Origin: Acidobacteriaceae bacterium
GTDB lineage: Bacteria; Acidobacteriota; Terriglobia; Terriglobales; Acidobacteriaceae
DNA: 64,000 nt
Assembly (NCBI GenBank): GCA_003138515.1
Contig: PLGG01000046.1
Coordinates: 60,220-124,219 of the forward strand
Direction of reading: 5' to 3'
Shown: piece after piece, positions 1 to 64,000 of the stretch
Numbering within the stretch: position 1 is the first letter of the stretch
How the letters are laid out: each line of letters begins with the position of its first letter
Program-made: the position numbers and the translations under genes
The notes under the pieces: generated by a model
Told to the model about the DNA's origin: nothing
Databases searched by the model: none
Seen by the model: only the letters and a program-made list of their open reading frames with translations

Positions 1-488
1 GGGAGCCCACCCTGCAGTCGAGAAGAGGATACACCATAGAAATCCACACGATAGTCGCGCGAAATGGCGCCCAGCCTGTGGATATTGAGGAAAGCGTTCG
101 TGATCTGCAGAGGATCGAAGGTCCACTCCATGTGGCAAATGCCGCGAGAAAGTGCCTCACGCCGTTGTTCCCATTTGAGTTGTGCGCCAAGGCCACGATT
201 GCGGTGGGAAACGCGGACTGCCAGCATGTGGGAGTGAAGGTAAGGCTGAGGCCCGTTTTGAGTCCGCTTGATGCCCGGCAAAGACATGGCGAAACCGACG
301 AGAGTTTGAGCGGATTTTGCGCCGAATTCGCTGTCAAAGGCACCGATCACCTGGCCTCCGATCTTTGTCGCGAGCAAAAAGGTCTTGCGCGGAATGATGT
401 CGCTTTCGTCGTAGCCCCAGGTTTCGATCTGGAGCTGGACGCACGCCTCCAACTCGTCGAATCCGTCGCACAAACGAATCTCGATCAT
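1..488 (-). CDS. GNAT-superfamily acetyltransferase (COG3375-like), C-terminus cut off by window edge
   Basis: Reading the minus strand from the ATG at 488 gives an open frame running off the left edge (about 162 residues visible). It starts MIEIRLCDGFDELEACVQLQ and continues with a strand-helix pattern and the segment HSHMLAVRVSHRNRGLGAQL. That segment is the acetyl-CoA-binding motif A region of GNAT proteins, followed by MEWTFDPLQITNAFLNIH, which is typical of the COG3375 group of predicted acetyltransferases. The substrate of this group is not known to me. The ATG overlaps the stop of mazG by 4 bases (485-488, ATGA), so the two genes are probably translationally coupled. The C-terminal part, roughly 100 residues by family length, lies outside the window. 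Family call is fairly secure; function is open. Confidence 0.75.
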   Translation of the reverse strand, partial: MIEIRLCDGFDELEACVQLQIETWGYDESDIIPRKTFLLATKIGGQVIGAFDSEFGAKSAQTLVGFAMSLPGIKRTQNGPQPYLHSHMLAVRVSHRNRGLGAQLKWEQRREALSRGICHMEWTFDPLQITNAFLNIHRLGAISRDYRVDFYGVSSSRLQGGL

Positions 489-1471
489 GGCCGCGCCTGT
501 TTTGCCAGTTGCGGATCGTCCGGGCTGGGCGCGCCCCCGCTCGCCAGTTTCGTCTTCGCCTGAACCCAAAGCGCTTCCAGCTCCGGCGGTGACAGTTCTT
601 CAAGGGGGTGCGGCGCGGCTTGTTCCATCTCACTGAAGCGCTGACGGAAACGAAGATTGCAGTTGCGCAGAGCCATCTCCGCATCAACGCCCAGGTGGCG
701 GCCAAGATTCACGACGGTGAAGAGCAGGTCGCCTAATTCAGCTTCCACGGCAGGCTTGCGTTCCGGATCGTCCGATTCGGCTTCAGCTGTCAGTTCGGCT
801 GTTTCCTCGGCGACCTTCGGCAGCAGCTCGCGCCAGCTCGGCCAATCGAAACCGGATTTCTGTGCCTTGGCGCTGAGCTTGGCGGCTTCAGCCAGTGCGG
901 GCATCGCGCGAAGAACACTGTCGAGCCGCGATGTCGACTCATTCCCTGCCCTGCCGGCCGCGTCGCTATCACCCTCCGGCGCGTCTGCCGGCTTCTCCGC
1001 GGCTTTAATCTCTTCCCAGTTGCGCAGAACGCCCGCCGCGGAGCCCGCAACAGCAACGTCCACGTCGGCTTTGTTGCCCGCGGCGCGCGACGCTTCGTCG
1101 CCGAAGACGTGGGGATGACGGCGGACAAGCTTGCGATTCAGGTGGTCAAGGACGTCCGCAACGGTGAAGTGGCCCTCATTGGCCGCCATCTCAGCGTAGA
1201 AAAGCACCTGCAGGAGCAGATCGCCGAGCTCTTCAGACAAGTGGTCGAAGTCGCGGCGCTCGATGGCGTCGAAGACCTCGTAGGTCTCTTCAAGCGTGTA
1301 CTTGCGAATGGAGTCGAAGGATTGCTCGCGGTCCCAGGGACAGCCGCCGGGAGCGCGGAGCCGAGCCATGATGGCCACAGACTGCTCAAATAATGCCGCT
1401 GCCCGCGCCGGATCGGTGGTAGTGTGCGGCGTGGGATCCTTCGCACGGGAGCTCTCTGGCGGCAGATCCAT
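485..1471 (-). CDS. mazG: Nucleoside triphosphate pyrophosphohydrolase MazG
   Basis: MazG hydrolyses (d)NTPs to NMP and pyrophosphate, cleaning the nucleotide pool and in some bacteria lowering ppGpp. The 328-residue product has the two tandem MazG all-alpha domains. The first begins near RLRAPGGCPWDREQSF and contains EETYEVFDAIE and EELGDLLLQVLFYA, the EExxE...ExxD metal-binding pattern. The second carries EETAELTAEAE and EAELGDLLFTVVNLGRHLGV. A charged, low-complexity linker (about residues 165-190, rich in Ala, Asp and Gly) separates them. I start at ATG 1471. An in-frame TTG at 1558 would add 29 unlikely basic residues that reach the divergent prepilin peptidase start. The longer N-terminus than E. 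coli MazG (263 aa) is an extension plus this linker. Confidence 0.93.
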   Translation of the reverse strand: MDLPPESSRAKDPTPHTTTDPARAAALFEQSVAIMARLRAPGGCPWDREQSFDSIRKYTLEETYEVFDAIERRDFDHLSEELGDLLLQVLFYAEMAANEGHFTVADVLDHLNRKLVRRHPHVFGDEASRAAGNKADVDVAVAGSAAGVLRNWEEIKAAEKPADAPEGDSDAAGRAGNESTSRLDSVLRAMPALAEAAKLSAKAQKSGFDWPSWRELLPKVAEETAELTAEAESDDPERKPAVEAELGDLLFTVVNLGRHLGVDAEMALRNCNLRFRQRFSEMEQAAPHPLEELSPPELEALWVQAKTKLASGGAPSPDDPQLAKQARP

Positions 1472-1540
1472 CCATCTCCATTTTACCTTGGGGAGCGGCA
1501 GCGCCAATCCGTGCGTCTTACGGACCAGACACCAGAGCCG

Positions 1541-1546
1541 TATACT
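1541..1546 (+). promoter_or_regulatory. Candidate -10 box (TATACT) for the prepilin peptidase gene
   Basis: TATACT lies 11 bases before the ATG at 1558 and would give a very short leader. A -35 match is weak (TTACGG at 1518-1523, 17 bases upstream). This is a sequence match only. Confidence 0.3.
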
Positions 1547-1557
1547 CAATCTCTTCA

Positions 1558-2457
1558 ATGATTCGCCTCCTCGGAACGATTTTCGCCGGGCTTCTCGGGC
1601 TGGCCTTCGGCAGCTTCCTGAACGTGTGCCTGAGCCGCTGGCCCGCGGGCGAGAGCATTGTCCATCCGCGCTCGCATTGCCGAAGCTGCGGACGAACGCT
1701 GGCGTGGTGGGAGAATGTGCCGCTCGTCAGCTGGCTGCTCCTTCGCGGGCGCTGCCGGAGTTGCCGCGCGTGGATCGGCTCGCGGTATCCTCTCGTGGAG
1801 CTGGCGGTAGGGGCGCTGTGGGCGACGGCTGCGTGGCAAGTTCTCGCTGGCACCACCAGTCCTGTACCTTCTGATCTTCTTTGGGCGGGGGCCGCCTACG
1901 GACTTTCGCAGATGATTCTTCTCTGGTTGCTGGTTGCGCTTTCGGTTCTCGATTTCGAGCACCTTTGGCTCCCAAACAAGCTCACGATCCCGGGCACTTT
2001 GATCGGCTTTGCGGCAACGCTCGTGTATGCCGCAGTAAACTCCAAACGCGTTTTCGCATTCTACGGAGCATTTGGATTGCGGAGCCGTTTCATTTGGCAC
2101 CTCGTCGGGCAAAGACTGCTTGCTATCCTCGCCGCCGCGGGCCTCGTCCTGCTCATTCGCTGGATCTACTGGCTGATCCGCCGGCGAGAGGGCATCGGCC
2201 TGGGTGACGCCAAGCTGATGGCGATGCTGGCCGCGTGGCTCGGCCTGCCTGGCGCGCTGCTCGCTTTTGGCCTGGGCGTGGTGCTGGGCGCGATCGCTGC
2301 GCTGGTTCTGCTTGTCCTGCCCTCGACGCGTAAGAGCACTGAAGGCTGGGCGCACATCAAGCTGCCTCTGGGCACATTTCTTTGCGTGGGCGGAATTGTC
2401 AGTAGTTTGTGGGGAGAGCGAATGATTGACGCTTATCTGCGTTGGGCAGGTTTATAG
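1558..2457 (+). CDS. pilD: Prepilin peptidase (type IV prepilin leader peptidase/methyltransferase)
   Basis: Inner-membrane aspartic protease that removes the leader of type IV pilins and pseudopilins and usually N-methylates the new N-terminus. The 299-residue product has an N-terminal membrane segment (LLGLAFGSFLNVCLSRWP), then the cytosolic cysteine motif CRSCGRTLAWWENVPLVSW...CRSC, a tetra-Cys zinc site kept in the bifunctional enzymes. Several hydrophobic segments follow. The two catalytic aspartates are visible in VLDFEHLWLPNKLT and in the signature GLGDAKLM (GxGD protease family). It is longer than usual between the two Asp motifs (about 25 residues around VNSKRVFAFYGAFGL). No pilin gene is nearby, so the substrate is encoded elsewhere. 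Confidence 0.93.
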   Translation: MIRLLGTIFAGLLGLAFGSFLNVCLSRWPAGESIVHPRSHCRSCGRTLAWWENVPLVSWLLLRGRCRSCRAWIGSRYPLVELAVGALWATAAWQVLAGTTSPVPSDLLWAGAAYGLSQMILLWLLVALSVLDFEHLWLPNKLTIPGTLIGFAATLVYAAVNSKRVFAFYGAFGLRSRFIWHLVGQRLLAILAAAGLVLLIRWIYWLIRRREGIGLGDAKLMAMLAAWLGLPGALLAFGLGVVLGAIAALVLLVLPSTRKSTEGWAHIKLPLGTFLCVGGIVSSLWGERMIDAYLRWAGL

Positions 2458-2476
2458 CCATCGCGCCCAGCGGCCT

Positions 2477-3253
2477 TTACTGTTGAGGCTGCTGCGCCGG
2501 CTGCCCGGATGAAGACGGCTTCGCGTTTGCGATCTCAGGATCCTCTAAGGCTTTGCCGGCCTCCTTGGCATGACGGCTTCCAGGGTCGTACTCCATCACC
2601 TTCTTATAGTTGGCACGGGCGTCGGCAAAGTCGCCCAAATGGCGCTCGCATTCGGCCAGGCCCCAATACACATCTGGATTGTATGGATCGAGAACGAGCG
2701 CGGATTGAAATCGCGATAATGCGGCTTTCCAATTCTTGTTCGAGAGATAGTAGCCGCCGACATTCTCGTCTTCAGCCGCGGTCTCATGGTGCTCCGGCAC
2801 CACCTGTTCTCCCTTCCCTTTGTGCTTTCCGGGATGCGCGGTGTCATCGTCTGGCGACGGCAGATTGCCCAGCCCCGTCAGGCTCGAACTCGATTCGCTG
2901 TCGCTCGACCCAGCGGAAGCGGCCGCATCTTCCGGGCTGCGCACCGGATCGCCGTCCTCGGGCGGTATGGGAATGAATCCGCTTCCGGATTCGTCGCCGG
3001 CCCCCGGCGGCAGATCGGGCGAGGTCCGCGTGGGCATCACCGGAACCGAATCCGTGTCTTCGGGAAACGGATTGGCATTCGTCTGCGGCTTCGTTTGAGA
3101 GGGCTGCTGAGGCGCGGGGCTTTGGGAGCCTGCTGCCGGCGAGCTTTGGCCAGCGCCGGTGGCACCGCTCTTGTCCGGCGCCTGCGCCGAGAGCACAGGC
3201 GCCACCGCCAGAAGGCAGCAGAGTGCGAACGCTATTCCTATTGCAGGCTTCAC
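2477..3253 (-). CDS. Secreted proline/serine-rich TPR protein of unknown function
   Basis: The 258-residue product begins at GTG 3253, preceded by AAGGGGAACC as ribosome binding site. The first residues form a Sec signal peptide (IAFALCCLLAVAPVLSAQA, cleavage probably after SAQA). Next comes a long low-complexity linker rich in Pro, Ser, Gly and acidic residues (about residues 28-150). The C-terminal third contains two consecutive tetratricopeptide-like helical pairs (YYLSNKNWKAALSRFQSALV and GLAECERHLGDFADARANYK), then a Gln/Pro tail. It is probably an exported scaffold or adaptor. It converges on pilD with a 19-base gap. I cannot name a specific family beyond TPR. Confidence 0.8.
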   Translation of the reverse strand: MKPAIGIAFALCCLLAVAPVLSAQAPDKSGATGAGQSSPAAGSQSPAPQQPSQTKPQTNANPFPEDTDSVPVMPTRTSPDLPPGAGDESGSGFIPIPPEDGDPVRSPEDAAASAGSSDSESSSSLTGLGNLPSPDDDTAHPGKHKGKGEQVVPEHHETAAEDENVGGYYLSNKNWKAALSRFQSALVLDPYNPDVYWGLAECERHLGDFADARANYKKVMEYDPGSRHAKEAGKALEDPEIANAKPSSSGQPAQQPQQ

Positions 3254-3592
3254 CGCGGTTCCCCTTGACTGCTGTGCGCGATTCAATCTTTCGGTGCGAT
3301 GCGGCCCGGGCCAGCGAGTGAGCCATCGAGATCTGCGGACAATTCGCATTCAATGAAAGAATCGCACATTTGCAGGGAACATTTCATCCTGGCCCACGTT
3401 TCTGCGCCCCGGGCGACACCTGTTGCGTTGGACTCAGCAGGGCGCTGATGGTCACGGGAGGAGGCCGCTTGGCGGAGTCGCGCGCCAACGTTGTCACGTG
3501 CGGATTTCCACCCCGCAGAGTCCCGCTCCGGAACGATAGAATCACTCCAGGCTGTTTGTTTCACAAGCGGCCGCTCAGGAGTCTCACCGCCA
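3254..3592. other. Divergent intergenic region between the TPR gene and dnaX
   Basis: These 339 bases separate divergently transcribed genes and must carry promoters for both. I looked for an SRP RNA (ffs), which often precedes dnaX, but found no GGAAGGAAGCAGC-type tetraloop core on either strand. An AGGAG at 3577-3581 serves the dnaX start. I see no other supported element. Confidence 0.5.
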
Positions 3593-5485
3593 ATGGGCTA
3601 CCAGGTTCTGGCCAGAAAATACCGTCCGCAGCGATTTGCCGACGTAGCCGGCCAGGACCATGTGACGCGCACGCTCCTGAATGCGCTGGAGCAGAACCGC
3701 ATTGCGCATGGGTACATTTTCTCCGGGCATCGCGGCATCGGGAAAACAACGATCGCTCGCATTCTGGCCATGGCACTCAACTGCCGCACTCAGGTCGGTT
3801 CTCCCGAGCGCCCCACTCCGGAACCTTGTGGAACCTGCGACGCATGCACCGAAATTCGCCAGGGCAACGCCGTGGACGTGATCGAGATCGATGCGGCCAC
3901 CAATCGCGGCATTGACGAGATTCGTGAGCTGCGCGATGCCGCGCGCTACGCCCCATCCCGCGATCGCTACAAGGTCTACATTCTCGACGAGGCGCACCAG
4001 ATCACCGAGGCCGCCTTTAACGCGCTGCTCAAAACGCTGGAGGAACCGCCGGCTCACGTCATCTTTATGATGGCGACCACCGAGCCCGAGAATATTCCGC
4101 AGACCATCCGCTCGCGCTGCCAGCACTTTAGCTTTCACGCGGTCAAGTTCGACGACATTCTGGCGCAATTGAAGATGATTGCGGCCGAGGAAAAGGTGGC
4201 GGCCGAAGACGATGCGCTGGCGCTGCTGGCCGAGGCTGGCGACGGATCGATGCGCGACGCGCTCTCGATCATGGATCAGGCGATCGCGTCGGCGCCAGTC
4301 GAAAACGGCCGTCCCGCTCTCTCGGCGGAGCAGATTCGCGAGCTGATGGGCGCAGTGCCGAACACGGTCTTCGAGCGGCTGATGGAAGCAGTAGCCGCGG
4401 GCCAGAGCGCAGAACTGATGGAAGAGATTAACGGGCTCGTAAATGCCGGGCACAGCCCACTCTCGCTGGCCCGCCAGATGGTCCGTTACCTGCGCAACGC
4501 GCTGATGGCGAAACTGGGCGGCGAGCAAACCGAGCTGCTGCAAATCTCCGCAGACGAACGCGCCCGCGCAACGCGTACGGCGCTGCTTTTCACTGAGGAA
4601 GAGCTCACCCGCAATTTGCAGATCACACTGCGCACCTTCGATGACCTGAACTATCGCCAGGAACAGCGCCTCCACCTGGAGCTTGGGCTACTGAAACTGA
4701 TTCACGCGCAGCGGCTGCTGCCCATCGAGGAGCTGCTGAGCGGCGTGGCAGGCGGAACGGGTGCGCGGGCGAGCACCGCGCAGGGTCCGCAGCGCTCGGG
4801 CGGCAGCATCGCGAAGCCGGCCACGGCCACTGCGCCTGCTGCACCCGCTCCGGCGCGGGAGAAGAGTTTGTGGGCCGGCGGACCGAATGCGTCTCGAAGT
4901 GCGGGAATGAAAGTGGAAGCAGCAGTTGAGAACTCAGCTGTAATTCATTCCACGACAAGGACAAATGAGAGTGTCCACAGTGAGGTTGCGCCTTTTCCCG
5001 TCGTTGCCAGCCAGCCTTCCGGTTACGGCTCGTCCGCAACCCTCACCGAGGGTGCGCTGGCCAAGGCGCCCCAGTCGGCAACCGACACGCCGAATGGTCT
5101 GGTCGTGGAGCACGTCCGCGAAGTAATCGTGGCTGCGCTTGCTACGGCCGGGCACAGCTCCGCTGCGCAACTGCTTGGCTCTGGGACGTGGACGCTCGAC
5201 AGTGCTGCTGTGCGCGTCGCGGTGCCGGGCATGGGCAAAAAGATGCTCAGCCTGACTGTGAATGCAGGGGCAGAGAAACTTATACGGCTTGAACTGCAGC
5301 GGCTAGGCGCGCCGGCGCGATTTCTCGTTTCGGCTGGCGCGGAAACAGCCCCTGCCGCGGTCGCGCAGCCGGTTGTTGGCGTCGGCAGCGTGCAGGAGGC
5401 GGCGCTCGCACATCCATTAGTAAAGCGCGCGCAGGAGATCTTCAACGCCGAGGTTCGCAGCGTGGTTGACCTCAGGCAAAAGTGA
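3593..5485 (+). CDS. dnaX: DNA polymerase III subunits gamma and tau
   Basis: Clamp-loader ATPase of the replicative polymerase. The 630-residue product starts at ATG 3593 (MGYQVLARKYRPQRFADVAG, the canonical N-terminus); an upstream in-frame ATG at 3491 would add 34 non-conserved residues. It shows the Walker A motif GHRGIGKTTIARI, a zinc-binding Cys cluster ending in CGTCDAC, Walker B-like ILDEAH, sensor 1 in MMATTEPENIP and the SRC motif in IRSRCQHF. Domain III follows, then an Ala/Pro/Ser-rich linker from about residue 370, and a C-terminal domain typical of tau-like long forms. ybaB and recR follow in the order found in many bacteria, so this is a replication/repair operon. Confidence 0.95.
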   Translation: MGYQVLARKYRPQRFADVAGQDHVTRTLLNALEQNRIAHGYIFSGHRGIGKTTIARILAMALNCRTQVGSPERPTPEPCGTCDACTEIRQGNAVDVIEIDAATNRGIDEIRELRDAARYAPSRDRYKVYILDEAHQITEAAFNALLKTLEEPPAHVIFMMATTEPENIPQTIRSRCQHFSFHAVKFDDILAQLKMIAAEEKVAAEDDALALLAEAGDGSMRDALSIMDQAIASAPVENGRPALSAEQIRELMGAVPNTVFERLMEAVAAGQSAELMEEINGLVNAGHSPLSLARQMVRYLRNALMAKLGGEQTELLQISADERARATRTALLFTEEELTRNLQITLRTFDDLNYRQEQRLHLELGLLKLIHAQRLLPIEELLSGVAGGTGARASTAQGPQRSGGSIAKPATATAPAAPAPAREKSLWAGGPNASRSAGMKVEAAVENSAVIHSTTRTNESVHSEVAPFPVVASQPSGYGSSATLTEGALAKAPQSATDTPNGLVVEHVREVIVAALATAGHSSAAQLLGSGTWTLDSAAVRVAVPGMGKKMLSLTVNAGAEKLIRLELQRLGAPARFLVSAGAETAPAAVAQPVVGVGSVQEAALAHPLVKRAQEIFNAEVRSVVDLRQK

Positions 5486-5614
5486 AAGGCAGCCTTTAGC
5501 TCTTAGCTGTTGGCTTTGTCGTGCTTGAGCCTGCATCAGGCGCAAATCGGAATGAAGACGGCGGGAAGTGAAAAGCGAAACGCCGACGGCGCCAAACGAA
5601 CAGGGGTAAACAGG

Positions 5615-5944
5615 ATGATCAACCCGCTCAAAATCTCGGAGATGCTTTCGCAAGCCAACCAGATGCACGACGATGTTCAGCGCAAGCTTGGCGAGACCGT
5701 GGTGGAAGCTTCGAGCGGCGGCGGCGCGGTAACCGCGACCATGAACGGCAAGAAGGAACTGCTTAAAATTCGCGTCGATCCATCGGCGGTGGTCAGCCTG
5801 AGCGGGGGCCAGGCCGACGTGGAGATGCTCGAGGACCTGATCGTGGCCGCGGTGAACGAAGCCGGGCGCAAGGCAGATGAAGCCATCAAGTCGAGCGTGC
5901 AGGGAATGTTGGGCGGACTGAAAATTCCGGGGCTCGGCTCTTAG
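5615..5944 (+). CDS. ybaB: YbaB/EbfC-family nucleoid-associated protein
   Basis: A small DNA-binding dimer associated with the nucleoid and recombination. The 109-residue product starts at ATG 5615 after CAGGGGTAAACAGG. An in-frame start at 5510 would add a basic, non-conserved N-terminus. Typical family features are present: the amphipathic helix MLSQANQMHDDVQRKLGE, the strand ATMNGKKELLKIRVDPSAV, and LEDLIVAAVNEAGRKADE. It sits 129 bases after dnaX and 61 before recR, the classical dnaX-ybaB-recR order. Confidence 0.92.
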   Translation: MINPLKISEMLSQANQMHDDVQRKLGETVVEASSGGGAVTATMNGKKELLKIRVDPSAVVSLSGGQADVEMLEDLIVAAVNEAGRKADEAIKSSVQGMLGGLKIPGLGS

Positions 5945-6005
5945 CAACGCGAAGCGAAGCCTGCGAAGGGGCTCCGGACACAACAAATGCTCAGGGAGGC
6001 CTGAA

Positions 6006-6605
6006 TTGTCACGCTATGCCGAGCCGATGGCCCGGCTCATTGAGGAATTGAAGAAGTTGCCCGGTGTGGGCACCAAGAGCGCGCAGCGGTACGCCTTCCA
6101 TATTCTGCGCTCAAGCGACGACGATGCCAACGCGCTTGCCGAAGCTGTGCGCGGGCTCAAGGCCAGTCTGCGCCTCTGCTCCATCTGCAACAACGTCACC
6201 GACATCGATCCTTGCGCCTACTGCGCCAGTCCAACACGAAACCAGCGCCTGGTCTGCGTGGTTGAGGAACCTACCAACATCGCCGCAGTCGAGCGGTCGC
6301 AAACCTACCAGGGCGTCTACCACGTGCTGCACGGGACGCTCTCGCCGCTGCACGGCGTCGGGCCTGACCAGTTGCGCGCGGAAACGCTGGTGCGTCGAGC
6401 GGAGCGCGGCGAGGTAGACGAAGTGATTCTGGCCACGAGCCCCACACTCGAGGGCGAAGCTACCGCCGACTGGCTGGCGGGCGCGCTGCGTAACTTTCCA
6501 GTCCGCATCACCCGCATCGCCACCGGCGTTCCCGCCGGCAGCGACATCGAATACGCCGACGAGGTGACGATGGCGCGGGCGCTCGAGGGCCGCAGAACGT
6601 TCTAA
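6006..6605 (+). CDS. recR: Recombination mediator protein RecR
   Basis: RecR acts with RecF/RecO to load RecA on gapped DNA. The 199-residue length matches the family. Motifs in order: the helix-hairpin-helix KKLPGVGTKSAQRYAFHIL, the four-cysteine zinc finger CSICNNVTDIDPCAYC, the Toprim domain starting at RLVCVVEEPTNIAAVERS with the acidic EVILATSPTLEGEATADWL, and the C-terminal GSDIEYADEVTMARALEGRR. The start is TTG 6006, supported by AGGGAGG 7-8 bases upstream and by the conserved SRYAEPMARLIEELKKLPG N-terminus. Confidence 0.95.
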   Translation: MSRYAEPMARLIEELKKLPGVGTKSAQRYAFHILRSSDDDANALAEAVRGLKASLRLCSICNNVTDIDPCAYCASPTRNQRLVCVVEEPTNIAAVERSQTYQGVYHVLHGTLSPLHGVGPDQLRAETLVRRAERGEVDEVILATSPTLEGEATADWLAGALRNFPVRITRIATGVPAGSDIEYADEVTMARALEGRRTF

Positions 6606-6675
6606 GCACGACTGGCTGTTCGTGACGAATTGAAACTCTCTTTCAACAAACTTACTATTGCTTTCTCTGCCCGCA

Positions 6676-6711
6676 AAAGAAAAGCGGGAGAGGCCGGTTA
6701 GCCTTTCCCGC
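6676..6711 (-). terminator. Rho-independent terminator of the kdp operon
   Basis: On the minus strand a GC-rich stem (6684-6711; GCGGGAxAGGC pairing with GCCTxTCCCGC, one mismatch, 6-base loop) is followed by TTTTCTTTT. It lies 46 bases beyond the kdpC stop, between convergent kdpC and recR. Confidence 0.75.
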
Positions 6712-6756
6712 CAAGTCATGGCTTGGGGAGCCGCTGCGTACAAACTTATGCGCTGA

Positions 6757-7413
6757 CTATTTCGCTGCGTCGTCGAGCGCGAGATTCAGGTCCAGCACAT
6801 TCACGCGCGGCTCGCCTAAAAGACCTAGCGTGCGGCCTTGAATGTGCGCATCGATCAGGCTGCGGACAGCACCTTCGGTCAGTCCGCGCGCTTTCGCGAT
6901 GCGCGGCGCCTGGAAGTATGCGTTGTCTGGCGTGATGTCGGGATCAAGACCCGAGGCGGAATAGGTAACCATGTCGATCGGTACGGGTCTGCCTGGATTC
7001 TCAGCAGCCAGCTTGTCGATGTCGGCCTGCATGCGCGGCGGCAGCTTGGCGTTGGACTGCGCAAGATTCGTGCCGCCAGACGCGGTGGCGTCGTAGCCGC
7101 TGCCCGCGTTGGAAGGGCGCGGATGAAAGTAGCGGTCGGTTGTGAAGCTCTGCGCGATGAGCTCGGAGCCAATCACCGTGCCATCCTTGAGGGTGATAAG
7201 ACTCCCGTTGGCCTGGTGCGGAAACAGGACTTTGGCAAGGCCTGTCATCAGCAGTGGATAAACCAAGCCCAACAGCACAGAGGTCACGAGCGTAAATCGA
7301 ATCGAGGTTCCCCAGATCGAGTGCTTCACCAGGGACTCCTGCACATGCGATACGTGATGCCCTTCGCGGGTTCCAAGCTCTTCGTCAATTGTCGAATTCG
7401 AATGCACGTTCAA
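6757..7413 (-). CDS. kdpC: Potassium-transporting ATPase subunit C
   Basis: Single-span periplasmic-facing subunit that raises K+ affinity in the KdpFABC pump. The 218-residue product has one membrane helix (FTLVTSVLLGLVYPLLMTGL), then the conserved block NGSLI...GSELIAQSFT, FHPRPSNAGSGYDATASGG and NLAQSNAKL, and the C-terminal TYSASGLDPDITPDNAYFQ with LGLLGEPRVNVLDLNLALD. It is about 25 residues longer at the N-terminus than E. coli KdpC, so a start further in is possible. It is the last gene of the kdp operon, 22 bases after kdpB, and is followed by a terminator. Confidence 0.95.
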   Translation of the reverse strand: MNVHSNSTIDEELGTREGHHVSHVQESLVKHSIWGTSIRFTLVTSVLLGLVYPLLMTGLAKVLFPHQANGSLITLKDGTVIGSELIAQSFTTDRYFHPRPSNAGSGYDATASGGTNLAQSNAKLPPRMQADIDKLAAENPGRPVPIDMVTYSASGLDPDITPDNAYFQAPRIAKARGLTEGAVRSLIDAHIQGRTLGLLGEPRVNVLDLNLALDDAAK

Positions 7414-7435
7414 TCTCCTTTACTTGAGCCCACGC

Positions 7436-9469
<2,034 letters not shown>

Positions 9470-9511
9470 GTCGGACCGTTTTCCCCTCGTTCAGCTTCGA
9501 TATGAATTCGG

Positions 9512-11236
9512 TTAGAAGACCTTTCCTGTCTGCAACAGCAGGTGTTCCAGAATCGGTCCCAGGCTTAATGCCGGGAAGAACGTGAGCGCGCCGACGATCA
9601 ACACCACGCCGACCAGCAGGACGGCAAACAGCGGCGTATTCACAGGGAATGTTCCAGGCGACGGCGGAACGCTTTTTTTCTGCGCCAGATTGCCGGCCAG
9701 AGCAAGCGCTGGAATCATCATCAGGAATCTGCCGATGAGCATGTCCCAACCCATCGCGACGTTGTACCACCAGTTGGTGCCGAGGCCCGCGAAGGCCGAG
9801 CCGTTGTTGCCCGCGCCCGAGACAAAGGAGTAGAGAATCTCGCTGAATCCGTGCGGCCCTGGATTGTTGGTCACCGACAGGCCCTGCGGAATGAGGACAA
9901 AGATCGCCGCGAACGTAAGAATGATCAGCGGGAAGATCAGCGCGTAGAGCATGGCCATCTTCACGTCGTAGGACTCGATCTTCTTGCCCAGATACTCAGG
10001 TGTTCGGCCGACCATGAGTCCGGCGATGAAGACTGCGATCACAACGTATATCAACATGCCATACATGCCGGCGCCTACTCCGCCGAAGACCACCTCGCCG
10101 AGCATAATGTTGGCCAGCGGAATCATGCCGCCGAGCGGTGTGAAGCTGTCGTGCATGCCATTGACTGCCCCGCAACTGGCGTCGGTGGTGATGGTGGCAA
10201 AGAGCGCGCTTTCGGCGATGCCATTGCGGACTTCTTTGCCCTCCATGTTGCCGCCGGGCGCGGTTGCAGTGCGCGTCTGTTGGGCGCCATGAATCATGTT
10301 GTAGGGATGCGCCTCAGCCCAGTAGCACACCGCGAAGCCGGCCGCGAACAGCACATACATCGCCGCGCACACGGCCCATCCATGGCCGCGAGAGCCGGTC
10401 ATGCGGCCCAAGGTGTAGGTGAGGCCCGCGCCGATGACGAAGATGGAAAATATTTCGATGTAGTTCGAGAACGGAGTCGGATTCTCGTATGGGTGGGCGC
10501 TGTTGGCATTGAAGAATCCGCCGCCGTTGGTGCCCAGCATCTTGGGGGCCTCCTGAGAGGCGACCGGTCCTTGCCCGATCGTCTGAACCTGGGAGGGCTG
10601 CTCGAGTGTGTGGGCGACAGTGTAGTTGCTCAGGTTTTGCGGGACGCCCTGCCACACCAGCAGCAGCGCGTAAACGATGCAAGCCGGCATCAAGACATAA
10701 AGCAGCGTCCGCGTCATATCGACCCAGAAGTTGCCAATCGTCGCGGAACTGGTCCGCTTGATGCCGCGAATCAGCGCCACGGCTACCACGATGCCCGCCG
10801 CCGCCGACCAGAAGTTGTGCGTCGCCAGGCCCGCCATCTCCGTGAGATAGCTCATGGTGGCCTCGGGGGTATAGAACTGCCAGTTTGTATTGGTAGTAAA
10901 GCTGGCGGCTGTGTTGAAAGCGAGATCGGTCCCCACCGCCGCGAGATGCTGCGGGTTCCATGGCAGGTAATATTGCAGGCGTTCGATGGCGTAGGTGAGC
11001 AGCATGGTCGCGGCTGAGAAGCCCAACATCGCGAAGGCATACTCACGCCAGTTCATCTCTTTGTCGGCTTTCACGCCGCAAAGCTTGTAGATGATCCGCT
11101 CGAACGGGCGCAGCACCGGATCGAGCCAGGTGCGCTCTCCTTCCAGCACGTGCGTAAGGTAAATGCCAACCGGACGAACCGTTGCCAGAAGAATGACAGA
11201 GTAGATGGCGAATTGCAGCCAGCCGTTTGCGGACAT
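9512..11236 (-). CDS. kdpA: Potassium-transporting ATPase subunit A
   Basis: K+-channel-like subunit of the Kdp pump, a member of the superfamily of K+ transporters with about ten membrane helices. The 574-residue product contains the family blocks FNTAASFTTNTNWQFY (first selectivity loop), LGTNGGGFFNANSAHPYENP (second), and FVSGAGNNGSAFAGLGTNW (fourth). FERIIYKLCGVKADKEMNW near the N-terminus is also typical. The start codon lies 1 base after the kdpF stop, so the two are tightly coupled. Confidence 0.97.
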   Translation of the reverse strand: MSANGWLQFAIYSVILLATVRPVGIYLTHVLEGERTWLDPVLRPFERIIYKLCGVKADKEMNWREYAFAMLGFSAATMLLTYAIERLQYYLPWNPQHLAAVGTDLAFNTAASFTTNTNWQFYTPEATMSYLTEMAGLATHNFWSAAAGIVVAVALIRGIKRTSSATIGNFWVDMTRTLLYVLMPACIVYALLLVWQGVPQNLSNYTVAHTLEQPSQVQTIGQGPVASQEAPKMLGTNGGGFFNANSAHPYENPTPFSNYIEIFSIFVIGAGLTYTLGRMTGSRGHGWAVCAAMYVLFAAGFAVCYWAEAHPYNMIHGAQQTRTATAPGGNMEGKEVRNGIAESALFATITTDASCGAVNGMHDSFTPLGGMIPLANIMLGEVVFGGVGAGMYGMLIYVVIAVFIAGLMVGRTPEYLGKKIESYDVKMAMLYALIFPLIILTFAAIFVLIPQGLSVTNNPGPHGFSEILYSFVSGAGNNGSAFAGLGTNWWYNVAMGWDMLIGRFLMMIPALALAGNLAQKKSVPPSPGTFPVNTPLFAVLLVGVVLIVGALTFFPALSLGPILEHLLLQTGKVF

Positions 11237-11237
11237 G

Positions 11238-11333
11238 TCAGAATTTCTCCGGAAAGAGCAGCGAAATGGTGAGATACACCAACAGGAGAATGGAGAGGAT
11301 GAGTCCGGTTGCCGAGATCCAACTCATGTGCAT
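11238..11333 (-). CDS. kdpF: Potassium-transporting ATPase subunit F (small stabilising peptide)
   Basis: A 31-residue single-helix peptide, MHMSWISATGLILSILLLVY then LTISLLFPEKF, read from ATG 11333 (an in-frame ATG at 11327 gives 29 residues, the usual KdpF length). It has the size, the single hydrophobic helix and the C-terminal acidic-aromatic ending of KdpF, which stabilises the KdpFABC complex. It sits 1 base before kdpA, the canonical position. Confidence 0.88.
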   Translation of the reverse strand: MHMSWISATGLILSILLLVYLTISLLFPEKF

Positions 11334-11336
11334 GGG

Positions 11337-11423
11337 CTACCTCAACTTTTGGCACGCCTTGACGTAGAGAAACGCCACGGCGAAGAAAACCACGGTGAAC
11401 AGCAGCATGACTGCATCTTGCAT
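11337..11423 (-). CDS. 28-residue membrane peptide preceding kdpF
   Basis: ATG 11423 is preceded by GGGGAG (9 bases). It opens a frame of 28 codons: MQDAVMLLFTVVFFAVAFLY then VKACQKLR, ending in TAG three bases before the kdpF start. It is one hydrophobic helix with a short basic, cysteine-containing tail. From memory, similar short membrane peptides occur just upstream of kdpF in other bacteria without an assigned function; I cannot verify that here. Its place as the first gene of the operon, the good ribosome binding site and the tight spacing argue that it is translated. It could be an extra Kdp subunit or a regulatory leader peptide. Confidence 0.7.
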   Translation of the reverse strand: MQDAVMLLFTVVFFAVAFLYVKACQKLR

Positions 11424-11712
11424 GCGGGGTCTCCCCTTTTCGATCCGGACCAGCTCCGGCTAATCTCTCGACGAAGAAACCAGATTCGGCTTCAAGCGAG
11501 TTTGTTAAGCGCTCCACGGCGACTCAGGGCGCACAATTTCAGCTAGACCCAAACCAACCGGCCGGGCTTCACTTGATTCTGCCCTTCGTCTGCTTTGAGA
11601 ATTAAAAAGAAATCCTAAAGATTTCGTAAGGATCGCTTGGCGACCGCAGGAAATCCCGGAAAAATCAGCCTCCGCCTACTGCGGGCTCGCAATCCGAGAC
11701 AAGCGGTGTTGG
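11424..11712 (-). promoter_or_regulatory. kdp operon upstream region with inverted repeat (candidate KdpE operator)
   Basis: The 289 bases between kdpE and the kdp structural genes hold no gene. At 11612-11633 there is an imperfect inverted repeat (ATCCTAAAG ... CGTAAGGAT, ATCCT/AGGAT arms, 12 bases between them) in an AT-rich patch that also contains AATTAAAAAG. It could be the KdpE binding site, but it does not copy the E. coli operator, so the assignment is inference. Confidence 0.35.
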
Positions 11713-12408
11713 TCAGTCTTCGTTGCCGCTCCAGCCTTCGGGGACAAATCGATAACCCACCCAGGGCTCGGTTTGGATGTACTGGCGCCCGGTTTCGCTT
11801 TCGAGCTTCTTGCGCAACTGGCCGACGAAGACGCGGAGATACTCCGGCTGATGCGCCGATTGCGCGCCCCAAACCGCCGTCAACAGCGCACGATGCGTCA
11901 TCACCTTGCCTGCGTCTCGGGCCAGGTGCAGCAAGAGGTCGAACTCCTTGGGAGTAAGGTGTACAGGCTTGGCCTGGACGGTAATGGTGTGCGCCAGCGC
12001 ATCAATGACAAAGTCGCCAGCTTCCATGGGCGCCGTGGTCCGCTCCGGCGCGCGGCGCAGATGCGCCCTGACACGAGCCAGCAGCTCCTGAATGCTGAAC
12101 GGCTTGGTCACATAGTCGTCGGCGCCCGCATCCAGCGCCTCCACCTTCGACCGCTCGTGCTCGCGAACCGACAAAACGAGCACAGGCGTTGTGCTCTTCG
12201 TGCGAATCAGCCGGCAGACTTCAACGCCGCTCATGGTGGGCATCATCAGGTCCGTGATCACCAGATCGGGGGACCAATCGCGGAAAACCCTCAGCCCCTC
12301 CTCCGGATCGTTAGCCGTGCGAACATCGTATCCCTGCGCTGAAAGTGCGGCGCGCAGCACCCGCGTAATTTGTGACTCGTCGTCAATAACCAGAATTCTT
12401 CCCGGCAT
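11713..12408 (-). CDS. kdpE: Response regulator KdpE (OmpR family)
   Basis: Two-domain transcription factor expected to switch on the kdp operon. The 231-residue product has a receiver domain: acidic pocket DDE at residues 9-11, phospho-acceptor Asp53 in VITDLMMPTMSG, and the Lys of VTKPFSIQEL. A winged-helix Trans_reg_C domain follows, with HLTPKEFDLLLHLARDAGKV, HRALLTAVWG, and YLRVFVGQLRKKLE ending in TEPWVGYRFV, very KdpE-like. It lies upstream of the kdp genes on the same strand. The partner kinase gene is divergent, 72 bases away, rather than cotranscribed. Confidence 0.93.
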   Translation of the reverse strand: MPGRILVIDDESQITRVLRAALSAQGYDVRTANDPEEGLRVFRDWSPDLVITDLMMPTMSGVEVCRLIRTKSTTPVLVLSVREHERSKVEALDAGADDYVTKPFSIQELLARVRAHLRRAPERTTAPMEAGDFVIDALAHTITVQAKPVHLTPKEFDLLLHLARDAGKVMTHRALLTAVWGAQSAHQPEYLRVFVGQLRKKLESETGRQYIQTEPWVGYRFVPEGWSGNED

Positions 12409-12480
12409 GTCTTGCTTCTTTCATCCCTCGAAAGCTTACATCATTTCCGACCGGCATTTCAGAAACCGTTGCGGGCAGGT

Positions 12481-13980
12481 ATGATTCCGGTGGAGAAGAC
12501 CATGGGCGCACCCGCCTATGCAAGACAGGCTCTTCGCTGGTTCGCGGCTTCGGCCACAGCGGCGCTCACCACGCTCGTGCTTATATGGCTTGGCGCCAGC
12601 TCCGCCATCGCCGGAATGGTGTTTCTGGTGCTGGTTGTGTGGTGGGCCGCACAGGCCGGAATTGTCCTCTCCATTTACACCGCGCTTCTTTGCGCGCTTT
12701 GCTTCGACTATTACTTTCTGCCTCCCGTGCGCACCCTCAGGCTGGAGGGCGCCCAGGCATGGGTGGCGATGGTTTCCTTCGCGCTCAGTTGCGCTGTCGT
12801 TAGCCGGCTGTCAGAGCGCGCGCGGCAAAAAGCAATTCAGGCGGAACAGCGGCAAGCTGATGTTGGCAAGCTCTACGCCCTCAGCCAGGAGATGATGCTC
12901 TTTGAAGACGCCGACCGCCTTCTTCGCGATCTTCCCGGCGTCATTGACCGGATCTTCGCTCTCGAAGGGGTGGTCCTCTACGTCGGCGATTACGACCGGT
13001 TCTACTCATCAACCGGCGCGGCTCCAGCCAGCGTGCATGCGCACATGCAGGCGGTGACGCAGGGACTTAATCCCACCATTGCGCCGTTTGCCGGCTTCCA
13101 GACCGCGGCGCTGGCTCTCGGTCTAAAACCAGTGGGCGCGTTGTCGTGGAGGCCTAATTCGCTTTCGCTCGAAGTCGCTACTGCGGTGACTGCTCAGGTA
13201 TCGATCGCCGTGGCACGCGCCATTGCGATGGCGGCGACCACGCGCATCGAAGCGGCCCGCGAGGCGGACCGGCTCCGCACTGCCTTGATCGACTCCCTGA
13301 CGCACGAGCTGCGCACGCCGCTCACCTCCATCCGGGCAGCTTCCACAACCCTTCTGGAGACCGGCGGGCTCGACGAAGCCGGACGGCTGGAAATGGTGCG
13401 AGTGATTAACGAGGAGGCGGAACGGCTGGATCAGTTGATCGGCGAGGCTGTGGAGATGGCCGAGATCGATGCCAACGTGGTCCGGGTCAAGATGTCGTCG
13501 ATTCATCCACGCGCTTTGCTCGACGAGGCCGTCGAGGAATCGCGCAAAGTTCTGGCCAGGCACAAGGTGACAGTTTTGCCCGGCGCCGCGGACGATCCAA
13601 GCGGGATTGACAAACCTGCATGGTTCGATCCTCACCTGCTTGGGAGGGTTCTGCGCCACCTGCTGGAGAACGTTGCTGGCCATACTCCTCCAGGGTCGCG
13701 AGTGACGCTGAGCAGCAAACGCACAGAGGATCGCCTGGAGTTCTGCGTGGAGGACAACGGCCCGGGAATCGATGCCCAGGACCTGCCGCTGATCTTCGAT
13801 AAGTTTTATCGCGGAAAGGGTGGCGCCAAACTTCGCAAGGGGTCAGGAATGGGACTCGCCATCACGCGCGCCATTCTGAAGGTCCACGGCGGGGGCATCG
13901 AGGCTTCCAGCCTTCCCGGCGGCGGCGCGCGATTTCGCTTTTGGGTGCCGCTGATCGATAAGGAACCGAGCCGGCAATAA
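12481..13980 (+). CDS. Shortened KdpD-like sensor histidine kinase (DUF4118-GAF-HisKA-HATPase)
   Basis: The 499-residue product matches only the second half of KdpD. It begins with membrane helices of the DUF4118 unit (WLGASSAIAGMVFLVLVVWW, GIVLSIYTALLCALCFDYYF, FLPPVRTLRL), then a coiled stretch, a GAF-like domain, and a kinase core. The phospho-acceptor His is at residue 275 (SLTHELRTPLTSIRA), followed by the N-box HLLENVAGHTPPGSRV, DNGPGIDAQDLPLIF, and GSGMGLAIT. The N-terminal KdpD (Walker) and Usp domains of E. coli KdpD are absent. ATG 12502 (after GGAGAAG) is an equally good start. Divergent from kdpE; presumably its partner and a K+ or osmotic sensor, by inference. Confidence 0.85.
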   Translation: MIPVEKTMGAPAYARQALRWFAASATAALTTLVLIWLGASSAIAGMVFLVLVVWWAAQAGIVLSIYTALLCALCFDYYFLPPVRTLRLEGAQAWVAMVSFALSCAVVSRLSERARQKAIQAEQRQADVGKLYALSQEMMLFEDADRLLRDLPGVIDRIFALEGVVLYVGDYDRFYSSTGAAPASVHAHMQAVTQGLNPTIAPFAGFQTAALALGLKPVGALSWRPNSLSLEVATAVTAQVSIAVARAIAMAATTRIEAAREADRLRTALIDSLTHELRTPLTSIRAASTTLLETGGLDEAGRLEMVRVINEEAERLDQLIGEAVEMAEIDANVVRVKMSSIHPRALLDEAVEESRKVLARHKVTVLPGAADDPSGIDKPAWFDPHLLGRVLRHLLENVAGHTPPGSRVTLSSKRTEDRLEFCVEDNGPGIDAQDLPLIFDKFYRGKGGAKLRKGSGMGLAITRAILKVHGGGIEASSLPGGGARFRFWVPLIDKEPSRQ

Positions 13981-14006
13981 ATTCGATCGTCCCGGCAAAA
14001 TTGACG

Positions 14007-15068
14007 TTATTTCAGCTCATCGCTCCAGTCGCACACAATTTCGCAGCGCTTTTCGGAGCTTTCCGCGGCCCACTCCAGCACGCGAGCCACGCGCCAGCCG
14101 TCAATGCCGGTGACCGGTGCAGGAGCCTTCCCCAGAAGCGCATCGCGGATGCCCGCGTAGTAGAGACGGTAGTCTCCCGTTAGCGCGGGTACGGGCCTGG
14201 TGACCGATCCGCCTTCGATGCCGACGTGCAGCACACCCCAGTTGGCCACAGGCTCCTGGCCCCAGGCAGCGTCATCAATGTGCGTGACCTTGTTGAGCGC
14301 GGCCTCTTGCGGGTCGACGCCGTTTTTCACGTAACCGCCCTTGGTTCCGCGCAAGTGAAAGCGCGGTGCGGCAGGTAGCGAGAGGCTGTTGGCACCGAGC
14401 GTCACGATGAGGCCCGGATAGCGGAGGCCAATCGTAAAAGCGTCATCGACGCCCGGGCCGTCTTTCTCGCGCACAACTTCGGCGCTCACCGCCTCCGGCT
14501 TGCCGAAAAGAACTAGAGCCTGATCCACCAGGTGTGGCCCCAGATCGAGAAGCTTTCCGCCACCCGCCTCCGCGCTCTCCTTCCACAATCGCTCCGTCAA
14601 TGGAGCCGGCCGCCAACGGTCGAGCCGGGATTCGAAGGCCACCAGCCGGCCCAGCGAACCTTCATGCAACAGTTTCTGGATTGTCAGGAAGTCACTGTCC
14701 CAGCGGCGGCTTTGGAATGGAGCGAGGAGCACTCTGAATTTCTTCGCGAGGCCAATCAGCTCAGCAGCCTCCGCCGAGGTCAGCGTCATCGGCTTGTCGA
14801 CGACAACATTTTTGCCAGCCTTCAGGAGCTGCTTGGCGAGCGGAAAGTGGGTTCCATTCGGCGTGGCCAACACAAAGAGACCGAGCGAGGCGTCGGCCAG
14901 CATCGCTTCGAACGAACGATAGACCTCAATGCCGGGATAGCGTGCCGCTGCCGTGTCCGAGTTGCGCTCTACGACCGCGGCCAGCTCCAGCCCTTCGACG
15001 GACGAGATCAGCGGCGCGTGAAAGACGCGCGCCGCCATGCCGAAACCCACCAGTCCAACTCGAATCAT
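14007..15068 (-). CDS. Gfo/Idh/MocA-family NAD(P)-dependent oxidoreductase
   Basis: The 353-residue product has an N-terminal Rossmann fold (VGLVGFGMAARVFHAPLIS), the VLATPNGTHFPLAKQLLKAG strand-helix, and the catalytic-lysine segment VVDKPMTLTSAEA (EKP-like, here DKP). The C-terminal alpha/beta domain includes GGGKLLDLGPHLVDQALVLF, where the His usually acts in catalysis. Members oxidise or reduce sugars, inositols and related polyols; the substrate cannot be read from sequence. The gene lies 31 bases after the ABC permease on the same strand and may be part of that operon. It ends 26 bases from the convergent kinase gene. Confidence 0.88.
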   Translation of the reverse strand: MIRVGLVGFGMAARVFHAPLISSVEGLELAAVVERNSDTAAARYPGIEVYRSFEAMLADASLGLFVLATPNGTHFPLAKQLLKAGKNVVVDKPMTLTSAEAAELIGLAKKFRVLLAPFQSRRWDSDFLTIQKLLHEGSLGRLVAFESRLDRWRPAPLTERLWKESAEAGGGKLLDLGPHLVDQALVLFGKPEAVSAEVVREKDGPGVDDAFTIGLRYPGLIVTLGANSLSLPAAPRFHLRGTKGGYVKNGVDPQEAALNKVTHIDDAAWGQEPVANWGVLHVGIEGGSVTRPVPALTGDYRLYYAGIRDALLGKAPAPVTGIDGWRVARVLEWAAESSEKRCEIVCDWSDELK

Positions 15069-15099
15069 GGCAAACTTCCCTGGATGCGGCGAACTCTGC

Positions 15100-16842
15100 T
15101 TAGCCCTCGAGTTTAAACCGCGTCTCGGCGAGGCGATAGAGCCGCCGCCACACCAGCCGGTTCATGGTGACGACCATGAGCGAAATGAAGATCGTGGCGA
15201 GCAGGAGCATAGCGAACCGGCCGCTGTCGGTGGCGGCGTCAATCTGCGCGCCAAGGCCGATGGTCGAGAGCGTGTGGCCCTGCACATGTGAATACTCGGC
15301 CATCACCGAGGCGTTCCATGCGCCGCCTGAGGCCGTGACCATCCCCGTAATCAGGTAGGGAAAGATGCCGGGAAGAATCAGGCGGGTCCATTTCTGCCAG
15401 CGCGTAAAGCGGCAGACCGTACAAACTTCGCGAAGGTCCGAGGGAATCGACATAGCTCCCGCGATCACATTGAACAAGATGTACCACTGTGTGCCGAGAA
15501 GCATGAGTGCAATGGATCCGATGCCCAACCCGCCACCGATCTTCACGAGGCCAATCAGCAGAATGGGAAAGAAGGCCGTGGCGGGCACCGATGCCATAAT
15601 CTGCGCCAGCGGCTGCACCACCCGTGCCAGTCGCGGGTTCAGGCCGATAGCCACGCCGACAGGAATGGTCCACAGGGCGGAAAGCAACAGCGCCGCATTC
15701 ACGCGGAGAAATGTGGCCGCGGCTCCTTCGAGCAAAAGGCGCAGGTCGGGCCAGGTAATGGTACGGAGCATGAATGCGGCCTGCGCCGCTGCCCAGCAAA
15801 CGGCCAGACCGCCCGCAACGGCCACTGCCCAGAGCGCCGGCGACACCTTAGCTGACTTCGCCTCTTCCAGCGGCCTCACCACGCGGCATTCCTTCGATTT
15901 CGCCAACCGCCGATAGACTGGCTCTTCGACACGATTCCAAACCCGGCCGGGAAGGGTCTCCAGAATCTTCGATCGGCGAAGCAGCTCGAGGACGGGTGAA
16001 GTGACGTGCTCGGCTGACTCCACCTGCTCGAACTTAAATTTGTCGCTCCAGGCGATGAGCGGCCGCCACACTAGTTGATCGGTGGCGACCACGATCAGGA
16101 TCACCGTAGCAATGCCGGCCAGCAGCGCATGCACATCGCCGTTGTTGGTCGCGGTTTGGATGTAGCTGCCCAGCCCGGGGAGTTGAAAATTGCGCGCACC
16201 CATGGTGAATGTCTCGCAGAAAATCAGCGCGAACCAGCCGCCGGCCACGGATACGATCGAGTTCCACACCAGGCCGATTGCCGAGAAAGGCATCTCCAGT
16301 TGCCAGAACCGTTGCCATCCGGAGTAGCGGAAGACACTCGCGGCTTCGAGCATCTCTTTGGGGATGGTCTTAAGCGACGAATAAAAACTGAAGGCGAGGT
16401 TCCACACCTGGCCGGTAAAGATGAGCAGAATGACGCTCATTTCAATGCCCAGCTGATGGCCGGGAATGAGCGAAACCATGGCCAGAACCACGGGCGGTAA
16501 AAAGCTCAGCACCGGGATCGACTGCAGGATATCGAGAACCGCGACCATCCACGGCTCGATGCGCGGATTGTAGGCCGCAATGTAGCCGTAGGAGATGGCG
16601 AAGGCCAGGCTGAGAAAGTAGGCGATGGCCATGCGCACGATGGAGTAGAACGCGTACAAGTGAAGAGCGCCGATGGAGCTCGAAATCGGCACGACTGGGA
16701 TCGGCTTTTGAAACCAGTAAACGCCTGTGCTGACGATTGCGAAGAACAGCGCCAGCGCACAGGCCGCCACTCCCAGATCGATGAAGAACGGTGTTCTTCT
16801 GACCGTTACGAGGGATCGCGCCAGCGGGCGCGGGAGGCTCAC
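15100..16842 (-). CDS. Fused double ABC transporter permease (NitT/TauT type)
   Basis: The 580-residue product contains two binding-protein-dependent permease domains in tandem. The first (about residues 15-270) spans SSIGALHLYAFYSIVRMAIA to QTATNNGDVHALLAGIATV. The second (about 330-580) includes GAAATFLRVNAALLLSALWT and YSHVQGHTLSTIGLGAQIDA. Each carries the cytoplasmic EAA-type loop for the ATPase (EAASVFRYSGWQRFWQLEMP and EVCTVCRFTRWQKWTRLILP). The start is GTG 16842, overlapping the upstream ATPase stop by 4 bases (GTGA); an upstream frame extension is not conserved in character. Nitrate/sulfonate/bicarbonate-type uptake is the family inference; the ligand is unknown and no binding protein is encoded nearby. 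Confidence 0.87.
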   Translation of the reverse strand: MSLPRPLARSLVTVRRTPFFIDLGVAACALALFFAIVSTGVYWFQKPIPVVPISSSIGALHLYAFYSIVRMAIAYFLSLAFAISYGYIAAYNPRIEPWMVAVLDILQSIPVLSFLPPVVLAMVSLIPGHQLGIEMSVILLIFTGQVWNLAFSFYSSLKTIPKEMLEAASVFRYSGWQRFWQLEMPFSAIGLVWNSIVSVAGGWFALIFCETFTMGARNFQLPGLGSYIQTATNNGDVHALLAGIATVILIVVATDQLVWRPLIAWSDKFKFEQVESAEHVTSPVLELLRRSKILETLPGRVWNRVEEPVYRRLAKSKECRVVRPLEEAKSAKVSPALWAVAVAGGLAVCWAAAQAAFMLRTITWPDLRLLLEGAAATFLRVNAALLLSALWTIPVGVAIGLNPRLARVVQPLAQIMASVPATAFFPILLIGLVKIGGGLGIGSIALMLLGTQWYILFNVIAGAMSIPSDLREVCTVCRFTRWQKWTRLILPGIFPYLITGMVTASGGAWNASVMAEYSHVQGHTLSTIGLGAQIDAATDSGRFAMLLLATIFISLMVVTMNRLVWRRLYRLAETRFKLEG

Positions 16843-18227
16843 TTCGCCTCCTCTCTGGGGGCAATCTCCTCTTCCAGTGCGTCGGGCAGCACAAAGCGGC
16901 GGCGCGCAGAGTCGAAGTCGAATATCTCTGCGTACCGGCCCCACGTCACCGCGGTCTCCAACTGCCGCTGCGATTCCTCTTCGCTGAACTGTTCCCCAAG
17001 CATGTCCATGAAGAAATCCTCAGGAACGGTGTGATCGCTCTTCGCATCGAGCGCGCGGCGAATCTGCCGCAGCAGCAGCACGTTCTCGACAGCGGCGTTG
17101 CGGAACAGCTCCTTCTGGCGGAGAATCTCGGAGTTGGCGAACTCCTCGCCGCTGGTTGTGATGGCCGCATCGCCCTCTTCGACTTTGAGAAAGCCCAGCA
17201 TCTGCGCCGCGTCCACAATGGGAAGCAAATCGTCAATCTCAAAAGCGAGGTCTTCGGCCAGGCGGTACATGTCGTCGCGCCCGCCGCGATCGATCAGCAG
17301 CTCGAGCAAGCCTGCGATGCCGCCGGGCCGGGCATGCGGCAGCATCTGGTAGCGCATCTGCCTCTGATCGCGCAGGCGAGGTTCTGTTACCTGTCCCGGC
17401 GCCTCGGCGGGCGAAACGTCCGGCTGGGTGAGCACCTTGTAGATGTAATCCACGAGTTGCGTAAAGGCCTCGGACTTTCGATCGCGCGGCTGCGCCAGCT
17501 TCACCGGGAAGTCGGTGCGAATGTGGCCCGGATTCCGCCCCAACACGATGATGCGGTCAGCCAGCAGCACCGCTTCTTCAATGTTGTGCGTCACCAGAAA
17601 AACCGCCTTCGTAGGCATGGTCTTGTTCGCCCAAAGTTCCAGCAGTTCGCTGCGCAGATTCTCGGCCGTCAGCACATCCAGCGCGGAAAACGGCTCATCC
17701 ATGAAAAGAACCTCGGGCTCAACCACGAGAGCGCGAGCGAATCCCACGCGCTGCCGCATTCCACCCGAAAGCTCCTTCGGATACGCAGCCTCAAATCCGT
17801 CAAGACCTACCACGTCGAGCATCTTCATGCTGCGTTCGCGGCGCTCTGCCGGCGCCACGCCGCGCGCCTGTAGCGGAGCTTCCACGTTTTCCAGAACCGT
17901 GAGCCAGGGAAAAAGCGCGAAGCTCTGAAAGACGATCGAGACATTGATCTCGGCCTGCGAAATGGGCGTGCCGTGCCAGTAGACCTGGCCCGCCGTCGGT
18001 GCGGAGAGCCCAGTCAACATGCGCAGCATCGTCGACTTGCCCGATCCAGAAGGGCCCAGCAACGCAAGAATCTCTCCGGGGACGATGCTCAGGTCCGTCG
18101 CCGAAATCACCTGAATGCGATTCTGGCTTGGCTGCGCATAGTATTTTTCGATTTTTTCCGCACGGATGATTGCGTCAGCGGCCGGCGGCGCTTCGAGAGT
18201 CGCGTTGGGGGTAGCCGTTTCCTGCAT
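16839..18227 (-). CDS. ABC transporter ATPase with C-terminal AAA-associated domain
   Basis: 462 residues. The N-terminal ABC domain shows Walker A LLGPSGSGKSTMLRML, Q-loop VFQSFALFPWLTVLENV, signature LSGGMRQRVGFARALV, Walker B VLFMDEPFSALD, and the H-loop VFLVTHNIEEAVLLADR, all close to NitT/TauT importers. After about residue 290 comes an additional alpha-helical domain (HARPGGIAGLLELLIDRGGR, FEIDDLLPIVDAAQMLGFLK) matching the domain often found C-terminal to such ATPases; its role may be regulatory. ATG 18227 has GGAG 8 bases upstream. It forms an operon with the fused permease. Confidence 0.9.
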   Translation of the reverse strand: MQETATPNATLEAPPAADAIIRAEKIEKYYAQPSQNRIQVISATDLSIVPGEILALLGPSGSGKSTMLRMLTGLSAPTAGQVYWHGTPISQAEINVSIVFQSFALFPWLTVLENVEAPLQARGVAPAERRERSMKMLDVVGLDGFEAAYPKELSGGMRQRVGFARALVVEPEVLFMDEPFSALDVLTAENLRSELLELWANKTMPTKAVFLVTHNIEEAVLLADRIIVLGRNPGHIRTDFPVKLAQPRDRKSEAFTQLVDYIYKVLTQPDVSPAEAPGQVTEPRLRDQRQMRYQMLPHARPGGIAGLLELLIDRGGRDDMYRLAEDLAFEIDDLLPIVDAAQMLGFLKVEEGDAAITTSGEEFANSEILRQKELFRNAAVENVLLLRQIRRALDAKSDHTVPEDFFMDMLGEQFSEEESQRQLETAVTWGRYAEIFDFDSARRRFVLPDALEEEIAPREEAK

Positions 18228-18520
18228 TTCCGGTGCTCCGGTAGGGGGGTCAGGCGGAACTCGCGTTCGCTCGCGCCAGCATAAGCGTCAACATTGGATG
18301 GCAGATGAATTCGCACCATGCCGAATGAGCCGCGCAATTCGACTCGCATGCCCGGCTTCCCGGCGCAAGCGGCGGGCATGACCAGACAAGGCGCGCCGTG
18401 CTTTACACTGGTAAAGCGTAGCATTCCTGAGCTATTGAAAGCGTAAGTCAGACCCGGCGCGGGTCACCGCGACCGATCGAAGCCAACGAAACGTTTCACG
18501 GTGTTCACTTCCCTGCCCCG
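18228..18520. other. Divergent intergenic region, ABC ATPase / receiver gene
   Basis: These 293 bases separate the two divergent genes. I see no RNA gene, convincing hairpin or repeat; promoters must lie here but none stands out. Confidence 0.4.
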
Positions 18521-18898
18521 ATGGAGAATATGCCGAACGCAACCAAACCAAAGGTGCTGGTAGCCGACGACGAGCGAGTCATCGCCGACACGTTAACCAT
18601 GATTTTGAATCAGAGCGGTTTTGAGGCACGTGCGGTCTACTCCGGAGAAAAGGCTCTCGAGCTAGCCGATACTTTTCGGCCCGACATGCTCATCTCCGAC
18701 GTGATCATGGCCGACTTGAACGGGATCGACACTGCCATTCGCATGCGCGCCCTTCTGCCGGGAATCAAGATTCTCCTATTTTCCGGCCAGGCAGCGACCG
18801 CCGACCTTCTGGAGAAAGCCCGCGCCGAGGGCTACGAGTTCGATATTCTCGCCAAGCCTGTCCATCCGCAGGACCTGCTGGCCAAGCTGCGCGGTTAA
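18521..18898 (+). CDS. Stand-alone receiver-domain protein (CheY-like)
   Basis: 125 residues made almost entirely of one response-regulator receiver domain: VLVADDERVIADTL (acidic pair), phospho-acceptor Asp in MLISDVIMADLNGID, the Ser of ILLFSGQAAT in place of the usual Thr/Ser switch, and the invariant Lys in ILAKPVHPQDLLAKL. There is no output domain, so it must act through protein partners or a phosphorelay. The neighbouring genes do not name the partner. ATG 18521 or the in-frame ATG 18530 (GGAGAAT just upstream) are both possible. Confidence 0.88.
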   Translation: MENMPNATKPKVLVADDERVIADTLTMILNQSGFEARAVYSGEKALELADTFRPDMLISDVIMADLNGIDTAIRMRALLPGIKILLFSGQAATADLLEKARAEGYEFDILAKPVHPQDLLAKLRG

Positions 18899-19036
18899 CG
18901 CCGTCTGGCGCGGCGAGACGCCAGAAATCCGGCGGCTGGCTTCATTCATCGACGCAAGAGTGAATCAAAGCGTTCAATAGAATCGTCTGCGCGCCCCTTG
19001 CCCTTGGCCTCCCCGGGAAGCGAAAGTACATACAAG

Positions 19037-20416
19037 ATGACAAAGGCGCTTCGTTCCACTCGCGTTCTGACGCCGGCGGGTCTCGCGCCCGCGATGGTGC
19101 TTGTGGACGAGGAGCGCATTTCCGCATTGCGCGGCTGGGACGAGCTCCCGCCAGGCGCCGATCTGATCGACTTTGGCGACAATGTGATCTTGCCGGGCCT
19201 GGTCGACACTCATGTTCACATCAACGAACCTGGCCGCACGGAGTGGGAGGGCTTTCAGACGGCAACGCAAGCAGCGGCCGCGGGCGGCGTGACCACGTTT
19301 GTCGACATGCCTTTGAACTGCGTGCCCGAGACGATCGATGTGTCGGCGCTCGAAGCCAAGCGGAATGCAGCGAAAGAAAAAGCATGGGTCGACTGGGCCA
19401 CCTGGGGCGGCGTAGTGCGCGGCAACGCTGACTCCATCGAGCCGCTGGCGCGCGCGGGCGTGGCGGGCTTCAAATGCTTCCTCATTCATTCCGGCATCGA
19501 TGGCTTCGCATCAGTTGATGAGGCCGATCTGCGGTTAGGTTTGGCAAAGCTGCGTGGAACCGGCTTGCCGTTACTGGCCCATGCCGAGTTGTCCGGCCCG
19601 GTCGACGCGGCGACGAAAAAGCTGAACGAAGCGGGCGCTGACTGGCGCAAGTATTCCACGTTTCTCGCTTCCCGCCCAGACGCAGCCGAGGTTGATGCTA
19701 TTGATCTGCTCATGCGTCTGGCGCAAGAGTTTCGCACACCAATCCACATTGTGCATTTGTCGAGCGCACGGGCTTTGCCTCTGTTGGCTGCGGCGCGCGA
19801 CCGGGGCGTGCCAGTGACGGTAGAAACGTGCGCGCACTATCTTTGGTTCGCCGCGGAAGACATTCCCGATGGCGCGACAGAGCATAAATGCGCGCCGCCG
19901 ATCCGCGACGCTGCTAACCGCGAGGCCTTGTGGATCGCGCTCGAGCAGGGACTTATCGAGACGGTGATCACTGACCACTCGCCCTGCCCGCCCGAGATGA
20001 AGCACCTTGAAACCGGCCGCCAAAAAGGCCGTTTCGATCAAGCGTGGGGCGGAATCTCGAGCCTGGGCTTGGCGCTGCCCGTCATGTGGACCGCCATGCA
20101 GCAGCGCGGCATCAAGGTTGAGCGAATCGGCGAATGGATGTCCGCGGCGCCGGCGCGTCTCGCGGGACTGATCGGACGCAAAGGCGCAATCGCTCCCGGC
20201 GCCCATGCGGATTTCGCAATCTTCGATCCCCAAACCGCATGGACTGTGACGCCGAATGACCTGCACTTCCGCCACAAGCTCTCGCCATATCTTGGCGCGA
20301 AACTTCGCGGGCGCGTCGTCGAAACCTGGCTGCGCGGCGAACCCGTCTATAGCAACGATGGGCGCGCAGGCAAGTTCTCCGATCAGGCGCGCGGAAAAGA
20401 GCAGGTTCGGACATGA
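19037..20416 (+). CDS. allB: Allantoinase
   Basis: Zn/Fe-dependent amidohydrolase opening allantoin to allantoate. The 459-residue product shows the metal-binding HxH in VDTHVHINEPGRTEWEGFQT, the carbamylated lysine region VAGFKCFLIHSG, HAEL, HIVHLSSARALPLL, the segment VTVETCAHYLWFAAEDIPDG, and the Asp in TDHSPCPPEMK. GISSLGLALPVMW is also typical of AllB rather than dihydropyrimidinase. I start at ATG 19037; an in-frame ATG at 18998 adds 13 unlikely residues. It is the first gene of the purine cluster, and its stop overlaps the allC start (ATGA, 20413-20416). Confidence 0.93.
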   Translation: MTKALRSTRVLTPAGLAPAMVLVDEERISALRGWDELPPGADLIDFGDNVILPGLVDTHVHINEPGRTEWEGFQTATQAAAAGGVTTFVDMPLNCVPETIDVSALEAKRNAAKEKAWVDWATWGGVVRGNADSIEPLARAGVAGFKCFLIHSGIDGFASVDEADLRLGLAKLRGTGLPLLAHAELSGPVDAATKKLNEAGADWRKYSTFLASRPDAAEVDAIDLLMRLAQEFRTPIHIVHLSSARALPLLAAARDRGVPVTVETCAHYLWFAAEDIPDGATEHKCAPPIRDAANREALWIALEQGLIETVITDHSPCPPEMKHLETGRQKGRFDQAWGGISSLGLALPVMWTAMQQRGIKVERIGEWMSAAPARLAGLIGRKGAIAPGAHADFAIFDPQTAWTVTPNDLHFRHKLSPYLGAKLRGRVVETWLRGEPVYSNDGRAGKFSDQARGKEQVRT

Positions 20417-21636
20417 AGGAACGTGCGCAACGCGCCATCGCCGCATGCAGGCAGATCGCCCGAATGAGCGAGGAGCCGGGCCGCATCACGCGTCGCTTTC
20501 TCACTCCACCCGTACACGATGTTCACGAGCTTCTGCGCAGCCGCATGGAATCACTCGGCATGACTGTGCGCACGGATTCAGCGGGCAATCTGCGCGGCTT
20601 GTGGCAGCCGGATGGCGCGCGCAGCCAACGATTGGTTCTCGGCTCGCACATTGACACGGTCCCCAATGCAGGTGCATTTGACGGTGTCCTCGGCGTCGCA
20701 CTCGCACTCGAATGGGCTCGCCTGGCGCAGGAACTCAAACTTCCGCTGACCATTGAGGTGATCGCATTCTCCGAAGAAGAAGGCGTTCGCTTCGGCGTGC
20801 CATTCATCGGCAGCCGGGCAGTGGCCGGTCGCTTCGACCCGGCGCTGTTGGGACTCAAAGACGCCGACGGCGTCACACTAGCCGACTCGATTCGCACCTT
20901 CGGCCTGGAACCCCACAAAATCGACGAAGCAGCGCTCGATGCGGATGTGCTCGGTTTCGTCGAAATACACATCGAACAGGGCCCGGTCCTCGAATCTGAA
21001 GGCCTTTCCGTCGCGGCAGTCACGGCCATAGTTGGCCAAACGCGTCTCACGGCCGAGTTCCGCGGCCAAGCCAACCATTCGGGCACGACTCCCATGCGCC
21101 TGCGCCGCGATGCTCTCGCGGGTGCCGCAGAATGGATTTCTGCCGTCGAAACATTGGCGCGGCAAACAGAAGGCCTGATCGCCACCGTGGGGAAAATCGA
21201 CGCCGAACCGAACGCGGCCAATGTCATCGCCGGGGTCGCGCGTGTGAGCCTCGACGTGCGCCACGCTGACGACGCGTCACGCAAAGCCGCCGTGGAATCT
21301 CTTCTCGCGTTAGCGTACGTCATCGCCGAAAAACGCGGGCTCACCCTCGAAATCGCGCGCCAGATGGATCAGCCCGCCGTGCCCATGGACGAGCGCCTGA
21401 CGGCCCGCCTGGCCGACGCGATCGAAGCGGCGGGCTTGCCGGAAAAACTGATGACCAGCGGCGCAGGCCACGACGCGATGGTGATGGCTGCCCGCGTGCC
21501 CACCACCATGCTCTTCCTGCGCAGCCCCGGCGGCATCAGCCACCATCCCGATGAATCTGTGCTCGAAGAAGACATTGAGGCGGCGCTCAACGTGGGCCGC
21601 AGATTTCTTCAGCGGCTGGCGGCAGAGGTCGGATAG
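20413..21636 (+). CDS. allC: Allantoate amidohydrolase (M20 family)
   Basis: Binuclear metal amidohydrolase releasing CO2 and ammonia from allantoate to form (S)-ureidoglycine. The 407 residues carry the M20/hydantoinase metal ligands: GSHIDTVPNAGAFDGVLGV, the Glu pair in FSEEEGVRFGVPFIGSRAV, EIHIEQGPVLE, the dimerisation block FRGQANHSGTTPMRLRRDAL, and the final His in GGISHHPDESV. The sequence HSGTTPM is typical of the allantoate/carbamoyl group. Operon position directly after allB supports allantoate as substrate. It overlaps allB by 4 bases; a 56-base gap precedes allE. Confidence 0.9.
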   Translation: MKERAQRAIAACRQIARMSEEPGRITRRFLTPPVHDVHELLRSRMESLGMTVRTDSAGNLRGLWQPDGARSQRLVLGSHIDTVPNAGAFDGVLGVALALEWARLAQELKLPLTIEVIAFSEEEGVRFGVPFIGSRAVAGRFDPALLGLKDADGVTLADSIRTFGLEPHKIDEAALDADVLGFVEIHIEQGPVLESEGLSVAAVTAIVGQTRLTAEFRGQANHSGTTPMRLRRDALAGAAEWISAVETLARQTEGLIATVGKIDAEPNAANVIAGVARVSLDVRHADDASRKAAVESLLALAYVIAEKRGLTLEIARQMDQPAVPMDERLTARLADAIEAAGLPEKLMTSGAGHDAMVMAARVPTTMLFLRSPGGISHHPDESVLEEDIEAALNVGRRFLQRLAAEVG

Positions 21637-21692
21637 AATCGAGCATCGGAATTCTCGGGAACACCAATTCATTTCCCGGATCGAGGTCGCAC

Positions 21693-22436
21693 GTGCACCA
21701 ATTTGGATCAACGCGCAGCAGCCGGAAGCCGGATCACTTGCTGCAAACACCAGATACATTTGTCCGCTCACCGCTGCCCGGAGCCGAGGGAGTGGAGTTT
21801 ATCATCCACGCCGCGCCGCAACTGGGCGCGCGCTTTACGCAAATGACCGCCGAATTCGTCGCCGGCGGCTCACTTGGCCCCGCACCGGCGCAGCGATTCC
21901 TTTACGTCCTCGACGGCAAGCTTGAAGTCAAGGCGGGCGACAAGCGACACATCCTCAAGCCGGGCGGCTTCGCCTATCTGCCGCAGGGCGCGGCGCACAC
22001 CGTCCGCGCCACGGGAATCGCGCGCGCGGTGGTGATTGAAAAACCTTACGAGCCGCAAGCGGGCGCAGCCGATCCAAAGATCGTCATCGGCGACGAATCC
22101 GCGGTCAAAGCCACGCCGCTCATGGACGACGATGCGCTGCGCGTGCGCGCGCTCATACCCGACGGCCCGCCCTACGACTTCGCGGTGAACACCCTGACCT
22201 ACGATCCCGGTGCGTCGCTCCCTATGGTTGAGATTCATGTCATGGAGCACGGCCTTCTGATGCTTGAAGGCGGCGGCGTCTATCGTCTTGGCGACTCGTG
22301 GTACCCCGTTTATGCCGGCGACTTCATCTGGATGCGCGCCTACTGCCCGCAGTGGTTTGGCGCGCTCGGCAAGCGGCCGGCGAAGTATCTCCTCTACAAA
22401 GACTGGCGCCGCCATCCGCTCGGAGAAAGCGAATGA
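21693..22436 (+). CDS. allE: (S)-ureidoglycine aminohydrolase (bicupin)
   Basis: Mn-dependent bicupin converting (S)-ureidoglycine to (S)-ureidoglycolate and ammonia. The 247-residue product has two cupin halves: N-terminal with RFLYVLDGKLEVKAGDKRHI and GGFAYLPQGAAHTVRA, C-terminal with PMVEIHVMEHGLLMLEGGG and GDFIWMRAYCPQWFGALG, where the metal ligands (Glu, His, His, Gln) are expected. The ending KYLLYKDWRRHPL fits AllE. The start is GTG 21693. Placement between two M20 amidohydrolases supports this exact step. It overlaps the next gene by 4 bases (ATGA, 22433-22436). Confidence 0.9.
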   Translation: MHQFGSTRSSRKPDHLLQTPDTFVRSPLPGAEGVEFIIHAAPQLGARFTQMTAEFVAGGSLGPAPAQRFLYVLDGKLEVKAGDKRHILKPGGFAYLPQGAAHTVRATGIARAVVIEKPYEPQAGAADPKIVIGDESAVKATPLMDDDALRVRALIPDGPPYDFAVNTLTYDPGASLPMVEIHVMEHGLLMLEGGGVYRLGDSWYPVYAGDFIWMRAYCPQWFGALGKRPAKYLLYKDWRRHPLGESE

Positions 22437-23680
22437 CAACCGCACGCCCGCAACTCACCATCGACGGCCTGACGGCAGAGCTAATGGCGCTCGCGCAAAT
22501 TTCGGAAGCCGAACCGCCCATCGTGACGCGAGTTGTTTTCGGCGAGGCCGACCTGCGCGCGCGGACCTACGTGAAGGGGCTCTGTGAAGCTGCCGGGCTC
22601 AAGGTGCGCGAAGACGCAATCGGCAACACCTTTGCGCGCTGGGAAGGCAGCGATCCAACGCTCGCGCCCATCGGAACCGGCTCGCACATCGATGCCATTC
22701 CTAACGCCGGCCTCTACGACGGCTGTGTGGGCGTGCTGGGCGGCCTTGAAGCCATTCGCGTCTTGCAGAAGTTCGGTTTCAAGCCGCGGCGCTCCATTGA
22801 GCTCGTCATTTTCACAGCCGAGGAACCGACGCGATTCGGCATTGGCTGTCTCGGCAGCCGCATGATGGCCAGCGTGCTTACGCCGCAACAAGCCCTCGCG
22901 CTGCGCGACAAGGATGGGCGTGGACTGGAGGAGTGGCGCGCGCAAGCCGGATTTATCGGGCCGCTTGAGTCCGTTGCCGTGCCTCGCGGCCGCTTTCATC
23001 AATTTGTCGAGCTGCACATTGAGCAGGGACCGTATCTTGAGCTGGAAGGAATCGACGTCGGCCTGGTGACGCACATCGCCGCGCCCGCGAGTCAACGCAT
23101 CGCGATTGAAGGCGAGGGCGGCCACGCCGGCGGCAAGCTGATGCCGGGCCGCAAAGATGCGTTGGCTGCAGCCGCCGAGCTCATTCTCGCGCTTGAATCG
23201 GCGGCCAAATCAACAGGCGCAATCGACACCGTCGGTACTGTGGGCATTTGCGATGTCTTTCCCGGCGCGGTCAATAGCGTTCCTTCTCGCGTGCTCATAA
23301 CGACCGACGTGCGCGATATTAACCGGGCGCGACGCGATGGCGTTTTAGCGGCGCTCGCCTCCGCCGTGGAAGAGGTGAGAACTCGCCGCGGAGTCACGAT
23401 CACCACTGATTTGATCAATGCCGATCCGCCGACGACCTGCGACCCCGAAATCCTCGCCGCACTCGAACGCTCGGCCATCGCAGCCGGCAAGATATACAAG
23501 CGAATGGTTGCGCGCGCCTATCACGACTCATCATTTGTGTCGTGCATCGCACCCGTGGCCATGCTGTTCATTCCCTGTCGCGGCGGCGTTAGCCACAGGC
23601 CCGACGAGTACGCTTCGCCCGAGTGGATCGGCAGTGGTGTACACGTGCTGTCCCGCACGCTGGCGGAGCTCGCGTCCTAA
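22433..23680 (+). CDS. Ureidoglycolate amidohydrolase, plant UAH-like (M20 family)
   Basis: 415 residues, a second M20 amidohydrolase distinct from AllC. Metal-ligand motifs: GTGSHIDAIPNAGLYDGCVG, EEPTRFGIGCLGSRMM, ELHIEQGPYLELEG, GGHAGGKLMPGRKDAL, and AYHDSSFVSCIAPVAMLFIP followed by GGVSHRPDEYAS. EEPTRFGI(G/S)CLGSR, GGHAG..LMP.R.DA, and YHDS with SH(K/R)P(D/E)EY are the features I recall for plant ureidoglycolate amidohydrolase, which splits ureidoglycolate to glyoxylate, CO2 and ammonia. It follows allE with overlapping stop/start, which fits the next pathway step. A second allantoate amidohydrolase is the alternative, less likely on motifs. Confidence 0.82.
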   Translation: MTTARPQLTIDGLTAELMALAQISEAEPPIVTRVVFGEADLRARTYVKGLCEAAGLKVREDAIGNTFARWEGSDPTLAPIGTGSHIDAIPNAGLYDGCVGVLGGLEAIRVLQKFGFKPRRSIELVIFTAEEPTRFGIGCLGSRMMASVLTPQQALALRDKDGRGLEEWRAQAGFIGPLESVAVPRGRFHQFVELHIEQGPYLELEGIDVGLVTHIAAPASQRIAIEGEGGHAGGKLMPGRKDALAAAAELILALESAAKSTGAIDTVGTVGICDVFPGAVNSVPSRVLITTDVRDINRARRDGVLAALASAVEEVRTRRGVTITTDLINADPPTTCDPEILAALERSAIAAGKIYKRMVARAYHDSSFVSCIAPVAMLFIPCRGGVSHRPDEYASPEWIGSGVHVLSRTLAELAS

Positions 23681-23756
23681 CGCCTGCGCTTTCAAATGAC
23701 CGCGCGCCATTGTATGCTATCCGTCAATCCGTTCGGTGAAATCGGCTTCGGAAACC

Positions 23757-26018
23757 ATGAGCACGCCTTCGACAACCCGCATCGTTGGCGCCAACGTTCC
23801 CCGCAAGGAAGGCGTGGACAAGTTGCTGGGCCGCGCGTGTTATGTGGACGATATCGACCGCGACGGCATGTGGCACGGAGCCACAGTGCGCAGCTCGATT
23901 CCGCGCGGGCTGATTCGCTCCATCGCATTTGACCGCCGCATCGACTGGAGCGAATTCGCAATCGTCACCGCCGCCGACATCCCAGGCGAGAATTGCATCC
24001 AGCTCATCGTCGCCGATCAGCCGTGCCTCGCTGATGGCAAGGTGAATCATTGCGAAGAGGCGATCCTGCTCCTCGCGCATCCTGACAAGCACAAGCTACG
24101 AGAAGCCGTAGGCGCGGTCCAGATCGAATATGAGCCGCTGCAGCCCATCTTCACCATTGAAGAAAGCGAACGCCAGGACGTGGCCGTCTGGGGCGCGGAC
24201 AACCTGCTCAAGAGCTTTCTTCTCGAAAAGGGTGACGTGGACTCCGCATGGGCTCACGCGGCCCGCATCATCGAAGGCGAGTACCGCACCGGCGCGCAGG
24301 AACATCTCTACATCGAGAATCAGGGCGTCATCGCGGAATACAGCGCGGAAAGCGGCGTCACGGTTTGGGGCTCGCTGCAGTGTCCCTACTACGTCTTCAA
24401 GGCTCTGCGTGCGGTCTTCGATTTGCCCGAAGACAAAGTCCGAGTGATCCAAACTGAGACCGGCGGCGCATTCGGCGGCAAAGAAGATTATCCCTCCACG
24501 CTCGCCTGCCACGCGGCGCTGCTGGCCATGAAGAGCGGCCATCCCGTGAAGATGGTCTACGACCGCATGGAAGATCTGGCCGCGACCACCAAGCGCCACC
24601 CGTCGTGCGTACGCCACCGTACAGCGGTCGACCGCAATGGCAAATTGCTGGCCATGGAGATCGACCTCGCAGCCGACGGCGGCGCTTACGCCACGCTTTC
24701 ATCCACGGTGCTTTCGCGCGCCACGCTGCACTCTACGGGTCCATACGTTTGCCCCAACATCCGCCTGCATGCACGCTCGTGGGCAACCAATTACGTTCCG
24801 TACGGCGCATTCCGCGGTTTCGGCGCGCCGCAAGCGATTTTTGCCATGGAGCGCCACATGGACGAGATCGCTGCCGCCATCGGGATCGACCCCATCGAGC
24901 TTCGGCGCCGAAACTTTCTGCACGTCGGCGACACCAACGCGACCGAACAATTGATGCGCGAGCCTGTGATTCTCGATCAACTGCTCGATCGCGCGCTCAA
25001 AGAGAGCGACTACCACGCCAGGCGGGCACAGTTTGCCCGCGAGAATCCGGCGAGCCCAGTCAAGCGCGGCATGGGAATCGCCGCCTTCTATCACGGCTCG
25101 GGGTTCACCGGCTCCGGCGAGGTCTACCTCAACTCGCTAGGCGGAATCGACGTCATGCCCGATGGCAAAGTGCGCGTACTCGTCTCCAACACGGAATTCG
25201 GCCAGGGCACGAACACCATCCTCACCCAAATTGCCGCGGAAGCGCTGGGAATCGATTACGCTGATGTCACGATGGCTGCGCCCGACACCGGCGTGGTGCC
25301 GAACAGCGGTCCCACGGTCGCCTCGCGCACATCGATGGTGATCGGACGCATTATTGAGCGCGCCTGCTCGCAGCTCCTCGAGCTGCTTCGCGAACATGCC
25401 GGTCTTGGCGCGACGTACACTCCCGCCGAGTTCTTCGCCGCCTGCGAGCGCTATCGCGCCCTGCATGGAGAGGTTGTATCTTTGTGCCGCTATGAAGCGC
25501 CGCCGGGAATTGTCTGGGACGACCAGCGGTACCACGGCGAAGCGTATGGCGCGTATGCGTGGGCCGTTTATGTAGCGCAAGTCGCGGTCGACACCGTCAC
25601 CTACTCCGCCGAGGTGGAAGACTTCTGGGCCGTCCAGGAGGTGGGCCGCGTGCTTCACCCGGTGCTGGCCGCCGGGCAGATCGAGGGTGGCATCGCACAG
25701 GGCATCGGCTACGCGCTCTACGAAAAAGTTGTTTGGCAGGACGGCCGCATGGCCAACAATCAGATGACCAACTACATCATGCCCACAGCGGAGGACGTTC
25801 CGCCGATTCATGTGTCTTTCGAGGAGATTCCATTTCAATTCGGAGGATTTGGCGCCAAGGGCCTTGGCGAGTTGCCGCACGACGGTCCCGCGCCGGCGAT
25901 TCTGAACGCCATTCGCGACGCGACGGGGGTTGCATTCAACTCCATTCCATTGCTGCCCGAGGATCTCTACCTCGGTCTCGCCGCGGCTCAACCGGCGGAG
26001 GAGACGGCTGCGCGATGA
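23757..26018 (+). CDS. xdhA: Xanthine dehydrogenase, molybdopterin-binding subunit
   Basis: Large Mo-cofactor subunit of a three-component xanthine dehydrogenase oxidising hypoxanthine and xanthine to urate. 753 residues. N-terminal ald_Xan_dh domain (VGANVPRKEGVDKLLGRACY), then the Mo-pterin motifs TGGAFGGKEDYPS, YGAFRGFGAPQAIFAMERHM, GSGFTGSGEVYLNSLG, EFGQGTNTILTQIAAEALG, and near the C-terminus GFGAKGLGELPHDGPAPAI, in which the Glu of GLGE is the catalytic base of the family. Start chosen at ATG 23757 (MSTPSTTRIVGANVPRK); GTG 23736 is in frame. The stop overlaps the iron-sulfur subunit start (ATGA). No XdhC-type cofactor-insertion gene lies in the cluster. Confidence 0.92.
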   Translation: MSTPSTTRIVGANVPRKEGVDKLLGRACYVDDIDRDGMWHGATVRSSIPRGLIRSIAFDRRIDWSEFAIVTAADIPGENCIQLIVADQPCLADGKVNHCEEAILLLAHPDKHKLREAVGAVQIEYEPLQPIFTIEESERQDVAVWGADNLLKSFLLEKGDVDSAWAHAARIIEGEYRTGAQEHLYIENQGVIAEYSAESGVTVWGSLQCPYYVFKALRAVFDLPEDKVRVIQTETGGAFGGKEDYPSTLACHAALLAMKSGHPVKMVYDRMEDLAATTKRHPSCVRHRTAVDRNGKLLAMEIDLAADGGAYATLSSTVLSRATLHSTGPYVCPNIRLHARSWATNYVPYGAFRGFGAPQAIFAMERHMDEIAAAIGIDPIELRRRNFLHVGDTNATEQLMREPVILDQLLDRALKESDYHARRAQFARENPASPVKRGMGIAAFYHGSGFTGSGEVYLNSLGGIDVMPDGKVRVLVSNTEFGQGTNTILTQIAAEALGIDYADVTMAAPDTGVVPNSGPTVASRTSMVIGRIIERACSQLLELLREHAGLGATYTPAEFFAACERYRALHGEVVSLCRYEAPPGIVWDDQRYHGEAYGAYAWAVYVAQVAVDTVTYSAEVEDFWAVQEVGRVLHPVLAAGQIEGGIAQGIGYALYEKVVWQDGRMANNQMTNYIMPTAEDVPPIHVSFEEIPFQFGGFGAKGLGELPHDGPAPAILNAIRDATGVAFNSIPLLPEDLYLGLAAAQPAEETAAR

Positions 26019-26563
26019 GTACGAACGAAAGCGCAACGTCTAGCAAACGCTGGCCCGCGATTCGCTTCAACGTGAACAGTGAGGCACGAATCGTAAAGGT
26101 TCCTCCGATGAAGCGCCTCCTCGACGTCCTACGCGAAGATCTCCATCTGACCGGAACCAAGGAAGGCTGTGGCGAAGGCGAGTGCGGCTCGTGTTCCATT
26201 CGCATGAACGGCGAGCTTGTGAACAGTTGCCTGGTTCCGGTGTTGCAAGTTGAAGGCGCCGACATCCAGACCGTCGAAGGCCTGGCTCTTGATGGCGCGC
26301 TGCATCCTCTGCAGGAAGCGTTCCTTTGTCACGGCGGCGCTCAGTGCGGAATTTGCACGCCCGGAATGTTGATGGCTGCTGCACAGCTCCTGGAGCGTAG
26401 TCCAAATCCCGATATGCCCCAGATTCGCGAAGCTCTTGCCGGGAATCTCTGCCGCTGCACGGGATTCATACGCATTTTTGAATCGGTTGCCGCAGCCGTT
26501 GACGCGCAAAGCGCGAGCCCTGCAACCAAGCTAACCACGGAGCAGATGCACCATGCGCGGTAA
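26015..26563 (+). CDS. xdhC: Xanthine dehydrogenase, 2Fe-2S subunit
   Basis: Electron-transfer subunit with two [2Fe-2S] clusters. 182 residues starting at ATG 26015 (overlaps the Mo-subunit stop by 4 bases). The plant-ferredoxin-type cluster ligands are in KEGCGEGECGSCSIRMNGEL with a later Cys in NSCLVPVLQV; the second, helical cluster in CHGGAQCGICTPGMLM and GNLCRCTGFIRIFE. The symbol follows the E. coli xdhABC use, where C is the Fe-S subunit; other species use the same letter for a chaperone. A longer upstream frame exists but has no start with a ribosome site and would sit inside the Mo subunit gene. Confidence 0.92.
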   Translation: MSTNESATSSKRWPAIRFNVNSEARIVKVPPMKRLLDVLREDLHLTGTKEGCGEGECGSCSIRMNGELVNSCLVPVLQVEGADIQTVEGLALDGALHPLQEAFLCHGGAQCGICTPGMLMAAAQLLERSPNPDMPQIREALAGNLCRCTGFIRIFESVAAAVDAQSASPATKLTTEQMHHAR

Positions 26564-27428
26564 TGCAGCAATGCACGATCTGGTTGCGCCCGGCACTCTA
26601 GCCGGCGTCCTCGAGCTGCTTGCCGCGGAACCTGGCGCGTGGACGCCTATTGCGGGCGGCACGGAGTTGATGGTTGCATTTTCCGCGGGCCGGCTCGCCG
26701 CGCCCAAGCTCGTAAGCCTATGGGGCATTCCCGACCTGCGCGCGATCGACGTTTTGCCGCAGAGCGTCGTTGTCGGCGCCGCTGCCACCTTTCTCGATCT
26801 GCGCAGACACGCCGTCATCGCCGCTGAATTGCCCCTGCTCGCCAAAGCTGCAAGCTGGATCGGCTCCATCGCCAACCAGAGCCGCGCAACTCTCGGAGGC
26901 AATTTGGTCAACGGCTCGCCTGCCGCGGATTCTTCGCCCGCGCTGCTGGCCTACGACGCGGAGATCGAACTCATCTCCGCGCGAGGACGCCGCCGCGTTC
27001 CTTACTCTGAGTTCCATGCGGGCTACAAGCGCAACGTCCTCGCCGCGGATGAACTTCTCTATGCGATTCACTTGCCGCGTCGATTCGCAAGCCACAAGCA
27101 GTACCTGCGTAAAGTGGGGACGCGCCGCGCAATGGCCATCGCCAAAGTTGCGCTGGGCGCAACGGCGCTGCTCGAGAATGGCGCGATCCGCGAAATTCGC
27201 CTCGGTGCGGCGAGTCTTGCGCCCTTCCCCACGCGCCTCCTGCAAGCTGAATCGGCGCTCCTCGGCCAGACGATCACGCGCGACACGATTCAATCCGCGC
27301 ACCACGCCTTGCTCGCCGAAGTGAAACCGATCGACGACATTCGTTCCACTGCCGATTATCGGAGCCGAGTGGCCGTCAATCTGCTTGACGAGTTTCTGCT
27401 TCAACTTCGCCGGGAGGAATCGCATTGA
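26553..27428 (+). CDS. xdhB: Xanthine dehydrogenase, FAD-binding subunit
   Basis: 291-residue FAD subunit that passes electrons to NAD+. It shows the FAD_binding_5 pattern PIAGGTELMVAFSAGRLAAP near residue 30, VGAAATFLDLRRH, the pyrophosphate-binding IANQSRATLGGNLVNGSPAA, and a C-terminal CO-dehydrogenase flavoprotein-like domain (KVGTRRAMAIAKVALGA). It overlaps the Fe-S subunit gene by 11 bases and the next gene by 4 (TTGA at 27425-27428). The subunit order Mo, Fe-S, FAD is conserved in several bacteria. Confidence 0.9.
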   Translation: MRGNAAMHDLVAPGTLAGVLELLAAEPGAWTPIAGGTELMVAFSAGRLAAPKLVSLWGIPDLRAIDVLPQSVVVGAAATFLDLRRHAVIAAELPLLAKAASWIGSIANQSRATLGGNLVNGSPAADSSPALLAYDAEIELISARGRRRVPYSEFHAGYKRNVLAADELLYAIHLPRRFASHKQYLRKVGTRRAMAIAKVALGATALLENGAIREIRLGAASLAPFPTRLLQAESALLGQTITRDTIQSAHHALLAEVKPIDDIRSTADYRSRVAVNLLDEFLLQLRREESH

Positions 27429-27949
27429 CGAATGCCACCCTTGCCGCCTGGAATGGGGCTGACGCATCCTCGGCCCTGGAGGCGATGCTCGCGTGCTGCG
27501 GATCGAAGCGATGGGCTGCGGCCATGGTAGCGCTGCGTCCAATCGGCAGCGTTGAAGCACTGAGCCAAGCCGCCGATCGCGTGTGGAGCGCGATGCAGGA
27601 ACCGGATTGGCTGGAGGCCTTCGCCTGTCATCCGCGCGTTGGAGAGCGCAAGCCCGCTCACGCCGCTGCACACGCGTCGGAACAATCAGCGGCATGGTCG
27701 CGCCAGGAACAATCTTCGGCCAGCGCCGCAAATGAACTGGTGCTGACCGAACTCGCAGAAGACAATCAACTGTACGAGCAGCGCTTCGGCTTCACATATA
27801 TTGTTTGCGCGACCGGCAAAAGCGCCGCCGAAATGCTTACCATTCTCAAGCGCCGCCTGGCACGCGATCGCGAGGCCGAGTTGCGCGAGGCAGCCGAGCA
27901 ACAGTGGCAAATCATGCAAATCCGTTTAGGAAAGTGGTTAGTAGAATGA
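27425..27949 (+). CDS. uraD: 2-oxo-4-hydroxy-4-carboxy-5-ureidoimidazoline (OHCU) decarboxylase
   Basis: Cofactor-free decarboxylase giving optically pure (S)-allantoin, the third step after urate oxidase. 174 residues, all helical. The catalytic His is in FACHPRVGERK, followed by a Ser/Glu-Gln segment (HASEQSAAWSRQEQSS), and the substrate-binding YEQRFGFTYIVCATGKSAAE, all diagnostic. The start is TTG 27425, overlapping the previous stop; there is no better ATG. The stop overlaps the next ATG by 4 bases. Confidence 0.93.
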   Translation: MTNATLAAWNGADASSALEAMLACCGSKRWAAAMVALRPIGSVEALSQAADRVWSAMQEPDWLEAFACHPRVGERKPAHAAAHASEQSAAWSRQEQSSASAANELVLTELAEDNQLYEQRFGFTYIVCATGKSAAEMLTILKRRLARDREAELREAAEQQWQIMQIRLGKWLVE

Positions 27950-28335
27950 GCGTCATTTCAACTCACGTATTGGATACCGCGCTCGGTAAGCCGGCAGCTG
28001 GCATCTCTGTCCGGCTCGAGCGGTTTGAAGGCGGCGGATGGATCGAAGTTCCCGCGAACGGCGGCGCCGCAGAGAGCGCGCGCGAAGCGCCCGGCGATTG
28101 GATTGAGGTCGCTGCCGGCGTGACCGATGCCGACGGCCGTTGTCGCGATCTCGCCCGCGATGCTGCATCGGGCGCTTATCGGCTTACCTTCGACAACGGT
28201 GCTTATTTTGCGCGCCTCGGCCGGGCCAGCATCTACCCTGAGATTGCAATTCACTTCAATTGCGATGGCAGCGCGCACTACCATCTGCCGGTGCTTTTGA
28301 GCGACAACGGCTATACAACTTACAGAGGAAGCTAA
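27946..28335 (+). CDS. uraH: 5-hydroxyisourate hydrolase (transthyretin-like)
   Basis: Hydrolyses 5-hydroxyisourate to OHCU in the uricolytic pathway. 129 residues with the N-terminal ISTHVLDTALGKPAAGISV (catalytic His) and the C-terminal signature HYHLPVLLSDNGYTTYRGS (YRGS end) of the family. It is about 15 residues longer than usual because of a Gly/Ala-rich insertion around residues 30-45 (EVPANGGAAESAREAPGDW). It starts at ATG 27946 overlapping the uraD stop and is 3 bases upstream of the uricase gene. Confidence 0.94.
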   Translation: MSVISTHVLDTALGKPAAGISVRLERFEGGGWIEVPANGGAAESAREAPGDWIEVAAGVTDADGRCRDLARDAASGAYRLTFDNGAYFARLGRASIYPEIAIHFNCDGSAHYHLPVLLSDNGYTTYRGS

Positions 28336-28338
28336 CGC

Positions 28339-29196
28339 ATGGCCAAACTGGGTGAAAACCGCTACGGGAAATCGCGCGTGCGTCTCTCGCGCATCACGCG
28401 CGTCAAGGATCCGATCCATGGGGACCGGCACTTGTTCGACGAGTGGACCGTCCACGTCATGCTGCAAGGTGACTTCGAGGCCAGCTTCACCAAGGCTGAT
28501 AACAGCAAAGTCCTGCCCACCGACACGATGAAGAACACCGTGTATTTCGTGGCGCGTAACTCAAAAGCAGCAATGATCGAGGAGTTCGCTTGCGAGTACG
28601 GCGATTATCTGCTTGAGAACCACCCGCAAATCGCCAAGGTGAGCGTTGAAGTCGAGGCCAAAGGGTGGGAGCGCATGATCGTCGACGGAGCGCCCGAGGC
28701 AACAACCTTCAAAATGGGAGGGCCCGAGCTTCAGACCGCACATGCAACGCGCGAACGCGGCAGCCCATGGGCGGTGACCTCTGGCGTCGAGGGGTTAACG
28801 ATCCTCAAAACCACAAAATCAGCCTTCACCGGCTACGTCGTCGACAAGCTGACTACGCTCAAGCCGGCCACCGACCGAATCCTTGGCACACGCGCCACCA
28901 TCACCTGGGATTACGCTGCCGCCGCGCCGGACTACGCAAAGGCTCGCGCGCGTATCGTGGCTGCGCTGCTTAAAGAGTTTGCCGCGCACAACAGCATGAG
29001 CGTGCAGCACACGCTCTTCGACATGGGCAAGGCCGCACTCGACGCCGCGCCGGAGATCGCGCGCATTCATCTCTCGATGCCCAACCTGCATCATCTGCTC
29101 GCCGATCTTAGGCCGTTCGGCCAAGACAATCCTAACCACATCTTTGTGCCCATTGACGAGCCGAATGGTACGATCGAGGCCACCGTCGAGCGCTAA
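28339..29196 (+). CDS. Urate oxidase (uricase)
   Basis: Cofactor-less oxidase converting urate to 5-hydroxyisourate and H2O2. 285 residues, two T-fold repeats. The motifs are YGKSRVRLSRI near the N-terminus, the active-site block KVLPTDTMKNTVYFVARN (Thr and Lys-Asn), GVEGLTILKTTKSAFTGYV, and the C-terminal LSMPNLHHLLADLRPFGQDN with DEPNGTIEATVER. No peroxisomal tail, as expected for bacteria. The H2O2 made has no adjacent catalase gene. Common symbols for this gene are uox, uaZ and pucL. Confidence 0.95.
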   Translation: MAKLGENRYGKSRVRLSRITRVKDPIHGDRHLFDEWTVHVMLQGDFEASFTKADNSKVLPTDTMKNTVYFVARNSKAAMIEEFACEYGDYLLENHPQIAKVSVEVEAKGWERMIVDGAPEATTFKMGGPELQTAHATRERGSPWAVTSGVEGLTILKTTKSAFTGYVVDKLTTLKPATDRILGTRATITWDYAAAAPDYAKARARIVAALLKEFAAHNSMSVQHTLFDMGKAALDAAPEIARIHLSMPNLHHLLADLRPFGQDNPNHIFVPIDEPNGTIEATVER

Positions 29197-29226
29197 GTAA
29201 CTACTTCAACAGCAAAAGGCAGAGCC

Positions 29227-30627
29227 GTGACCAGTAGCACGACCACACAGAGCAACGTGTCTGCGAAGGACATCGGGACGGAAAGTTACGGCCTGCGCAA
29301 GGGTGTCCTCGGCCCCATCGAGACGCTAGCTCAGTCTGTTTCCGCCATGGCGCCCAGCACGTCTGCATCGCTCACGATTCCACTGGTCTTCGCATACGCA
29401 GGCAACGCCACATGGTTCGTCTATCTTCTCGCCACAGTTTCCATGCTGTTAGTCGGTTTCTGCATCAGCCGATTCGCTCGCCTCAGCGCGTCGCCAGGTT
29501 CGCTCTACACCTACACCGCAAACACGCTTCCTCCGGCCTTCGGAGTCGCCGCCGCCTGGGGATTGCTGCTCGCCTACCTCGCCACGGGCGCATCGGTAGC
29601 AGGCGGAGCGCTCTATTACGCTACCGTTCTCTCCGAGCAGTTCTTCCACTGGGCGCCGCCGGCCATTCCCACTCTCGCGGTGGTCTGCGCCGTCGCCGGG
29701 CTGATCGCGTACCGCGACGTGAAGCTCTCCGCTGAAGTCATGCTGTGGATTGAAGCCGTCTCAGTCGGCCTGATCGTGATCGTGCTCATCCTGCTGCCAG
29801 TGCACATTGGCCTTCAACTCGATAGGAGTCAATTTCAGCTCAAGGGGATTTCGTTCAACTCGCTCGGGCCCGCTTTGGTCCTCTCCATCTTCAGTTTTGT
29901 CGGCTTCGAGGGCGCAACAACGCTGGGCGGTGAAGTACGCGATCCCTTGCGCACGATTCCCCGCGCTGTTCTGCAGTGCGCGCTGCTCGCCGGCGGCTTC
30001 TTCATGCTCTGCGCGTACTCTGAGGTGCTCGGTTTCCGCGGCCAGTCCGCGGCGCTCTCGAGCTCTACCAGCCCGCTGCACATGCTCGCCGCCAAGGCTC
30101 ATGTCTCGCCCCTCGGCGTGGCCATCGACTGCGGCGCATTCGTCAGCATGTTCGCCTGCGTGCTGGCATGCGCCACAGCCGCAGCGCGTGTATTGCTTCG
30201 CATGGCCCACGATGGGCTCCTTCCCGCAGCGCTCGGGCGTACCAACGCGCGCCATGGCACTCCGGGAGCAGCCGTGGCGCTTTCCATCGCGCTCATGTTC
30301 GCCGCTACTGTCGCCATGGCGCTCCGTGGCGAAACCGGATCCACGATGTACGACCTTCTGGGCTCGCTCTCCGTCTTCGGCTTTCTCACCGCGTATGCGC
30401 TGGTCGCGCTCGCGCTTCCCTTCGCGCGCCGCGCACTGGGCAAGCATTCTCATGTTCTCGCCGCGGTCAGTGCCCTCACAGTCGCCGTCATCCTCATCAT
30501 CGCGATCTTCGACCTCAACTCCGCCGAGGACATTGTCCACGCACGAATTCCTTATCTTTATCTCGGCTACATCGTTGCAGGGCTGGCCTGGTACGCAGTA
30601 CGGCGAAGAAAAGCCCAAGCTGTGTGA
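29227..30627 (+). CDS. APC-superfamily permease at the end of the purine cluster
   Basis: 466 residues with about twelve hydrophobic segments. The N-terminal LGPIETLAQSVSAMAPSTSA and the SPGSLYTYTANTLPPAFG region resemble amino-acid/polyamine/organocation permeases (AA_permease_2). IFSFVGFEGATTLGGEVRDP is the conserved helix 6 segment. The start is GTG 29227. It lies 30 bases after the uricase gene on the same strand, so it probably imports a substrate or handles a product of the pathway (purine, ureide or amino acid). Dedicated purine carriers are usually of the NCS1 or NCS2 families, so the substrate is open. Confidence 0.82.
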   Translation: MTSSTTTQSNVSAKDIGTESYGLRKGVLGPIETLAQSVSAMAPSTSASLTIPLVFAYAGNATWFVYLLATVSMLLVGFCISRFARLSASPGSLYTYTANTLPPAFGVAAAWGLLLAYLATGASVAGGALYYATVLSEQFFHWAPPAIPTLAVVCAVAGLIAYRDVKLSAEVMLWIEAVSVGLIVIVLILLPVHIGLQLDRSQFQLKGISFNSLGPALVLSIFSFVGFEGATTLGGEVRDPLRTIPRAVLQCALLAGGFFMLCAYSEVLGFRGQSAALSSSTSPLHMLAAKAHVSPLGVAIDCGAFVSMFACVLACATAAARVLLRMAHDGLLPAALGRTNARHGTPGAAVALSIALMFAATVAMALRGETGSTMYDLLGSLSVFGFLTAYALVALALPFARRALGKHSHVLAAVSALTVAVILIIAIFDLNSAEDIVHARIPYLYLGYIVAGLAWYAVRRRKAQAV

Positions 30628-30841
30628 TTTGTTGTGGAAAACGCATCCCTTATGCGGCTGGCGCGCCCCAAATTCCTTAGATGAAATTTATGCCGCGGCA
30701 ATTAATATGGCCTTAACCTGCAGCGCGAGCAGGAAGAATCCATTCAAGAATCGCAGGTCGCGTGAGCAACTTCATTCCTGCGTGACAGTTCAACGCTCAA
30801 AAAACTTCGAGATTTCAAAATCAATCAAGCGTTCATTTGAA

Positions 30842-30861
30842 TCCCCCAGGTTTCAGGGGGA
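30842..30861 (+). promoter_or_regulatory. Perfect GC hairpin in the leader of the TonB-receptor gene
   Basis: TCCCCC and GGGGGA (6 bp) enclose the loop AGGTTTCA, 26 bases before the ATG. It is not followed by a T-run, so it is not a terminator. It may affect mRNA stability or initiation. The rest of 30628-30887 is AT-rich and holds no gene. Confidence 0.45.
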
Positions 30862-30887
30862 AATTCCTATTTCGAGGTCAGTCCTCT

Positions 30888-33800
30888 ATGCGTTTCATGC
30901 CCTTGATGCGTGTCGTGCGTGTGTTTCCGTCTTTCATTCCTTGGCTGCTGGCAATTGTGGCGGCCGCTGCGCTGTGTACCAGCTCTCTTCAAGCCCAGCA
31001 AACCCTCGGCGGCATCACCGGCGAAGTCACTGACGCCTCGGGCGGCGTGATTCCCAATGCGACGGTCTCGCTTACTCACGAAGAAACTTCAGTCACTCGC
31101 ACAACCAAGACCAACGACCAAGGCGCCTACACATTCGTGAACCTGCCCATCGGAACCTATACGCTCACCTACACGGCAGATGGTTACGAGGCCCAGAAGA
31201 CCCCGCACATCACGGTCCAGGCCGACCGTACGGCAACATTGAATGTCTCGCTCAAAGTGGGCCAGACCAGCACAACTGTCGAGGTTGAAGCCGCGCCTCT
31301 GATGAACGCCGTCGACACCACCAACGGCTATGTAATGGAAACCCAGCAGATCGACAACGTGCCCTTGCCCACCGGCAGCTTCACCGGGCTGGCCATACTT
31401 TCGCCCGGCGTCGACGCTGAATTGCCCGGCGGCACAGGCGCGAACTCCGGCCTCGGCAACGCTCCCATCTGGGCCAACGGCCAGCGCGATACATCCAATG
31501 CTTTCCTTCTGAATGGCGTCGATGCCAGCAATCTCTTCAACGGCAAGAGCACCAGCCAAGTGGACTCTTTCCGGATTGTGAACAATACCGGCCAGGCCAA
31601 CAACGCTGCTGGAGGCGTGATTCCCAGCGCCTCGTCTGTTTATTTGGCCATCGGCAACGCCATCCCGACGCCAGCGCCTGAATCCATCGCGGAGGTTCGC
31701 GTGAACGCCTCGATGTACGACGCGCAGCAAGGATCCGACAGCGGCGCGCACATCGACATGAGTACCAAGTCGGGAACCAACCAGATCCACGGATCGCTCT
31801 ACGGGCGCCGCGGCACAAACTTTCTCAACGCCGCGCCTTTCTTCTTCAAAAAGGACGACAACATACCCTCCGCCTACAAGAACCCCCAGTTGCACCGCTA
31901 CACTGCGGGCGGCACCTTTGGCGGACCGATCATCAAGGACAAACTCTTCGGATTCGCTAGCTACCAGCACCTGCATATTTCAGACCAGGAAACCGGCGAT
32001 GAGCTGCTTGTCGTCCCACCCGGATTGAGCGACTCCAATCGCACTCCTAACGGACTCACCGACATTGCGAACAGCAACTGGACCACAAACGAAGGCACAA
32101 CCGGCGTCACGGTCAGTTCTGCCAACTGGAGCTCAAACCCGATCGGCCTCGCGCTTTTTAATCTGCCCTCGGTGCCTGGCGAGCCGGGAAAATGGCTGGT
32201 CCCGAACCAGAATGCTCCCGGGACTCCCAACGTCTTTTCTCCATACAATGCATTTCTGCCCGGCACGGCGCGCTTCACATCCGATCAGGCGATCGCCGAT
32301 CTGGACTGGAACTTCAACGCCAAAGACGTCCTCGCCGCCAAATACTACTATCAGCACGACCCCAACTCCTCGCCCTACGCCTACTCGAACGTCCCCGGCT
32401 TTACCGCGAGGATGGACACTGGCTCCCAGGTTGGTTCCATCAACAATGTGCAGACGATCGGAACCAATCTGAGCATTTCTGAGACTGTTGGGATTCTGCG
32501 CGAGAAAGCGTATGCCGCGAACGATCAGCTTTTTTCCCCTTCGCAAATCGGGATGAGCACGGCGTTCGGCAACTATTTTCCCGGCGTCACCATTAACGAT
32601 GCCCTCGGCGACGCATTTGACCAAGCTTCGGGGTACCAGGGTTCGCCGGGGCCGGGCCCGCTCTATGGCCTGCTGTTTCCGTCGCTGGCCATTGGTCCGG
32701 ATTCCGAGTATCAGGGAGCAAACACAGGCATGTTCCAGAACCGGATCATGCCCTCCGGTACGGCGATCTGGGCCAAGGGTCGCCACTCCGTCAGCTTCGG
32801 AGGCAGTTGGTCTTATACGCAGCTGAACACCATCGATCATCGCACTGGCACGGGCAACCTGGACACACCCGACTTTGTCACGTTCGCCAATAACTGGGTC
32901 ACGCCCTACACTACGCAACTCTTTACAGCCACCTCATTTCTCCAGGGCAACGCCAATCGGTACTATCGCGCCAACGAGACCGGGCTCTATGTGCAGGACA
33001 AGTTCCAGGCGACGCCCACCCTCAGCATCACCCTCGGCGTCCGCTACGACTGGGATGGCGGGCTGACGGAGAAATACGGCAACATCTTTAACTTCGATCC
33101 CAAGCAATACAGTTACGACGCCGCCAATGACACCATCACGGGCTCCGGCTTTATCATTGCCGGCAACAACGCCAATGGAACCACAGGCGTTAGCAAGACC
33201 ACACTCACTGGCCGCCAGTGGGGCATCGCGCCACGTCTCGGCATTGCCTGGCAGCCGGCTATCTTCCACTCAAAACTCGTGGTTCGCACTGGCGGCGGTT
33301 TTTACTACGATCGCGGCGAGCTCTTCACTTATTTCTCGCCCGGCTTTGCCGCCGGCGAAATCGATGGCGGTCCCTTCGGTTCCTCGCAAACTGAACCTTT
33401 TGTTTCGCAGCAGCACTGCCCTTACAGCTCTTCCTACAATGCCGCCAATCCGACTTATCTCTACCTGTTTTACGTTCCGATCTGCGGCGGGAATGGAATC
33501 ACAGGCACTGTAGATAATTCGGCCTACAACCTGGCCACCCCCTGGGGACCCGTGCGATCCACGCCGCCGTCGAATCCCAAGGCCTCCGACATCGCAAACT
33601 ATCTCCCCAACGCAGCGGCCATCATCGACGGCACCGTCGGTGCCAACAACAGCGGCCAGCCTTATACACTCGGCGTTTACAACCGCGCCAACAAGCTGCC
33701 TTACAGCATGAACTTTACGCTCAACCTCCAGTATCAACCGCGCAACGATCTGATGGTCGAGATCGGCTACGTGGGCAATCTTGGACGCCACCAGATCATC

Positions 33801-34928
33801 CCTATTCCTTTTAACCAGGCTCAAATTGCCACACCAGGCAGCCCCACCCACCCTGGCGGAAAAGTGTTCCCTGACGGTACATCGGTCTCGCAGTCTTACA
33901 GCTACGGCTATACCGTGCTTGACCCGAACACCTTTTTCCCTGAATGCGTAAACGATCCCACGGAAACCAATTGCAGCCAGGGCACCATGCTCAACAACTA
34001 TGAGGGCGGCAATGTGGATCTTCGCGTGCCCTACATCGGTTACTCGTCGGAGTCCGAGGCCTACACCGCGGCCGGCATTGCAATGTACAACGCGCTGGAG
34101 TCGCACCTTGAACAACGGTTAAGCCACGGCATCACGGCAGGTGTTTCTTATACCTATTCGCACGCCACCGACGAGCAAAGCGGGATGGGGCTGTTCTACA
34201 ACGGCAATAATCCTGCCAATCTGCGCAGCGGATACGGATCATCCGATTTCGACCGTACCCACGTTCTGAATTTCACCTACGGTTACACATTCCCCAAATT
34301 CATGAGCGAGGATACGCTGGCGGGCAAAGTGGTGGATGGCTGGGCCATCCACGGCGTCGCCATCATCCAGAGCGGCCAGCCGTACAGCATGATCGATTAT
34401 TCGGGAGCTGTGGGCAGCATTTACTACAGTACGTTCAATGGAATTACCAACCCGATTGTTCCTCTGGCTCCCGGATGCAATCGCAAAAACGCGCTGACGG
34501 GCCAGAATGGCGCGTTCTACAACATCAATACAGGCCAAGGCGCGGCGCTCAAAGCCAGTTGCTTTACGCTTCCACTCATCGCGCCAGGCACGATGGGCGT
34601 TCCGAATGGCGACACGTATGAGACGAACTTCATCACCGGCGAACGCAACATCTTCCGCCAGTCCTGGCAGCGGCGAGCTGACGCCTCTCTGGTGAAGGAC
34701 TTAATGATTCACGAGCCCTACAGCCTGCACTTCACATTCGATGTGTACAACCTGACCAACACATCCAGCTTCGACATTCCCCAGAACAACGTGAATCAGA
34801 ATGCGGGTTTCAACAATGTGCCCGTGGGAGGAGATGCGCTCTACAATCCTCCATCCGGCCTCGGCATCACCAAGCATGCCATCGGCAGTCCCCGCCAGAT
34901 TCAGATGTCTCTGCACCTGAACTTCTGA
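30888..34928 (+). CDS. TonB-dependent receptor with N-terminal carboxypeptidase-regulatory domain (Oar-like)
   Basis: Very large outer-membrane protein (1346 residues). A signal peptide (FIPWLLAIVAAAALCTSSLQ, cut near QAQQ) precedes a carboxypeptidase-D regulatory beta-sandwich, about residues 35-120 (GGITGEVTDASGGVIPNATV, GAYTFVNLPIGTYTLTYTA). A plug region with VPLPTGSFTGLAILSPGVDA and SEIR-like ESIAEVRVNASMYDAQQGSD follows. The rest is an aromatic-rich beta barrel ending in QIQMSLHLNF with the terminal Phe of outer-membrane proteins. This architecture is greatly expanded in Acidobacteriota and is usually linked to glycan or other macromolecule uptake. It starts at ATG 30888 with GAGGT upstream; ligand unknown. 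Confidence 0.92.
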   Translation: MRFMPLMRVVRVFPSFIPWLLAIVAAAALCTSSLQAQQTLGGITGEVTDASGGVIPNATVSLTHEETSVTRTTKTNDQGAYTFVNLPIGTYTLTYTADGYEAQKTPHITVQADRTATLNVSLKVGQTSTTVEVEAAPLMNAVDTTNGYVMETQQIDNVPLPTGSFTGLAILSPGVDAELPGGTGANSGLGNAPIWANGQRDTSNAFLLNGVDASNLFNGKSTSQVDSFRIVNNTGQANNAAGGVIPSASSVYLAIGNAIPTPAPESIAEVRVNASMYDAQQGSDSGAHIDMSTKSGTNQIHGSLYGRRGTNFLNAAPFFFKKDDNIPSAYKNPQLHRYTAGGTFGGPIIKDKLFGFASYQHLHISDQETGDELLVVPPGLSDSNRTPNGLTDIANSNWTTNEGTTGVTVSSANWSSNPIGLALFNLPSVPGEPGKWLVPNQNAPGTPNVFSPYNAFLPGTARFTSDQAIADLDWNFNAKDVLAAKYYYQHDPNSSPYAYSNVPGFTARMDTGSQVGSINNVQTIGTNLSISETVGILREKAYAANDQLFSPSQIGMSTAFGNYFPGVTINDALGDAFDQASGYQGSPGPGPLYGLLFPSLAIGPDSEYQGANTGMFQNRIMPSGTAIWAKGRHSVSFGGSWSYTQLNTIDHRTGTGNLDTPDFVTFANNWVTPYTTQLFTATSFLQGNANRYYRANETGLYVQDKFQATPTLSITLGVRYDWDGGLTEKYGNIFNFDPKQYSYDAANDTITGSGFIIAGNNANGTTGVSKTTLTGRQWGIAPRLGIAWQPAIFHSKLVVRTGGGFYYDRGELFTYFSPGFAAGEIDGGPFGSSQTEPFVSQQHCPYSSSYNAANPTYLYLFYVPICGGNGITGTVDNSAYNLATPWGPVRSTPPSNPKASDIANYLPNAAAIIDGTVGANNSGQPYTLGVYNRANKLPYSMNFTLNLQYQPRNDLMVEIGYVGNLGRHQIIPIPFNQAQIATPGSPTHPGGKVFPDGTSVSQSYSYGYTVLDPNTFFPECVNDPTETNCSQGTMLNNYEGGNVDLRVPYIGYSSESEAYTAAGIAMYNALESHLEQRLSHGITAGVSYTYSHATDEQSGMGLFYNGNNPANLRSGYGSSDFDRTHVLNFTYGYTFPKFMSEDTLAGKVVDGWAIHGVAIIQSGQPYSMIDYSGAVGSIYYSTFNGITNPIVPLAPGCNRKNALTGQNGAFYNINTGQGAALKASCFTLPLIAPGTMGVPNGDTYETNFITGERNIFRQSWQRRADASLVKDLMIHEPYSLHFTFDVYNLTNTSSFDIPQNNVNQNAGFNNVPVGGDALYNPPSGLGITKHAIGSPRQIQMSLHLNF

Positions 34929-34950
34929 TCTGCGTTTGTTTCAACCCCGG

Positions 34951-34983
34951 AGGGCGGCCCGCAAGGAGCCGCCCTTCTGCTTT
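34951..34983 (+). terminator. Rho-independent terminator after the TonB-receptor gene
   Basis: AGGGCGGC (34951-34958) pairs perfectly with GCCGCCCT (34968-34975) over a 9-base loop and is followed by TCTGCTTTT. It lies 22 bases after the stop codon. Confidence 0.8.
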
Positions 34984-35047
34984 TCATCGCACAACCAATG
35001 GCACGACCAGCGCGACGCCAATGCGGGTCAACCTCTAGAATCTTCAC

Positions 35048-36385
35048 GTGACAGTCGTCCCGTGGACCCTTCGTGCTCTCGGCGCTGCGCTCGCCGCCGG
35101 AACCACAACTCCTTCCCAACTCGCCGAATCCGCGCTCGCGAGCTCCAACATGAATGCCAGCCGCAACACCTACATCTGGCAGGACCCGGCCTGGACACTT
35201 GCTGAAGCAACCCGCGCTGAATCCATGACGCCGGCAATGCCCCATAGCGGCAGCGGTCCCTTCAATGACGGCCACCCCACATTGTGGGGTCTTCCAATTT
35301 CGGTTAAAGACTGCTTCGATCTCGCCGGATCTCCAACCTCTTGCGGCGTCCATTTCTACAGCGATCGCGACGGCAAAGTCGCGCGCGACTCCTGGCTCGT
35401 GGAGCAACTGCGCGCAGCCGGAGCCGTTATCGTCGGCAAAACTCACCTCCATCCGCTGGCATACGGGATCACCGGCGAGAATGCCGAGTTCGGAGACTGC
35501 CTCCAACCTCGCGATTCCGGCGCGCTCACCGGCGGCTCATCGAGCGGCGCAGCGGCGAGCGTGCAGGAGGGCTCAGCCGTCGCCGCCATCGGCACCGACA
35601 CTGGCGGCTCCATCCGTGCTCCCGCCGCGCTTTGCGGGCTTGCCGGTTACCGCGCCTCTCTCGGCCGCGGCGATTGGCGCGGCGGCGCTCATCTGGCCCA
35701 ATCCTTCGACACCATGGGCTGGCTCTTCCGCGATCTCCAGGACGCTCCGTATCTCGCCGCGTCGTTCGGTGCTGCGCCTTTCGCGCCAGCCGAAACCTCA
35801 ACGGCTCGCCGCTTCACGCGCTTCGCATTCGTCGACGACAGCTTTCTTCACGATTGTGAGCCTGAAGTCGTCACCAGCTTCCGCGGCGTCATTCGCGAAC
35901 TGGAGAATCTTGGACTGGAAGCTCGACGCATCGAGACCGGCTGGTGGGCCGACGCCGTGGATATTTATGCGCCCCTGCAGGCCTTCGAAGCGGCGCAAAT
36001 CCACGCCGGTAACTTCGATCAATTCGCGCCCGCCATTCGCGATCGCCTCAAGTGGGGCGCCGGCCTCACTCCCAGCGAAGTCTCCGCCTTGCGCCAGCGC
36101 CTCGAAGCCTTTCGCGCGCGTATCGACGAGATCCTTGCCGCGCATGAACTCGTGCTACTGCCCTCGATCCCCGTCGCGCGCCTCGCCGCCGGCGCCGATC
36201 ACAGCCAGACCCGCATGCGCCTGCTCCGCTACACCGCGCCTTTCAGCCTCGCAGGCACTCCCACTGTCGCCATTCCATGCGCACACGGAGGCATGCAACT
36301 GGCCGCGGCCCGCGGCAACGACGAGCCACTCCTCGCACTCGCCGCGCAGATCGGCGCGCACCGCAGGGCATCGCTAGCTGTCTGA
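35048..36385 (+). CDS. Amidase-signature family amidohydrolase
   Basis: 445 residues of the amidase signature family, whose Ser-cisSer-Lys triad hydrolyses amides. The Lys is in WGLPISVKDCFDLAG, the glycine/serine-rich signature is ALTGGSSSGAAASVQEGSA with the cis-Ser, and the nucleophile is in AIGTDTGGSIRAPAALCGLA. The start is GTG 35048 directly after a CTAGAATC -10-like sequence. Specific substrates vary widely (amides, ureido compounds, Glu-tRNA); proximity to the purine cluster suggests nitrogen metabolism, but a terminator separates the two. It is not GatA by length or context (no gatB/gatC). Confidence 0.85.
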   Translation: MTVVPWTLRALGAALAAGTTTPSQLAESALASSNMNASRNTYIWQDPAWTLAEATRAESMTPAMPHSGSGPFNDGHPTLWGLPISVKDCFDLAGSPTSCGVHFYSDRDGKVARDSWLVEQLRAAGAVIVGKTHLHPLAYGITGENAEFGDCLQPRDSGALTGGSSSGAAASVQEGSAVAAIGTDTGGSIRAPAALCGLAGYRASLGRGDWRGGAHLAQSFDTMGWLFRDLQDAPYLAASFGAAPFAPAETSTARRFTRFAFVDDSFLHDCEPEVVTSFRGVIRELENLGLEARRIETGWWADAVDIYAPLQAFEAAQIHAGNFDQFAPAIRDRLKWGAGLTPSEVSALRQRLEAFRARIDEILAAHELVLLPSIPVARLAAGADHSQTRMRLLRYTAPFSLAGTPTVAIPCAHGGMQLAAARGNDEPLLALAAQIGAHRRASLAV

Positions 36386-36444
36386 ATGTTGACTTGAATA
36401 AGAGATTTGCGCCGACACTTCAGTGGCGCGAACAGGCCCTGGAA

Positions 36445-36666
36445 CTACTTGCCCGTCAGGAACGGCTCAGCCTTAACGGTTCCATCTCGCTGCTTCACCA
36501 GCATCTGCACTTTACCTTCGGCGGCGTCCAGCTCCTTCTTGCAGGCGGTCGACAGCTCCACGCCCTCTTCGAAGAGTTTCAGTGAGTCTTCGAGCGCCAG
36601 ATCGCCTTTTTCTAATTGCTCGACGATCGTTTCCAGCTTCTTAAGCGATTCTTCAAACGACGGCAT
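36445..36666 (-). CDS. xseB: Exodeoxyribonuclease VII small subunit
   Basis: 73-residue coiled-coil subunit of Exo VII. The conserved sequence [20 protein letters not shown], then [20 protein letters not shown] and a basic tail, is diagnostic. It follows the homocysteine methyltransferase/MTHFR gene by 5 bases on the minus strand. The large subunit gene xseA, often next to xseB, is not in this window. Confidence 0.95.
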
Positions 36667-36671
36667 TGCTT

Positions 36672-38546
36672 TTATCCCTTCCCGCTCTTCCCCGCCGGCA
36701 GCGCGCTGGCGATCACCTCGGCTGCGGTCTCGTAATCTCCGAACGGCGCGCTCACCTGCACGCCCTGCACCAACGGCCTCACCGCTGCGAGCATCTCCTG
36801 GGCTATCTTGATTCCCTCGGCCCGCGCGGCTTCGGGTGTTTCAGCTTGCGCCATGCGCAGCATGATCTCCTCGGGCATCGCGACCCTCAGGTCGTTCTTC
36901 ATATACTCCGCGTTGCGCAGGCTGGTCAGCGGCCAGATGCCCGCGATCGCCGGAATGCGGTGGTCCTTAATCCGCTCCAGAAACTCCTCCAGCAGGCGCA
37001 GGTCGAAGACCGCTTGCGTGATCACGTACTCGGCGCCCGCCTCCACTTTGTAGGCGAACCGGCGCAATTCATTTTCAAGATCCGGCACGCCCGGGTTTGC
37101 CGCCACGCCGATAGTAAAGTTGGTGCTCGCGCCGATGGAGTTCGATCCGATGTCGAGACCATGATTCAGCCGCCGCGCGATGTTTACCAATCCGATGGAA
37201 TCCACGTCAAAGACAGCAGACGCATCAGGATAATTTCCCTGCCTGGGCGGATCGCCGGTTACACAAAGAATATTGCGCAACCCGATCGACGAAGAGCCCA
37301 GCAAGTCCGACTGGATCGACAGCAGGTTGCGATCGCGGCAGGTGTAATGCAGAATCGTCTCCATCCCCGTGTGCTGCTGAATCTGGATGCAGAGACTCTG
37401 CCCGCTCATCCGCGCCGATGCCTGCGCCGCATCGTAGACGTCGATGGCGTCCACGCCCAGCCGCGCCATCAGCGCGGCGCCCTCGATCTCCTTCGCGCAA
37501 TCGATGCCTCGCGGCGGCACAAACTCCACCATGGTGATGAACTTGCCTTCGGCAATCATCGCGCCAAGGCGCGAACGTTGCGCCAGCGGCGCAGGCGGCG
37601 TCTCCTTGCTCACTTCCGGCGTTGCGTCTTTCCCCGCAACGTGCGCCTGTTCGTCGATCGCCCTTATGGCCTGCCTCATCGCCCGAATATGATTCGGCGT
37701 GGTGCCGCAGCAGCCGCCTACGATCTGCACTCCCGCCGCGATCGCTTTGCGCGCGAAGCTGGCCATGTATTCCGGCGAGCACAGGTAGATGTTCCGTCCA
37801 TCCACCGCCCGTGGCATGCCGGCGTTGGGCATGGCGGCCAGCGGCAGCGCCGTTGCCGCGCGCATCTGTTCAATCGCAGTCAACACCGTGGCAGGTCCCG
37901 TCGAGCAGTTCACTCCCACGGCCCCCGCGCCCCACTCGGTCAGCAATGCTGCCGCCTGCGCTGCCGAGGAGCCATCCAGGCACTCGCTCTCGTCGTCTAC
38001 CGTCACCATCACCAGCACTGGAAGTTCCGGGGCCACCGCCTTCGCCGCTTCCAGAGCCTCGCGCGCCTCATTCAAGGCCGGCATCGTCTCAACAATCAGC
38101 AGGTCGACGCCGCTTTTCTTGAGGATGCCAATCTGCTCCGCGAAAGCCGCGCGCGCTTCATCCAGACCGGTCTTGCCCAACGGCTCCAGTCGCACGCCCA
38201 ATGGTCCCACCGCACCAGCCACCCAGGCCTCGCCGCCTTGCCGTTCCTTCAGACGTTCTACAGCCTGCCGCGCCAGCCGCACGCCCGCCGCGTTGATCTC
38301 CTCCACCTTTGCGCCCAACCCGTGACGAGTCAAGCGAAAGCGGTTCGCGCCGAATGTATTGGTTTCAAGAATCTCCGCTCCCGCCTGCAGATATTCCTCG
38401 TGTATTCCAAGGATCAGGTTGGGGTCCGAGAGGTTCAACTCGTCGTAGCTTCGATTCGTAAACACGCCTCGCGCATTCAGCAACGTGCCCATAGCTCCGT
38501 CGGCGAGCACCGGGCGGTCAGCGAAAATCTCGGCAAACCGGCTCAT
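36672..38546 (-). CDS. Bifunctional homocysteine S-methyltransferase / 5,10-methylenetetrahydrofolate reductase
   Basis: 624 residues combining two enzymes of methionine synthesis. The N-terminal half (about 1-300) is a homocysteine methyltransferase barrel: [29 protein letters not shown], and the zinc thiolates in VGVNCSTGP and [16 protein letters not shown]. The C-terminal half (about 330-620) is MetF-like: [51 protein letters not shown], and [20 protein letters not shown]. The same fusion is known as YitJ in Bacillus. A long open frame on the opposite strand (36666-38840) is a shadow of this gene. Confidence 0.93.
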
Positions 38547-38702
38547 TCTGTTGTCATGCTATCGCATCGCCAGCGTGGTTGTATCCACCGGTTGCGCCGT
38601 CCGAAAGGCAATCGCGCGTCCGCCCTGCGCCACCACCGGGCGTTTCTCGCAAGTGCCTTCGTGTCCTCAGACTATGCCCGCCAAAGGTCCGGGCCGCTTT
38701 GT

Positions 38703-38708
38703 TATACT
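38703..38708 (+). promoter_or_regulatory. Candidate -10 box (TATACT) upstream of the lipoprotein gene
   Basis: TATACT in the 290-base gap 38547-38836 lies 128 bases before the TTG start. No clear -35 is visible at the right spacing. The rest of that gap shows no gene or strong hairpin. Confidence 0.25.
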
Positions 38709-38836
38709 TCGGGAGTCATCGCCTGCGTGGAAACCGGTTCGGGCCAACGAGTTTTTAAGCCTCTCCGTGTGCCAATAACGCCATTCATTCGTCGACGTTG
38801 CGGATTGTTGCGCGCGATCAACCGAGGGTTGGAAAT

Positions 38837-40372
38837 TTGAAGAGCAGAAGTCTTATCCTGAGCGTCGGCGTAGCCTTGGCGGCAGCCGCCGTGTTGGCCG
38901 GTTGCGGCAAAACCTACTACTTTGACGGCCGCGTTCTGCCGCCCAGCAAGCTCGTCAACCGCGTCATGATCGCCATCCAGAACCCCGGCGCCACGAACAA
39001 GGGCCTTCTCCAAATCGTCGACGCTTTTTACGACACGCGAGGCGGCTTTAACGGCACGCCAACCTCCTTCTCAATCGCTGGTTATAGCGGCGCATTGCCC
39101 ATCACCATCCAGAACATGCCCGAGGAACAGCTCGGCGCCGTGTACGGAGCCGGCGACGGAACATACAACTTGATCGACTACGCGGCCGAAAAGGCTGCCG
39201 GAGGCGTCGGCGGACTGAACGGTAGTTCGTCCAGCGTCTTCATTACCCGCAACAAGTTCTATGCCTTTGCCGCCAGCCAGGCCTCGAACGTCCTCACCGT
39301 TGTAAACCAGAGCCTCGGCTCGTCGACACCCCTGAGTCTCCCCGGTGTTTACCGAGTCAGCGTGAACCTCGGAGGATCCGCCGCGCTTGCCTTTGTCCAG
39401 AACTCCAACTATGCATACTACCCACGGCTACTTTCGACCGCGCAGACGATTTCTTTCTCCGGAGGGCCCTCAACCTGGCCCAAAGCCGCCGTCGACTGCC
39501 AGCCGCTGAATGCGCCTACGTGGTGCCTCTTCCAGATGCAAAGCCCAGACCACACCGACGCGACCGGCAACTACTATGGCGCTCCCCTCACCTTTGATCA
39601 CCCCATCAAGGCTGTCTTTTCCTCCGATGGAAGCACCGCATATATTTTGAGCTGCGGGCCCGAGTGCGGAGGCTCCAAGGCGTCCATCTCTCTTGTGCCG
39701 GTTGCGCCGCTGATCTTTCTTCAGGGTCAGCAGTCTGGCTTTCTGCCATGTAACCTTGCTCCTGCTCCATGCAACCCCAGCGACCTCAATATCCACGTTT
39801 CTGCAATGATCAATATCCCAGTCCCCGGTGGCGCAAGCAACGCATTGGTCGATCAGTCGACGATGTACGTCGTCGGCCAGTGCCCGGAGTCGACGAGCGC
39901 CTTTGGCCAGTGCCAGAGTGCGCCCTCCAGCCAAACCTACTGGGGCGGCAACCTGACGGTGGTCAACCTGGCCAATAACACCGCTGGCAGCCCGGTTGCC
40001 ATCAGTGATGGCCAGCCCGGCGCAACCAGCCGGATGATCGAGGCCGACGACAATACCCTGTGGATCGCAATGACCGGGTGCACCGCCGGCGTTCGCTACG
40101 CCACGAACCCCACCAGCGGTTATGGCTGCCTGACGATGTACAACACTTCTACACAAAAGGTTGTGCTTCTCGAGCCATACATTGGCAACGCGACCGGCAT
40201 CGCTGCCGTCACCGGCTTGCACAAGCTTTATGCGGCTGAGGGCGGTCAGGTCTACATCTACTCCACTACCGACGGTTCGTCGATCGACAACCAATACGTG
40301 ACAGTGACCGGCACGGCCTACGACGTCGCGTACATGGACGCAATCACAGATACCGACAATACCGTCTACTAG
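38837..40372 (+). CDS. Lipoprotein of unknown function, probable beta-propeller
   Basis: 511 residues starting at TTG 38837, with GAGGG upstream. The N-terminus KSRSLILSVGVALAAAAVLA followed by GCGK is a lipoprotein signal with lipobox LAGC, so the protein should be anchored to a membrane. The rest is rich in Gly, Ser, Thr, Asn and Tyr, with repeated strand-turn units containing phrases such as IKAVFSSDGSTAYILSCGPE, ATSRMIEADDNTLWIAMTGC and GLHKLYAAEGGQVYIYSTTD. These look like beta-propeller (YVTN/NHL-like) blades. Several Cys pairs may form disulfides. I do not recognise a named family. Confidence 0.75.
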   Translation: MKSRSLILSVGVALAAAAVLAGCGKTYYFDGRVLPPSKLVNRVMIAIQNPGATNKGLLQIVDAFYDTRGGFNGTPTSFSIAGYSGALPITIQNMPEEQLGAVYGAGDGTYNLIDYAAEKAAGGVGGLNGSSSSVFITRNKFYAFAASQASNVLTVVNQSLGSSTPLSLPGVYRVSVNLGGSAALAFVQNSNYAYYPRLLSTAQTISFSGGPSTWPKAAVDCQPLNAPTWCLFQMQSPDHTDATGNYYGAPLTFDHPIKAVFSSDGSTAYILSCGPECGGSKASISLVPVAPLIFLQGQQSGFLPCNLAPAPCNPSDLNIHVSAMINIPVPGGASNALVDQSTMYVVGQCPESTSAFGQCQSAPSSQTYWGGNLTVVNLANNTAGSPVAISDGQPGATSRMIEADDNTLWIAMTGCTAGVRYATNPTSGYGCLTMYNTSTQKVVLLEPYIGNATGIAAVTGLHKLYAAEGGQVYIYSTTDGSSIDNQYVTVTGTAYDVAYMDAITDTDNTVY

Positions 40373-40406
40373 GGTCTGTTTACACGATGAGCATACCCTG
40401 ACTCCG

Positions 40407-41138
40407 ATGCACGCTGAGGCAATCGAATTCCGAGCTGACATCCTTGCGATCGCCGCCCACCGCGACGATGTGGAACAGACTTGCGGAGGAACCCTGCTCC
40501 GAATGGCTGCGCGCGGACTGCGCACGGCAATCCTCGATTTGACCCAGGGTGAAGCCGGCACGCGCGGCACCGCCGCCGATCGCGCCCGCGAGGCCGAGGA
40601 AGCCGCCCGCATCCTCGGAGTCGGCTTGCGTCAGGCGCTCGACTTCCCCGACGGCGCACTCGCCAACACCCTTGAGAATCGCATCGCCATCGCGCGCATT
40701 CTCCGGCAGCTCCGTCCCCGCGTCGTCATTCTTCCTTACTGGCAGGCGCGCCACCCTGACCACGCCATTACTGCCACCCTCGGCTATGAAGCTTGCTTCC
40801 TCTCCGGCCTGAAGAAAATCGAAACAGACTCAGATCCGCACCGCCCGTTCAAGATCGTCTACGCCAGCCTGTACGCCGACGTGCGCCCCAGTTTCATCGT
40901 CGACATCACACCTTTCGTCGAGCAGCGCCATCAGGCCCTCATGGCCTACCGCTCGCAATACGCGAATCAATCCGCGGGCACAGGCCTCTTCGTTCCCGAA
41001 GAGGAGATTCGCGAGCGCACTTTTGCCGAGGCGCGCCATTACGGCCTCCTCGCCGGCGTGCGCTACGGCGAGCCCTTCGTGCAAAAAGAAGTCGGCCTCG
41101 TCGACGACCTGACCCTCTTGCCCGTGCAAACGCTCTAA
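40407..41138 (+). CDS. bshB1: Bacillithiol biosynthesis deacetylase BshB1
   Basis: Zn-dependent LmbE-family deacetylase removing acetate from N-acetylglucosaminyl-malate in bacillithiol synthesis. 243 residues. The metal motif is AIAAHRDDVEQTCGGTLL (usually AHPDDxE, here Arg replaces Pro), with the second His in WQARHPDHAITATLGYEACF. LDLTQGEAGTRGT and the C-terminal RYGEPFVQKEVGLVDDLTLL are typical of BshB1. No other bsh gene lies in the window. The 3' end exists a second time 960 bases downstream (42021-42099). Confidence 0.92.
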   Translation: MHAEAIEFRADILAIAAHRDDVEQTCGGTLLRMAARGLRTAILDLTQGEAGTRGTAADRAREAEEAARILGVGLRQALDFPDGALANTLENRIAIARILRQLRPRVVILPYWQARHPDHAITATLGYEACFLSGLKKIETDSDPHRPFKIVYASLYADVRPSFIVDITPFVEQRHQALMAYRSQYANQSAGTGLFVPEEEIRERTFAEARHYGLLAGVRYGEPFVQKEVGLVDDLTLLPVQTL

Positions 41139-41165
41139 ACCGGCCGCCCCCCCTCGCGTTCAGTT

Positions 41166-41801
41166 CTAGGCACCACGATAAGTGAATTCGCTGAGTCTCC
41201 CCTGGAAATCGAAGACCAGCAGAAACTCGTCGCTATCCCAGGAAAAAGTACTCTTCTCCTGCGATCCGCCCTGGACCATGCTCATGTTATCAGCTACTTG
41301 ACTTCCGCGAATGAGCACTGTGTCATGAACTTCGCCCGGTAATTGCATTGAGCTCACGAAGCTGGAAAAGTGAATCGCCCCGAAGCTCGTGGCAGCGTCA
41401 AGCGGACCGAGAATCGCTTCGACCTCAGCGACAGTCATGCCCTGCTTAAGACGGACGAAGTTTGCCCGCCTCTGTTCACGCAGGGCTCGCTGCTGCGCCT
41501 CGGCGGCCTCTCGATCTGCGAGCCGCTTCTGCAGCAAAGCTCTGGCAGAGGCAGCGATTGAGGACTCGGTCTTGGGATCCTCTGACACGGAGCTTAGTGT
41601 GGAATCCGGCAGAAACGGTAGCACAGCAACACATTCCGAATTGTCTTTGCAATGCTGGATCTCCTTCAGCAGCTTCTCGCACGCTTTTTCGTCATGACCG
41701 CTGCATCTCTGAGCGAGCGGGTCGAGACTGTTCGATCCGGCGCTCGCCAGTGCAGGAAAGGCAACCAAGGCGACAGCGACTATGAAATGGCAAATGCGCA
41801 T
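41166..41801 (-). CDS. Exported protein with a C-terminal SmpA/OmlA (BamE)-like domain
   Basis: 211 residues from ATG 41801, preceded by GGAGAG. Signal peptide: CHFIVAVALVAFPALASAGS. Then a Cys-containing segment (four Cys: CSGHDEKACEKLLKEIQHCK and a later ECVAVLPF), a basic, Ala/Arg-rich helix (ADREAAEAQQRALREQRRAN), and a C-terminal domain beginning VRLKQGMTVAEVEAILGPLD, which matches the start of SmpA/OmlA-type modules that occur in many exported proteins. Base composition looks less GC-rich than neighbours. It is encoded on the opposite strand between bshB1 and a decayed copy of the bshB1 3' end, suggesting insertion. Confidence 0.7.
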   Translation of the reverse strand: MRICHFIVAVALVAFPALASAGSNSLDPLAQRCSGHDEKACEKLLKEIQHCKDNSECVAVLPFLPDSTLSSVSEDPKTESSIAASARALLQKRLADREAAEAQQRALREQRRANFVRLKQGMTVAEVEAILGPLDAATSFGAIHFSSFVSSMQLPGEVHDTVLIRGSQVADNMSMVQGGSQEKSTFSWDSDEFLLVFDFQGRLSEFTYRGA

Positions 41802-42020
41802 CGACTCTCCTTCAGTGCCGGTTCTTCCACCTGATCTCAAAGAGAACTCGATTCTGCCGAGAATCTCCCAAAGCAGTCGCCCCGCACGAAGTGTATCTTC
41901 TTTGCGGCAAACCAAAGGCCACAAGAGGTAAGTTTCTGTGGAAATGCAAGTGCAAGAGGCCGGATACGCTGTTCCCTGAATCACGAACCGCAATCCTTCC
42001 AATTCAATTTCGCGTATGCC

Positions 42021-42099
42021 GGTTACGGCGAGCCATTTGTTAAGAAAGAAGTCGGCCTCGTCGACGACCTGACACTCGTGCCCGTCCAATCGGTCTAAA
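42021..42099 (+). pseudogene. Decayed duplicate of the bshB1 3' end
   Basis: The last 79 bases of bshB1 (41061-41139) recur here at an exact offset of 960 bases with scattered substitutions. The fragment still reads YGEPFVKKEVGLVDDLTLVP then VQSV and a stop in frame, but has no start codon or upstream part of the gene. It is a remnant, not a gene. The rest of 41802-42134 holds nothing I can name. Confidence 0.85.
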
Positions 42100-42134
42100 A
42101 TGGATGGCGGCATTGTCTCAGAAGGGTTGTATTC

Positions 42135-43673
42135 ATGATTCCGATCAGCCGCCGCCAATTTCTAGCCACTTCCGCACTGACCTTCGCCGCTACGCGCCTT
42201 CGCGCGCAGGATCGAAAACAGATCCAGGTCAATCTCGTCATTCCAGCCGAGGCCGCGGGCGCGCACATGCCCACTGACTTCGTCGGCCTCTCCTACGAGG
42301 TCGAACAGCTTGCAGATCCGGCTTTCTTCTCTCCGAAAAACGCCGTGTTGATTCGCGCATTCAAGGCTCTTTCTCCGCGCGGTGTCTTGCGCTTGGGCGG
42401 TAACACCGGCGAATTCGGCTGGTGGAAAGCCACGCCCGACTCTCCTGAGCCCGCGCATCCGAAGACTCGCGAAGTGGTTGGCGAGCCCAGGGCCAACTAC
42501 TATGCGGTGACTCCTGAAGCGATCCGCAACCTCGCCGCTTTCCTCGAAGCAACCGGCTGGACCTGCCTCTACGGCATCAATATGGGAACCAACACTCCCG
42601 CCCGCGCCGCCGAGGAAACCGAATTCGCCGCCAAGACTCTCGGCTCGCGCCTGCAATACTTCCAGATCGGGAATGAAGCTGACCTGTTTAGCCGCCACCT
42701 GCGCGATCCCCAAACCTGGTCCGCCAAAACCTACCTGACCGAGTGGCTCACTCTCGCGCGCGCCGTCGCCGCTCGCGTGCCTCAGGCCAGCTTCGGGATG
42801 CCCGACATTGCATCCAACATGTCCTGGCTGACCGAGATCGCCGATGCTTGGGGTTCAGTCGAAAACCCTCCGCACGTGACGACTCTTACGCACCACTATT
42901 ACTTCGGCGGCCCGGCCACCAATCCCGACGTCAACATCCCCAACTTGCTTAAGCCCGCAACCATTGCTAAGGTCCAGGGCATGGCGGATACAGCTCGATC
43001 ATCCGCCGCGAAAATGGGCATCCGCGTTCGCATGACCGAAGGCAACACCTGCTATCGCGGCGGCAAGCAGGGAGTCTCTGATGTCTTTGCGGCTGCTCTC
43101 TGGTCGGCCGATTACTCGCTCTTCCTCGCCGCCAACAACTATTCCGGCATCAATTTGCATGGCGGCAGCGGTATGTCCGTGGCAAATGGTCTTGGCGGGC
43201 TCCTGCCCGGCGACGTGATGCTCAAGGATCAGGGAGCTACCCCGGAGCAAATCGCGACACACCCGCACCCGTTCTACACGCCCATCGCATCCTTTGGCTC
43301 GGACTACGTTCTGGAACCGGTTGCCTACGGCCTCAAGTTCGCTGGTTCGTTCAGTGGAGGCTCATTCATCCAGGCCGATCTCTCCTCCGAGCTTCAGGCC
43401 GCCGGCATCAATGCCACTGCCTACGCGGCAAAGATTGCGCGCGGACAATTATCTGTTATTGTGTTGAATAAAGACATGGAAAATGATCTCGTTCTTCGCC
43501 TGGATTTTGCCGCTGCCAAATCAGCAGCGGTGGAGATCGAGACGTTGCACGCGCCGTCGGTCGAGAGCCGTGAAGCTCACATCACGCGAGCGGTGAATCC
43601 CGGCCAGCTCAGGAACGGAAAGTTCACTGTCGTCGTTCCTCATGCCTCCGCTCTTCGAATCACCGTAATTTGA
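42135..43673 (+). CDS. Tat-exported glycoside hydrolase (GH79/beta-glucuronidase-like)
   Basis: 512 residues. The N-terminus ISRRQFLATSALTFAATRLR is a twin-arginine signal. The enzyme body resembles clan A (beta/alpha)8 hydrolases of the GH79/GH39/GH51 type: GVLRLGGNTGEFGWW early, acid/base Glu in LQYFQIGNEADLFSRHL, and probable nucleophile Glu in RVRMTEGNTCYRGGKQGVSD. LWSADYSLFLAANNYSGINL and a C-terminal beta domain complete the fold. GH79 enzymes cleave glucuronides, which would fit uronate genes later in the window. It starts at ATG 42135, 36 bases after the bshB1 remnant. Confidence 0.75.
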   Translation: MIPISRRQFLATSALTFAATRLRAQDRKQIQVNLVIPAEAAGAHMPTDFVGLSYEVEQLADPAFFSPKNAVLIRAFKALSPRGVLRLGGNTGEFGWWKATPDSPEPAHPKTREVVGEPRANYYAVTPEAIRNLAAFLEATGWTCLYGINMGTNTPARAAEETEFAAKTLGSRLQYFQIGNEADLFSRHLRDPQTWSAKTYLTEWLTLARAVAARVPQASFGMPDIASNMSWLTEIADAWGSVENPPHVTTLTHHYYFGGPATNPDVNIPNLLKPATIAKVQGMADTARSSAAKMGIRVRMTEGNTCYRGGKQGVSDVFAAALWSADYSLFLAANNYSGINLHGGSGMSVANGLGGLLPGDVMLKDQGATPEQIATHPHPFYTPIASFGSDYVLEPVAYGLKFAGSFSGGSFIQADLSSELQAAGINATAYAAKIARGQLSVIVLNKDMENDLVLRLDFAAAKSAAVEIETLHAPSVESREAHITRAVNPGQLRNGKFTVVVPHASALRITVI

Positions 43674-43844
43674 TCGATTCAAAGATCAGCACCGGCCGCC
43701 TTGAGTAACTTGAAGTTTCGTCCACACTTGCCATTGCTTTCCCTGCAGTATTCCCCATCAAGCGTTGTTGCCGTTCATCGCATTGCATTCTGTACGTGCG
43801 CCAGGTTTGGACGGCAGAAGATGCCGCTGATTGGGAGAAAGCCG

Positions 43845-44594
43845 ATGCCGCAGACCTGGAATCCTGAATCCTACGGCCGCGATGGTGCATTCGTTCACGA
43901 ATTGGCTGGGGGCGTGCTCGAGTGGCTCGCCGCCGAACCTGGCGAGCGCATCCTCGACCTTGGCTGCGGCGACGGACAACTGACGAAACGGATTGCCGAT
44001 ACCGGCGCCAGCGTCGTCGGCGTCGACGCTTCTCGTCAGATGGTAGCTGCGGCGCGCGCTCGGGGAATAAAGGCCGACAATGGACCCGCCGAGAAGCTGC
44101 CCTACCCCGACCACATCTTCGAAGCTGTCTTTTCCAATGCTGCATTGCACTGGATCCGCGGCCAGGACGAGATGCTCACTCAGGTGCGACGCGTGCTGCG
44201 CCCCGGCGGCCGTTTTGTTGCGGAGATGGGCGGGCACGGAAACATCGCTGCCATACGTGTCGCTTTCTCGGCCGTCGTCGCGCGCCATGGATTTGCCTCG
44301 CTCGGCGATCGAGGCAACTACTATCCCACTGCGGAAACCTACAAACGCCGGCTGGAGCGCCACGGCTTTGCGATTCAAAAACTCATTCTCTTCCCTCGCC
44401 CCACTTTGCTGAATAATGGTGGCATGACCGGGTGGCTGAACACCTTCTACCGCGGCGCCCTCGACTCTCTGCCAGAGCAACTGCGCGAAACTGTCCTCAA
44501 AGAAACCGTGGCCCTGCTCGCTCCGGCCCTGCACGATCACGATGGCCGCTGGACCGCGGATTACGTGCGGCTGCGCTTCATCGCAACCGTTTGA
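43845..44594 (+). CDS. Class I SAM-dependent methyltransferase
   Basis: 249 residues starting at ATG 43845 with GGGAG 7 bases upstream; earlier in-frame starts at 43701 and 43821 would add non-conserved sequence. SAM-binding motif I is GERILDLGCGDGQLTKRIAD, followed by the acidic end of strand 2 in VVGVDASRQMVAAARARGI and motif IV-like FEAVFSNAALHWIRGQDEML, then VLRPGGRFVAEMGGHGN. This resembles trans-aconitate methyltransferase (Tam)-like proteins. The substrate is not determined. Confidence 0.85.
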   Translation: MPQTWNPESYGRDGAFVHELAGGVLEWLAAEPGERILDLGCGDGQLTKRIADTGASVVGVDASRQMVAAARARGIKADNGPAEKLPYPDHIFEAVFSNAALHWIRGQDEMLTQVRRVLRPGGRFVAEMGGHGNIAAIRVAFSAVVARHGFASLGDRGNYYPTAETYKRRLERHGFAIQKLILFPRPTLLNNGGMTGWLNTFYRGALDSLPEQLRETVLKETVALLAPALHDHDGRWTADYVRLRFIATV

Positions 44595-44738
44595 AACTCA
44601 TCCATCCAGCGCGAGCCGGCAACTGTTCGAGTAAGTCACCGTATAAGTTAAAAGTTATTCGCCAATAAATATTTCTTGAAACCCCTTGCATTTCTTCGGA
44701 ACTTATGGCACAGTAATCACTGCGTAGGAGAACGCCCG
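44595..44738 (+). promoter_or_regulatory. AT-rich leader, likely promoter region of the Y-RNA array / Ro locus
   Basis: This stretch is clearly AT-richer than its surroundings (44625-44720) and precedes all array units. Possible -35 elements are TTGAAA and TTGCAT in the run CTTGAAACCCCTTGCAT near 44676-44692. No single -10 at ideal spacing stands out, and no sigma-54 GG-N10-GC element was found. Confidence 0.4.
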
Positions 44739-44831
44739 ATGATCGTCAAAACGCAAAACTCGATGCGTAGGCTGGGATGGCTCGAACTGAGCTCAACCGG
44801 CCGCCGGGCGCGGTTTTTCTATCTGCCGTAG
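44739..44831 (+). CDS. Possible 30-residue leader peptide
   Basis: ATG 44739 is preceded by GTAGGAG (8-base spacing) and opens a 30-codon frame: MIVKTQNSMRRLGWLELSST then GRRARFFYLP and TAG. It is basic with an aromatic end and has no recognisable family. Its 3' half overlaps a terminator-like hairpin. The good ribosome binding site suggests translation; it could equally be chance. Confidence 0.35.
   Translation: MIVKTQNSMRRLGWLELSSTGRRARFFYLP
44796..44820 (+). terminator. Terminator/attenuator-like hairpin overlapping the leader ORF
   Basis: AACCG...CGGTT arms with GC-rich interior (AACCGGCCGCCGGGCGCGGTT) are followed directly by TTTCT. It lies within the 30-codon frame and before the first array unit, so read-through would be needed for array transcription from an upstream promoter. 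Confidence 0.4.
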
Positions 44832-44877
44832 TCCCTTGCGGCCAACCTCCTGCGTATCCCGCATAACCGTTGATTCA

Positions 44878-44948
44878 TCCCGAGTGGCGTAGAAGCCAGC
44901 TTCATCGCCTTGACAACGCTACGCTGTCTTCGTCTGTTCCCTCGGGGA
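44878..44948 (+). ncRNA. Y-RNA-like unit 1 (no tRNA-like module)
   Basis: Outer stem CCCGAG (44879-44884) with CTCGGG (44941-44946), inner stem GGCGTAG (44886-44892) with CTACGCT (44919-44925). It keeps the 5' TGGCGTAG and 3' TGTTCC blocks at the same places as later units but has only a short apical part, without T- or D-arm. Confidence 0.55.
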
Positions 44949-45054
44949 ATGTCGCGCTGAGTTAGTCTCTTCCTTTTCTTGTTTTGGCGCCGCGATAAGT
45001 TATACGGCGTCATGAGAGGACTTATGTCTCTAAGTACTACTTTGTAAGTCAATT

Positions 45055-45185
45055 CCACCGGTGGTGATGAAACGAGTTACTTCCTGCCACGAAAAGCAGG
45101 GTGAAGGAAACCCTGCAGGAGCGGGCCGTTCCTGGTTCACGCCAGAGGCGGAGCTTCTCAACTCTTTTCGCTTGTTCCCCGGTGA
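45055..45185 (+). ncRNA. Y-RNA-like unit 2 (divergent apical domain)
   Basis: Outer stem CACCGG (45056-45061) with CCGGTG (45179-45184); inner stem GAGTT (45074-45078) with AACTC (45160-45164); the 3' block CTTGTTCCCC is intact. The apical region has other hairpins (GCAGGGT/ACCCTGC; CTGG/CCAG) instead of a canonical T-arm. Confidence 0.6.
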
Positions 45186-45225
45186 CAACCTCAACTGACG
45201 ATCAATTCGTCTAAAACCAAAAAAA

Positions 45226-45352
45226 GACCGGTGGCGTAGGGCGCGGTTACTTCGCCTGTTAAGCGGGATACGCGGGTTCGATTCCCGCCCGGAGCGCGAG
45301 TTCCGGTAGTTCAGTGGCAGAACGCCGTTACCGTCCCGCTTGTTCCCCGGTC
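45226..45352 (+). ncRNA. Y-RNA-like unit 3 with permuted tRNA-like module
   Basis: Outer stem GACCGG (45226-45231) with CCGGTC (45347-45352); inner CGGT (45244-45247) with ACCG (45330-45333). Between them, in order: T-arm GCGGG-TTCGATT-CCCGC (45272-45288), closed acceptor-like hairpin CCGGA/TCCGG (45289-45306), and D-arm GTTC-AGTGGCA-GAAC (45309-45323) with the GG of a tRNA D-loop. No CCA end or anticodon stem-loop is present; the Y stem takes the anticodon-arm position. Confidence 0.8.
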
Positions 45353-45396
45353 GCAACTTCAATTGGCGATCGACTCGTCCAAAACCAAAAGAAACC

Positions 45397-45528
45397 GGCC
45401 GGTGGTGTAGGCAACGGATACTTCGAGAGCGGAGAATGCGGGTTCGAATCCCGCCGCGATTGGCGCAACCAGTCGCGTGGTCTAACGGCAGGACATCCGA
45501 TAATTCTGCTGCCGCTTGTTCCCCGGTC
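45397..45528 (+). ncRNA. Y-RNA-like unit 4 with permuted tRNA-like module
   Basis: Outer GGCCGG (45397-45402) with CCGGTC (45523-45528); inner CGGAT (45415-45419) with ATCCG (45495-45499), a compensatory change relative to unit 3. T-arm GCGGG-TTCGAAT-CCCGC (45438-45454). Acceptor-like stem of nine pairs, CGCGATTGG with CCAGTCGCG, closed by CGCAA. The D-arm is GTC-TAACGGCAG-GAC. Confidence 0.8.
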
Positions 45529-45572
45529 ACAACGTCAACTGACGAGGCACTCGTCCAAAACCAGGAAAGAAC

Positions 45573-45710
45573 GGCCGGTGGTGGTCGCAACGGATACTTC
45601 GACGCTTCCCCAAGGGGAGGCAGCGGGTTCGAATCCCGCCCGGAGCCGAAAGGCTTCAGAGCTCAAACGGTGAGCACCGAGAGCAACACCGTTGCATTTG
45701 TTCCCCGGCC
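45573..45710 (+). ncRNA. Y-RNA-like unit 5 with permuted tRNA-like module
   Basis: Outer GGCCGG (45573-45578) with CCGGCC (45705-45710); inner CAACGG (45588-45593) with CCGTTG (45689-45694). T-arm GCGGG-TTCGAAT-CCCGC (45623-45639); acceptor-like GGAGCC with GGCTTC closed by a GAAA tetraloop; D-arm GCTC/GAGC (45661-45675). An extra CCCC-AA-GGGG hairpin before the T-arm resembles a long variable arm. Confidence 0.8.
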
Positions 45711-45754
45711 AGAGTTTTTTGCGGACAATATTCTCGTCCAAAACAAGGAAAAAC

Positions 45755-45889
45755 GGCCGGTGGCGTAGGTTGCGGTTACTTCGCCTGATACGTCGGAGGC
45801 GCGGGTTCGATTCTCGCGGCGAGCTGCGAGGCTCGAAAGCTCTGTGGTCAGAGCGCCGCAAAAAGTCCGCCATCGCTTGTTCCCCGGCC
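45755..45889 (+). ncRNA. Y-RNA-like unit 6 with permuted tRNA-like module
   Basis: Outer GGCCGG (45755-45760) with CCGGCC (45884-45889); inner TGCGG (45771-45775) with CCGCA (45856-45860). T-arm GCGGG-TTCGATT-CTCGC (45801-45817, one G-U); acceptor-like CGAGC/GCTCG; D-arm GCTC-TGTGGTCA-GAGC. Confidence 0.8.
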
Positions 45890-45940
45890 AGTAAGTTTGC
45901 ACTGCGCGCATTTTGAAGCGCGTGACTCAAAAACCACTTT

Positions 45941-46054
45941 GACCGGTGGTGTTGGCAACGGTTCCATCAATGGGTTGCGGGTTCGAGTCCCGCCGTTGGC
46001 GCATGCCGCGTAGCTCAATGGCAGAGCAATACCGTCGCCGCTTGTTCCCCGGTC
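45941..46054 (+). ncRNA. Y-RNA-like unit 7 with permuted tRNA-like module
   Basis: Outer GACCGG (45941-45946) with CCGGTC (46049-46054); inner ACGGT (45958-45962) with ACCGT (46031-46035). T-arm GCGGG-TTCGAGT-CCCGC (45977-45993). The acceptor-like hairpin is short (GGC/GCC); the D-arm TAGCTCAATGGCAGAGCA is indistinguishable from that of a normal tRNA. Confidence 0.8.
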
Positions 46055-46093
46055 ATCAACTTCCGGATTACCCGGATTAGAAACGAATGTGTC

Positions 46094-46438
46094 ATGAGCA
46101 AAGTAAACGTCAAGAACGGCTCGCAGTTCAGCAACCGACATCTCTGCCGAAGCTGCAGAAATGGCCAGGTTACGACCGGCTATCGCGAATCCGATGTCTG
46201 GGTCATCTGCACCAACTCAAGTCCGGCAAGAATGGTTCCGTTTCCGGTCGAAGAATGCACCGATTTCTGGGACCGCAACCGGCCGAACTGGGATCAGATG
46301 GAAGATCTGGCGATCAGTTTCAGCGAAACCCGCACGAGGCCGATCCGCGGCTTCGCCGGGACCGGTTTCTCACAGTTCCCCGCAGCCGCCGATGGCGACG
46401 ACGAGGACAAACAAGACGAGGCAGCGATCACTCGCTGA
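46094..46438 (+). CDS. Small cysteine-containing protein embedded in the Y-RNA array
   Basis: 114 residues from ATG 46094. The N-terminal half has HLCRSCRNGQ, a later Cys in VWVICTNSSP and a fourth in VPFPVEECTDFWDR, a C-x2-C...C...C pattern that could bind zinc or act as a redox site. The C-terminal half is polar and acidic, ending AADGDDEDKQDEAAITR. I recall, without being able to check, similar short C-x2-C proteins with the VPFxVxEC element in Acidobacteriota. No strong ribosome binding site is visible. It lies between array units 7 and 8 on the same strand and so belongs to the Ro/Y-RNA locus; its function is unknown. Confidence 0.65.
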   Translation: MSKVNVKNGSQFSNRHLCRSCRNGQVTTGYRESDVWVICTNSSPARMVPFPVEECTDFWDRNRPNWDQMEDLAISFSETRTRPIRGFAGTGFSQFPAAADGDDEDKQDEAAITR

Positions 46439-46463
46439 CCTCAAACCAAAACCAGAATGAACC

Positions 46464-46599
46464 CGCCGGTGGCGCAGGGCACGGATACTTCGGGTAGAGC
46501 ACCGCGAAAGCGAAGGTCACAAGTTCGAATCTTGTCGCCATCCAACAATGGCTGGCGTAGCTCAGAGCAACACCTTCCGCGCACGAATATTCCCCGGCG
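46464..46599 (+). ncRNA. Y-RNA-like unit 8, adjacent to the Ro gene
   Basis: Outer CGCCGG (46464-46469) with CCGGCG (46594-46599), a compensatory change versus other units; inner CGGA (46482-46485) with TCCG (46576-46579). T-arm ACAAG-TTCGAAT-CTTGT is fully paired though its stem differs from every other unit. Acceptor-like GCCAT/ATGGC is closed by CCAACA. The D-arm is reduced (GCTCAGAGC without the GG loop). Confidence 0.75.
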
Positions 46600-46634
46600 A
46601 GTTATTCTTGGTTCACTTAGAAAGGAGGCGCACG

Positions 46635-48002
46635 ATGCGCCTGAACATCTTCAAGCCCAAGCCGCGTCCGCGCACTCACGAGGGAGCTCGGGCCAGCGTC
46701 ATCACTGCCGAGCAGGCCCTGCGCCGCTCTGTCCTCTCCTGCATGTTGTGGGAGGGCGAGTTTTACGAGGACGGCGTGCAGATCGCCGGCCGCATTCATG
46801 AGCTGATCCCGCAGGTCGACGGCGAAAAGGTGGCCGCGCTGGCCGTCGAAGCTCGCGAACGTATGAAGCTGCGTCACGCCCCGCTTCTGCTCGTTCGCGA
46901 GATGGCGCGTCATGCTACGCATCGCGGCCTGGTGGCCGACACGCTCGCGCGCGTCATTCAGCGCGCCGACGAGCTCAGCGAATTCGTCGCCATCTACTGG
47001 GCCGGCGGGCGTCAGCCGCTCTCCGCGCAGGTCAAGAAGGGCCTGGCCACCGCGTTCGGCAAGTTCGACGAGTACGCGCTGGCCAAGTACGACCGCGCCG
47101 GCGCTGTTCGCCTTCGCGACGTGCTCTTCCTCTGCCATGCGCGCCCCGCCGATGAGGCGCAGGCCGCATTGTGGAAGCGCCTGGTCGATAACCAGCTTGC
47201 CACGCCCGACACCTGGGAGGTTGCGCTTTCTGCAACCGGTCGCGGTGAGGATGCCGAAGGAAAGCGGGAAGTCGCCAAGCGCGAAGTGTGGGAGCGCCTG
47301 CTCGCCGATCGCAAGCTCGGCGCGTTGGCTCTCTTGCGCAACTTGCGCAACCTGCATCAGGCCGGCGTGACCGAAGAGCTGGTGCTGGCCGCGCTCGCTG
47401 AAATGAGGACGGACCGGGTTCTTCCCTTCCGTTTTCTAGCCGCCGCGCGTTCGGCTCCGCAGTGGGAGCAGCCTCTCGAGTTTGCCATGTTCCGTTCGCT
47501 CGAAGGCCGCGCATCCACTCTGCGCGGTCACACCGTGCTGCTGGTCGACGTCTCCGGCTCCATGGAGGCGCCGCTGTCGCGCCGTTCCGAGATGCGCCGG
47601 ACTGACGCTGCTTACGGCCTGGCGATCCTGCTGCGCGAAATCGCCGAGAAGGTCACCATCTACACGTTCTCCGATGAAGCAAAGCTGGTGCCGTCGCGCC
47701 GTGGCATGGCGCTACGCGACGCGCTCGACGCGAGCCAGCCGCACTCGGGAACGTACCTCGGCAAGGCGCTGAGCCATGTCGAGGCCGAAAACCGGGCCGG
47801 CTGCGACCGCCTCATCGTCATCACCGATGAGCAGTCGCACGACAGCGTCCCCGCGCCGCGCGGCAAGGGCTACGTGATCAACGTGGCTTCCAACCGCAAC
47901 GGCGTCGGCTACGGCCCGTGGACTCACGTCGACGGCTGGAGCGAAGCGGTGGTCGACTACATCGCCGAGCTCGAAGCCAGCGTCGGCACGCCGGGCGTGT
48001 AA
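46635..48002 (+). CDS. rsr: Ro60/Rsr-family RNA-binding protein (TROVE + vWA)
   Basis: Ring-shaped RNA-binding protein that holds Y RNAs and misfolded or decaying RNA, working with nucleases such as PNPase in bacteria where studied. 455 residues. The TROVE HEAT-like domain (about 1-290) opens with RTHEGARASVITAEQALRRS and contains LLLVREMARHATHRGLVADT. The C-terminal vWA domain has a complete MIDAS site: D305-x-S307-x-S309 in LLVDVSGSMEAPL, T373 in GTYLGKAL, and D398 in VITDEQSHD, the ITDEQ seen in Ro proteins. ATG 46635 follows AAAGGAGG with 6-base spacing. It lies directly after the Y-RNA-like array. No RtcA/RtcB ligase genes are nearby, unlike the enterobacterial locus. Confidence 0.93.
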   Translation: MRLNIFKPKPRPRTHEGARASVITAEQALRRSVLSCMLWEGEFYEDGVQIAGRIHELIPQVDGEKVAALAVEARERMKLRHAPLLLVREMARHATHRGLVADTLARVIQRADELSEFVAIYWAGGRQPLSAQVKKGLATAFGKFDEYALAKYDRAGAVRLRDVLFLCHARPADEAQAALWKRLVDNQLATPDTWEVALSATGRGEDAEGKREVAKREVWERLLADRKLGALALLRNLRNLHQAGVTEELVLAALAEMRTDRVLPFRFLAAARSAPQWEQPLEFAMFRSLEGRASTLRGHTVLLVDVSGSMEAPLSRRSEMRRTDAAYGLAILLREIAEKVTIYTFSDEAKLVPSRRGMALRDALDASQPHSGTYLGKALSHVEAENRAGCDRLIVITDEQSHDSVPAPRGKGYVINVASNRNGVGYGPWTHVDGWSEAVVDYIAELEASVGTPGV

Positions 48003-48033
48003 AAACGTGCATCCGACAATCAACGCAAAACAT

Positions 48034-48076
48034 TTCGGGGAGCAGTCGCAACAAGGCCGCTCCCCGAATTCTTTCT
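48034..48076 (+). terminator. Rho-independent terminator of the Ro locus
   Basis: TTCGGGGAGC (48034-48043) pairs perfectly over 10 bases with GCTCCCCGAA (48059-48068), followed by TTCTTTCT. It separates the convergent rsr and aquaporin genes. Confidence 0.8.
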
Positions 48077-48087
48077 GTAGCCGCGCC

Positions 48088-48777
48088 TCAGTCCGCCGCC
48101 AGCAATTTCGTCCGGAAGAATAATCCGGCAGCAATTCCGCCCAGGCTGGGAAACACCAGGAACAGCCACAACTGTTTCATTGCCTGACCGCCCACAAAAA
48201 TCGCCGGCCCAAGGCTCCGCGCCGGATTCACGCTCACGCCCGTAATGTGGATGCCGAAGATGTGAATCGCCACCAGCGTAATGCCGATCGCCAGTCCGGC
48301 GAATCCCGCCGGCGCGCTCTTCTGCGTCGACCCCAGAATCACAATCACGAAGATCATGGTTGCAAAGAACTCAAACAGGATTGCAGAAGGCTCGTTGTAT
48401 CCGCCCTGATAGCCCGGTCCCCAGCCATCCTGGCCAAGCCCATTCACCGCAAGGCTGTATCCGGTTGAGCCGACCGCAATCATCAGCAGCAGCCCTGCCG
48501 CGAGAATCGCTCCTACAAACTGCCCTACCCAGTAGCCGATCATCTCGCCGAAGCTCATCCGCCCGGCAACCCAGACGCCCAGGCTCACCGCTGGGTTGAT
48601 GTGACAACCCGAAATTGGGCCGATTGCATATGCCGCTGCGATCAGACCCAGCCCGAAGGCGAGGGCGATGCCGACAATGCCAACCAATCCTGGCACGCCA
48701 CCGGTAATCACCGCTGTTCCACAGCCAAACAACACCAAAATGAATGTGCCCACCAGTTCCGCAAAGTACTTCTTCAC
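48088..48777 (-). CDS. aqpZ: Aquaporin (MIP family)
   Basis: 229-residue water/small-solute channel with six membrane helices. The two half-helix NPA motifs are in SGCHINPAVSLGVWVAGRMS and ITGVSVNPARSLGPAIFVGG. The second filter region (Arg after NPA) is typical of water-selective AqpZ. The start is GTG 48777 (VKKYFAELVGTFILVLFGCG) with AGGAGG 4 bases upstream; the frame is open further up but without conserved sequence. Confidence 0.92.
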   Translation of the reverse strand: MKKYFAELVGTFILVLFGCGTAVITGGVPGLVGIVGIALAFGLGLIAAAYAIGPISGCHINPAVSLGVWVAGRMSFGEMIGYWVGQFVGAILAAGLLLMIAVGSTGYSLAVNGLGQDGWGPGYQGGYNEPSAILFEFFATMIFVIVILGSTQKSAPAGFAGLAIGITLVAIHIFGIHITGVSVNPARSLGPAIFVGGQAMKQLWLFLVFPSLGGIAAGLFFRTKLLAAD

Positions 48778-49089
48778 GTTTCCTCCTTGTTCGTGTCGAG
48801 AGAGTTTTTCGCAGGTGCTGCCGTGCATGGCAATCCACGCCAGCCGCGGGCCTGCGCCGAGGGGAATCGAGAACGCGCCCCAATCCATCGCGACATTCCA
48901 TGATGGCAAAATGCGCGTACGCAGTTTTGCAGACGCGCGACGGCTCAGTCAAGAAAAAATCCGCTTACAAAAAAGAGTACTTACTGGGGAAAAACAGCGG
49001 CCCCTGAGACGGACAATCCGCCAGATCCCTCACCTCGTTCATGTGCAATTCATCGTGTGCCGCGCCGCTCGCCGTGCTAACGTTCAAGC
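48778..49089. other. Intergenic region between divergent aquaporin and methyltransferase genes
   Basis: These 312 bases hold short open frames with no ribosome site or family features. I see no RNA gene, repeat or strong hairpin; an AT-rich patch at 48950-48990 could hold a promoter. Confidence 0.4.
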
Positions 49090-49890
49090 GTGAGCGTTGG
49101 CACGCCAGGCAAGTTGGAAGCGAAGAAGGCCGCCTCCGGCAGACGCCGCTTGCCAGGGCTGGCCGAGAAAGATGGCCTGATCCGCCACCCCTTCGATCTT
49201 GAATTTGGCGTCCGCACCAGCGGCCTGGTTGCGGGCCGGCATCTCGGCTCAGGCCACCGTCACGATCGCCATGTAACGGCCTACTACGCAGTCACACCAT
49301 CCGTCTTTCAAGGAATCATCGTGCGCTGGCGCCAATGCCGCCCGCTCGCGCCTATCGACGCGTGCACGTTTGTCGATCTCGGCGCCGGCATGGGCAGAGC
49401 CATGCTGCTGGCCGCCGCTTATCCGTTTCGCAAGGTAGTTGGCGTCGAATTGCATCCGGCGCTGACCCGCATCGCCCGCAGGAATCTCGCGCTCTGGCGT
49501 GCCGCAAAGCGCACCCGCGTGCCCATGTGTATGCATTGCCGCGATGCCGCGGATTTCCCGCTTCCCGCCGGACCATGTATCGCATTTCTCTTCAATCCCT
49601 TCGGCGCACCCGTGCTGCGCCGCATCTTGCGCTCCTGGACCCGTACCCTCGTCGAACGCGCGAGCCAGCTCGACATTCTCTACGTGAACAACGAGCAGGA
49701 GAACGTACTCAGGCGCGAGCCCGGATTCGAGCGGCTCTTTCACGGCCAGATCCGCCGCTCGCACGCCGACGCTGTCGCGGATCGCACGATTCTCAAGCGC
49801 CAGCCAGGCGCGGAATACGCCGCACCCGGATGGGAGGACTGCTCAATTTATCGCTGGGTCGGGAGGGAACCGTCGACCAAACGGCCGTGA
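49090..49890 (+). CDS. Putative class I SAM-dependent methyltransferase
   Basis: 266 residues starting at GTG 49090. A SAM-binding motif is seen in CTFVDLGAGMGRAMLLAAAY followed by VVGVELHPALTRIARRNLAL, the order and spacing of a Rossmann methyltransferase. IAFLFNPFGAPVLRRILRSW corresponds to the motif IV strand, here NPFG in place of the usual D/NPPY, a pattern of predicted methyltransferases of unknown substrate. The N-terminus is basic and probably unstructured. No functional neighbour is evident. Confidence 0.78.
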   Translation: MSVGTPGKLEAKKAASGRRRLPGLAEKDGLIRHPFDLEFGVRTSGLVAGRHLGSGHRHDRHVTAYYAVTPSVFQGIIVRWRQCRPLAPIDACTFVDLGAGMGRAMLLAAAYPFRKVVGVELHPALTRIARRNLALWRAAKRTRVPMCMHCRDAADFPLPAGPCIAFLFNPFGAPVLRRILRSWTRTLVERASQLDILYVNNEQENVLRREPGFERLFHGQIRRSHADAVADRTILKRQPGAEYAAPGWEDCSIYRWVGREPSTKRP

Positions 49891-49958
49891 TTCCAGTTCC
49901 TCCGGTAAGCGTTTTCAAGATTGTCAAGCCAAGTGAGCTACTGTAAGATTGCGGGGTC

Positions 49959-51872
49959 ATGAACAAGTCAATCGCAGTCGCCGCTTTCCTTACTTCCGCA
50001 CTTCTTCCTTTCAGCCTGCTCACGCAGTCGCCTTCGCTTACCATTCAGCCCTCGCTCACAATTGAAGTCGATCATCCCACCTCCAAGGTCAGCCCCACGC
50101 TCTACGGCCTTATGACCGAGGAGATCAATTACTCCTACGACGGCGGCATTTACGGTGAGTTGGTGCGCGACCGCACCCTTGGCCATGAGTGGGACGCAAT
50201 CAGACTGTGGCCGACGGTGGCTCGCGGCGACTCCATCGTGAACGTCTCCGCTGATGACTCCAGTGGGCCAAGCCCCGCGCTCACGCGCAGCCTCAGGGTC
50301 ACTGTTTCCAAGGCCAGTGAATCCTCGCCTGCTGGAGTTGAAAACGCCGGCTATTGGGGCATCCCCGTGCGCCCGCACATCGCGTATAGCGGATCTTTTT
50401 ACGCAATGACGGACAGCCCGGGCATTCCCGTCACCGTCACGCTGCAGAACGATCAAACTGGCGTCGTTGCCGCCTCGGCCGCCGTCACCGGGCTAACCGG
50501 CGAGTGGAAGCGCTTCACTTACACTCTCAAGACCGGCGATGTTCCCGTCTCGTCGAACAACCATCTCATCCTGACCATCGCAAAGCCGGCGACAGTCTGG
50601 CTCAATCTGGTCTCGCTCTTTCCGCCCACCTATCACGACCGCCCCGGTGGCAATCGCGCCGACATCATGAACCTGCTTGCCGGAATGCAGCCGAAATTCC
50701 TGCGCCTGCCCGGCGGCAATTATCTTGAGGGCGAACATATCGCCGAGCGCTTTGACTGGAAAAAGACCATCGGTCCGTGGGTCGACCGCCCCACCCACAT
50801 GAGCCCCTGGCACTATCGCTCGTCCGACGGCATGGGCTTGCTCGAGTTCCTCGAGTGGTGCGAAGACCTGAAGATGCAGCCAGTCCTCGCCGTTTATGCC
50901 GGATACTCGCTTGCACAGGAGCACGTCGATCCCGGCCCAGCGCTGGAACCCTACGTGCAGGACGCGCTTGACGAAATCGAGTACGTCACCGGCAGCGCCG
51001 ACACCAAATGGGGAGCCGAGCGCGCCAAAGACGGCCATCCCGCGCCCTTCCCGCTCCGCTACATCGAAGTCGGCAACGAAGATCAATTCGACCACTCCCA
51101 CTCGTACGACGGTCGATTTGCGCAGTTCTATCGCGCCATCAAGCAGCGCCATCCCGATCTCCAGATCATTGCCACCGCTCCTGTGAAGAGCGTAGCGCCC
51201 GACGTTCTCGACGAGCACTTCTACATGTCCGCTGCGCAATCTTTTTCTGAAGCGCATCACTACGACGCCGCCGATCGCAACGGCCCGAAGATCTTCGTCG
51301 GCGAGTGGGCCACGCGCGAGGGCGACCCCACGCCGAACCTTGAAGCCGCTCTGGCCGATGCCGCCTGGCTCACGGGACTCGAGCGCAACAGCGATCTGGT
51401 CATCATGTCCAGCTACGCACCGCTCTTCGTCGAAGTCAATCCCGGCGGCATGCAATGGGCGCCGGACCTCATCGGCTACGACGCGCTCTCAAGTTACGGC
51501 TCGCCCAGCTACTGGACGCAGGTCATGTTCTCCACTCACCTGGGAACCGAGGTTGTACCCGCAGCGCTGGCCGACGCGCCGCCACGTGTTTTCACATCCG
51601 TGACGCGCGACGATACAACGCACAAACTCTTCGTCAAAGTGGTGAACGCAACCTCGACCTCGCAATCGGTCGCCATCTCGCTCACTGGAGTCAAAAAGCT
51701 CGCGCCGCAGGCCAAGCTCACCACGATGAGCGGCAAAACCCCGAATGCGACCAACAGCATCACGCATCCTGACGCGGTCGTCCCGATCACGCACACGGTC
51801 TCAATAGCGGGTCCAAAATTCACCCGGACCTTCGCGCCGTACTCGGTGAATGTGCTGGAGTTGAGCTACTAA
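49959..51872 (+). CDS. Exported alpha-L-arabinofuranosidase (GH51-like)
   Basis: 637 residues. Signal peptide SIAVAAFLTSALLPFSLLTQ. The N-terminal VSPTLYGLMTEEINYSYDGG and GELVRDRTLG are typical of GH51, which removes arabinose from arabinoxylan and pectin side chains. A carbohydrate-binding-like beta insertion follows (about residues 90-215). Then comes the catalytic barrel with LRLPGGNYLEGEHIAERFDW, acid/base Glu in RYIEVGNEDQFDHSHSYDGR, and nucleophile Glu in KIFVGEWATREGDPTPNLEA. A C-terminal beta-sandwich ends the protein. It fits the plant-polysaccharide and uronate genes nearby. Confidence 0.88.
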   Translation: MNKSIAVAAFLTSALLPFSLLTQSPSLTIQPSLTIEVDHPTSKVSPTLYGLMTEEINYSYDGGIYGELVRDRTLGHEWDAIRLWPTVARGDSIVNVSADDSSGPSPALTRSLRVTVSKASESSPAGVENAGYWGIPVRPHIAYSGSFYAMTDSPGIPVTVTLQNDQTGVVAASAAVTGLTGEWKRFTYTLKTGDVPVSSNNHLILTIAKPATVWLNLVSLFPPTYHDRPGGNRADIMNLLAGMQPKFLRLPGGNYLEGEHIAERFDWKKTIGPWVDRPTHMSPWHYRSSDGMGLLEFLEWCEDLKMQPVLAVYAGYSLAQEHVDPGPALEPYVQDALDEIEYVTGSADTKWGAERAKDGHPAPFPLRYIEVGNEDQFDHSHSYDGRFAQFYRAIKQRHPDLQIIATAPVKSVAPDVLDEHFYMSAAQSFSEAHHYDAADRNGPKIFVGEWATREGDPTPNLEAALADAAWLTGLERNSDLVIMSSYAPLFVEVNPGGMQWAPDLIGYDALSSYGSPSYWTQVMFSTHLGTEVVPAALADAPPRVFTSVTRDDTTHKLFVKVVNATSTSQSVAISLTGVKKLAPQAKLTTMSGKTPNATNSITHPDAVVPITHTVSIAGPKFTRTFAPYSVNVLELSY

Positions 51873-51993
51873 CTCCCGCTTCCGCGAGAGAGTGCGTGGC
51901 TCAAAGTCGCTTCCAGTCCTCGCGCAAGTCGGGTAAAGTAAATTCATTGTGATTATCGATTTCGCCAGGCGCGCACACGACCATAACTGGGAG

Positions 51994-53334
51994 ATGGATC
52001 CTATCACGCGCTCCCTGCTCGACACAGATTTCTACAAGCTCCTCATGCTCCAGTTCATCTGGAAGAACTTCCCGCGCACCCGCGCCAACTTCACTCTCAT
52101 CAACCGAACCAACTCGGTGCGCCTGGGCAATATGGTCAACGTGGCGCAGTTGCAGGAGCAACTCGAAGCCACGCGACGCCTCCGCTTCCGCAAATCGGAG
52201 CTCGTCTGGCTTGCCGGCAACACGTTTTACGGCCGCCGCGGAATCTTCGAGCCCGCATTTCTCGATTGGCTCGAGCACGATTTCCAACTCTCCGAATTCG
52301 ACCTCTCCGTCCGCGACGGTCAACTCCAGCTTCAGTTTGAAGGCCTCTGGTCCGGGACTTCGATGTGGGAGATTTACGCCCTGTCGGAAATCGGCGAACT
52401 GAAGACGCGCGCCGCGCTCAAGCCTCTGAGCGAGCTGGAGCTCGACATTCTTTACGCCCGCGCCAAGACCCGCCTTTGGGAAAAAATGGAGCGCTTGCGC
52501 GGCGTCCCCTGCCTCAACATTACCGACTTTGGCACGCGCCGCAGGCACAGCTTTCTCTGGCACGAGTACGTCGTCAACTCCATGCGCGACACAATCGGCG
52601 ACTGCTTCTCAGGCACATCGAACGCATATCTCGCCTACAAGCACGATCTTGAAGCCATCGGCACCAACGGACATGAGCTGCCCATGGCCATGGCGGCACT
52701 CGCGCGCGACGACGAGGAGCTGCGCGGCTCCCAGTACGCGCTGCTTGAATTGTGGCAACAAAGCTATCAGGGTGAGCTGCTCATTCTGCTCCCTGACACC
52801 TTCGGCACCACGCAGTTTCTGCGCGGCGCTCCCGACTGGGTCGCCAACTGGACAGGTCAGCGCATCGACAGCAAAGACACCTACGTCGCCGGTGACGAAT
52901 ACATCGCATGGCTTGAGCGCCACGGCTGCGATCCGCGCCAGAAGCGGCTCATTGCGAGCGACGCCCTTGACGTCGAGCAGATTCTCGGCCTGCACGCTTA
53001 CTTTGCCGGAACCCTGCTCAACGGCGCCTCGCCCGACGACTTCCGCTCCGCCGGCGACTTCCACGATCCGCGCCGCTGGATTCCGGAGCGCCGTATCCGT
53101 TTCAGCGCCGGCTGGGGCACGCTGCTCACCAACGACTTCCGCGGCTGCAATCCTCAGGGCAACGACGGTTTTAACCCCGTCGGCCTCGTGTGCAAGCTCA
53201 GTGAGGTCGACGGCAGGCCCGCTGTCAAGCTCTCCGATAATTACTCGAAGGCCTTAGGCGATGCGAAAGAAGCCGAGCGCTACCGGCGCGTCTTCGGCGT
53301 GGCCGGCGTCGCTGACGTTCCTGTACTGACGTGA
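51994..53334 (+). CDS. pncB: Nicotinate phosphoribosyltransferase
   Basis: Salvages nicotinate to nicotinate mononucleotide for NAD synthesis. 446 residues from ATG 51994 (MDPITRSLLDTDFYKLLMLQ, the classical N-terminus); GTG 51949 is an alternative adding 15 residues. Motifs include LTLINRT-like FTLINRTNSVRLG, the phosphate-binding FGTRRRHSFLWHEYVV with the phospho-accepting His region, GTSNAYLAYKHDLEAIGTNG, and GWGTLLTNDFRGCNPQG. Its stop overlaps the next GTG start by 4 bases (GTGA), implying translational coupling to the nuclease-like gene. Confidence 0.93.
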   Translation: MDPITRSLLDTDFYKLLMLQFIWKNFPRTRANFTLINRTNSVRLGNMVNVAQLQEQLEATRRLRFRKSELVWLAGNTFYGRRGIFEPAFLDWLEHDFQLSEFDLSVRDGQLQLQFEGLWSGTSMWEIYALSEIGELKTRAALKPLSELELDILYARAKTRLWEKMERLRGVPCLNITDFGTRRRHSFLWHEYVVNSMRDTIGDCFSGTSNAYLAYKHDLEAIGTNGHELPMAMAALARDDEELRGSQYALLELWQQSYQGELLILLPDTFGTTQFLRGAPDWVANWTGQRIDSKDTYVAGDEYIAWLERHGCDPRQKRLIASDALDVEQILGLHAYFAGTLLNGASPDDFRSAGDFHDPRRWIPERRIRFSAGWGTLLTNDFRGCNPQGNDGFNPVGLVCKLSEVDGRPAVKLSDNYSKALGDAKEAERYRRVFGVAGVADVPVLT

Positions 53335-54335
53335 TTCCTCCAGGCTCGTATGCAGCACAAATTCGGCAGGAGCTCACCCTGCGCAACCGCAGCTACGCTC
53401 GCGGGCGCGAGCATGTTGAAAGCTATGGAAGTGCGCCGGTGCTTGTCTACGAGCCGGAAAACGGCCTCCACGGAAACTTCTTCGACACTGCCTACGCGGC
53501 CATCGCCGCAAACCCTGACTGGATGCGCCGCTTTGACAAAGTCCACGCCCAGGCCGCGCGGTCGCTGCCCAAGCCGCAAGTCGACCCAGCCCGGCGCTGG
53601 CGCGAGCTCGACTCTTCCATGAGCTCCGACGCACTGCTCATGAACATTTTCTGCACACCCGGCGTCGCCGAATCCCCGACCGTGCGCGATGCGCTGGGCG
53701 TCGACGTCCAGGCTGTCCCCGTCTTTGGCTGGAAGGCGCGTGTGCCGCTCACGAACGGCCGCTTCGATCGCACCGAGGTCGATATGCGCTTCGGCGATCT
53801 CCTGGTGGAGGCGAAGCTCACCGAGGTCGGCTTCCAAACGCGCGCCGCCGACATCGTCGAAGCTTACCGCGACTTCGACGCTGCCTTCGACCGCGATCGC
53901 CTCCCGCGCGTCGAAATCGCCACATCGCGTTGGATGCGCGCCAGCGAATTTCCTGAGAACAATTCGCAGGAATTCGAAAGCATCGTTGACGATCCCGCCC
54001 TCGTCTCTCGCGTCGACACAATCTTTCGTCCGCCCGGCGAGCCAGGCTACGCTGGCTATCAACTCATCCGCAGTGTATTAGCCGCATTCGCCACAGAGTG
54101 CAGCTTCTGTGTCATCCATGACGACCGCCGCCCCGATCTCCGCGAGCAATGGTTTCAAGTCATGGCCGCGGTCAAAGGCGCCGCGTTGCGCGTGCGCCTG
54201 AAGGTTCTTACCTGGCAGGAACTCGCCGCCCTGCTTCCAGCGCCACTCCAGGAATTCCTCGACCTGAAGTACGGGATCGTCGCGCCGGGCAAAACGCCTT
54301 CGCCCATTGGCGAGCCGGCGGAGATTGCCGACTGA
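53331..54335 (+). CDS. PD-(D/E)XK nuclease-like protein coupled to pncB (PGN_0703-like)
   Basis: 334 residues starting at GTG 53331. The segment FDRTEVDMRFGDLLVEAKLT gives D-x(n)-E-A-K, the core of PD-(D/E)XK nucleases, and resembles the PGN_0703 putative restriction endonuclease group. The rest has QEL..RNRSYARGREHVESYG near the N-terminus and a helical C-terminus with LKVLTWQELAALLPAPLQEF. No methyltransferase gene accompanies it, so it is not a classical restriction system. Overlap with pncB suggests a conserved pairing, but I cannot state a function. Confidence 0.65.
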   Translation: MIPPGSYAAQIRQELTLRNRSYARGREHVESYGSAPVLVYEPENGLHGNFFDTAYAAIAANPDWMRRFDKVHAQAARSLPKPQVDPARRWRELDSSMSSDALLMNIFCTPGVAESPTVRDALGVDVQAVPVFGWKARVPLTNGRFDRTEVDMRFGDLLVEAKLTEVGFQTRAADIVEAYRDFDAAFDRDRLPRVEIATSRWMRASEFPENNSQEFESIVDDPALVSRVDTIFRPPGEPGYAGYQLIRSVLAAFATECSFCVIHDDRRPDLREQWFQVMAAVKGAALRVRLKVLTWQELAALLPAPLQEFLDLKYGIVAPGKTPSPIGEPAEIAD

Positions 54336-54350
54336 TCCGCTTCACTGCTC

Positions 54351-55403
54351 TCACAGCCCCAGAATCTTTCGGTTGCTCTCCGCATCAGTCTCACCGCCCG
54401 CAAAATCATCGAACGCCCGATCCGTCACGCGAATGATCTGCTCTCGCACAAACTTCGCGCCTTCCGCAGCGCCTTGCTCTGGATGCTTGATGCAGCACTC
54501 CCACTCCACCACGGCCCAACCCGCAAAGTCGTATTGAGCCATCTTGCTGAAGATCTGCCGGAAATCGATCTGCCCATCTCCCAATGAGCGGAACCGCCCC
54601 GGCCTGTCGATCCAGTCCTGATAGCCGCCGTAAACACCCGACCGTCCACTGTGGCGGAACTCCGCGTCCTTCACGTGAAATGCCCGAACGCGATCGTGAT
54701 AAAGATCAAGGAAAGCCAGATAATCCAACTGCTGCAGCACCATGTGGCTCGGGTCGTACAAAATGTTCGCGCGCGGGTGGTCACCCACTACTCCGAGGAA
54801 GCGCTCGAAGGTCGTGCCGTCGTGCAAATCCTCGCCGGGATGCAGCTCAAAGCACACATCCACTCCCGCATCGTCGAACGCATTCAGAATCGGCAGCCAG
54901 CGCCTCCCCAATTCCTTGAACGCCTCGTCGATCAGCCCTGCAGGCCGCTGCGGCCACGGATAGAAAAACGGCCACGCCAGCGCACCGGAAAACGTAGCGT
55001 GCGCCTTCAGTCCCAATTTCTTGCTTGCCTTCGCCGCCCACCACAACTGTTCCACGCCCCACGCGGCCCACGCTTTTGAATTCCCTGCCAGCTCCGGCGG
55101 CGCAAAGCCGTCGAGCAACGTGTCGAACGCCGGATGGCTCGCCACCAGTTGTCCTTGCAAGTGCGTCGAAAGCTCCGTGACCGCGAGGCCCGCACCCGAG
55201 GCAACGCCGTTCACCTCGTCGCAATAAGTCTGGCTCTCGGCGGCGCGCTCCAGGTCGAAGAGCCTCAGGTCCCAGCTTGGGATCTGGATCCCCACGTAGC
55301 CATGACCCGCAGCCCACTTCGCCATGCCCTCAAGCGTATTGTAGGGCGCCTCATCCCCGGCAAACTGCGCCAGAAAAATTCCCGGCCCCTTGATCGTCTT
55401 CAT
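54351..55403 (-). CDS. Sugar phosphate isomerase/epimerase-like TIM-barrel protein
   Basis: 350 residues from ATG 55403 (MKTIKGPGIFLAQFAGDEAP) with GGAAGAG upstream. AP-endonuclease-2/xylose-isomerase-like barrel: FELHPGEDLHDGTTFERFLG holds the first metal Glu/His, NILYDPSHMVLQQLDYLAFL the Asp/His, and FHVKDAEFRHSGRSGVYGGY and VVEWECCIKHPEQGAAEGAK the later ligands. Such enzymes isomerise or epimerise sugars or inosose; the following Gfo/Idh/MocA and SDR genes on the same strand support a sugar oxidation module. Confidence 0.85.
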   Translation of the reverse strand: MKTIKGPGIFLAQFAGDEAPYNTLEGMAKWAAGHGYVGIQIPSWDLRLFDLERAAESQTYCDEVNGVASGAGLAVTELSTHLQGQLVASHPAFDTLLDGFAPPELAGNSKAWAAWGVEQLWWAAKASKKLGLKAHATFSGALAWPFFYPWPQRPAGLIDEAFKELGRRWLPILNAFDDAGVDVCFELHPGEDLHDGTTFERFLGVVGDHPRANILYDPSHMVLQQLDYLAFLDLYHDRVRAFHVKDAEFRHSGRSGVYGGYQDWIDRPGRFRSLGDGQIDFRQIFSKMAQYDFAGWAVVEWECCIKHPEQGAAEGAKFVREQIIRVTDRAFDDFAGGETDAESNRKILGL

Positions 55404-55519
55404 CTCTTCCACCTCAACCCATGCGCTCTTGGCGTCTGGTCCGCATTTCCTGTCTGTCGATGCGCTTTGCCCTGGCACGGCGAAGCTAACGGCTAAAGGC
55501 TAAGAGCTAATGGCTGTTT

Positions 55520-56671
55520 TTAGAACTCCACCCAACCTTCTCTGCGGTTGCTCTCAATCACGCGCTCCATGAACCGCATTCCCCTCACGCCCGCACGAAT
55601 GCCGGGCAGTGTGGCCGGCAAACTGCCGCGGCGGTCCTTGCCTTCCTTCCACCCGATCAGCGCATCGGCAAACTCGCGATAGAGAACGGCGAAAGCCTCC
55701 AAATAACCCTCGGGATGGCCCGCCGGAGTGCGCGCCGCAGCCTTCGCATCGCTGCCCAAATAACTGGTCGCCGCGTGGTGAATCTCCTCCGGCCTGTCGA
55801 GCCACTTAACAAACAGCCGGTTCGGATCCTGTTGCCGCCACTCGACCGACCCCTCCTCGCCGTAGATTCGCAGGGTCAGCTCGTTCATCTCCCCGGCAGC
55901 CACCTGCGAGCAGGCCAGCGTACCGGCCGCGCCGTTGTTCATCCTCACAAACGCATTGCAATCGTCGTCCAGCTTGCGCCCCGGCACAACGGAGCGCAGC
56001 GTCGCGTTGATCGCCGTCACCTCCAGGCCGCTCACATATTCGAGCAAATGAAAAGCATGCGTGCCGATGTCGCCGATCGCGCCGCCAGGTCCGTTGCGCG
56101 CGGGATCGGTCCGCCACTCCGCCTGTTTCTGGCCACTCGCCTCAATCGGCCGGCTCAGCCATCCCTGAAAATACTCCACGGCCACTTTACGAATCTTCCC
56201 CACCTTGCCTGCCGCGCACATCGCCCGCGCCTCGCGCACCATCTGGTACCCAGCATAGGTGTGCGTCAAGCCGTAGGGCAATCTTGCCTTTGCCACAGCG
56301 GCCTGCAGCTCCAGCGCCTCTTCATACGTCGCGGTCGTAGGCTTGTCGCTCATTACCGGAATCCCCGCCTCAATCGCCGCCAGCGCAATCGGCAAGTGCA
56401 GATAATTCGGCGTTACGATCGCCACAAAATCGATCCCGTCCGCCCGCTTGCGTTCGGCCTCGATCATCTGCCTGTAGTTCGCGTAGGCTCGCGCCGGATC
56501 GATGTGAAACTTAACTCCCGCCTCGCGCGAGCGCTCCGCTGACTGCGAGAAGGCTCCTGCCACCAGCTCGATCTTTCCGTCCATTTCCGCCGCGATGCGG
56601 TGTACAGGGCCAATGAACGCGCCCCGTCCCCCGCCCACCATCCCCATCCGCAGCTTGCGTCCTTCCGCCAT
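55520..56671 (-). CDS. Gfo/Idh/MocA-family oxidoreductase
   Basis: 383 residues. Rossmann motif [20 protein letters not shown], nicotinamide strand [20 protein letters not shown], catalytic Lys in [18 protein letters not shown], and the His-containing helix [20 protein letters not shown]. It shares strand and spacing with the epimerase (upstream SDR, downstream isomerase), suggesting joint oxidation of a sugar or cyclitol. The substrate is not determinable from sequence. Confidence 0.9.
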
Positions 56672-56778
56672 CGCTCCTGCTTCTCTCCGGCCCGTCGGCG
56701 ATTGATTTTCGTCGCTGGAATCGCTTGGGCCCTTGCTTTCTCGGTCCCTTGTTCCCTTGGTCCCTCTTTGTCTGTTTC

Positions 56779-57558
56779 TTAGCTGTTCACGCCGCTCGCC
56801 AGGTAGCCGCCGTCCACGGCAATCACTTCGCCGGTCACAAATCCCGCGGCCTCGGACGCTAGAAAAATCGCCGGTCCCACTACCTCGCGCAGCTTCCCAA
56901 AGCGGTGCATCGGCGTGCGCATCAGTTGCTCTTCGCCGCGCGCCGTTCCCTTCACGAGTGCCGAACTCATATCGGTAGTGAACACGCCTGGTGCAATTGC
57001 GTTCACATTCACGCCCGACTCCGCCAGCTCAATCGCCAGGGTCTTGGTCAGCGAGGCCACCGCGCTCTTGCTCGCCGCATAAGCTGCCAAATGATACGAC
57101 CCGCGAAACGCAGTCAACGACGCAACATTAATGATTCGCCCATAGTGTGCGTCTGCCATAGTGCGTCCGAAGATCTGGCAGGCGCGCATGGTTCCGGTCA
57201 GGTTGGTCTCGATAATCTTCGACCACTCTGCTTCGTCCTCGTCGAGCGTTGCCGCCATCTTAGCCGTGCCCGCCGCGTTCACCAGGATGTCCACCTTGCC
57301 GAACGCCGCGATCACCGCGTCGTGCAATCGCTGGATCGATTCCCGGTCGAGGACATCGCACACCACGCGCAGCGTGCGTCGGCCAAGGGCCTCAATCTCT
57401 CTGGCAGCCGCTTCCACATGCTCCCTCGTGCGCGAACTCACCACAACATCCGCGCCGGCGTCGGCGAATCCCAGCGCAATCTCGCGCCCCAGGCCAGTCG
57501 TCCCGCCCGTGATCACCGCAACCCGCCCAGTTAAATCGAAAAGCTCCTGCCCCTTCAA
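56779..57558 (-). CDS. Short-chain dehydrogenase/reductase (gluconate 5-dehydrogenase/KduD-like)
   Basis: 259 residues. I start at TTG 57558 because GGAGG lies 5 bases upstream and the product then begins KGQELFDLTGRVAVITGG at the usual distance from the cofactor motif TGGTTGLGREIALGF. Catalytic triad: Ser in INVASLTAFRGSYHLAAYAA, Tyr and Lys in YAASKSAVASL; NAAG is in VDILVNAAGTAKMAATLDED. The C-terminal AIFLASEAAGFVTGEVIAVD with GGYLASG is standard. Resemblance to gluconate/keto-deoxygluconate dehydrogenases and the adjacent kdgK and eda genes suggest uronate or aldonate metabolism. Confidence 0.88.
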   Translation of the reverse strand: MKGQELFDLTGRVAVITGGTTGLGREIALGFADAGADVVVSSRTREHVEAAAREIEALGRRTLRVVCDVLDRESIQRLHDAVIAAFGKVDILVNAAGTAKMAATLDEDEAEWSKIIETNLTGTMRACQIFGRTMADAHYGRIINVASLTAFRGSYHLAAYAASKSAVASLTKTLAIELAESGVNVNAIAPGVFTTDMSSALVKGTARGEEQLMRTPMHRFGKLREVVGPAIFLASEAAGFVTGEVIAVDGGYLASGVNS

Positions 57559-57724
57559 TTCTTCCTCCGCCAGCCGCGCCTGCTTGGCCTTCCTCGCCGC
57601 GCAACCCTCGGCATCAGTTCGCAATTTCAAACACCCCTAGGCTAAATGATGCCTCCCGCCGCGGTCTTGAGCGCCGCTCCCCACTCACCGTTCCCGCCAC
57701 AGTGAGCTACAGTATTCATTGACC

Positions 57725-58822
57725 ATGAACCCGCTCTCGATTCCCGATTCCACGCGCCGCTGGGACTGCCTCAGCCTCGGCGAAGTCATGCTTCGCCTCG
57801 ATCCCGGCGAGGGCCGCATCCACACCGCGCGCCAATTTCAACTGTGGGAGGGCGGCGGCGAGTACAACGTCCCCCGCGGCCTGCGACGCTGCTTCGGCAT
57901 GCGCGCCGCCATCGCAACCGCGCTCGCTGACAACCCCGTCGGCCGCCTCGTCGAAGACTTCATCCTTCAGGGCGGCATCGACACTTCCCTCATCCGCTGG
58001 GTTCCTTACGACGGTGTCGGCCGCACCGTGCGCAACGGCCTCAACTTTACTGAGCGCGGCTTCGGCGTGCGCGCTGCCGCCGGTTGCTCCGACCGCGGCC
58101 ACACCGCCATCAGCCAGGTCAAGCCCGGCGACTTCGATTGGGAGTCGATCTTCGGCTCGACAAACGGCTCACGCTGGTTTCACACCGGTGGTATCTTTGC
58201 CGCGCTTTCCGCGTCCACCGCCGAAGTTGCTGTCGAAGCCATGGACGCCGCCCGCAAATACGCGACGCCGATCTCCTACGACCTCAACTTCCGCGACTCG
58301 CTCTGGAAATCGATCGGCGGCAAAGCCAAAGCGCAGGAAGTCAACCGCGACCTCGTCCGCAAAGTTGACGTCCTGCTCGGCAACGAAGAAGATTTCTCCG
58401 TCATGCTCGGCATCGCCATCAAAGGCGTCAGCGAGGATTTCGCCGAACTCCCCATCGCTGGCTACGAAGAAATGCTCCGCGAAGTCGCGGCCGCCTTTCC
58501 TAATCTCAAACTCGTCGCCAGCACGCTGCGCACCGTGCAAACCGCCAGCCGCAACGGATGGGGTGCAATCGCACTCTATGAGGACAAAATCGTCCACGTT
58601 CCACAGCGCGAAATCGACATTCTCGATCGCGTGGGCGGCGGCGACAGCTTCGCCTCCGGCCTCATCTTCGGCTTGCTCGCCAACAAGGGAATCGACTGGG
58701 CGGTCAAGTGCGGCGTTGCTCACGGCGCGCTAGCCATGACCACCCCCGGCGACACCAGCATGGCCACGCTCTCCGAAGTCGAACGCATCATCAAAGGAGG
58801 CTCGGCGAGCATCGCACGGTAG
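57725..58822 (+). CDS. kdgK: PfkB-family sugar kinase, probable 2-keto-3-deoxygluconate kinase
   Basis: 365 residues. Ribokinase-fold features: N-terminal SLGEVMLRLDPGEGRIHTAR, substrate loop WEGGGEYNVPRGLRRCFGM, PISYDLNFRDSLWKSIGGKA, VDVLLGNEEDFSVMLG, and the anion hole/catalytic Asp in DRVGGGDSFASGLIFGLLAN (GGGD instead of GAGD). The next gene is KDPG aldolase, so phosphorylation of KDG to KDPG is the natural reading. ATG 57725 or TTG 57719 are possible starts. Confidence 0.85.
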   Translation: MNPLSIPDSTRRWDCLSLGEVMLRLDPGEGRIHTARQFQLWEGGGEYNVPRGLRRCFGMRAAIATALADNPVGRLVEDFILQGGIDTSLIRWVPYDGVGRTVRNGLNFTERGFGVRAAAGCSDRGHTAISQVKPGDFDWESIFGSTNGSRWFHTGGIFAALSASTAEVAVEAMDAARKYATPISYDLNFRDSLWKSIGGKAKAQEVNRDLVRKVDVLLGNEEDFSVMLGIAIKGVSEDFAELPIAGYEEMLREVAAAFPNLKLVASTLRTVQTASRNGWGAIALYEDKIVHVPQREIDILDRVGGGDSFASGLIFGLLANKGIDWAVKCGVAHGALAMTTPGDTSMATLSEVERIIKGGSASIAR

Positions 58823-58861
58823 AAAGGTGGCTTCGTTCACCTAGCGATCATGAGTGCGGTG

Positions 58862-58951
58862 GCGAGCGACGCTCGCACCTGGCGGTTTTGAAAGGGCACG
58901 GCTTCAGCCGTGCCGCGGGCGCCACCGTTAAGATGAGGGGCTTTAGCCCCT
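58862..58951 (+). repeat. REP-like cluster of three palindromes
   Basis: Three perfect inverted repeats lie in the 142-base gap before eda: GCGAGC-GAC-GCTCGC (58862-58876), GGCACGGC-TTCA-GCCGTGCC (58895-58914), and AGGGGCT-TT-AGCCCCT (58936-58951). They resemble REP elements dispersed in intergenic regions of acidobacterial and other genomes. Confidence 0.7.
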
Positions 58952-58964
58952 GAGGAATCTTGGA

Positions 58965-59612
58965 ATGACGGAAACAACAGCAGAAATCATCGAGCGCGTC
59001 GGCCTCATTCCCGTTCTGCGAGCCAAAAGTGTCGCCCAGGGCCGCGCCGTCGTCGATGCAATGATAGCCGGCGGCGTCACCATCGTCGAAGTCACCATGA
59101 CCGTTCCCGGAGCCATCAATCTGCTCAATGAACTCCGAAACCAGTACAGTCCGAAGGACCTTCTGCTCGGCTCCGGCACTGTCACTACCGCCGATCAGGC
59201 ACAGGCCACCATCGACGCAGGCGCGGAGTTTGTCGTCAGCCCGAGCCTCCACCTCGACGTCGTCCGCGTAACCAAAGCCAATAGAAAGATCTCATGCCCC
59301 GGCGCGCTCACGCCTACTGAAGTCATCACCGCCTGGAACGCAGGCGCAGATTACGTCAAAATCTTTCCCTGCTCCGCCGTCGGCGGCGCCAGCTATTTGA
59401 AGTCGCTGCTCGCGCCCTTTCCGCACCTCAAGCTCATTCCCACCGGCGGCGTCACGCTCCAAACCGCTGAGAGCTTCATCAAGGCCGGAGCGCGCGCACT
59501 CGGTGTAGGCAGCGATCTGGTCAACCTCGCCGCCGTCGACGCCGGCCACGCCGAGACCATCACCGAAACTGCCCGCGCCTATTTGAAACTGATTGCGGAC
59601 GCGCGGAATTAG
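58965..59612 (+). CDS. eda: 2-dehydro-3-deoxyphosphogluconate aldolase (KDPG aldolase)
   Basis: Class I aldolase splitting KDPG to pyruvate and glyceraldehyde-3-phosphate. 215 residues. Motifs: LIPVLRAKSVAQGRAVVDAM, the catalytic Glu in GGVTIVEVTMTVPGA, the LGSGTV strand LLLGSGTVTTADQAQATIDA, the Schiff-base Lys in AGADYVKIFPCSAVGGASYL, and the phosphate-binding IPTGGVTLQTAESFIKAGA. It follows kdgK on the same strand with a REP-like cluster between them. Confidence 0.93.
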   Translation: MTETTAEIIERVGLIPVLRAKSVAQGRAVVDAMIAGGVTIVEVTMTVPGAINLLNELRNQYSPKDLLLGSGTVTTADQAQATIDAGAEFVVSPSLHLDVVRVTKANRKISCPGALTPTEVITAWNAGADYVKIFPCSAVGGASYLKSLLAPFPHLKLIPTGGVTLQTAESFIKAGARALGVGSDLVNLAAVDAGHAETITETARAYLKLIADARN

Positions 59613-59784
59613 TTTCCGAAACAGAGCCGGAAGCCCTCCAATGGTGGCACCAAGCCTGGCCTCCAATCACGCCGCTGGCCCCGCTAACAGAAGAGGCCCT
59701 GCTAAGTGCGTCCCGCGCCTATAATTCCAGCGTAAGGCGGCGCCATCCCTCTTCAGCTTCGTAGCGGCGCCGCAGCCCAACGCA

Positions 59785-60651
59785 ATGCAGCCTTCAACGG
59801 CCGATCCGATCGAATCCGCACGGCGTCTCTATGCCGCGGAACTGTGCCGCGTCAATCACATCTCCTCGCCCGCCATTCTCCGCGCCTTCTCCACCGTGCC
59901 CCGCGAGCGTTTCGTTGGCCCCGGTCCGTGGATGATTCAGACCAGTGGCACCGAGTGGTTCACTGAGAGCGCCGATCCTCAAAACGTCTATCGCGATGCC
60001 CTCATCGTCCTCGATGCGGCCAAACGCCTGAACAACGGTCAGCCCAGCCTCTGGGCATTTCATCTCATCCTGCTCAACGTCCGCCCCGGCGATCGCATCC
60101 TTCATCTTGGTTGCGGCACGGGCTATTACTCCGCCATCCTCGCCGAGCTCACCGGCCCGCACGGAAAAGTCGTCGCCGTCGAAATCGACGAAGGCCTCGC
60201 CGCCCGTGCCCGCATTGCGCTCGAGCCCTGGCCTCAAGTCACAGTGGCCCACGCCGACGGCGCGCAAGGCCCATTCGATTCCGCGGACGTCATCGTCGTC
60301 AGCGCAGGAGCAACGCATCCCGTCGCCGCATGGCTCTCCGCCCTCAAGCCCGAAGGCAAGCTCCTCTTCCCGCTCACATCCACGCGCGGCCCGGGAACCA
60401 TGGCCTACCTCACCCGCAAGAGCGCCGACCTCTTCGCGGCCATGCTCTGCGGCTCCGTCTTCTTCGTTGATTTTGAAGGCGCGCGCGACTCCGCCGTCAG
60501 CGATGAACTCGCCCGCGCTCTCAAGCGCGATCACGGCGCCGGCGTTCGCTCACTTCGCTGCGACGCTCACGAAAAAGACGAATCCTGCTGGCTGCACGGC
60601 AGCGGCTGGTGCTTCTCGCGCCGCACGGCCGTCCCCGCACAACTTGCGTGA
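59785..60651 (+). CDS. Protein-L-isoaspartate O-methyltransferase-like protein
   Basis: 288 residues. The N-terminal helix set (ILRAFSTVPRERFVGPGPWM) and the motif GDRILHLGCGTGYYSAILAE with VVAVEIDEGLAARARIAL resemble Pcm enzymes that repair isoaspartyl residues. The central PVAAWLSALKPEGKLLFPL is also Pcm-like. The segment between (residues 45-95) and the long C-terminus differ from classical Pcm, so it may methylate another substrate. The start is ATG 59785, 60 bases downstream of TATAAT at 59720-59725. It ends 3 bases from the convergent uvrA. Confidence 0.75.
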   Translation: MQPSTADPIESARRLYAAELCRVNHISSPAILRAFSTVPRERFVGPGPWMIQTSGTEWFTESADPQNVYRDALIVLDAAKRLNNGQPSLWAFHLILLNVRPGDRILHLGCGTGYYSAILAELTGPHGKVVAVEIDEGLAARARIALEPWPQVTVAHADGAQGPFDSADVIVVSAGATHPVAAWLSALKPEGKLLFPLTSTRGPGTMAYLTRKSADLFAAMLCGSVFFVDFEGARDSAVSDELARALKRDHGAGVRSLRCDAHEKDESCWLHGSGWCFSRRTAVPAQLA

Positions 60652-60654
60652 TCC

Positions 60655-63630
60655 TCACAGCACCCGCGCCAGCCACTTCCCTGTGTGCGACAGCAGATTC
60701 GCCGCAATCTTCTCCGGCGGTCCCTCCGCCACAATGCGCCCGCCGCCTTCTCCGCCCTCCGGTCCCAGATCGATCACCCAATCCGCGCTCTTGATCACGT
60801 CCAGGTTGTGTTCGATCACGATCAGCGACCCTCCGCCGTCGATCAGTTTGCGAAACGCCGTCAGCAGCTTTGACACATCGTCAAAGTGCAGCCCGGTCGT
60901 CGGCTCATCCAGAATGTACAGCACGCGGCTGGCCTGCGAGGGCTTCGCCGTCGCATTCACCGCGCGCACCGCGGACAGATGCGCCGCCAGCTTCACGCGT
61001 TGCGCCTCGCCGCCTGAGAGCGTTGTCGCCGACTGCCCCAACCGCAAATAACCCAGCCCAATCTCATCCAGCACCGCCAGCTTTTCCAGTAGCCTAGTCT
61101 GCCCGGCGAAGAAGCGCAGCGCCTCCTTCACCGTCATCTGCAGCACGTCGTGAATATTTTTGCCCTTGTAGTGCACGCCGAGAATCTTCGCCTGGTAGCG
61201 AGTAGCGTTGCAGTCCTCGCAGGGCAGCTCCACGTCGGCCAGAAACTGCATCTCCACCGTCACCGTGCCGTCGCCTTCGCAGGTGTTGCAGCGCCCGCCC
61301 GGCACGTTGAACGAAAAATGTCCCGGTGTGAGCGAAAGCCGCTTGGCCTCCGGTTGCGCGGCAAACAGCTCGCGCACCAGGTCGAATCCCTTGATGTACG
61401 TAATTGGATTCGATCGAGGAGTTCGCCCGATCGGCGTTTGGTCCACCAGCACCACGTCGTTCAATCGCTCCACGCCGCTCAACGAACTGAACACTCCCGA
61501 AGGATCGCTGCCATCGCTCTGTCCCAGCGCGCGCGCGACCGCGCGATACAACACCTGGTGCACCAGCGTCGATTTGCCCGAGCCGGAAACCCCCGTCACC
61601 GCGACCAGCATTCCCAGCGGAATCTCCACATCCAGCCCATGCAGATTGTTTGCACGCGCCCCGCGCAACACCAGCTTCTCGCGTCCCGGCGCGCGCCTCC
61701 GCGTAGGCACGGGAATCGAAATCTTCCCGCTCAAATAGCGCCCCGTCAGCGACGCCGGATTCGCCTCGATCTCCGCCAACACGCCTTCCGCCAGCAATCT
61801 ACCGCCGAACTCGCCCGCGCCCGGCCCCAGGTCGAGCAGATGATCCGCCGCGCGCAGAATGTCGGCGTCATGCTCCACCACCAAAATCGTGTTTCCCAGG
61901 TCGCGCAGCTCTTCGAGAATATGAATCAATCGCGCCGTGTCGCGCGTATGCAGCCCGATCGACGGCTCGTCCAGCACATACAACGCTCCCACCAGCCGCG
62001 ATCCCAGCGAAGTCGCCAGCTGAATCCGCTGCGCCTCGCCGCCGCTCAAAGTCGACGCCAACCGGTCGAGCGTCAGATATTCGAGTCCCACGGCAACCAG
62101 AAAGCTCAGCCGCTGCCGCACCTCGATCAGAATCGGCCCCGCAATCTCCTCTTGCATCGGCGAGAGCTTCAGCTCGTCGAAGAACTCCTGCGCCTGCGCG
62201 ATCGTCAACGCCGTCGCCTGGCAAATGTTCTTCCCCGCAATCCGTACCGCCCGCGCTTCCGCCCTCAACCTCTGCCCACGGCAATCCGGGCACTCTGCAT
62301 ACCCGCGATACTTGCTCAGCATCACCCGCACGTGCAGCTTGTACTTTTTGCGCTCAAGTTGCGCAAAGAACCCCATCACGCCCGCGAACCCGTCCTTGTC
62401 CGCCGCTGCGGGCTTGCCACGCAGCACGGTATCGCGCGCCGCTTCGGTCATTTCGCGCCAAGGCACATCCAGCGGCACACCCAACTCCGCCGCTCGCTTG
62501 CGCAGCTCGCCAAACCACGGCCGGTACTTTGGCCGGTTCCACGGATCGATTGCGCCGCCCGCAAGCGTCAGCCCCTGGTCGGGAATCACCAGGCCCAGAT
62601 CGTAATCCACGGTGTTGCCGAATCCCTGGCACCGCGGGCACGCCCCAAACGGATTGTTGAAACTGAAAAGCCGCGGCTCCGGCTCGCGTCCCGGCCGATG
62701 GCAGTTCGTGCATTCGTACGCCCCGGAAAACCGCAGCTGTCTGCGCTCCGCCTTCTCATCATGTGGATTCGGAGTCCCCACGGACAGGCCTTCGTCCGTG
62801 GTGCGACGCGGTGCCTCCTCGAAGATCACCTCGCCCGCTTCGCGATACGCTGTCTCCACGGCGTCCACAATCCGCGGACGATTCTCAGCACTGACGACAA
62901 TTCTGTCCAAAAGCACGAACACCGGAGCTGAAAGGTCCAGATCGATCAGCGACTCCGGTGTCGAGAACTCGAAAAGCCTTCCCTGCTGCCACAGGCGGTT
63001 GAACCCGCTTGCGCGCAGCTCCGCCAACCGCGCCTTCACCGTCTCCGCATGAAGTGCCTCGCCCGCCTTTGCTGCTCCTTTCGATTTCGCCGCACTTTTC
63101 GGCGCATGTCCTGCAGCTTTCCCTGCCTTCGCTTCCGTCAACGTCTCCGCCCCCGCCGCGCTCATCGCGGGGAACAGCACATTCAGCCGCGTTCCCTCGC
63201 CCAGCGCCAGTACAGCCTCGGCCGCCTCATCCACCGAGTTGCGCTTCACCAGCCCGTCGCAATAAATGCAGTGCACCTCCCCGCACCGCGCATACAGCAG
63301 CCGCAGGTAGTCGTAGATCTCCGTAGCTGTCGCTACCGTCGACCGCGGATTCCGCGTCGTGTTTTTCTGCTTGATGGCGATGGCCGGCGCCATTCCGTCG
63401 ATCTCGTCCGCGTCCGGCTTCTCAATCCGCTCCAGAAACTGCCGCGCGTACGCCGAAAGCGACTCCACATACCGCCGCTGCCCCTCGGCATAGATGGTGT
63501 CGAAGGCCAGCGAGCTCTTGCCCGAGCCCGACACGCCGCTGATCACCGTCAGCTTCCCGTGGGGTATCTCGCAAGAGAGATTTTTCAGGTTGTGTGTCCG
63601 CGCGCCGCGGATAATGATGGCATCGTTCAA
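60655..63630 (-). CDS. uvrA: Excinuclease ABC subunit A
   Basis: DNA-damage-recognition ATPase of nucleotide excision repair. 991 residues. First Walker A VISGVSGSGKSSLAFDTIYA, UvrB/DNA-binding KQKNTTRNPRSTVATATEIY, first zinc module Cys in CTNCHRPGRE and CPRCQGFG, first signature STLSGGEAQRIQLATSLGSR. Second half: VTGVSGSGKSTLVHQVLYRA, zinc finger CNTCEGDGTVTVEMQFLAD with CEDC, and TTLSGGEAQRVKLAAHLSAV, then ILDEPTTGLHFDDVSKLL. An Ala/Lys/Gly-rich insertion of about 35 residues (around residues 165-200) makes it longer than E. coli UvrA (940). Confidence 0.97.
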   Translation of the reverse strand: MNDAIIIRGARTHNLKNLSCEIPHGKLTVISGVSGSGKSSLAFDTIYAEGQRRYVESLSAYARQFLERIEKPDADEIDGMAPAIAIKQKNTTRNPRSTVATATEIYDYLRLLYARCGEVHCIYCDGLVKRNSVDEAAEAVLALGEGTRLNVLFPAMSAAGAETLTEAKAGKAAGHAPKSAAKSKGAAKAGEALHAETVKARLAELRASGFNRLWQQGRLFEFSTPESLIDLDLSAPVFVLLDRIVVSAENRPRIVDAVETAYREAGEVIFEEAPRRTTDEGLSVGTPNPHDEKAERRQLRFSGAYECTNCHRPGREPEPRLFSFNNPFGACPRCQGFGNTVDYDLGLVIPDQGLTLAGGAIDPWNRPKYRPWFGELRKRAAELGVPLDVPWREMTEAARDTVLRGKPAAADKDGFAGVMGFFAQLERKKYKLHVRVMLSKYRGYAECPDCRGQRLRAEARAVRIAGKNICQATALTIAQAQEFFDELKLSPMQEEIAGPILIEVRQRLSFLVAVGLEYLTLDRLASTLSGGEAQRIQLATSLGSRLVGALYVLDEPSIGLHTRDTARLIHILEELRDLGNTILVVEHDADILRAADHLLDLGPGAGEFGGRLLAEGVLAEIEANPASLTGRYLSGKISIPVPTRRRAPGREKLVLRGARANNLHGLDVEIPLGMLVAVTGVSGSGKSTLVHQVLYRAVARALGQSDGSDPSGVFSSLSGVERLNDVVLVDQTPIGRTPRSNPITYIKGFDLVRELFAAQPEAKRLSLTPGHFSFNVPGGRCNTCEGDGTVTVEMQFLADVELPCEDCNATRYQAKILGVHYKGKNIHDVLQMTVKEALRFFAGQTRLLEKLAVLDEIGLGYLRLGQSATTLSGGEAQRVKLAAHLSAVRAVNATAKPSQASRVLYILDEPTTGLHFDDVSKLLTAFRKLIDGGGSLIVIEHNLDVIKSADWVIDLGPEGGEGGGRIVAEGPPEKIAANLLSHTGKWLARVL

Positions 63631-63707
63631 AGGGAAGGCACCGCAAACTATCTTCCGGCCGCGCCACAGTGCTCTCTGCGAGCCTTGGGACGCAACCGTG
63701 CATTTTT

Positions 63708-63713
63708 ATTATA
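63708..63713 (-). promoter_or_regulatory. Candidate -10 box (TATAAT) for uvrA
   Basis: On the minus strand TATAAT lies 77 bases before the uvrA ATG in an AT-rich island. No convincing -35 hexamer sits 16-18 bases upstream and no SOS-type palindrome was recognised. Confidence 0.3.
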
Positions 63714-63812
63714 AATTGCGCGGCAACTTTCCCTGGGAATGAAGATGGGCCGATAGCCGAACGCCTGCAACTGCAAATAAGTGCAGCGCCCGATCGGTCC
63801 GTTGCAAATAAT

Positions 63813-63992
63813 TTACGCCGCCAGGGCGGGTCTTCCTGCGTATTCCATCGATTCGTCCTCTACCTCGCGGTCAAGAACATTGGCGAGTGCCAGCAGGATC
63901 GGCGATGCGCACACTGGGCAATGCTCCGCGCAGTTGCCAATGCAGTTGCAGTCAGGACACAGGTAAGCAGACGACAAGGGGATATGCTGCAT
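63813..63992 (-). CDS. 59-residue cysteine-rich mini-protein
   Basis: From ATG 63992 on the minus strand a frame of 59 codons ends in TAA at 63813. The N-terminal half holds LCPDCNCIGNCAEHCPVCAS, six Cys and one His in a C-x2-C-x-C-x3-C-x3-C-x2-C arrangement fitting a small zinc ribbon. A helix LLALANVLDREVEDESMEYA follows. The frame stays open upstream to the window edge, so a longer N-terminus cannot be excluded. Function unknown. Confidence 0.6.
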   Translation of the reverse strand: MQHIPLSSAYLCPDCNCIGNCAEHCPVCASPILLALANVLDREVEDESMEYAGRPALAA

Positions 63993-64000
63993 GGCGATGA

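Follow-up and report, generated by a model that had tools for sequence, protein, structure and literature searches.

A tandem array of eight predicted Y RNAs, most with tRNA-like heads, precedes a Ro60-family gene in an Acidobacteriaceae bacterium

Results

Organization of the rsr locus

Eight tandem units occupy positions 44879-46599 of the window (the whole 64 kb stretch of Acidobacteriaceae DNA analyzed here), upstream of rsr and on the same strand, with the gene of a small four-cysteine (Cys4) protein lying within the array:

44879-44946, + strand: U1, a bare Y-type unit of 68 nt with core stem and apical loop and without a T-arm (core scan)
45056-45184, + strand: U2, a diverged, shortened member of a long non-tRNA class (37.4 bits with covariance model R1, below)
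45226-45352, + strand: U3, tRNA-like, with an anticodon-arm-like hairpin
45397-45528, + strand: U4, tRNA-like, with T-arm, 9-bp acceptor hairpin and D-arm, and a 4-nt loop in the place of the anticodon arm
45573-45710, + strand: U5, tRNA-like, with a long hairpin in the place of the anticodon arm
45755-45889, + strand: U6, tRNA-like
45941-46054, + strand: U7, tRNA-like and compact, the top Rfam YrlA match
46094-46438, + strand: gene of the small Cys4 protein, 114 aa
46464-46599, + strand: U8, rsr-proximal, a predicted tRNA opened in the D loop
46635-48002, + strand: rsr, a Ro60-family gene (TROVE and vWA domains)

Scanning positions 42000-50000 of the window for the core that the units share returns exactly these eight, with scores of 39-44.5 (next best, 27), in agreement with the original prediction of eight related units before rsr. 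U8 ends 35 bases before the rsr start. No sigma-70-type promoter was found in 44500-46700, the spaces between units included, and the terminator count (six, with 3.1 expected) is not informative. Spacer hairpins were considered as processing sites and rejected, the signal over 68 spacers (mean z of -1.17 against mononucleotide shuffles) being too weak and variable.

The rsr product matches Pfam TROVE (53.2 bits, cut-off 23) and VWA_2 (31.6, cut-off 27), with vWA_Ro60 (26.6) just below its cut-off of 27.7, and rsr itself is the one TROVE gene found in the genome. The AlphaFold model of Rsr has a mean pLDDT of 69.9, with most of the first 58 residues below 50. Ro60 proteins, D. radiodurans Rsr (2nvo) included, rank first in a Foldseek search with this model; the match is low in TM (≈0.34-0.44) and high in rmsd (14-15) and therefore supports the family, not the detail. 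Of 80 loci, 32 encode a homologue of the Cys4 protein before rsr, and the four Cys are invariant in 21 sequences. The protein matches no Pfam or NCBIfam family, a PDB sequence search gave nothing useful, and its AlphaFold model (mean pLDDT 44) was set aside. RtcB has no match in the bacterium's own genome (97% complete); it is present in 15 of 22 genomes of chosen relatives, and at loci L053 and L055 rtcB begins ≈370 bases past rsr.

A covarying stem common to the units

Across 81 rsr sources, a covariance model (R1) built from six window units returns 274 matches at E ≤ 1, every one on the rsr strand. Six of these are the model's own rows, and a small number, from Emticicia, overlap with genes of ordinary tRNAs. 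At the same threshold, seven of the eight matches in the bacterium's own genome fall in this array and the eighth is weak (E 0.93). U1 is not matched by R1; the core scan finds the long basal stem with its conserved core in all eight window units. This core resembles YrlA and Rfam's Deinococcus Y RNA consensus (CGGUUaCuuC).

The covariation claimed earlier for both helices is beyond chance. When units are paired by sequence anchors alone (125 units, seven from the window), z reaches 5.1-8.6 at the six positions of the outer stem and 7.4-8.8 at the best positions of the inner stem, but the signal is weak at three inner positions (0, 7, and 9, with z 1.7, 2.8, and 0.3). In 150 fitted matches, 90.9% of cells pair as against 69.7% when shuffled, a figure that leans toward structure because the matches were fitted. 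Single-sequence folding gives a z beyond -3 for U5 alone (-5.79), with U8 at -0.70, U1 at -1.13, and U7 at -1.38. The units are predicted Y RNAs of the YrlA type that share one stem, and this stem, by analogy with the lower stems of DrY and Yrl, which bind Rsr (PMC4726728), is a likely candidate for the Rsr-binding stem.

tRNA-like heads opened at different places

A T-arm is found in six of the eight units (U3-U8) and is absent from U1 and U2. U3-U7 show the order originally described: a T-arm, then a closed acceptor hairpin, then a D-arm that contains GG. Loops of 4-7 letters, GCGA and GAAA among them, close the acceptor arms. A loose descriptor for such heads scores U3-U7 at 18.4-32.6 on the 64 kb window, where chance matches elsewhere (three on the + and seven on the - strand) in some cases reach 25. 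The strict descriptor yields 112 matches on the rsr strand, U3-U7 accounting for five, and none on the other strand of 942,874 bases of 80 rsr loci plus 12 kb of the window. The further claim that every unit from 3 to 7 is a tRNA with its opening at the anticodon is not supported: U3 keeps an anticodon-arm-like hairpin and would therefore be opened between the D and anticodon arms. The elements concerned in U3 and U8 are:

45251-45267, + strand: U3 anticodon-arm-like hairpin, loop CTGTTAA
45272-45288, + strand: U3 T-arm
45289-45306, + strand: U3 acceptor hairpin
45309-45323, + strand: U3 D-arm
46497-46500, + strand: U8 GAGC strand, pairing across the T-arm with GCTC at 46560-46563
46501-46517, + strand: U8 anticodon-arm-like hairpin
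46519-46535, + strand: U8 T-arm
46536-46540/46553-46557, + strand: U8 acceptor arms, followed by TA and then by GCTC 46560-46563

The anticodon arm of U3 rests on comparison, because RNAfold prefers a different hairpin in the isolated stretch. U8, omitted from the earlier tRNA-like group, also has a T-arm, and the strands of its D-arm flank this T-arm on either side. Its counterpart, unit 6 of relative L002, fits a D-loop-open descriptor in full; in U8 itself the short hairpin contains a mismatch, and this unit is absent among the best 45 matches of the descriptor. As read from these pairings, U8 is a predicted tRNA opened in the D loop, a different permutation from that of U3-U7.

Rfam at gathering scores returns nothing in the window. 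In permissive mode the best family is YrlA (RF02553, gathering score 69), with matches of 23-39 bits; U7 scores 39.4 bits (E 1.2e-6), U3 and U7 have E values below 1e-5, U4, U5, and U8 are weak, and U6 has no RF02553 match in this mode. Since the best score lies under the gathering score, we do not file the array as a member of RF02553. RF02553 at its gathering score has no match in 11 further loci, and one unit of L005 is called a tRNA by Rfam (29.9 bits, cut-off 29). The remaining permissive matches, to the plant microRNA family MIR169_2 (other strand, 28.4 bits, cut-off 50), tRNA, mascRNA, tmRNA pieces, and plastid families, were attributed to chance or to the T-arm by itself. A scan of the window with ARAGORN gives no tRNA, a result that speaks against tRNA genes.

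Units of other shapes

U1 and U2 are not tRNA-like. U1, 96% identical to the first unit of L002, has a best apical loop of 6 nt, unlike the exactly 7-nt loop of 28 of 48 short units (3.4 expected from shuffles that, here and in the viral and anticodon-arm-hairpin tests, preserve base composition alone). These 48 comprise 43 of the 44 short calls (that of L052, with no TACTTC-like motif, was dropped) and five units of L073-L081. U33 is found in 24 and A37 in 23 of the 28, and the apical loops of the short class in relatives are often anticodon-loop-like. In short units of viral loci, from 61 of 63 R1 rows (all but the partial ones of L125 and L141), the 7-nt loop is present in 8 of 21 (2.2 expected). 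The unit rows share ancestry, the viral set included, and P values on unit counts overstate independence. U2 lacks the conserved GGCGTAGTCC part of the long class, which measures 150-186 nt and was not seen in Rfam; it was aligned with 23 long units, whose consensus shows two-sided change in 28 of 39 predicted pairs, a count without a shuffle control. Relatives also have a class of 88-124 nt with a T-arm, no D-arm and the core stretch CGGUUaCuuC, of which no member was seen in the window.

Arrays and unit lineages in relatives and viruses

Of 71 non-Bacteroidota sources, the window among them, 57 offer 3 kb or more of sequence upstream of rsr, and 47 of these 57 loci contain at least three units. 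Such loci are also present in the cultured relatives Terracidiphilus gabretensis S55 (L008), Occallatibacter savannae (L003), and Granulicella mallensis (L012). Units per locus range from 1 to 8; four is the commonest number and the window has the most (next, seven). Unit calls join the core scan (score at least 36) with R1 (at least 30 bits), locus counts being cut at 4.6 kb; at this core score 14 matches fall on the other strand over all sequence, and the far-upstream calls include a few probable false positives (L019, L022, L044, and L052). The supposition that a multi-unit array is unusual holds against described bacterial loci, which in the accounts drawn on here have one or two Y RNAs (three are suggested for one phage), but not within the rsr clade. 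The order and size classes of units recur among loci, and many loci have a unit shortly before rsr; in Bacteroidota, units lie exclusively downstream of rsr in six of nine loci with unit calls.

The unit set taken from R1 holds 242 of the 274 rows (those below 25.9 bits and three partial or truncated rows, of L041, L074, and L077, are out), and U1 was added by hand. U3, U5, and U8 are 86% identical to their L002 counterparts, and identity among U3-U8 is 60-75% (U7/U8, 55%). No window unit pairs with another window unit in the tree, where U4 clusters with units from four further loci (support 97/98), U5 with unit 5 of L002 (100/100), and U6 with unit 5 of L062 (97/91). The tree leaves 25 of its 51 inner branches open and U7 without a place, and its bootstrap is unsettled. 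Nine counterpart comparisons show 33 changed pairs that can still form (12 of them altered on both sides), 14 broken pairs, and 10 that fall against gaps; because the helices compared were scanner-made, these numbers do not cover the D-loop-open fold of U8. To judge by sequence, the units are long-lived separate lineages that persist across genera, and the original prediction of YrlA-like, rsr-linked, individually diversified units is borne out at that level. In viruses, R1 gives 63 matches in 26 rsr loci, on the rsr strand throughout, and 24 of the 26 have Y-type units; an Rsr-like match occurs in 85 phage records and in 63 of these spans at least 80% of Rsr length.

Discussion

The array shares with YrlA (RF02553) the order of T-arm, closed acceptor and D-arm within a long stem, adjoining rsr, and differs from it in having eight units and in U8, opened in the D loop. 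Between stem and T-arm U3 carries a 17-nt insertion, at a point where the RF02553 consensus could hardly accommodate an anticodon arm. The Deinococcus radiodurans Y RNA (RF01053) has the CGGUUaCuuC core and the T-arm without D-arm of the 88-124 nt class of relatives, and one L034 unit reaches 20.8 bits with that family (E 0.3, cut-off 80). In Salmonella, the RNA repair operon rsr-yrlBA-rtcBA, with two Y RNA genes in its name, likewise unites rsr and tRNA-like Y RNA in one locus (PMC7790460), whereas here there are eight units and no RtcB was found in the genome. In RYPER, a machine of Rsr, Y RNA, and PNPase, the stem binds Rsr and the head reaches the nuclease (PMC4726728). RYPER would supply the adaptor principle, but it has one RNA and the window many heads, whose contact with PNPase would be by analogy.

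What the window holds could be read in several ways. The permuted order of arms, and the resemblance of U8 to the type I junction (20/21, in the D loop) of algal and archaeal circularly permuted tRNA genes, which are processed to tRNAs (PMC3978253), might suggest that the units yield working tRNAs. We find this hardly credible, as the acceptors of U3-U7 are closed and lie inside the Y stem, all units are within the conserved outer stem, U8 is opened nearer position 14-18, and ARAGORN calls no tRNA in the window. That a single Y RNA was duplicated in tandem, neutrally and without separate roles for the copies, would fit the layout, the identity among U3-U8, and a unit number varying from 1 to 8, but is very improbable given that U1, U3, U4, U5, U6, and U8 resemble counterparts in other loci more closely than they resemble one another, that changed pairs were kept more often than broken (33 against 14), and that order and size classes recur. 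Equally improbable is that the units, or at least U8 in the rsr leader, mainly regulate rsr in cis by binding Rsr: the 35 bases between U8 and rsr and the rsr-proximal units of many loci speak for it, but seven more units with different heads would be superfluous, and the downstream units of Bacteroidota do not fit.

A role of the heads as decoys, that is, Rsr-bound tRNA parts and permuted tRNAs that under stress or phage attack would sequester enzymes which cut or handle tRNA, is a more serious contender that we nevertheless consider unlikely. The 7-nt loops of short units, viral ones included, and the frequency of Y-type units and Rsr-like matches in phages are in its favor, as are a suggested competitive-inhibitor role of YrlA (PMC7790460) and the argument that phage tRNAs act against anticodon nucleases (PMC10264068). 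Against it, U1 of the window lacks the 7-nt loop, the heads of U2 and the long class are not tRNA-like, and for the nuclease studied there, PMC7790460 reports no YrlA fragments.

We favor the interpretation, at a probability of roughly 0.7, that the single Rsr is loaded with exchangeable adaptors, predicted Y RNAs with a common stem and differing heads that are mostly predicted tRNA mimics. Its starting points are the units themselves, their covarying common stem, their linkage and strand relation to rsr, the classes, and the persistence of lineages. The array units would be transcribed as RNAs, the common stem of each would bind Rsr as the lower stems of DrY and Yrl do, and Rsr would thus carry alternative adaptors, each head gating Rsr or tethering it to a different partner; by analogy with RYPER, the heads may choose among partners such as PNPase or tRNA-handling enzymes. 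More tentatively, and with the odds against it, the units may form a kit of tRNA parts that have their Rsr-binding stem in common, persist as long-lived lineages, and are also borne by phages; such a kit would let Rsr engage or block many tRNA-handling and tRNA-cutting enzymes. Its parts would be whole tRNAs opened at two places and T-arm heads, with anticodon-arm heads in relatives.

At its gathering scores Rfam does not detect these RNAs. The D-loop-open permutation would add to the forms of tRNA mimicry, as would the heads that resemble anticodon loops, and the kit, if real, would be a programmable tRNA-mimic ribonucleoprotein. If the arrays are expressed, one Ro60 protein would have a whole set of interchangeable RNA heads, and the role of Y RNA heads would therefore be directly testable by swapping or deleting single units.

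Layout of the predicted Y RNA array and its rsr gene

The locus comprises the following features in the window.
44879-46599, + strand: eight tandem predicted Y RNA units, U1 to U8
46094-46438, inside the array: small ORF encoding a Cys4 protein with an acidic tail
46635-48002, + strand: rsr, with Pfam TROVE (53.2 bits, cut-off 23) and VWA_2 domains

rsr is the sole TROVE gene found in its own genome (4.23 Mb, 97% completeness), and all eight units lie upstream of it on the identical strand. Their common plan starts with an outer stem of six base pairs, then a bulged T and GG/CC; across an internal loop lies the inner helix. Next come TACTTC, unaltered in U2-U6 and U8 and as a variant in U1 and U7, a head that varies, and finally the return strands. 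A core-only scanner applied to 42000-50000 returned U1-U8 and nothing else. R1, a covariance model built from U3-U8, gave eight matches in the genome at E ≤ 1, seven in the array and a weak one elsewhere (E 0.93), with U1 unmatched at this threshold. A possible short reading frame (44739-44834) directly precedes the array; a hairpin rich in GC, together with a T run, occupies 44799-44815.

Of 80 rsr loci, 32 encode a homologue of the 46094-46438 protein upstream of the gene; by record title, 31 of these belong to Acidobacteriota or a group inside it, and L007 to Opitutia. The protein, whose four Cys are invariant across 21 sequences, has no Pfam family and may act as a partner to the array.

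The units are conserved in structure and exceed chance

The units exceed chance expectation. A loose T-arm/acceptor/D-arm descriptor gave 3 further chance matches on the + strand and 7 on the − strand of the 64 kb window, and the strict version, run over 942,874 bases, gave 112 hits on the rsr strand versus 0 on the opposite strand. At E ≤ 1, all 274 R1 matches in 81 sources fall on the rsr strand, a set that includes the six sequences from which R1 was built and, from Emticicia, a few that overlap ordinary tRNA genes; 63 of 63 matches in 26 viral rsr loci (E ≤ 0.5) do likewise.

Covariation was assessed with an anchor-only test that imposes no pairing criterion: units were located by TGGYG and a TACTTC-like motif, then G..YRTTCC, and the flanking letters were scored for pairing. 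In the outer stem (125 units, seven from the window, with 67 distinct stems), all six positions covary with z of 5.1 to 8.6; in the inner helix (119 distinct strands), z reaches 8.8, with positions 0, 7, and 9 weak. In 150 matches aligned to R1, an alignment biased toward the modelled structure, two-sided changes occur in 25 of 27 pairs (816 such cells observed versus 234 shuffled), and the inner helix (helix 2) is just 54.6% paired, in a variable register.

The window holds the largest array seen of its type

Scanning genome contigs with an Rsr alignment left 80 of 104 loci; non-Bacteroidota sources number 71 including the window, 57 of them with at least 3 kb before rsr. Among these 57 loci, one unit is found in 6, two in 4, three in 11, four in 19, five in 10, six in 4, and seven in 2, with eight in the window, and T-arm units range from 0 to 6, the window being the maximum. 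Under stricter filters (E ≤ 0.05), R1 matched 24 of 396 genomes of the phylum, led by the present genome with 6 matches, the next-highest count being 4. The array is therefore no freak of this genome and is the largest example seen of a conserved type. rsr itself is patchy, with a match in 38 of 150 genomes of the family. Some family genomes (among them L083, L104, and L110, together with those giving shorter matches) have a stop within the rsr match or a mere fragment of the gene, in a few cases at the end of a contig; this may reflect repeated loss of the system.

The best Rfam family for the units is YrlA, at a score far below cut-off; in 11 further loci Rfam called no unit YrlA and one barely tRNA (29.9 versus 29). 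Neither such arrays nor a D-loop-open Y RNA appear among the titles and abstract openings listed by literature searches, most subscription papers lying outside reach. For one phage, three abundant RNAs close to its rsr have been proposed as possible Y RNAs (PMC12282133), and TROVE proteins have been noted in jumbo phages and Borg elements (PMC7824862, PMC11208441). Rsr-like genes are carried by the viral contigs L122-L147 and 85 phage records; Y-type units occur in 24 of 26 viral rsr loci, with a maximum of five. In Emticicia (L073, L074, L077), rsr and Y-type units are embedded in a run of 11 to 15 tRNA genes (ARAGORN).

Unit lineages persist

Window units U3-U8 are 60-75% identical to one another (U7/U8, 55%); to the units of locus L002, identity is 96% for U1 and 86% for U3, U5, and U8. 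A tree was built for 54 T-arm units drawn from 18 loci; its bootstrap is not settled and half its inner branches are open. In it, U5 (100/100) and U8 (100/93) group with L002, U4 with units of L005, L062, L006, and L014 (97/98), U6 with L062 (97/91), and U3 with L002 and L010 (91/87, not starred). No two window units pair in this tree, with U7 unplaced. A split containing U8 unites 17 of the 18 rsr-proximal units, the last before rsr, with one neighbour (18 rows, 100/74); its 17-row part has support of 98/82, and the last unit of L020 falls outside. Across nine comparisons between counterpart units, kept pairs changed on one side in 21 cases and on both in 12; 14 pairs broke and 10 fell at gaps. 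The units differ from one another and remain different.

Heads fall into several classes

Among the tRNA-like heads, U4-U7 carry a hairpin of variable shape at the place of the tRNA anticodon arm; in U3 this hairpin is TTCGC-CTGTTAA-GCGGG, after which come ATAC and the T-arm. The best hairpin has a 7-nt loop in 39 of 144 distinct head regions (9.9 expected; 300 shuffles never gave more than 21). Twenty-four of the 39, one in each of 24 loci, also have a pyrimidine at 32, U33, and a purine at 37 (0.7 expected; shuffles never exceeded 4). A rotation of the head regions by 3 letters leaves 21 such cases, by 4 letters 11, and by at least 5 letters 0 to 3. The anticodon arm of U3 is suggested by comparison, because RNAfold favours a different hairpin for the isolated stretch and the L002 counterpart lacks the canonical form.

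U8 and other rsr-proximal units are predicted to mimic a tRNA opened in the D loop, with GG-T-A-GAGC 5' of the T-arm and GCTC 3' of the acceptor. When 146 T-arm units were screened with a strict pattern representing the D-arm's 3' part, it lay before the T-arm only in 12, after it only in 44, nowhere in 90, and twice in none; on the opposite strand, 2 units match. The 12 comprise 10 of 42 rsr-proximal units versus 2 of 104 others (Fisher P 7e-5). A D-loop-open descriptor gave 91 hits versus 5 on the other strand, many of the 45 listed being chance pairings in tRNA-like class units; complete fits include L002, L007, L008, L013, L016, and L038.

In short bare units of the U1 type, the apical hairpin has exactly 7 loop letters in 28 of 48 (3.4 expected; in viral short units, 8 of 21, 2.2 expected), with C32 in 22, U33 in 24, A37 in 23, and letters 34-36 varying. 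These loops follow the anticodon-loop pattern, which window U1 does not show. Heads of 88-124 nt, found in relatives only, consist of a T-arm and one hairpin, and one matches the Rfam Deinococcus Y RNA weakly. Two further classes are located as follows.
L002 4739-4902, L034 3257-3417, and 21 further loci: long-class units with a conserved GGGGGCGTAGTCCCGAAGCACAAGGT-like head
L053 5450-5600, L055 5396-5544, and other Caulobacterales loci: non-tRNA head with GGCGGAAG near its end, in relatives only

U2 belongs, in shortened form, to the long class, whose units span 150-186 nt. Paired columns of this class often change on both sides, as 28 of the 39 predicted pairs do over 24 sequences (a count made without shuffle control), and an Rfam search with one stretch returned nothing on its strand at E ≤ 5.

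A proposed role for the array

RtcB is not needed: none was found in this genome, and among 22 chosen relatives 15 genomes carry it. On the same strand as rsr and the Y units, rtcB lies at these positions.
L053 and L055: ~370 bases past rsr
L050: ~580 bases before rsr

The chief rival explanation for the units is that they would act as decoys for tRNA-cutting enzymes. The simplest and most likely reading is instead that Rsr would be loaded with alternative RNAs whose heads choose its contacts. With a constant stem, a variable head, and many predicted RNAs for one protein gene, Rsr could carry one of several RNAs at a time; we infer that the stem would bind Rsr and the heads would meet different enzymes, so that the head would determine what the Rsr particle encounters.
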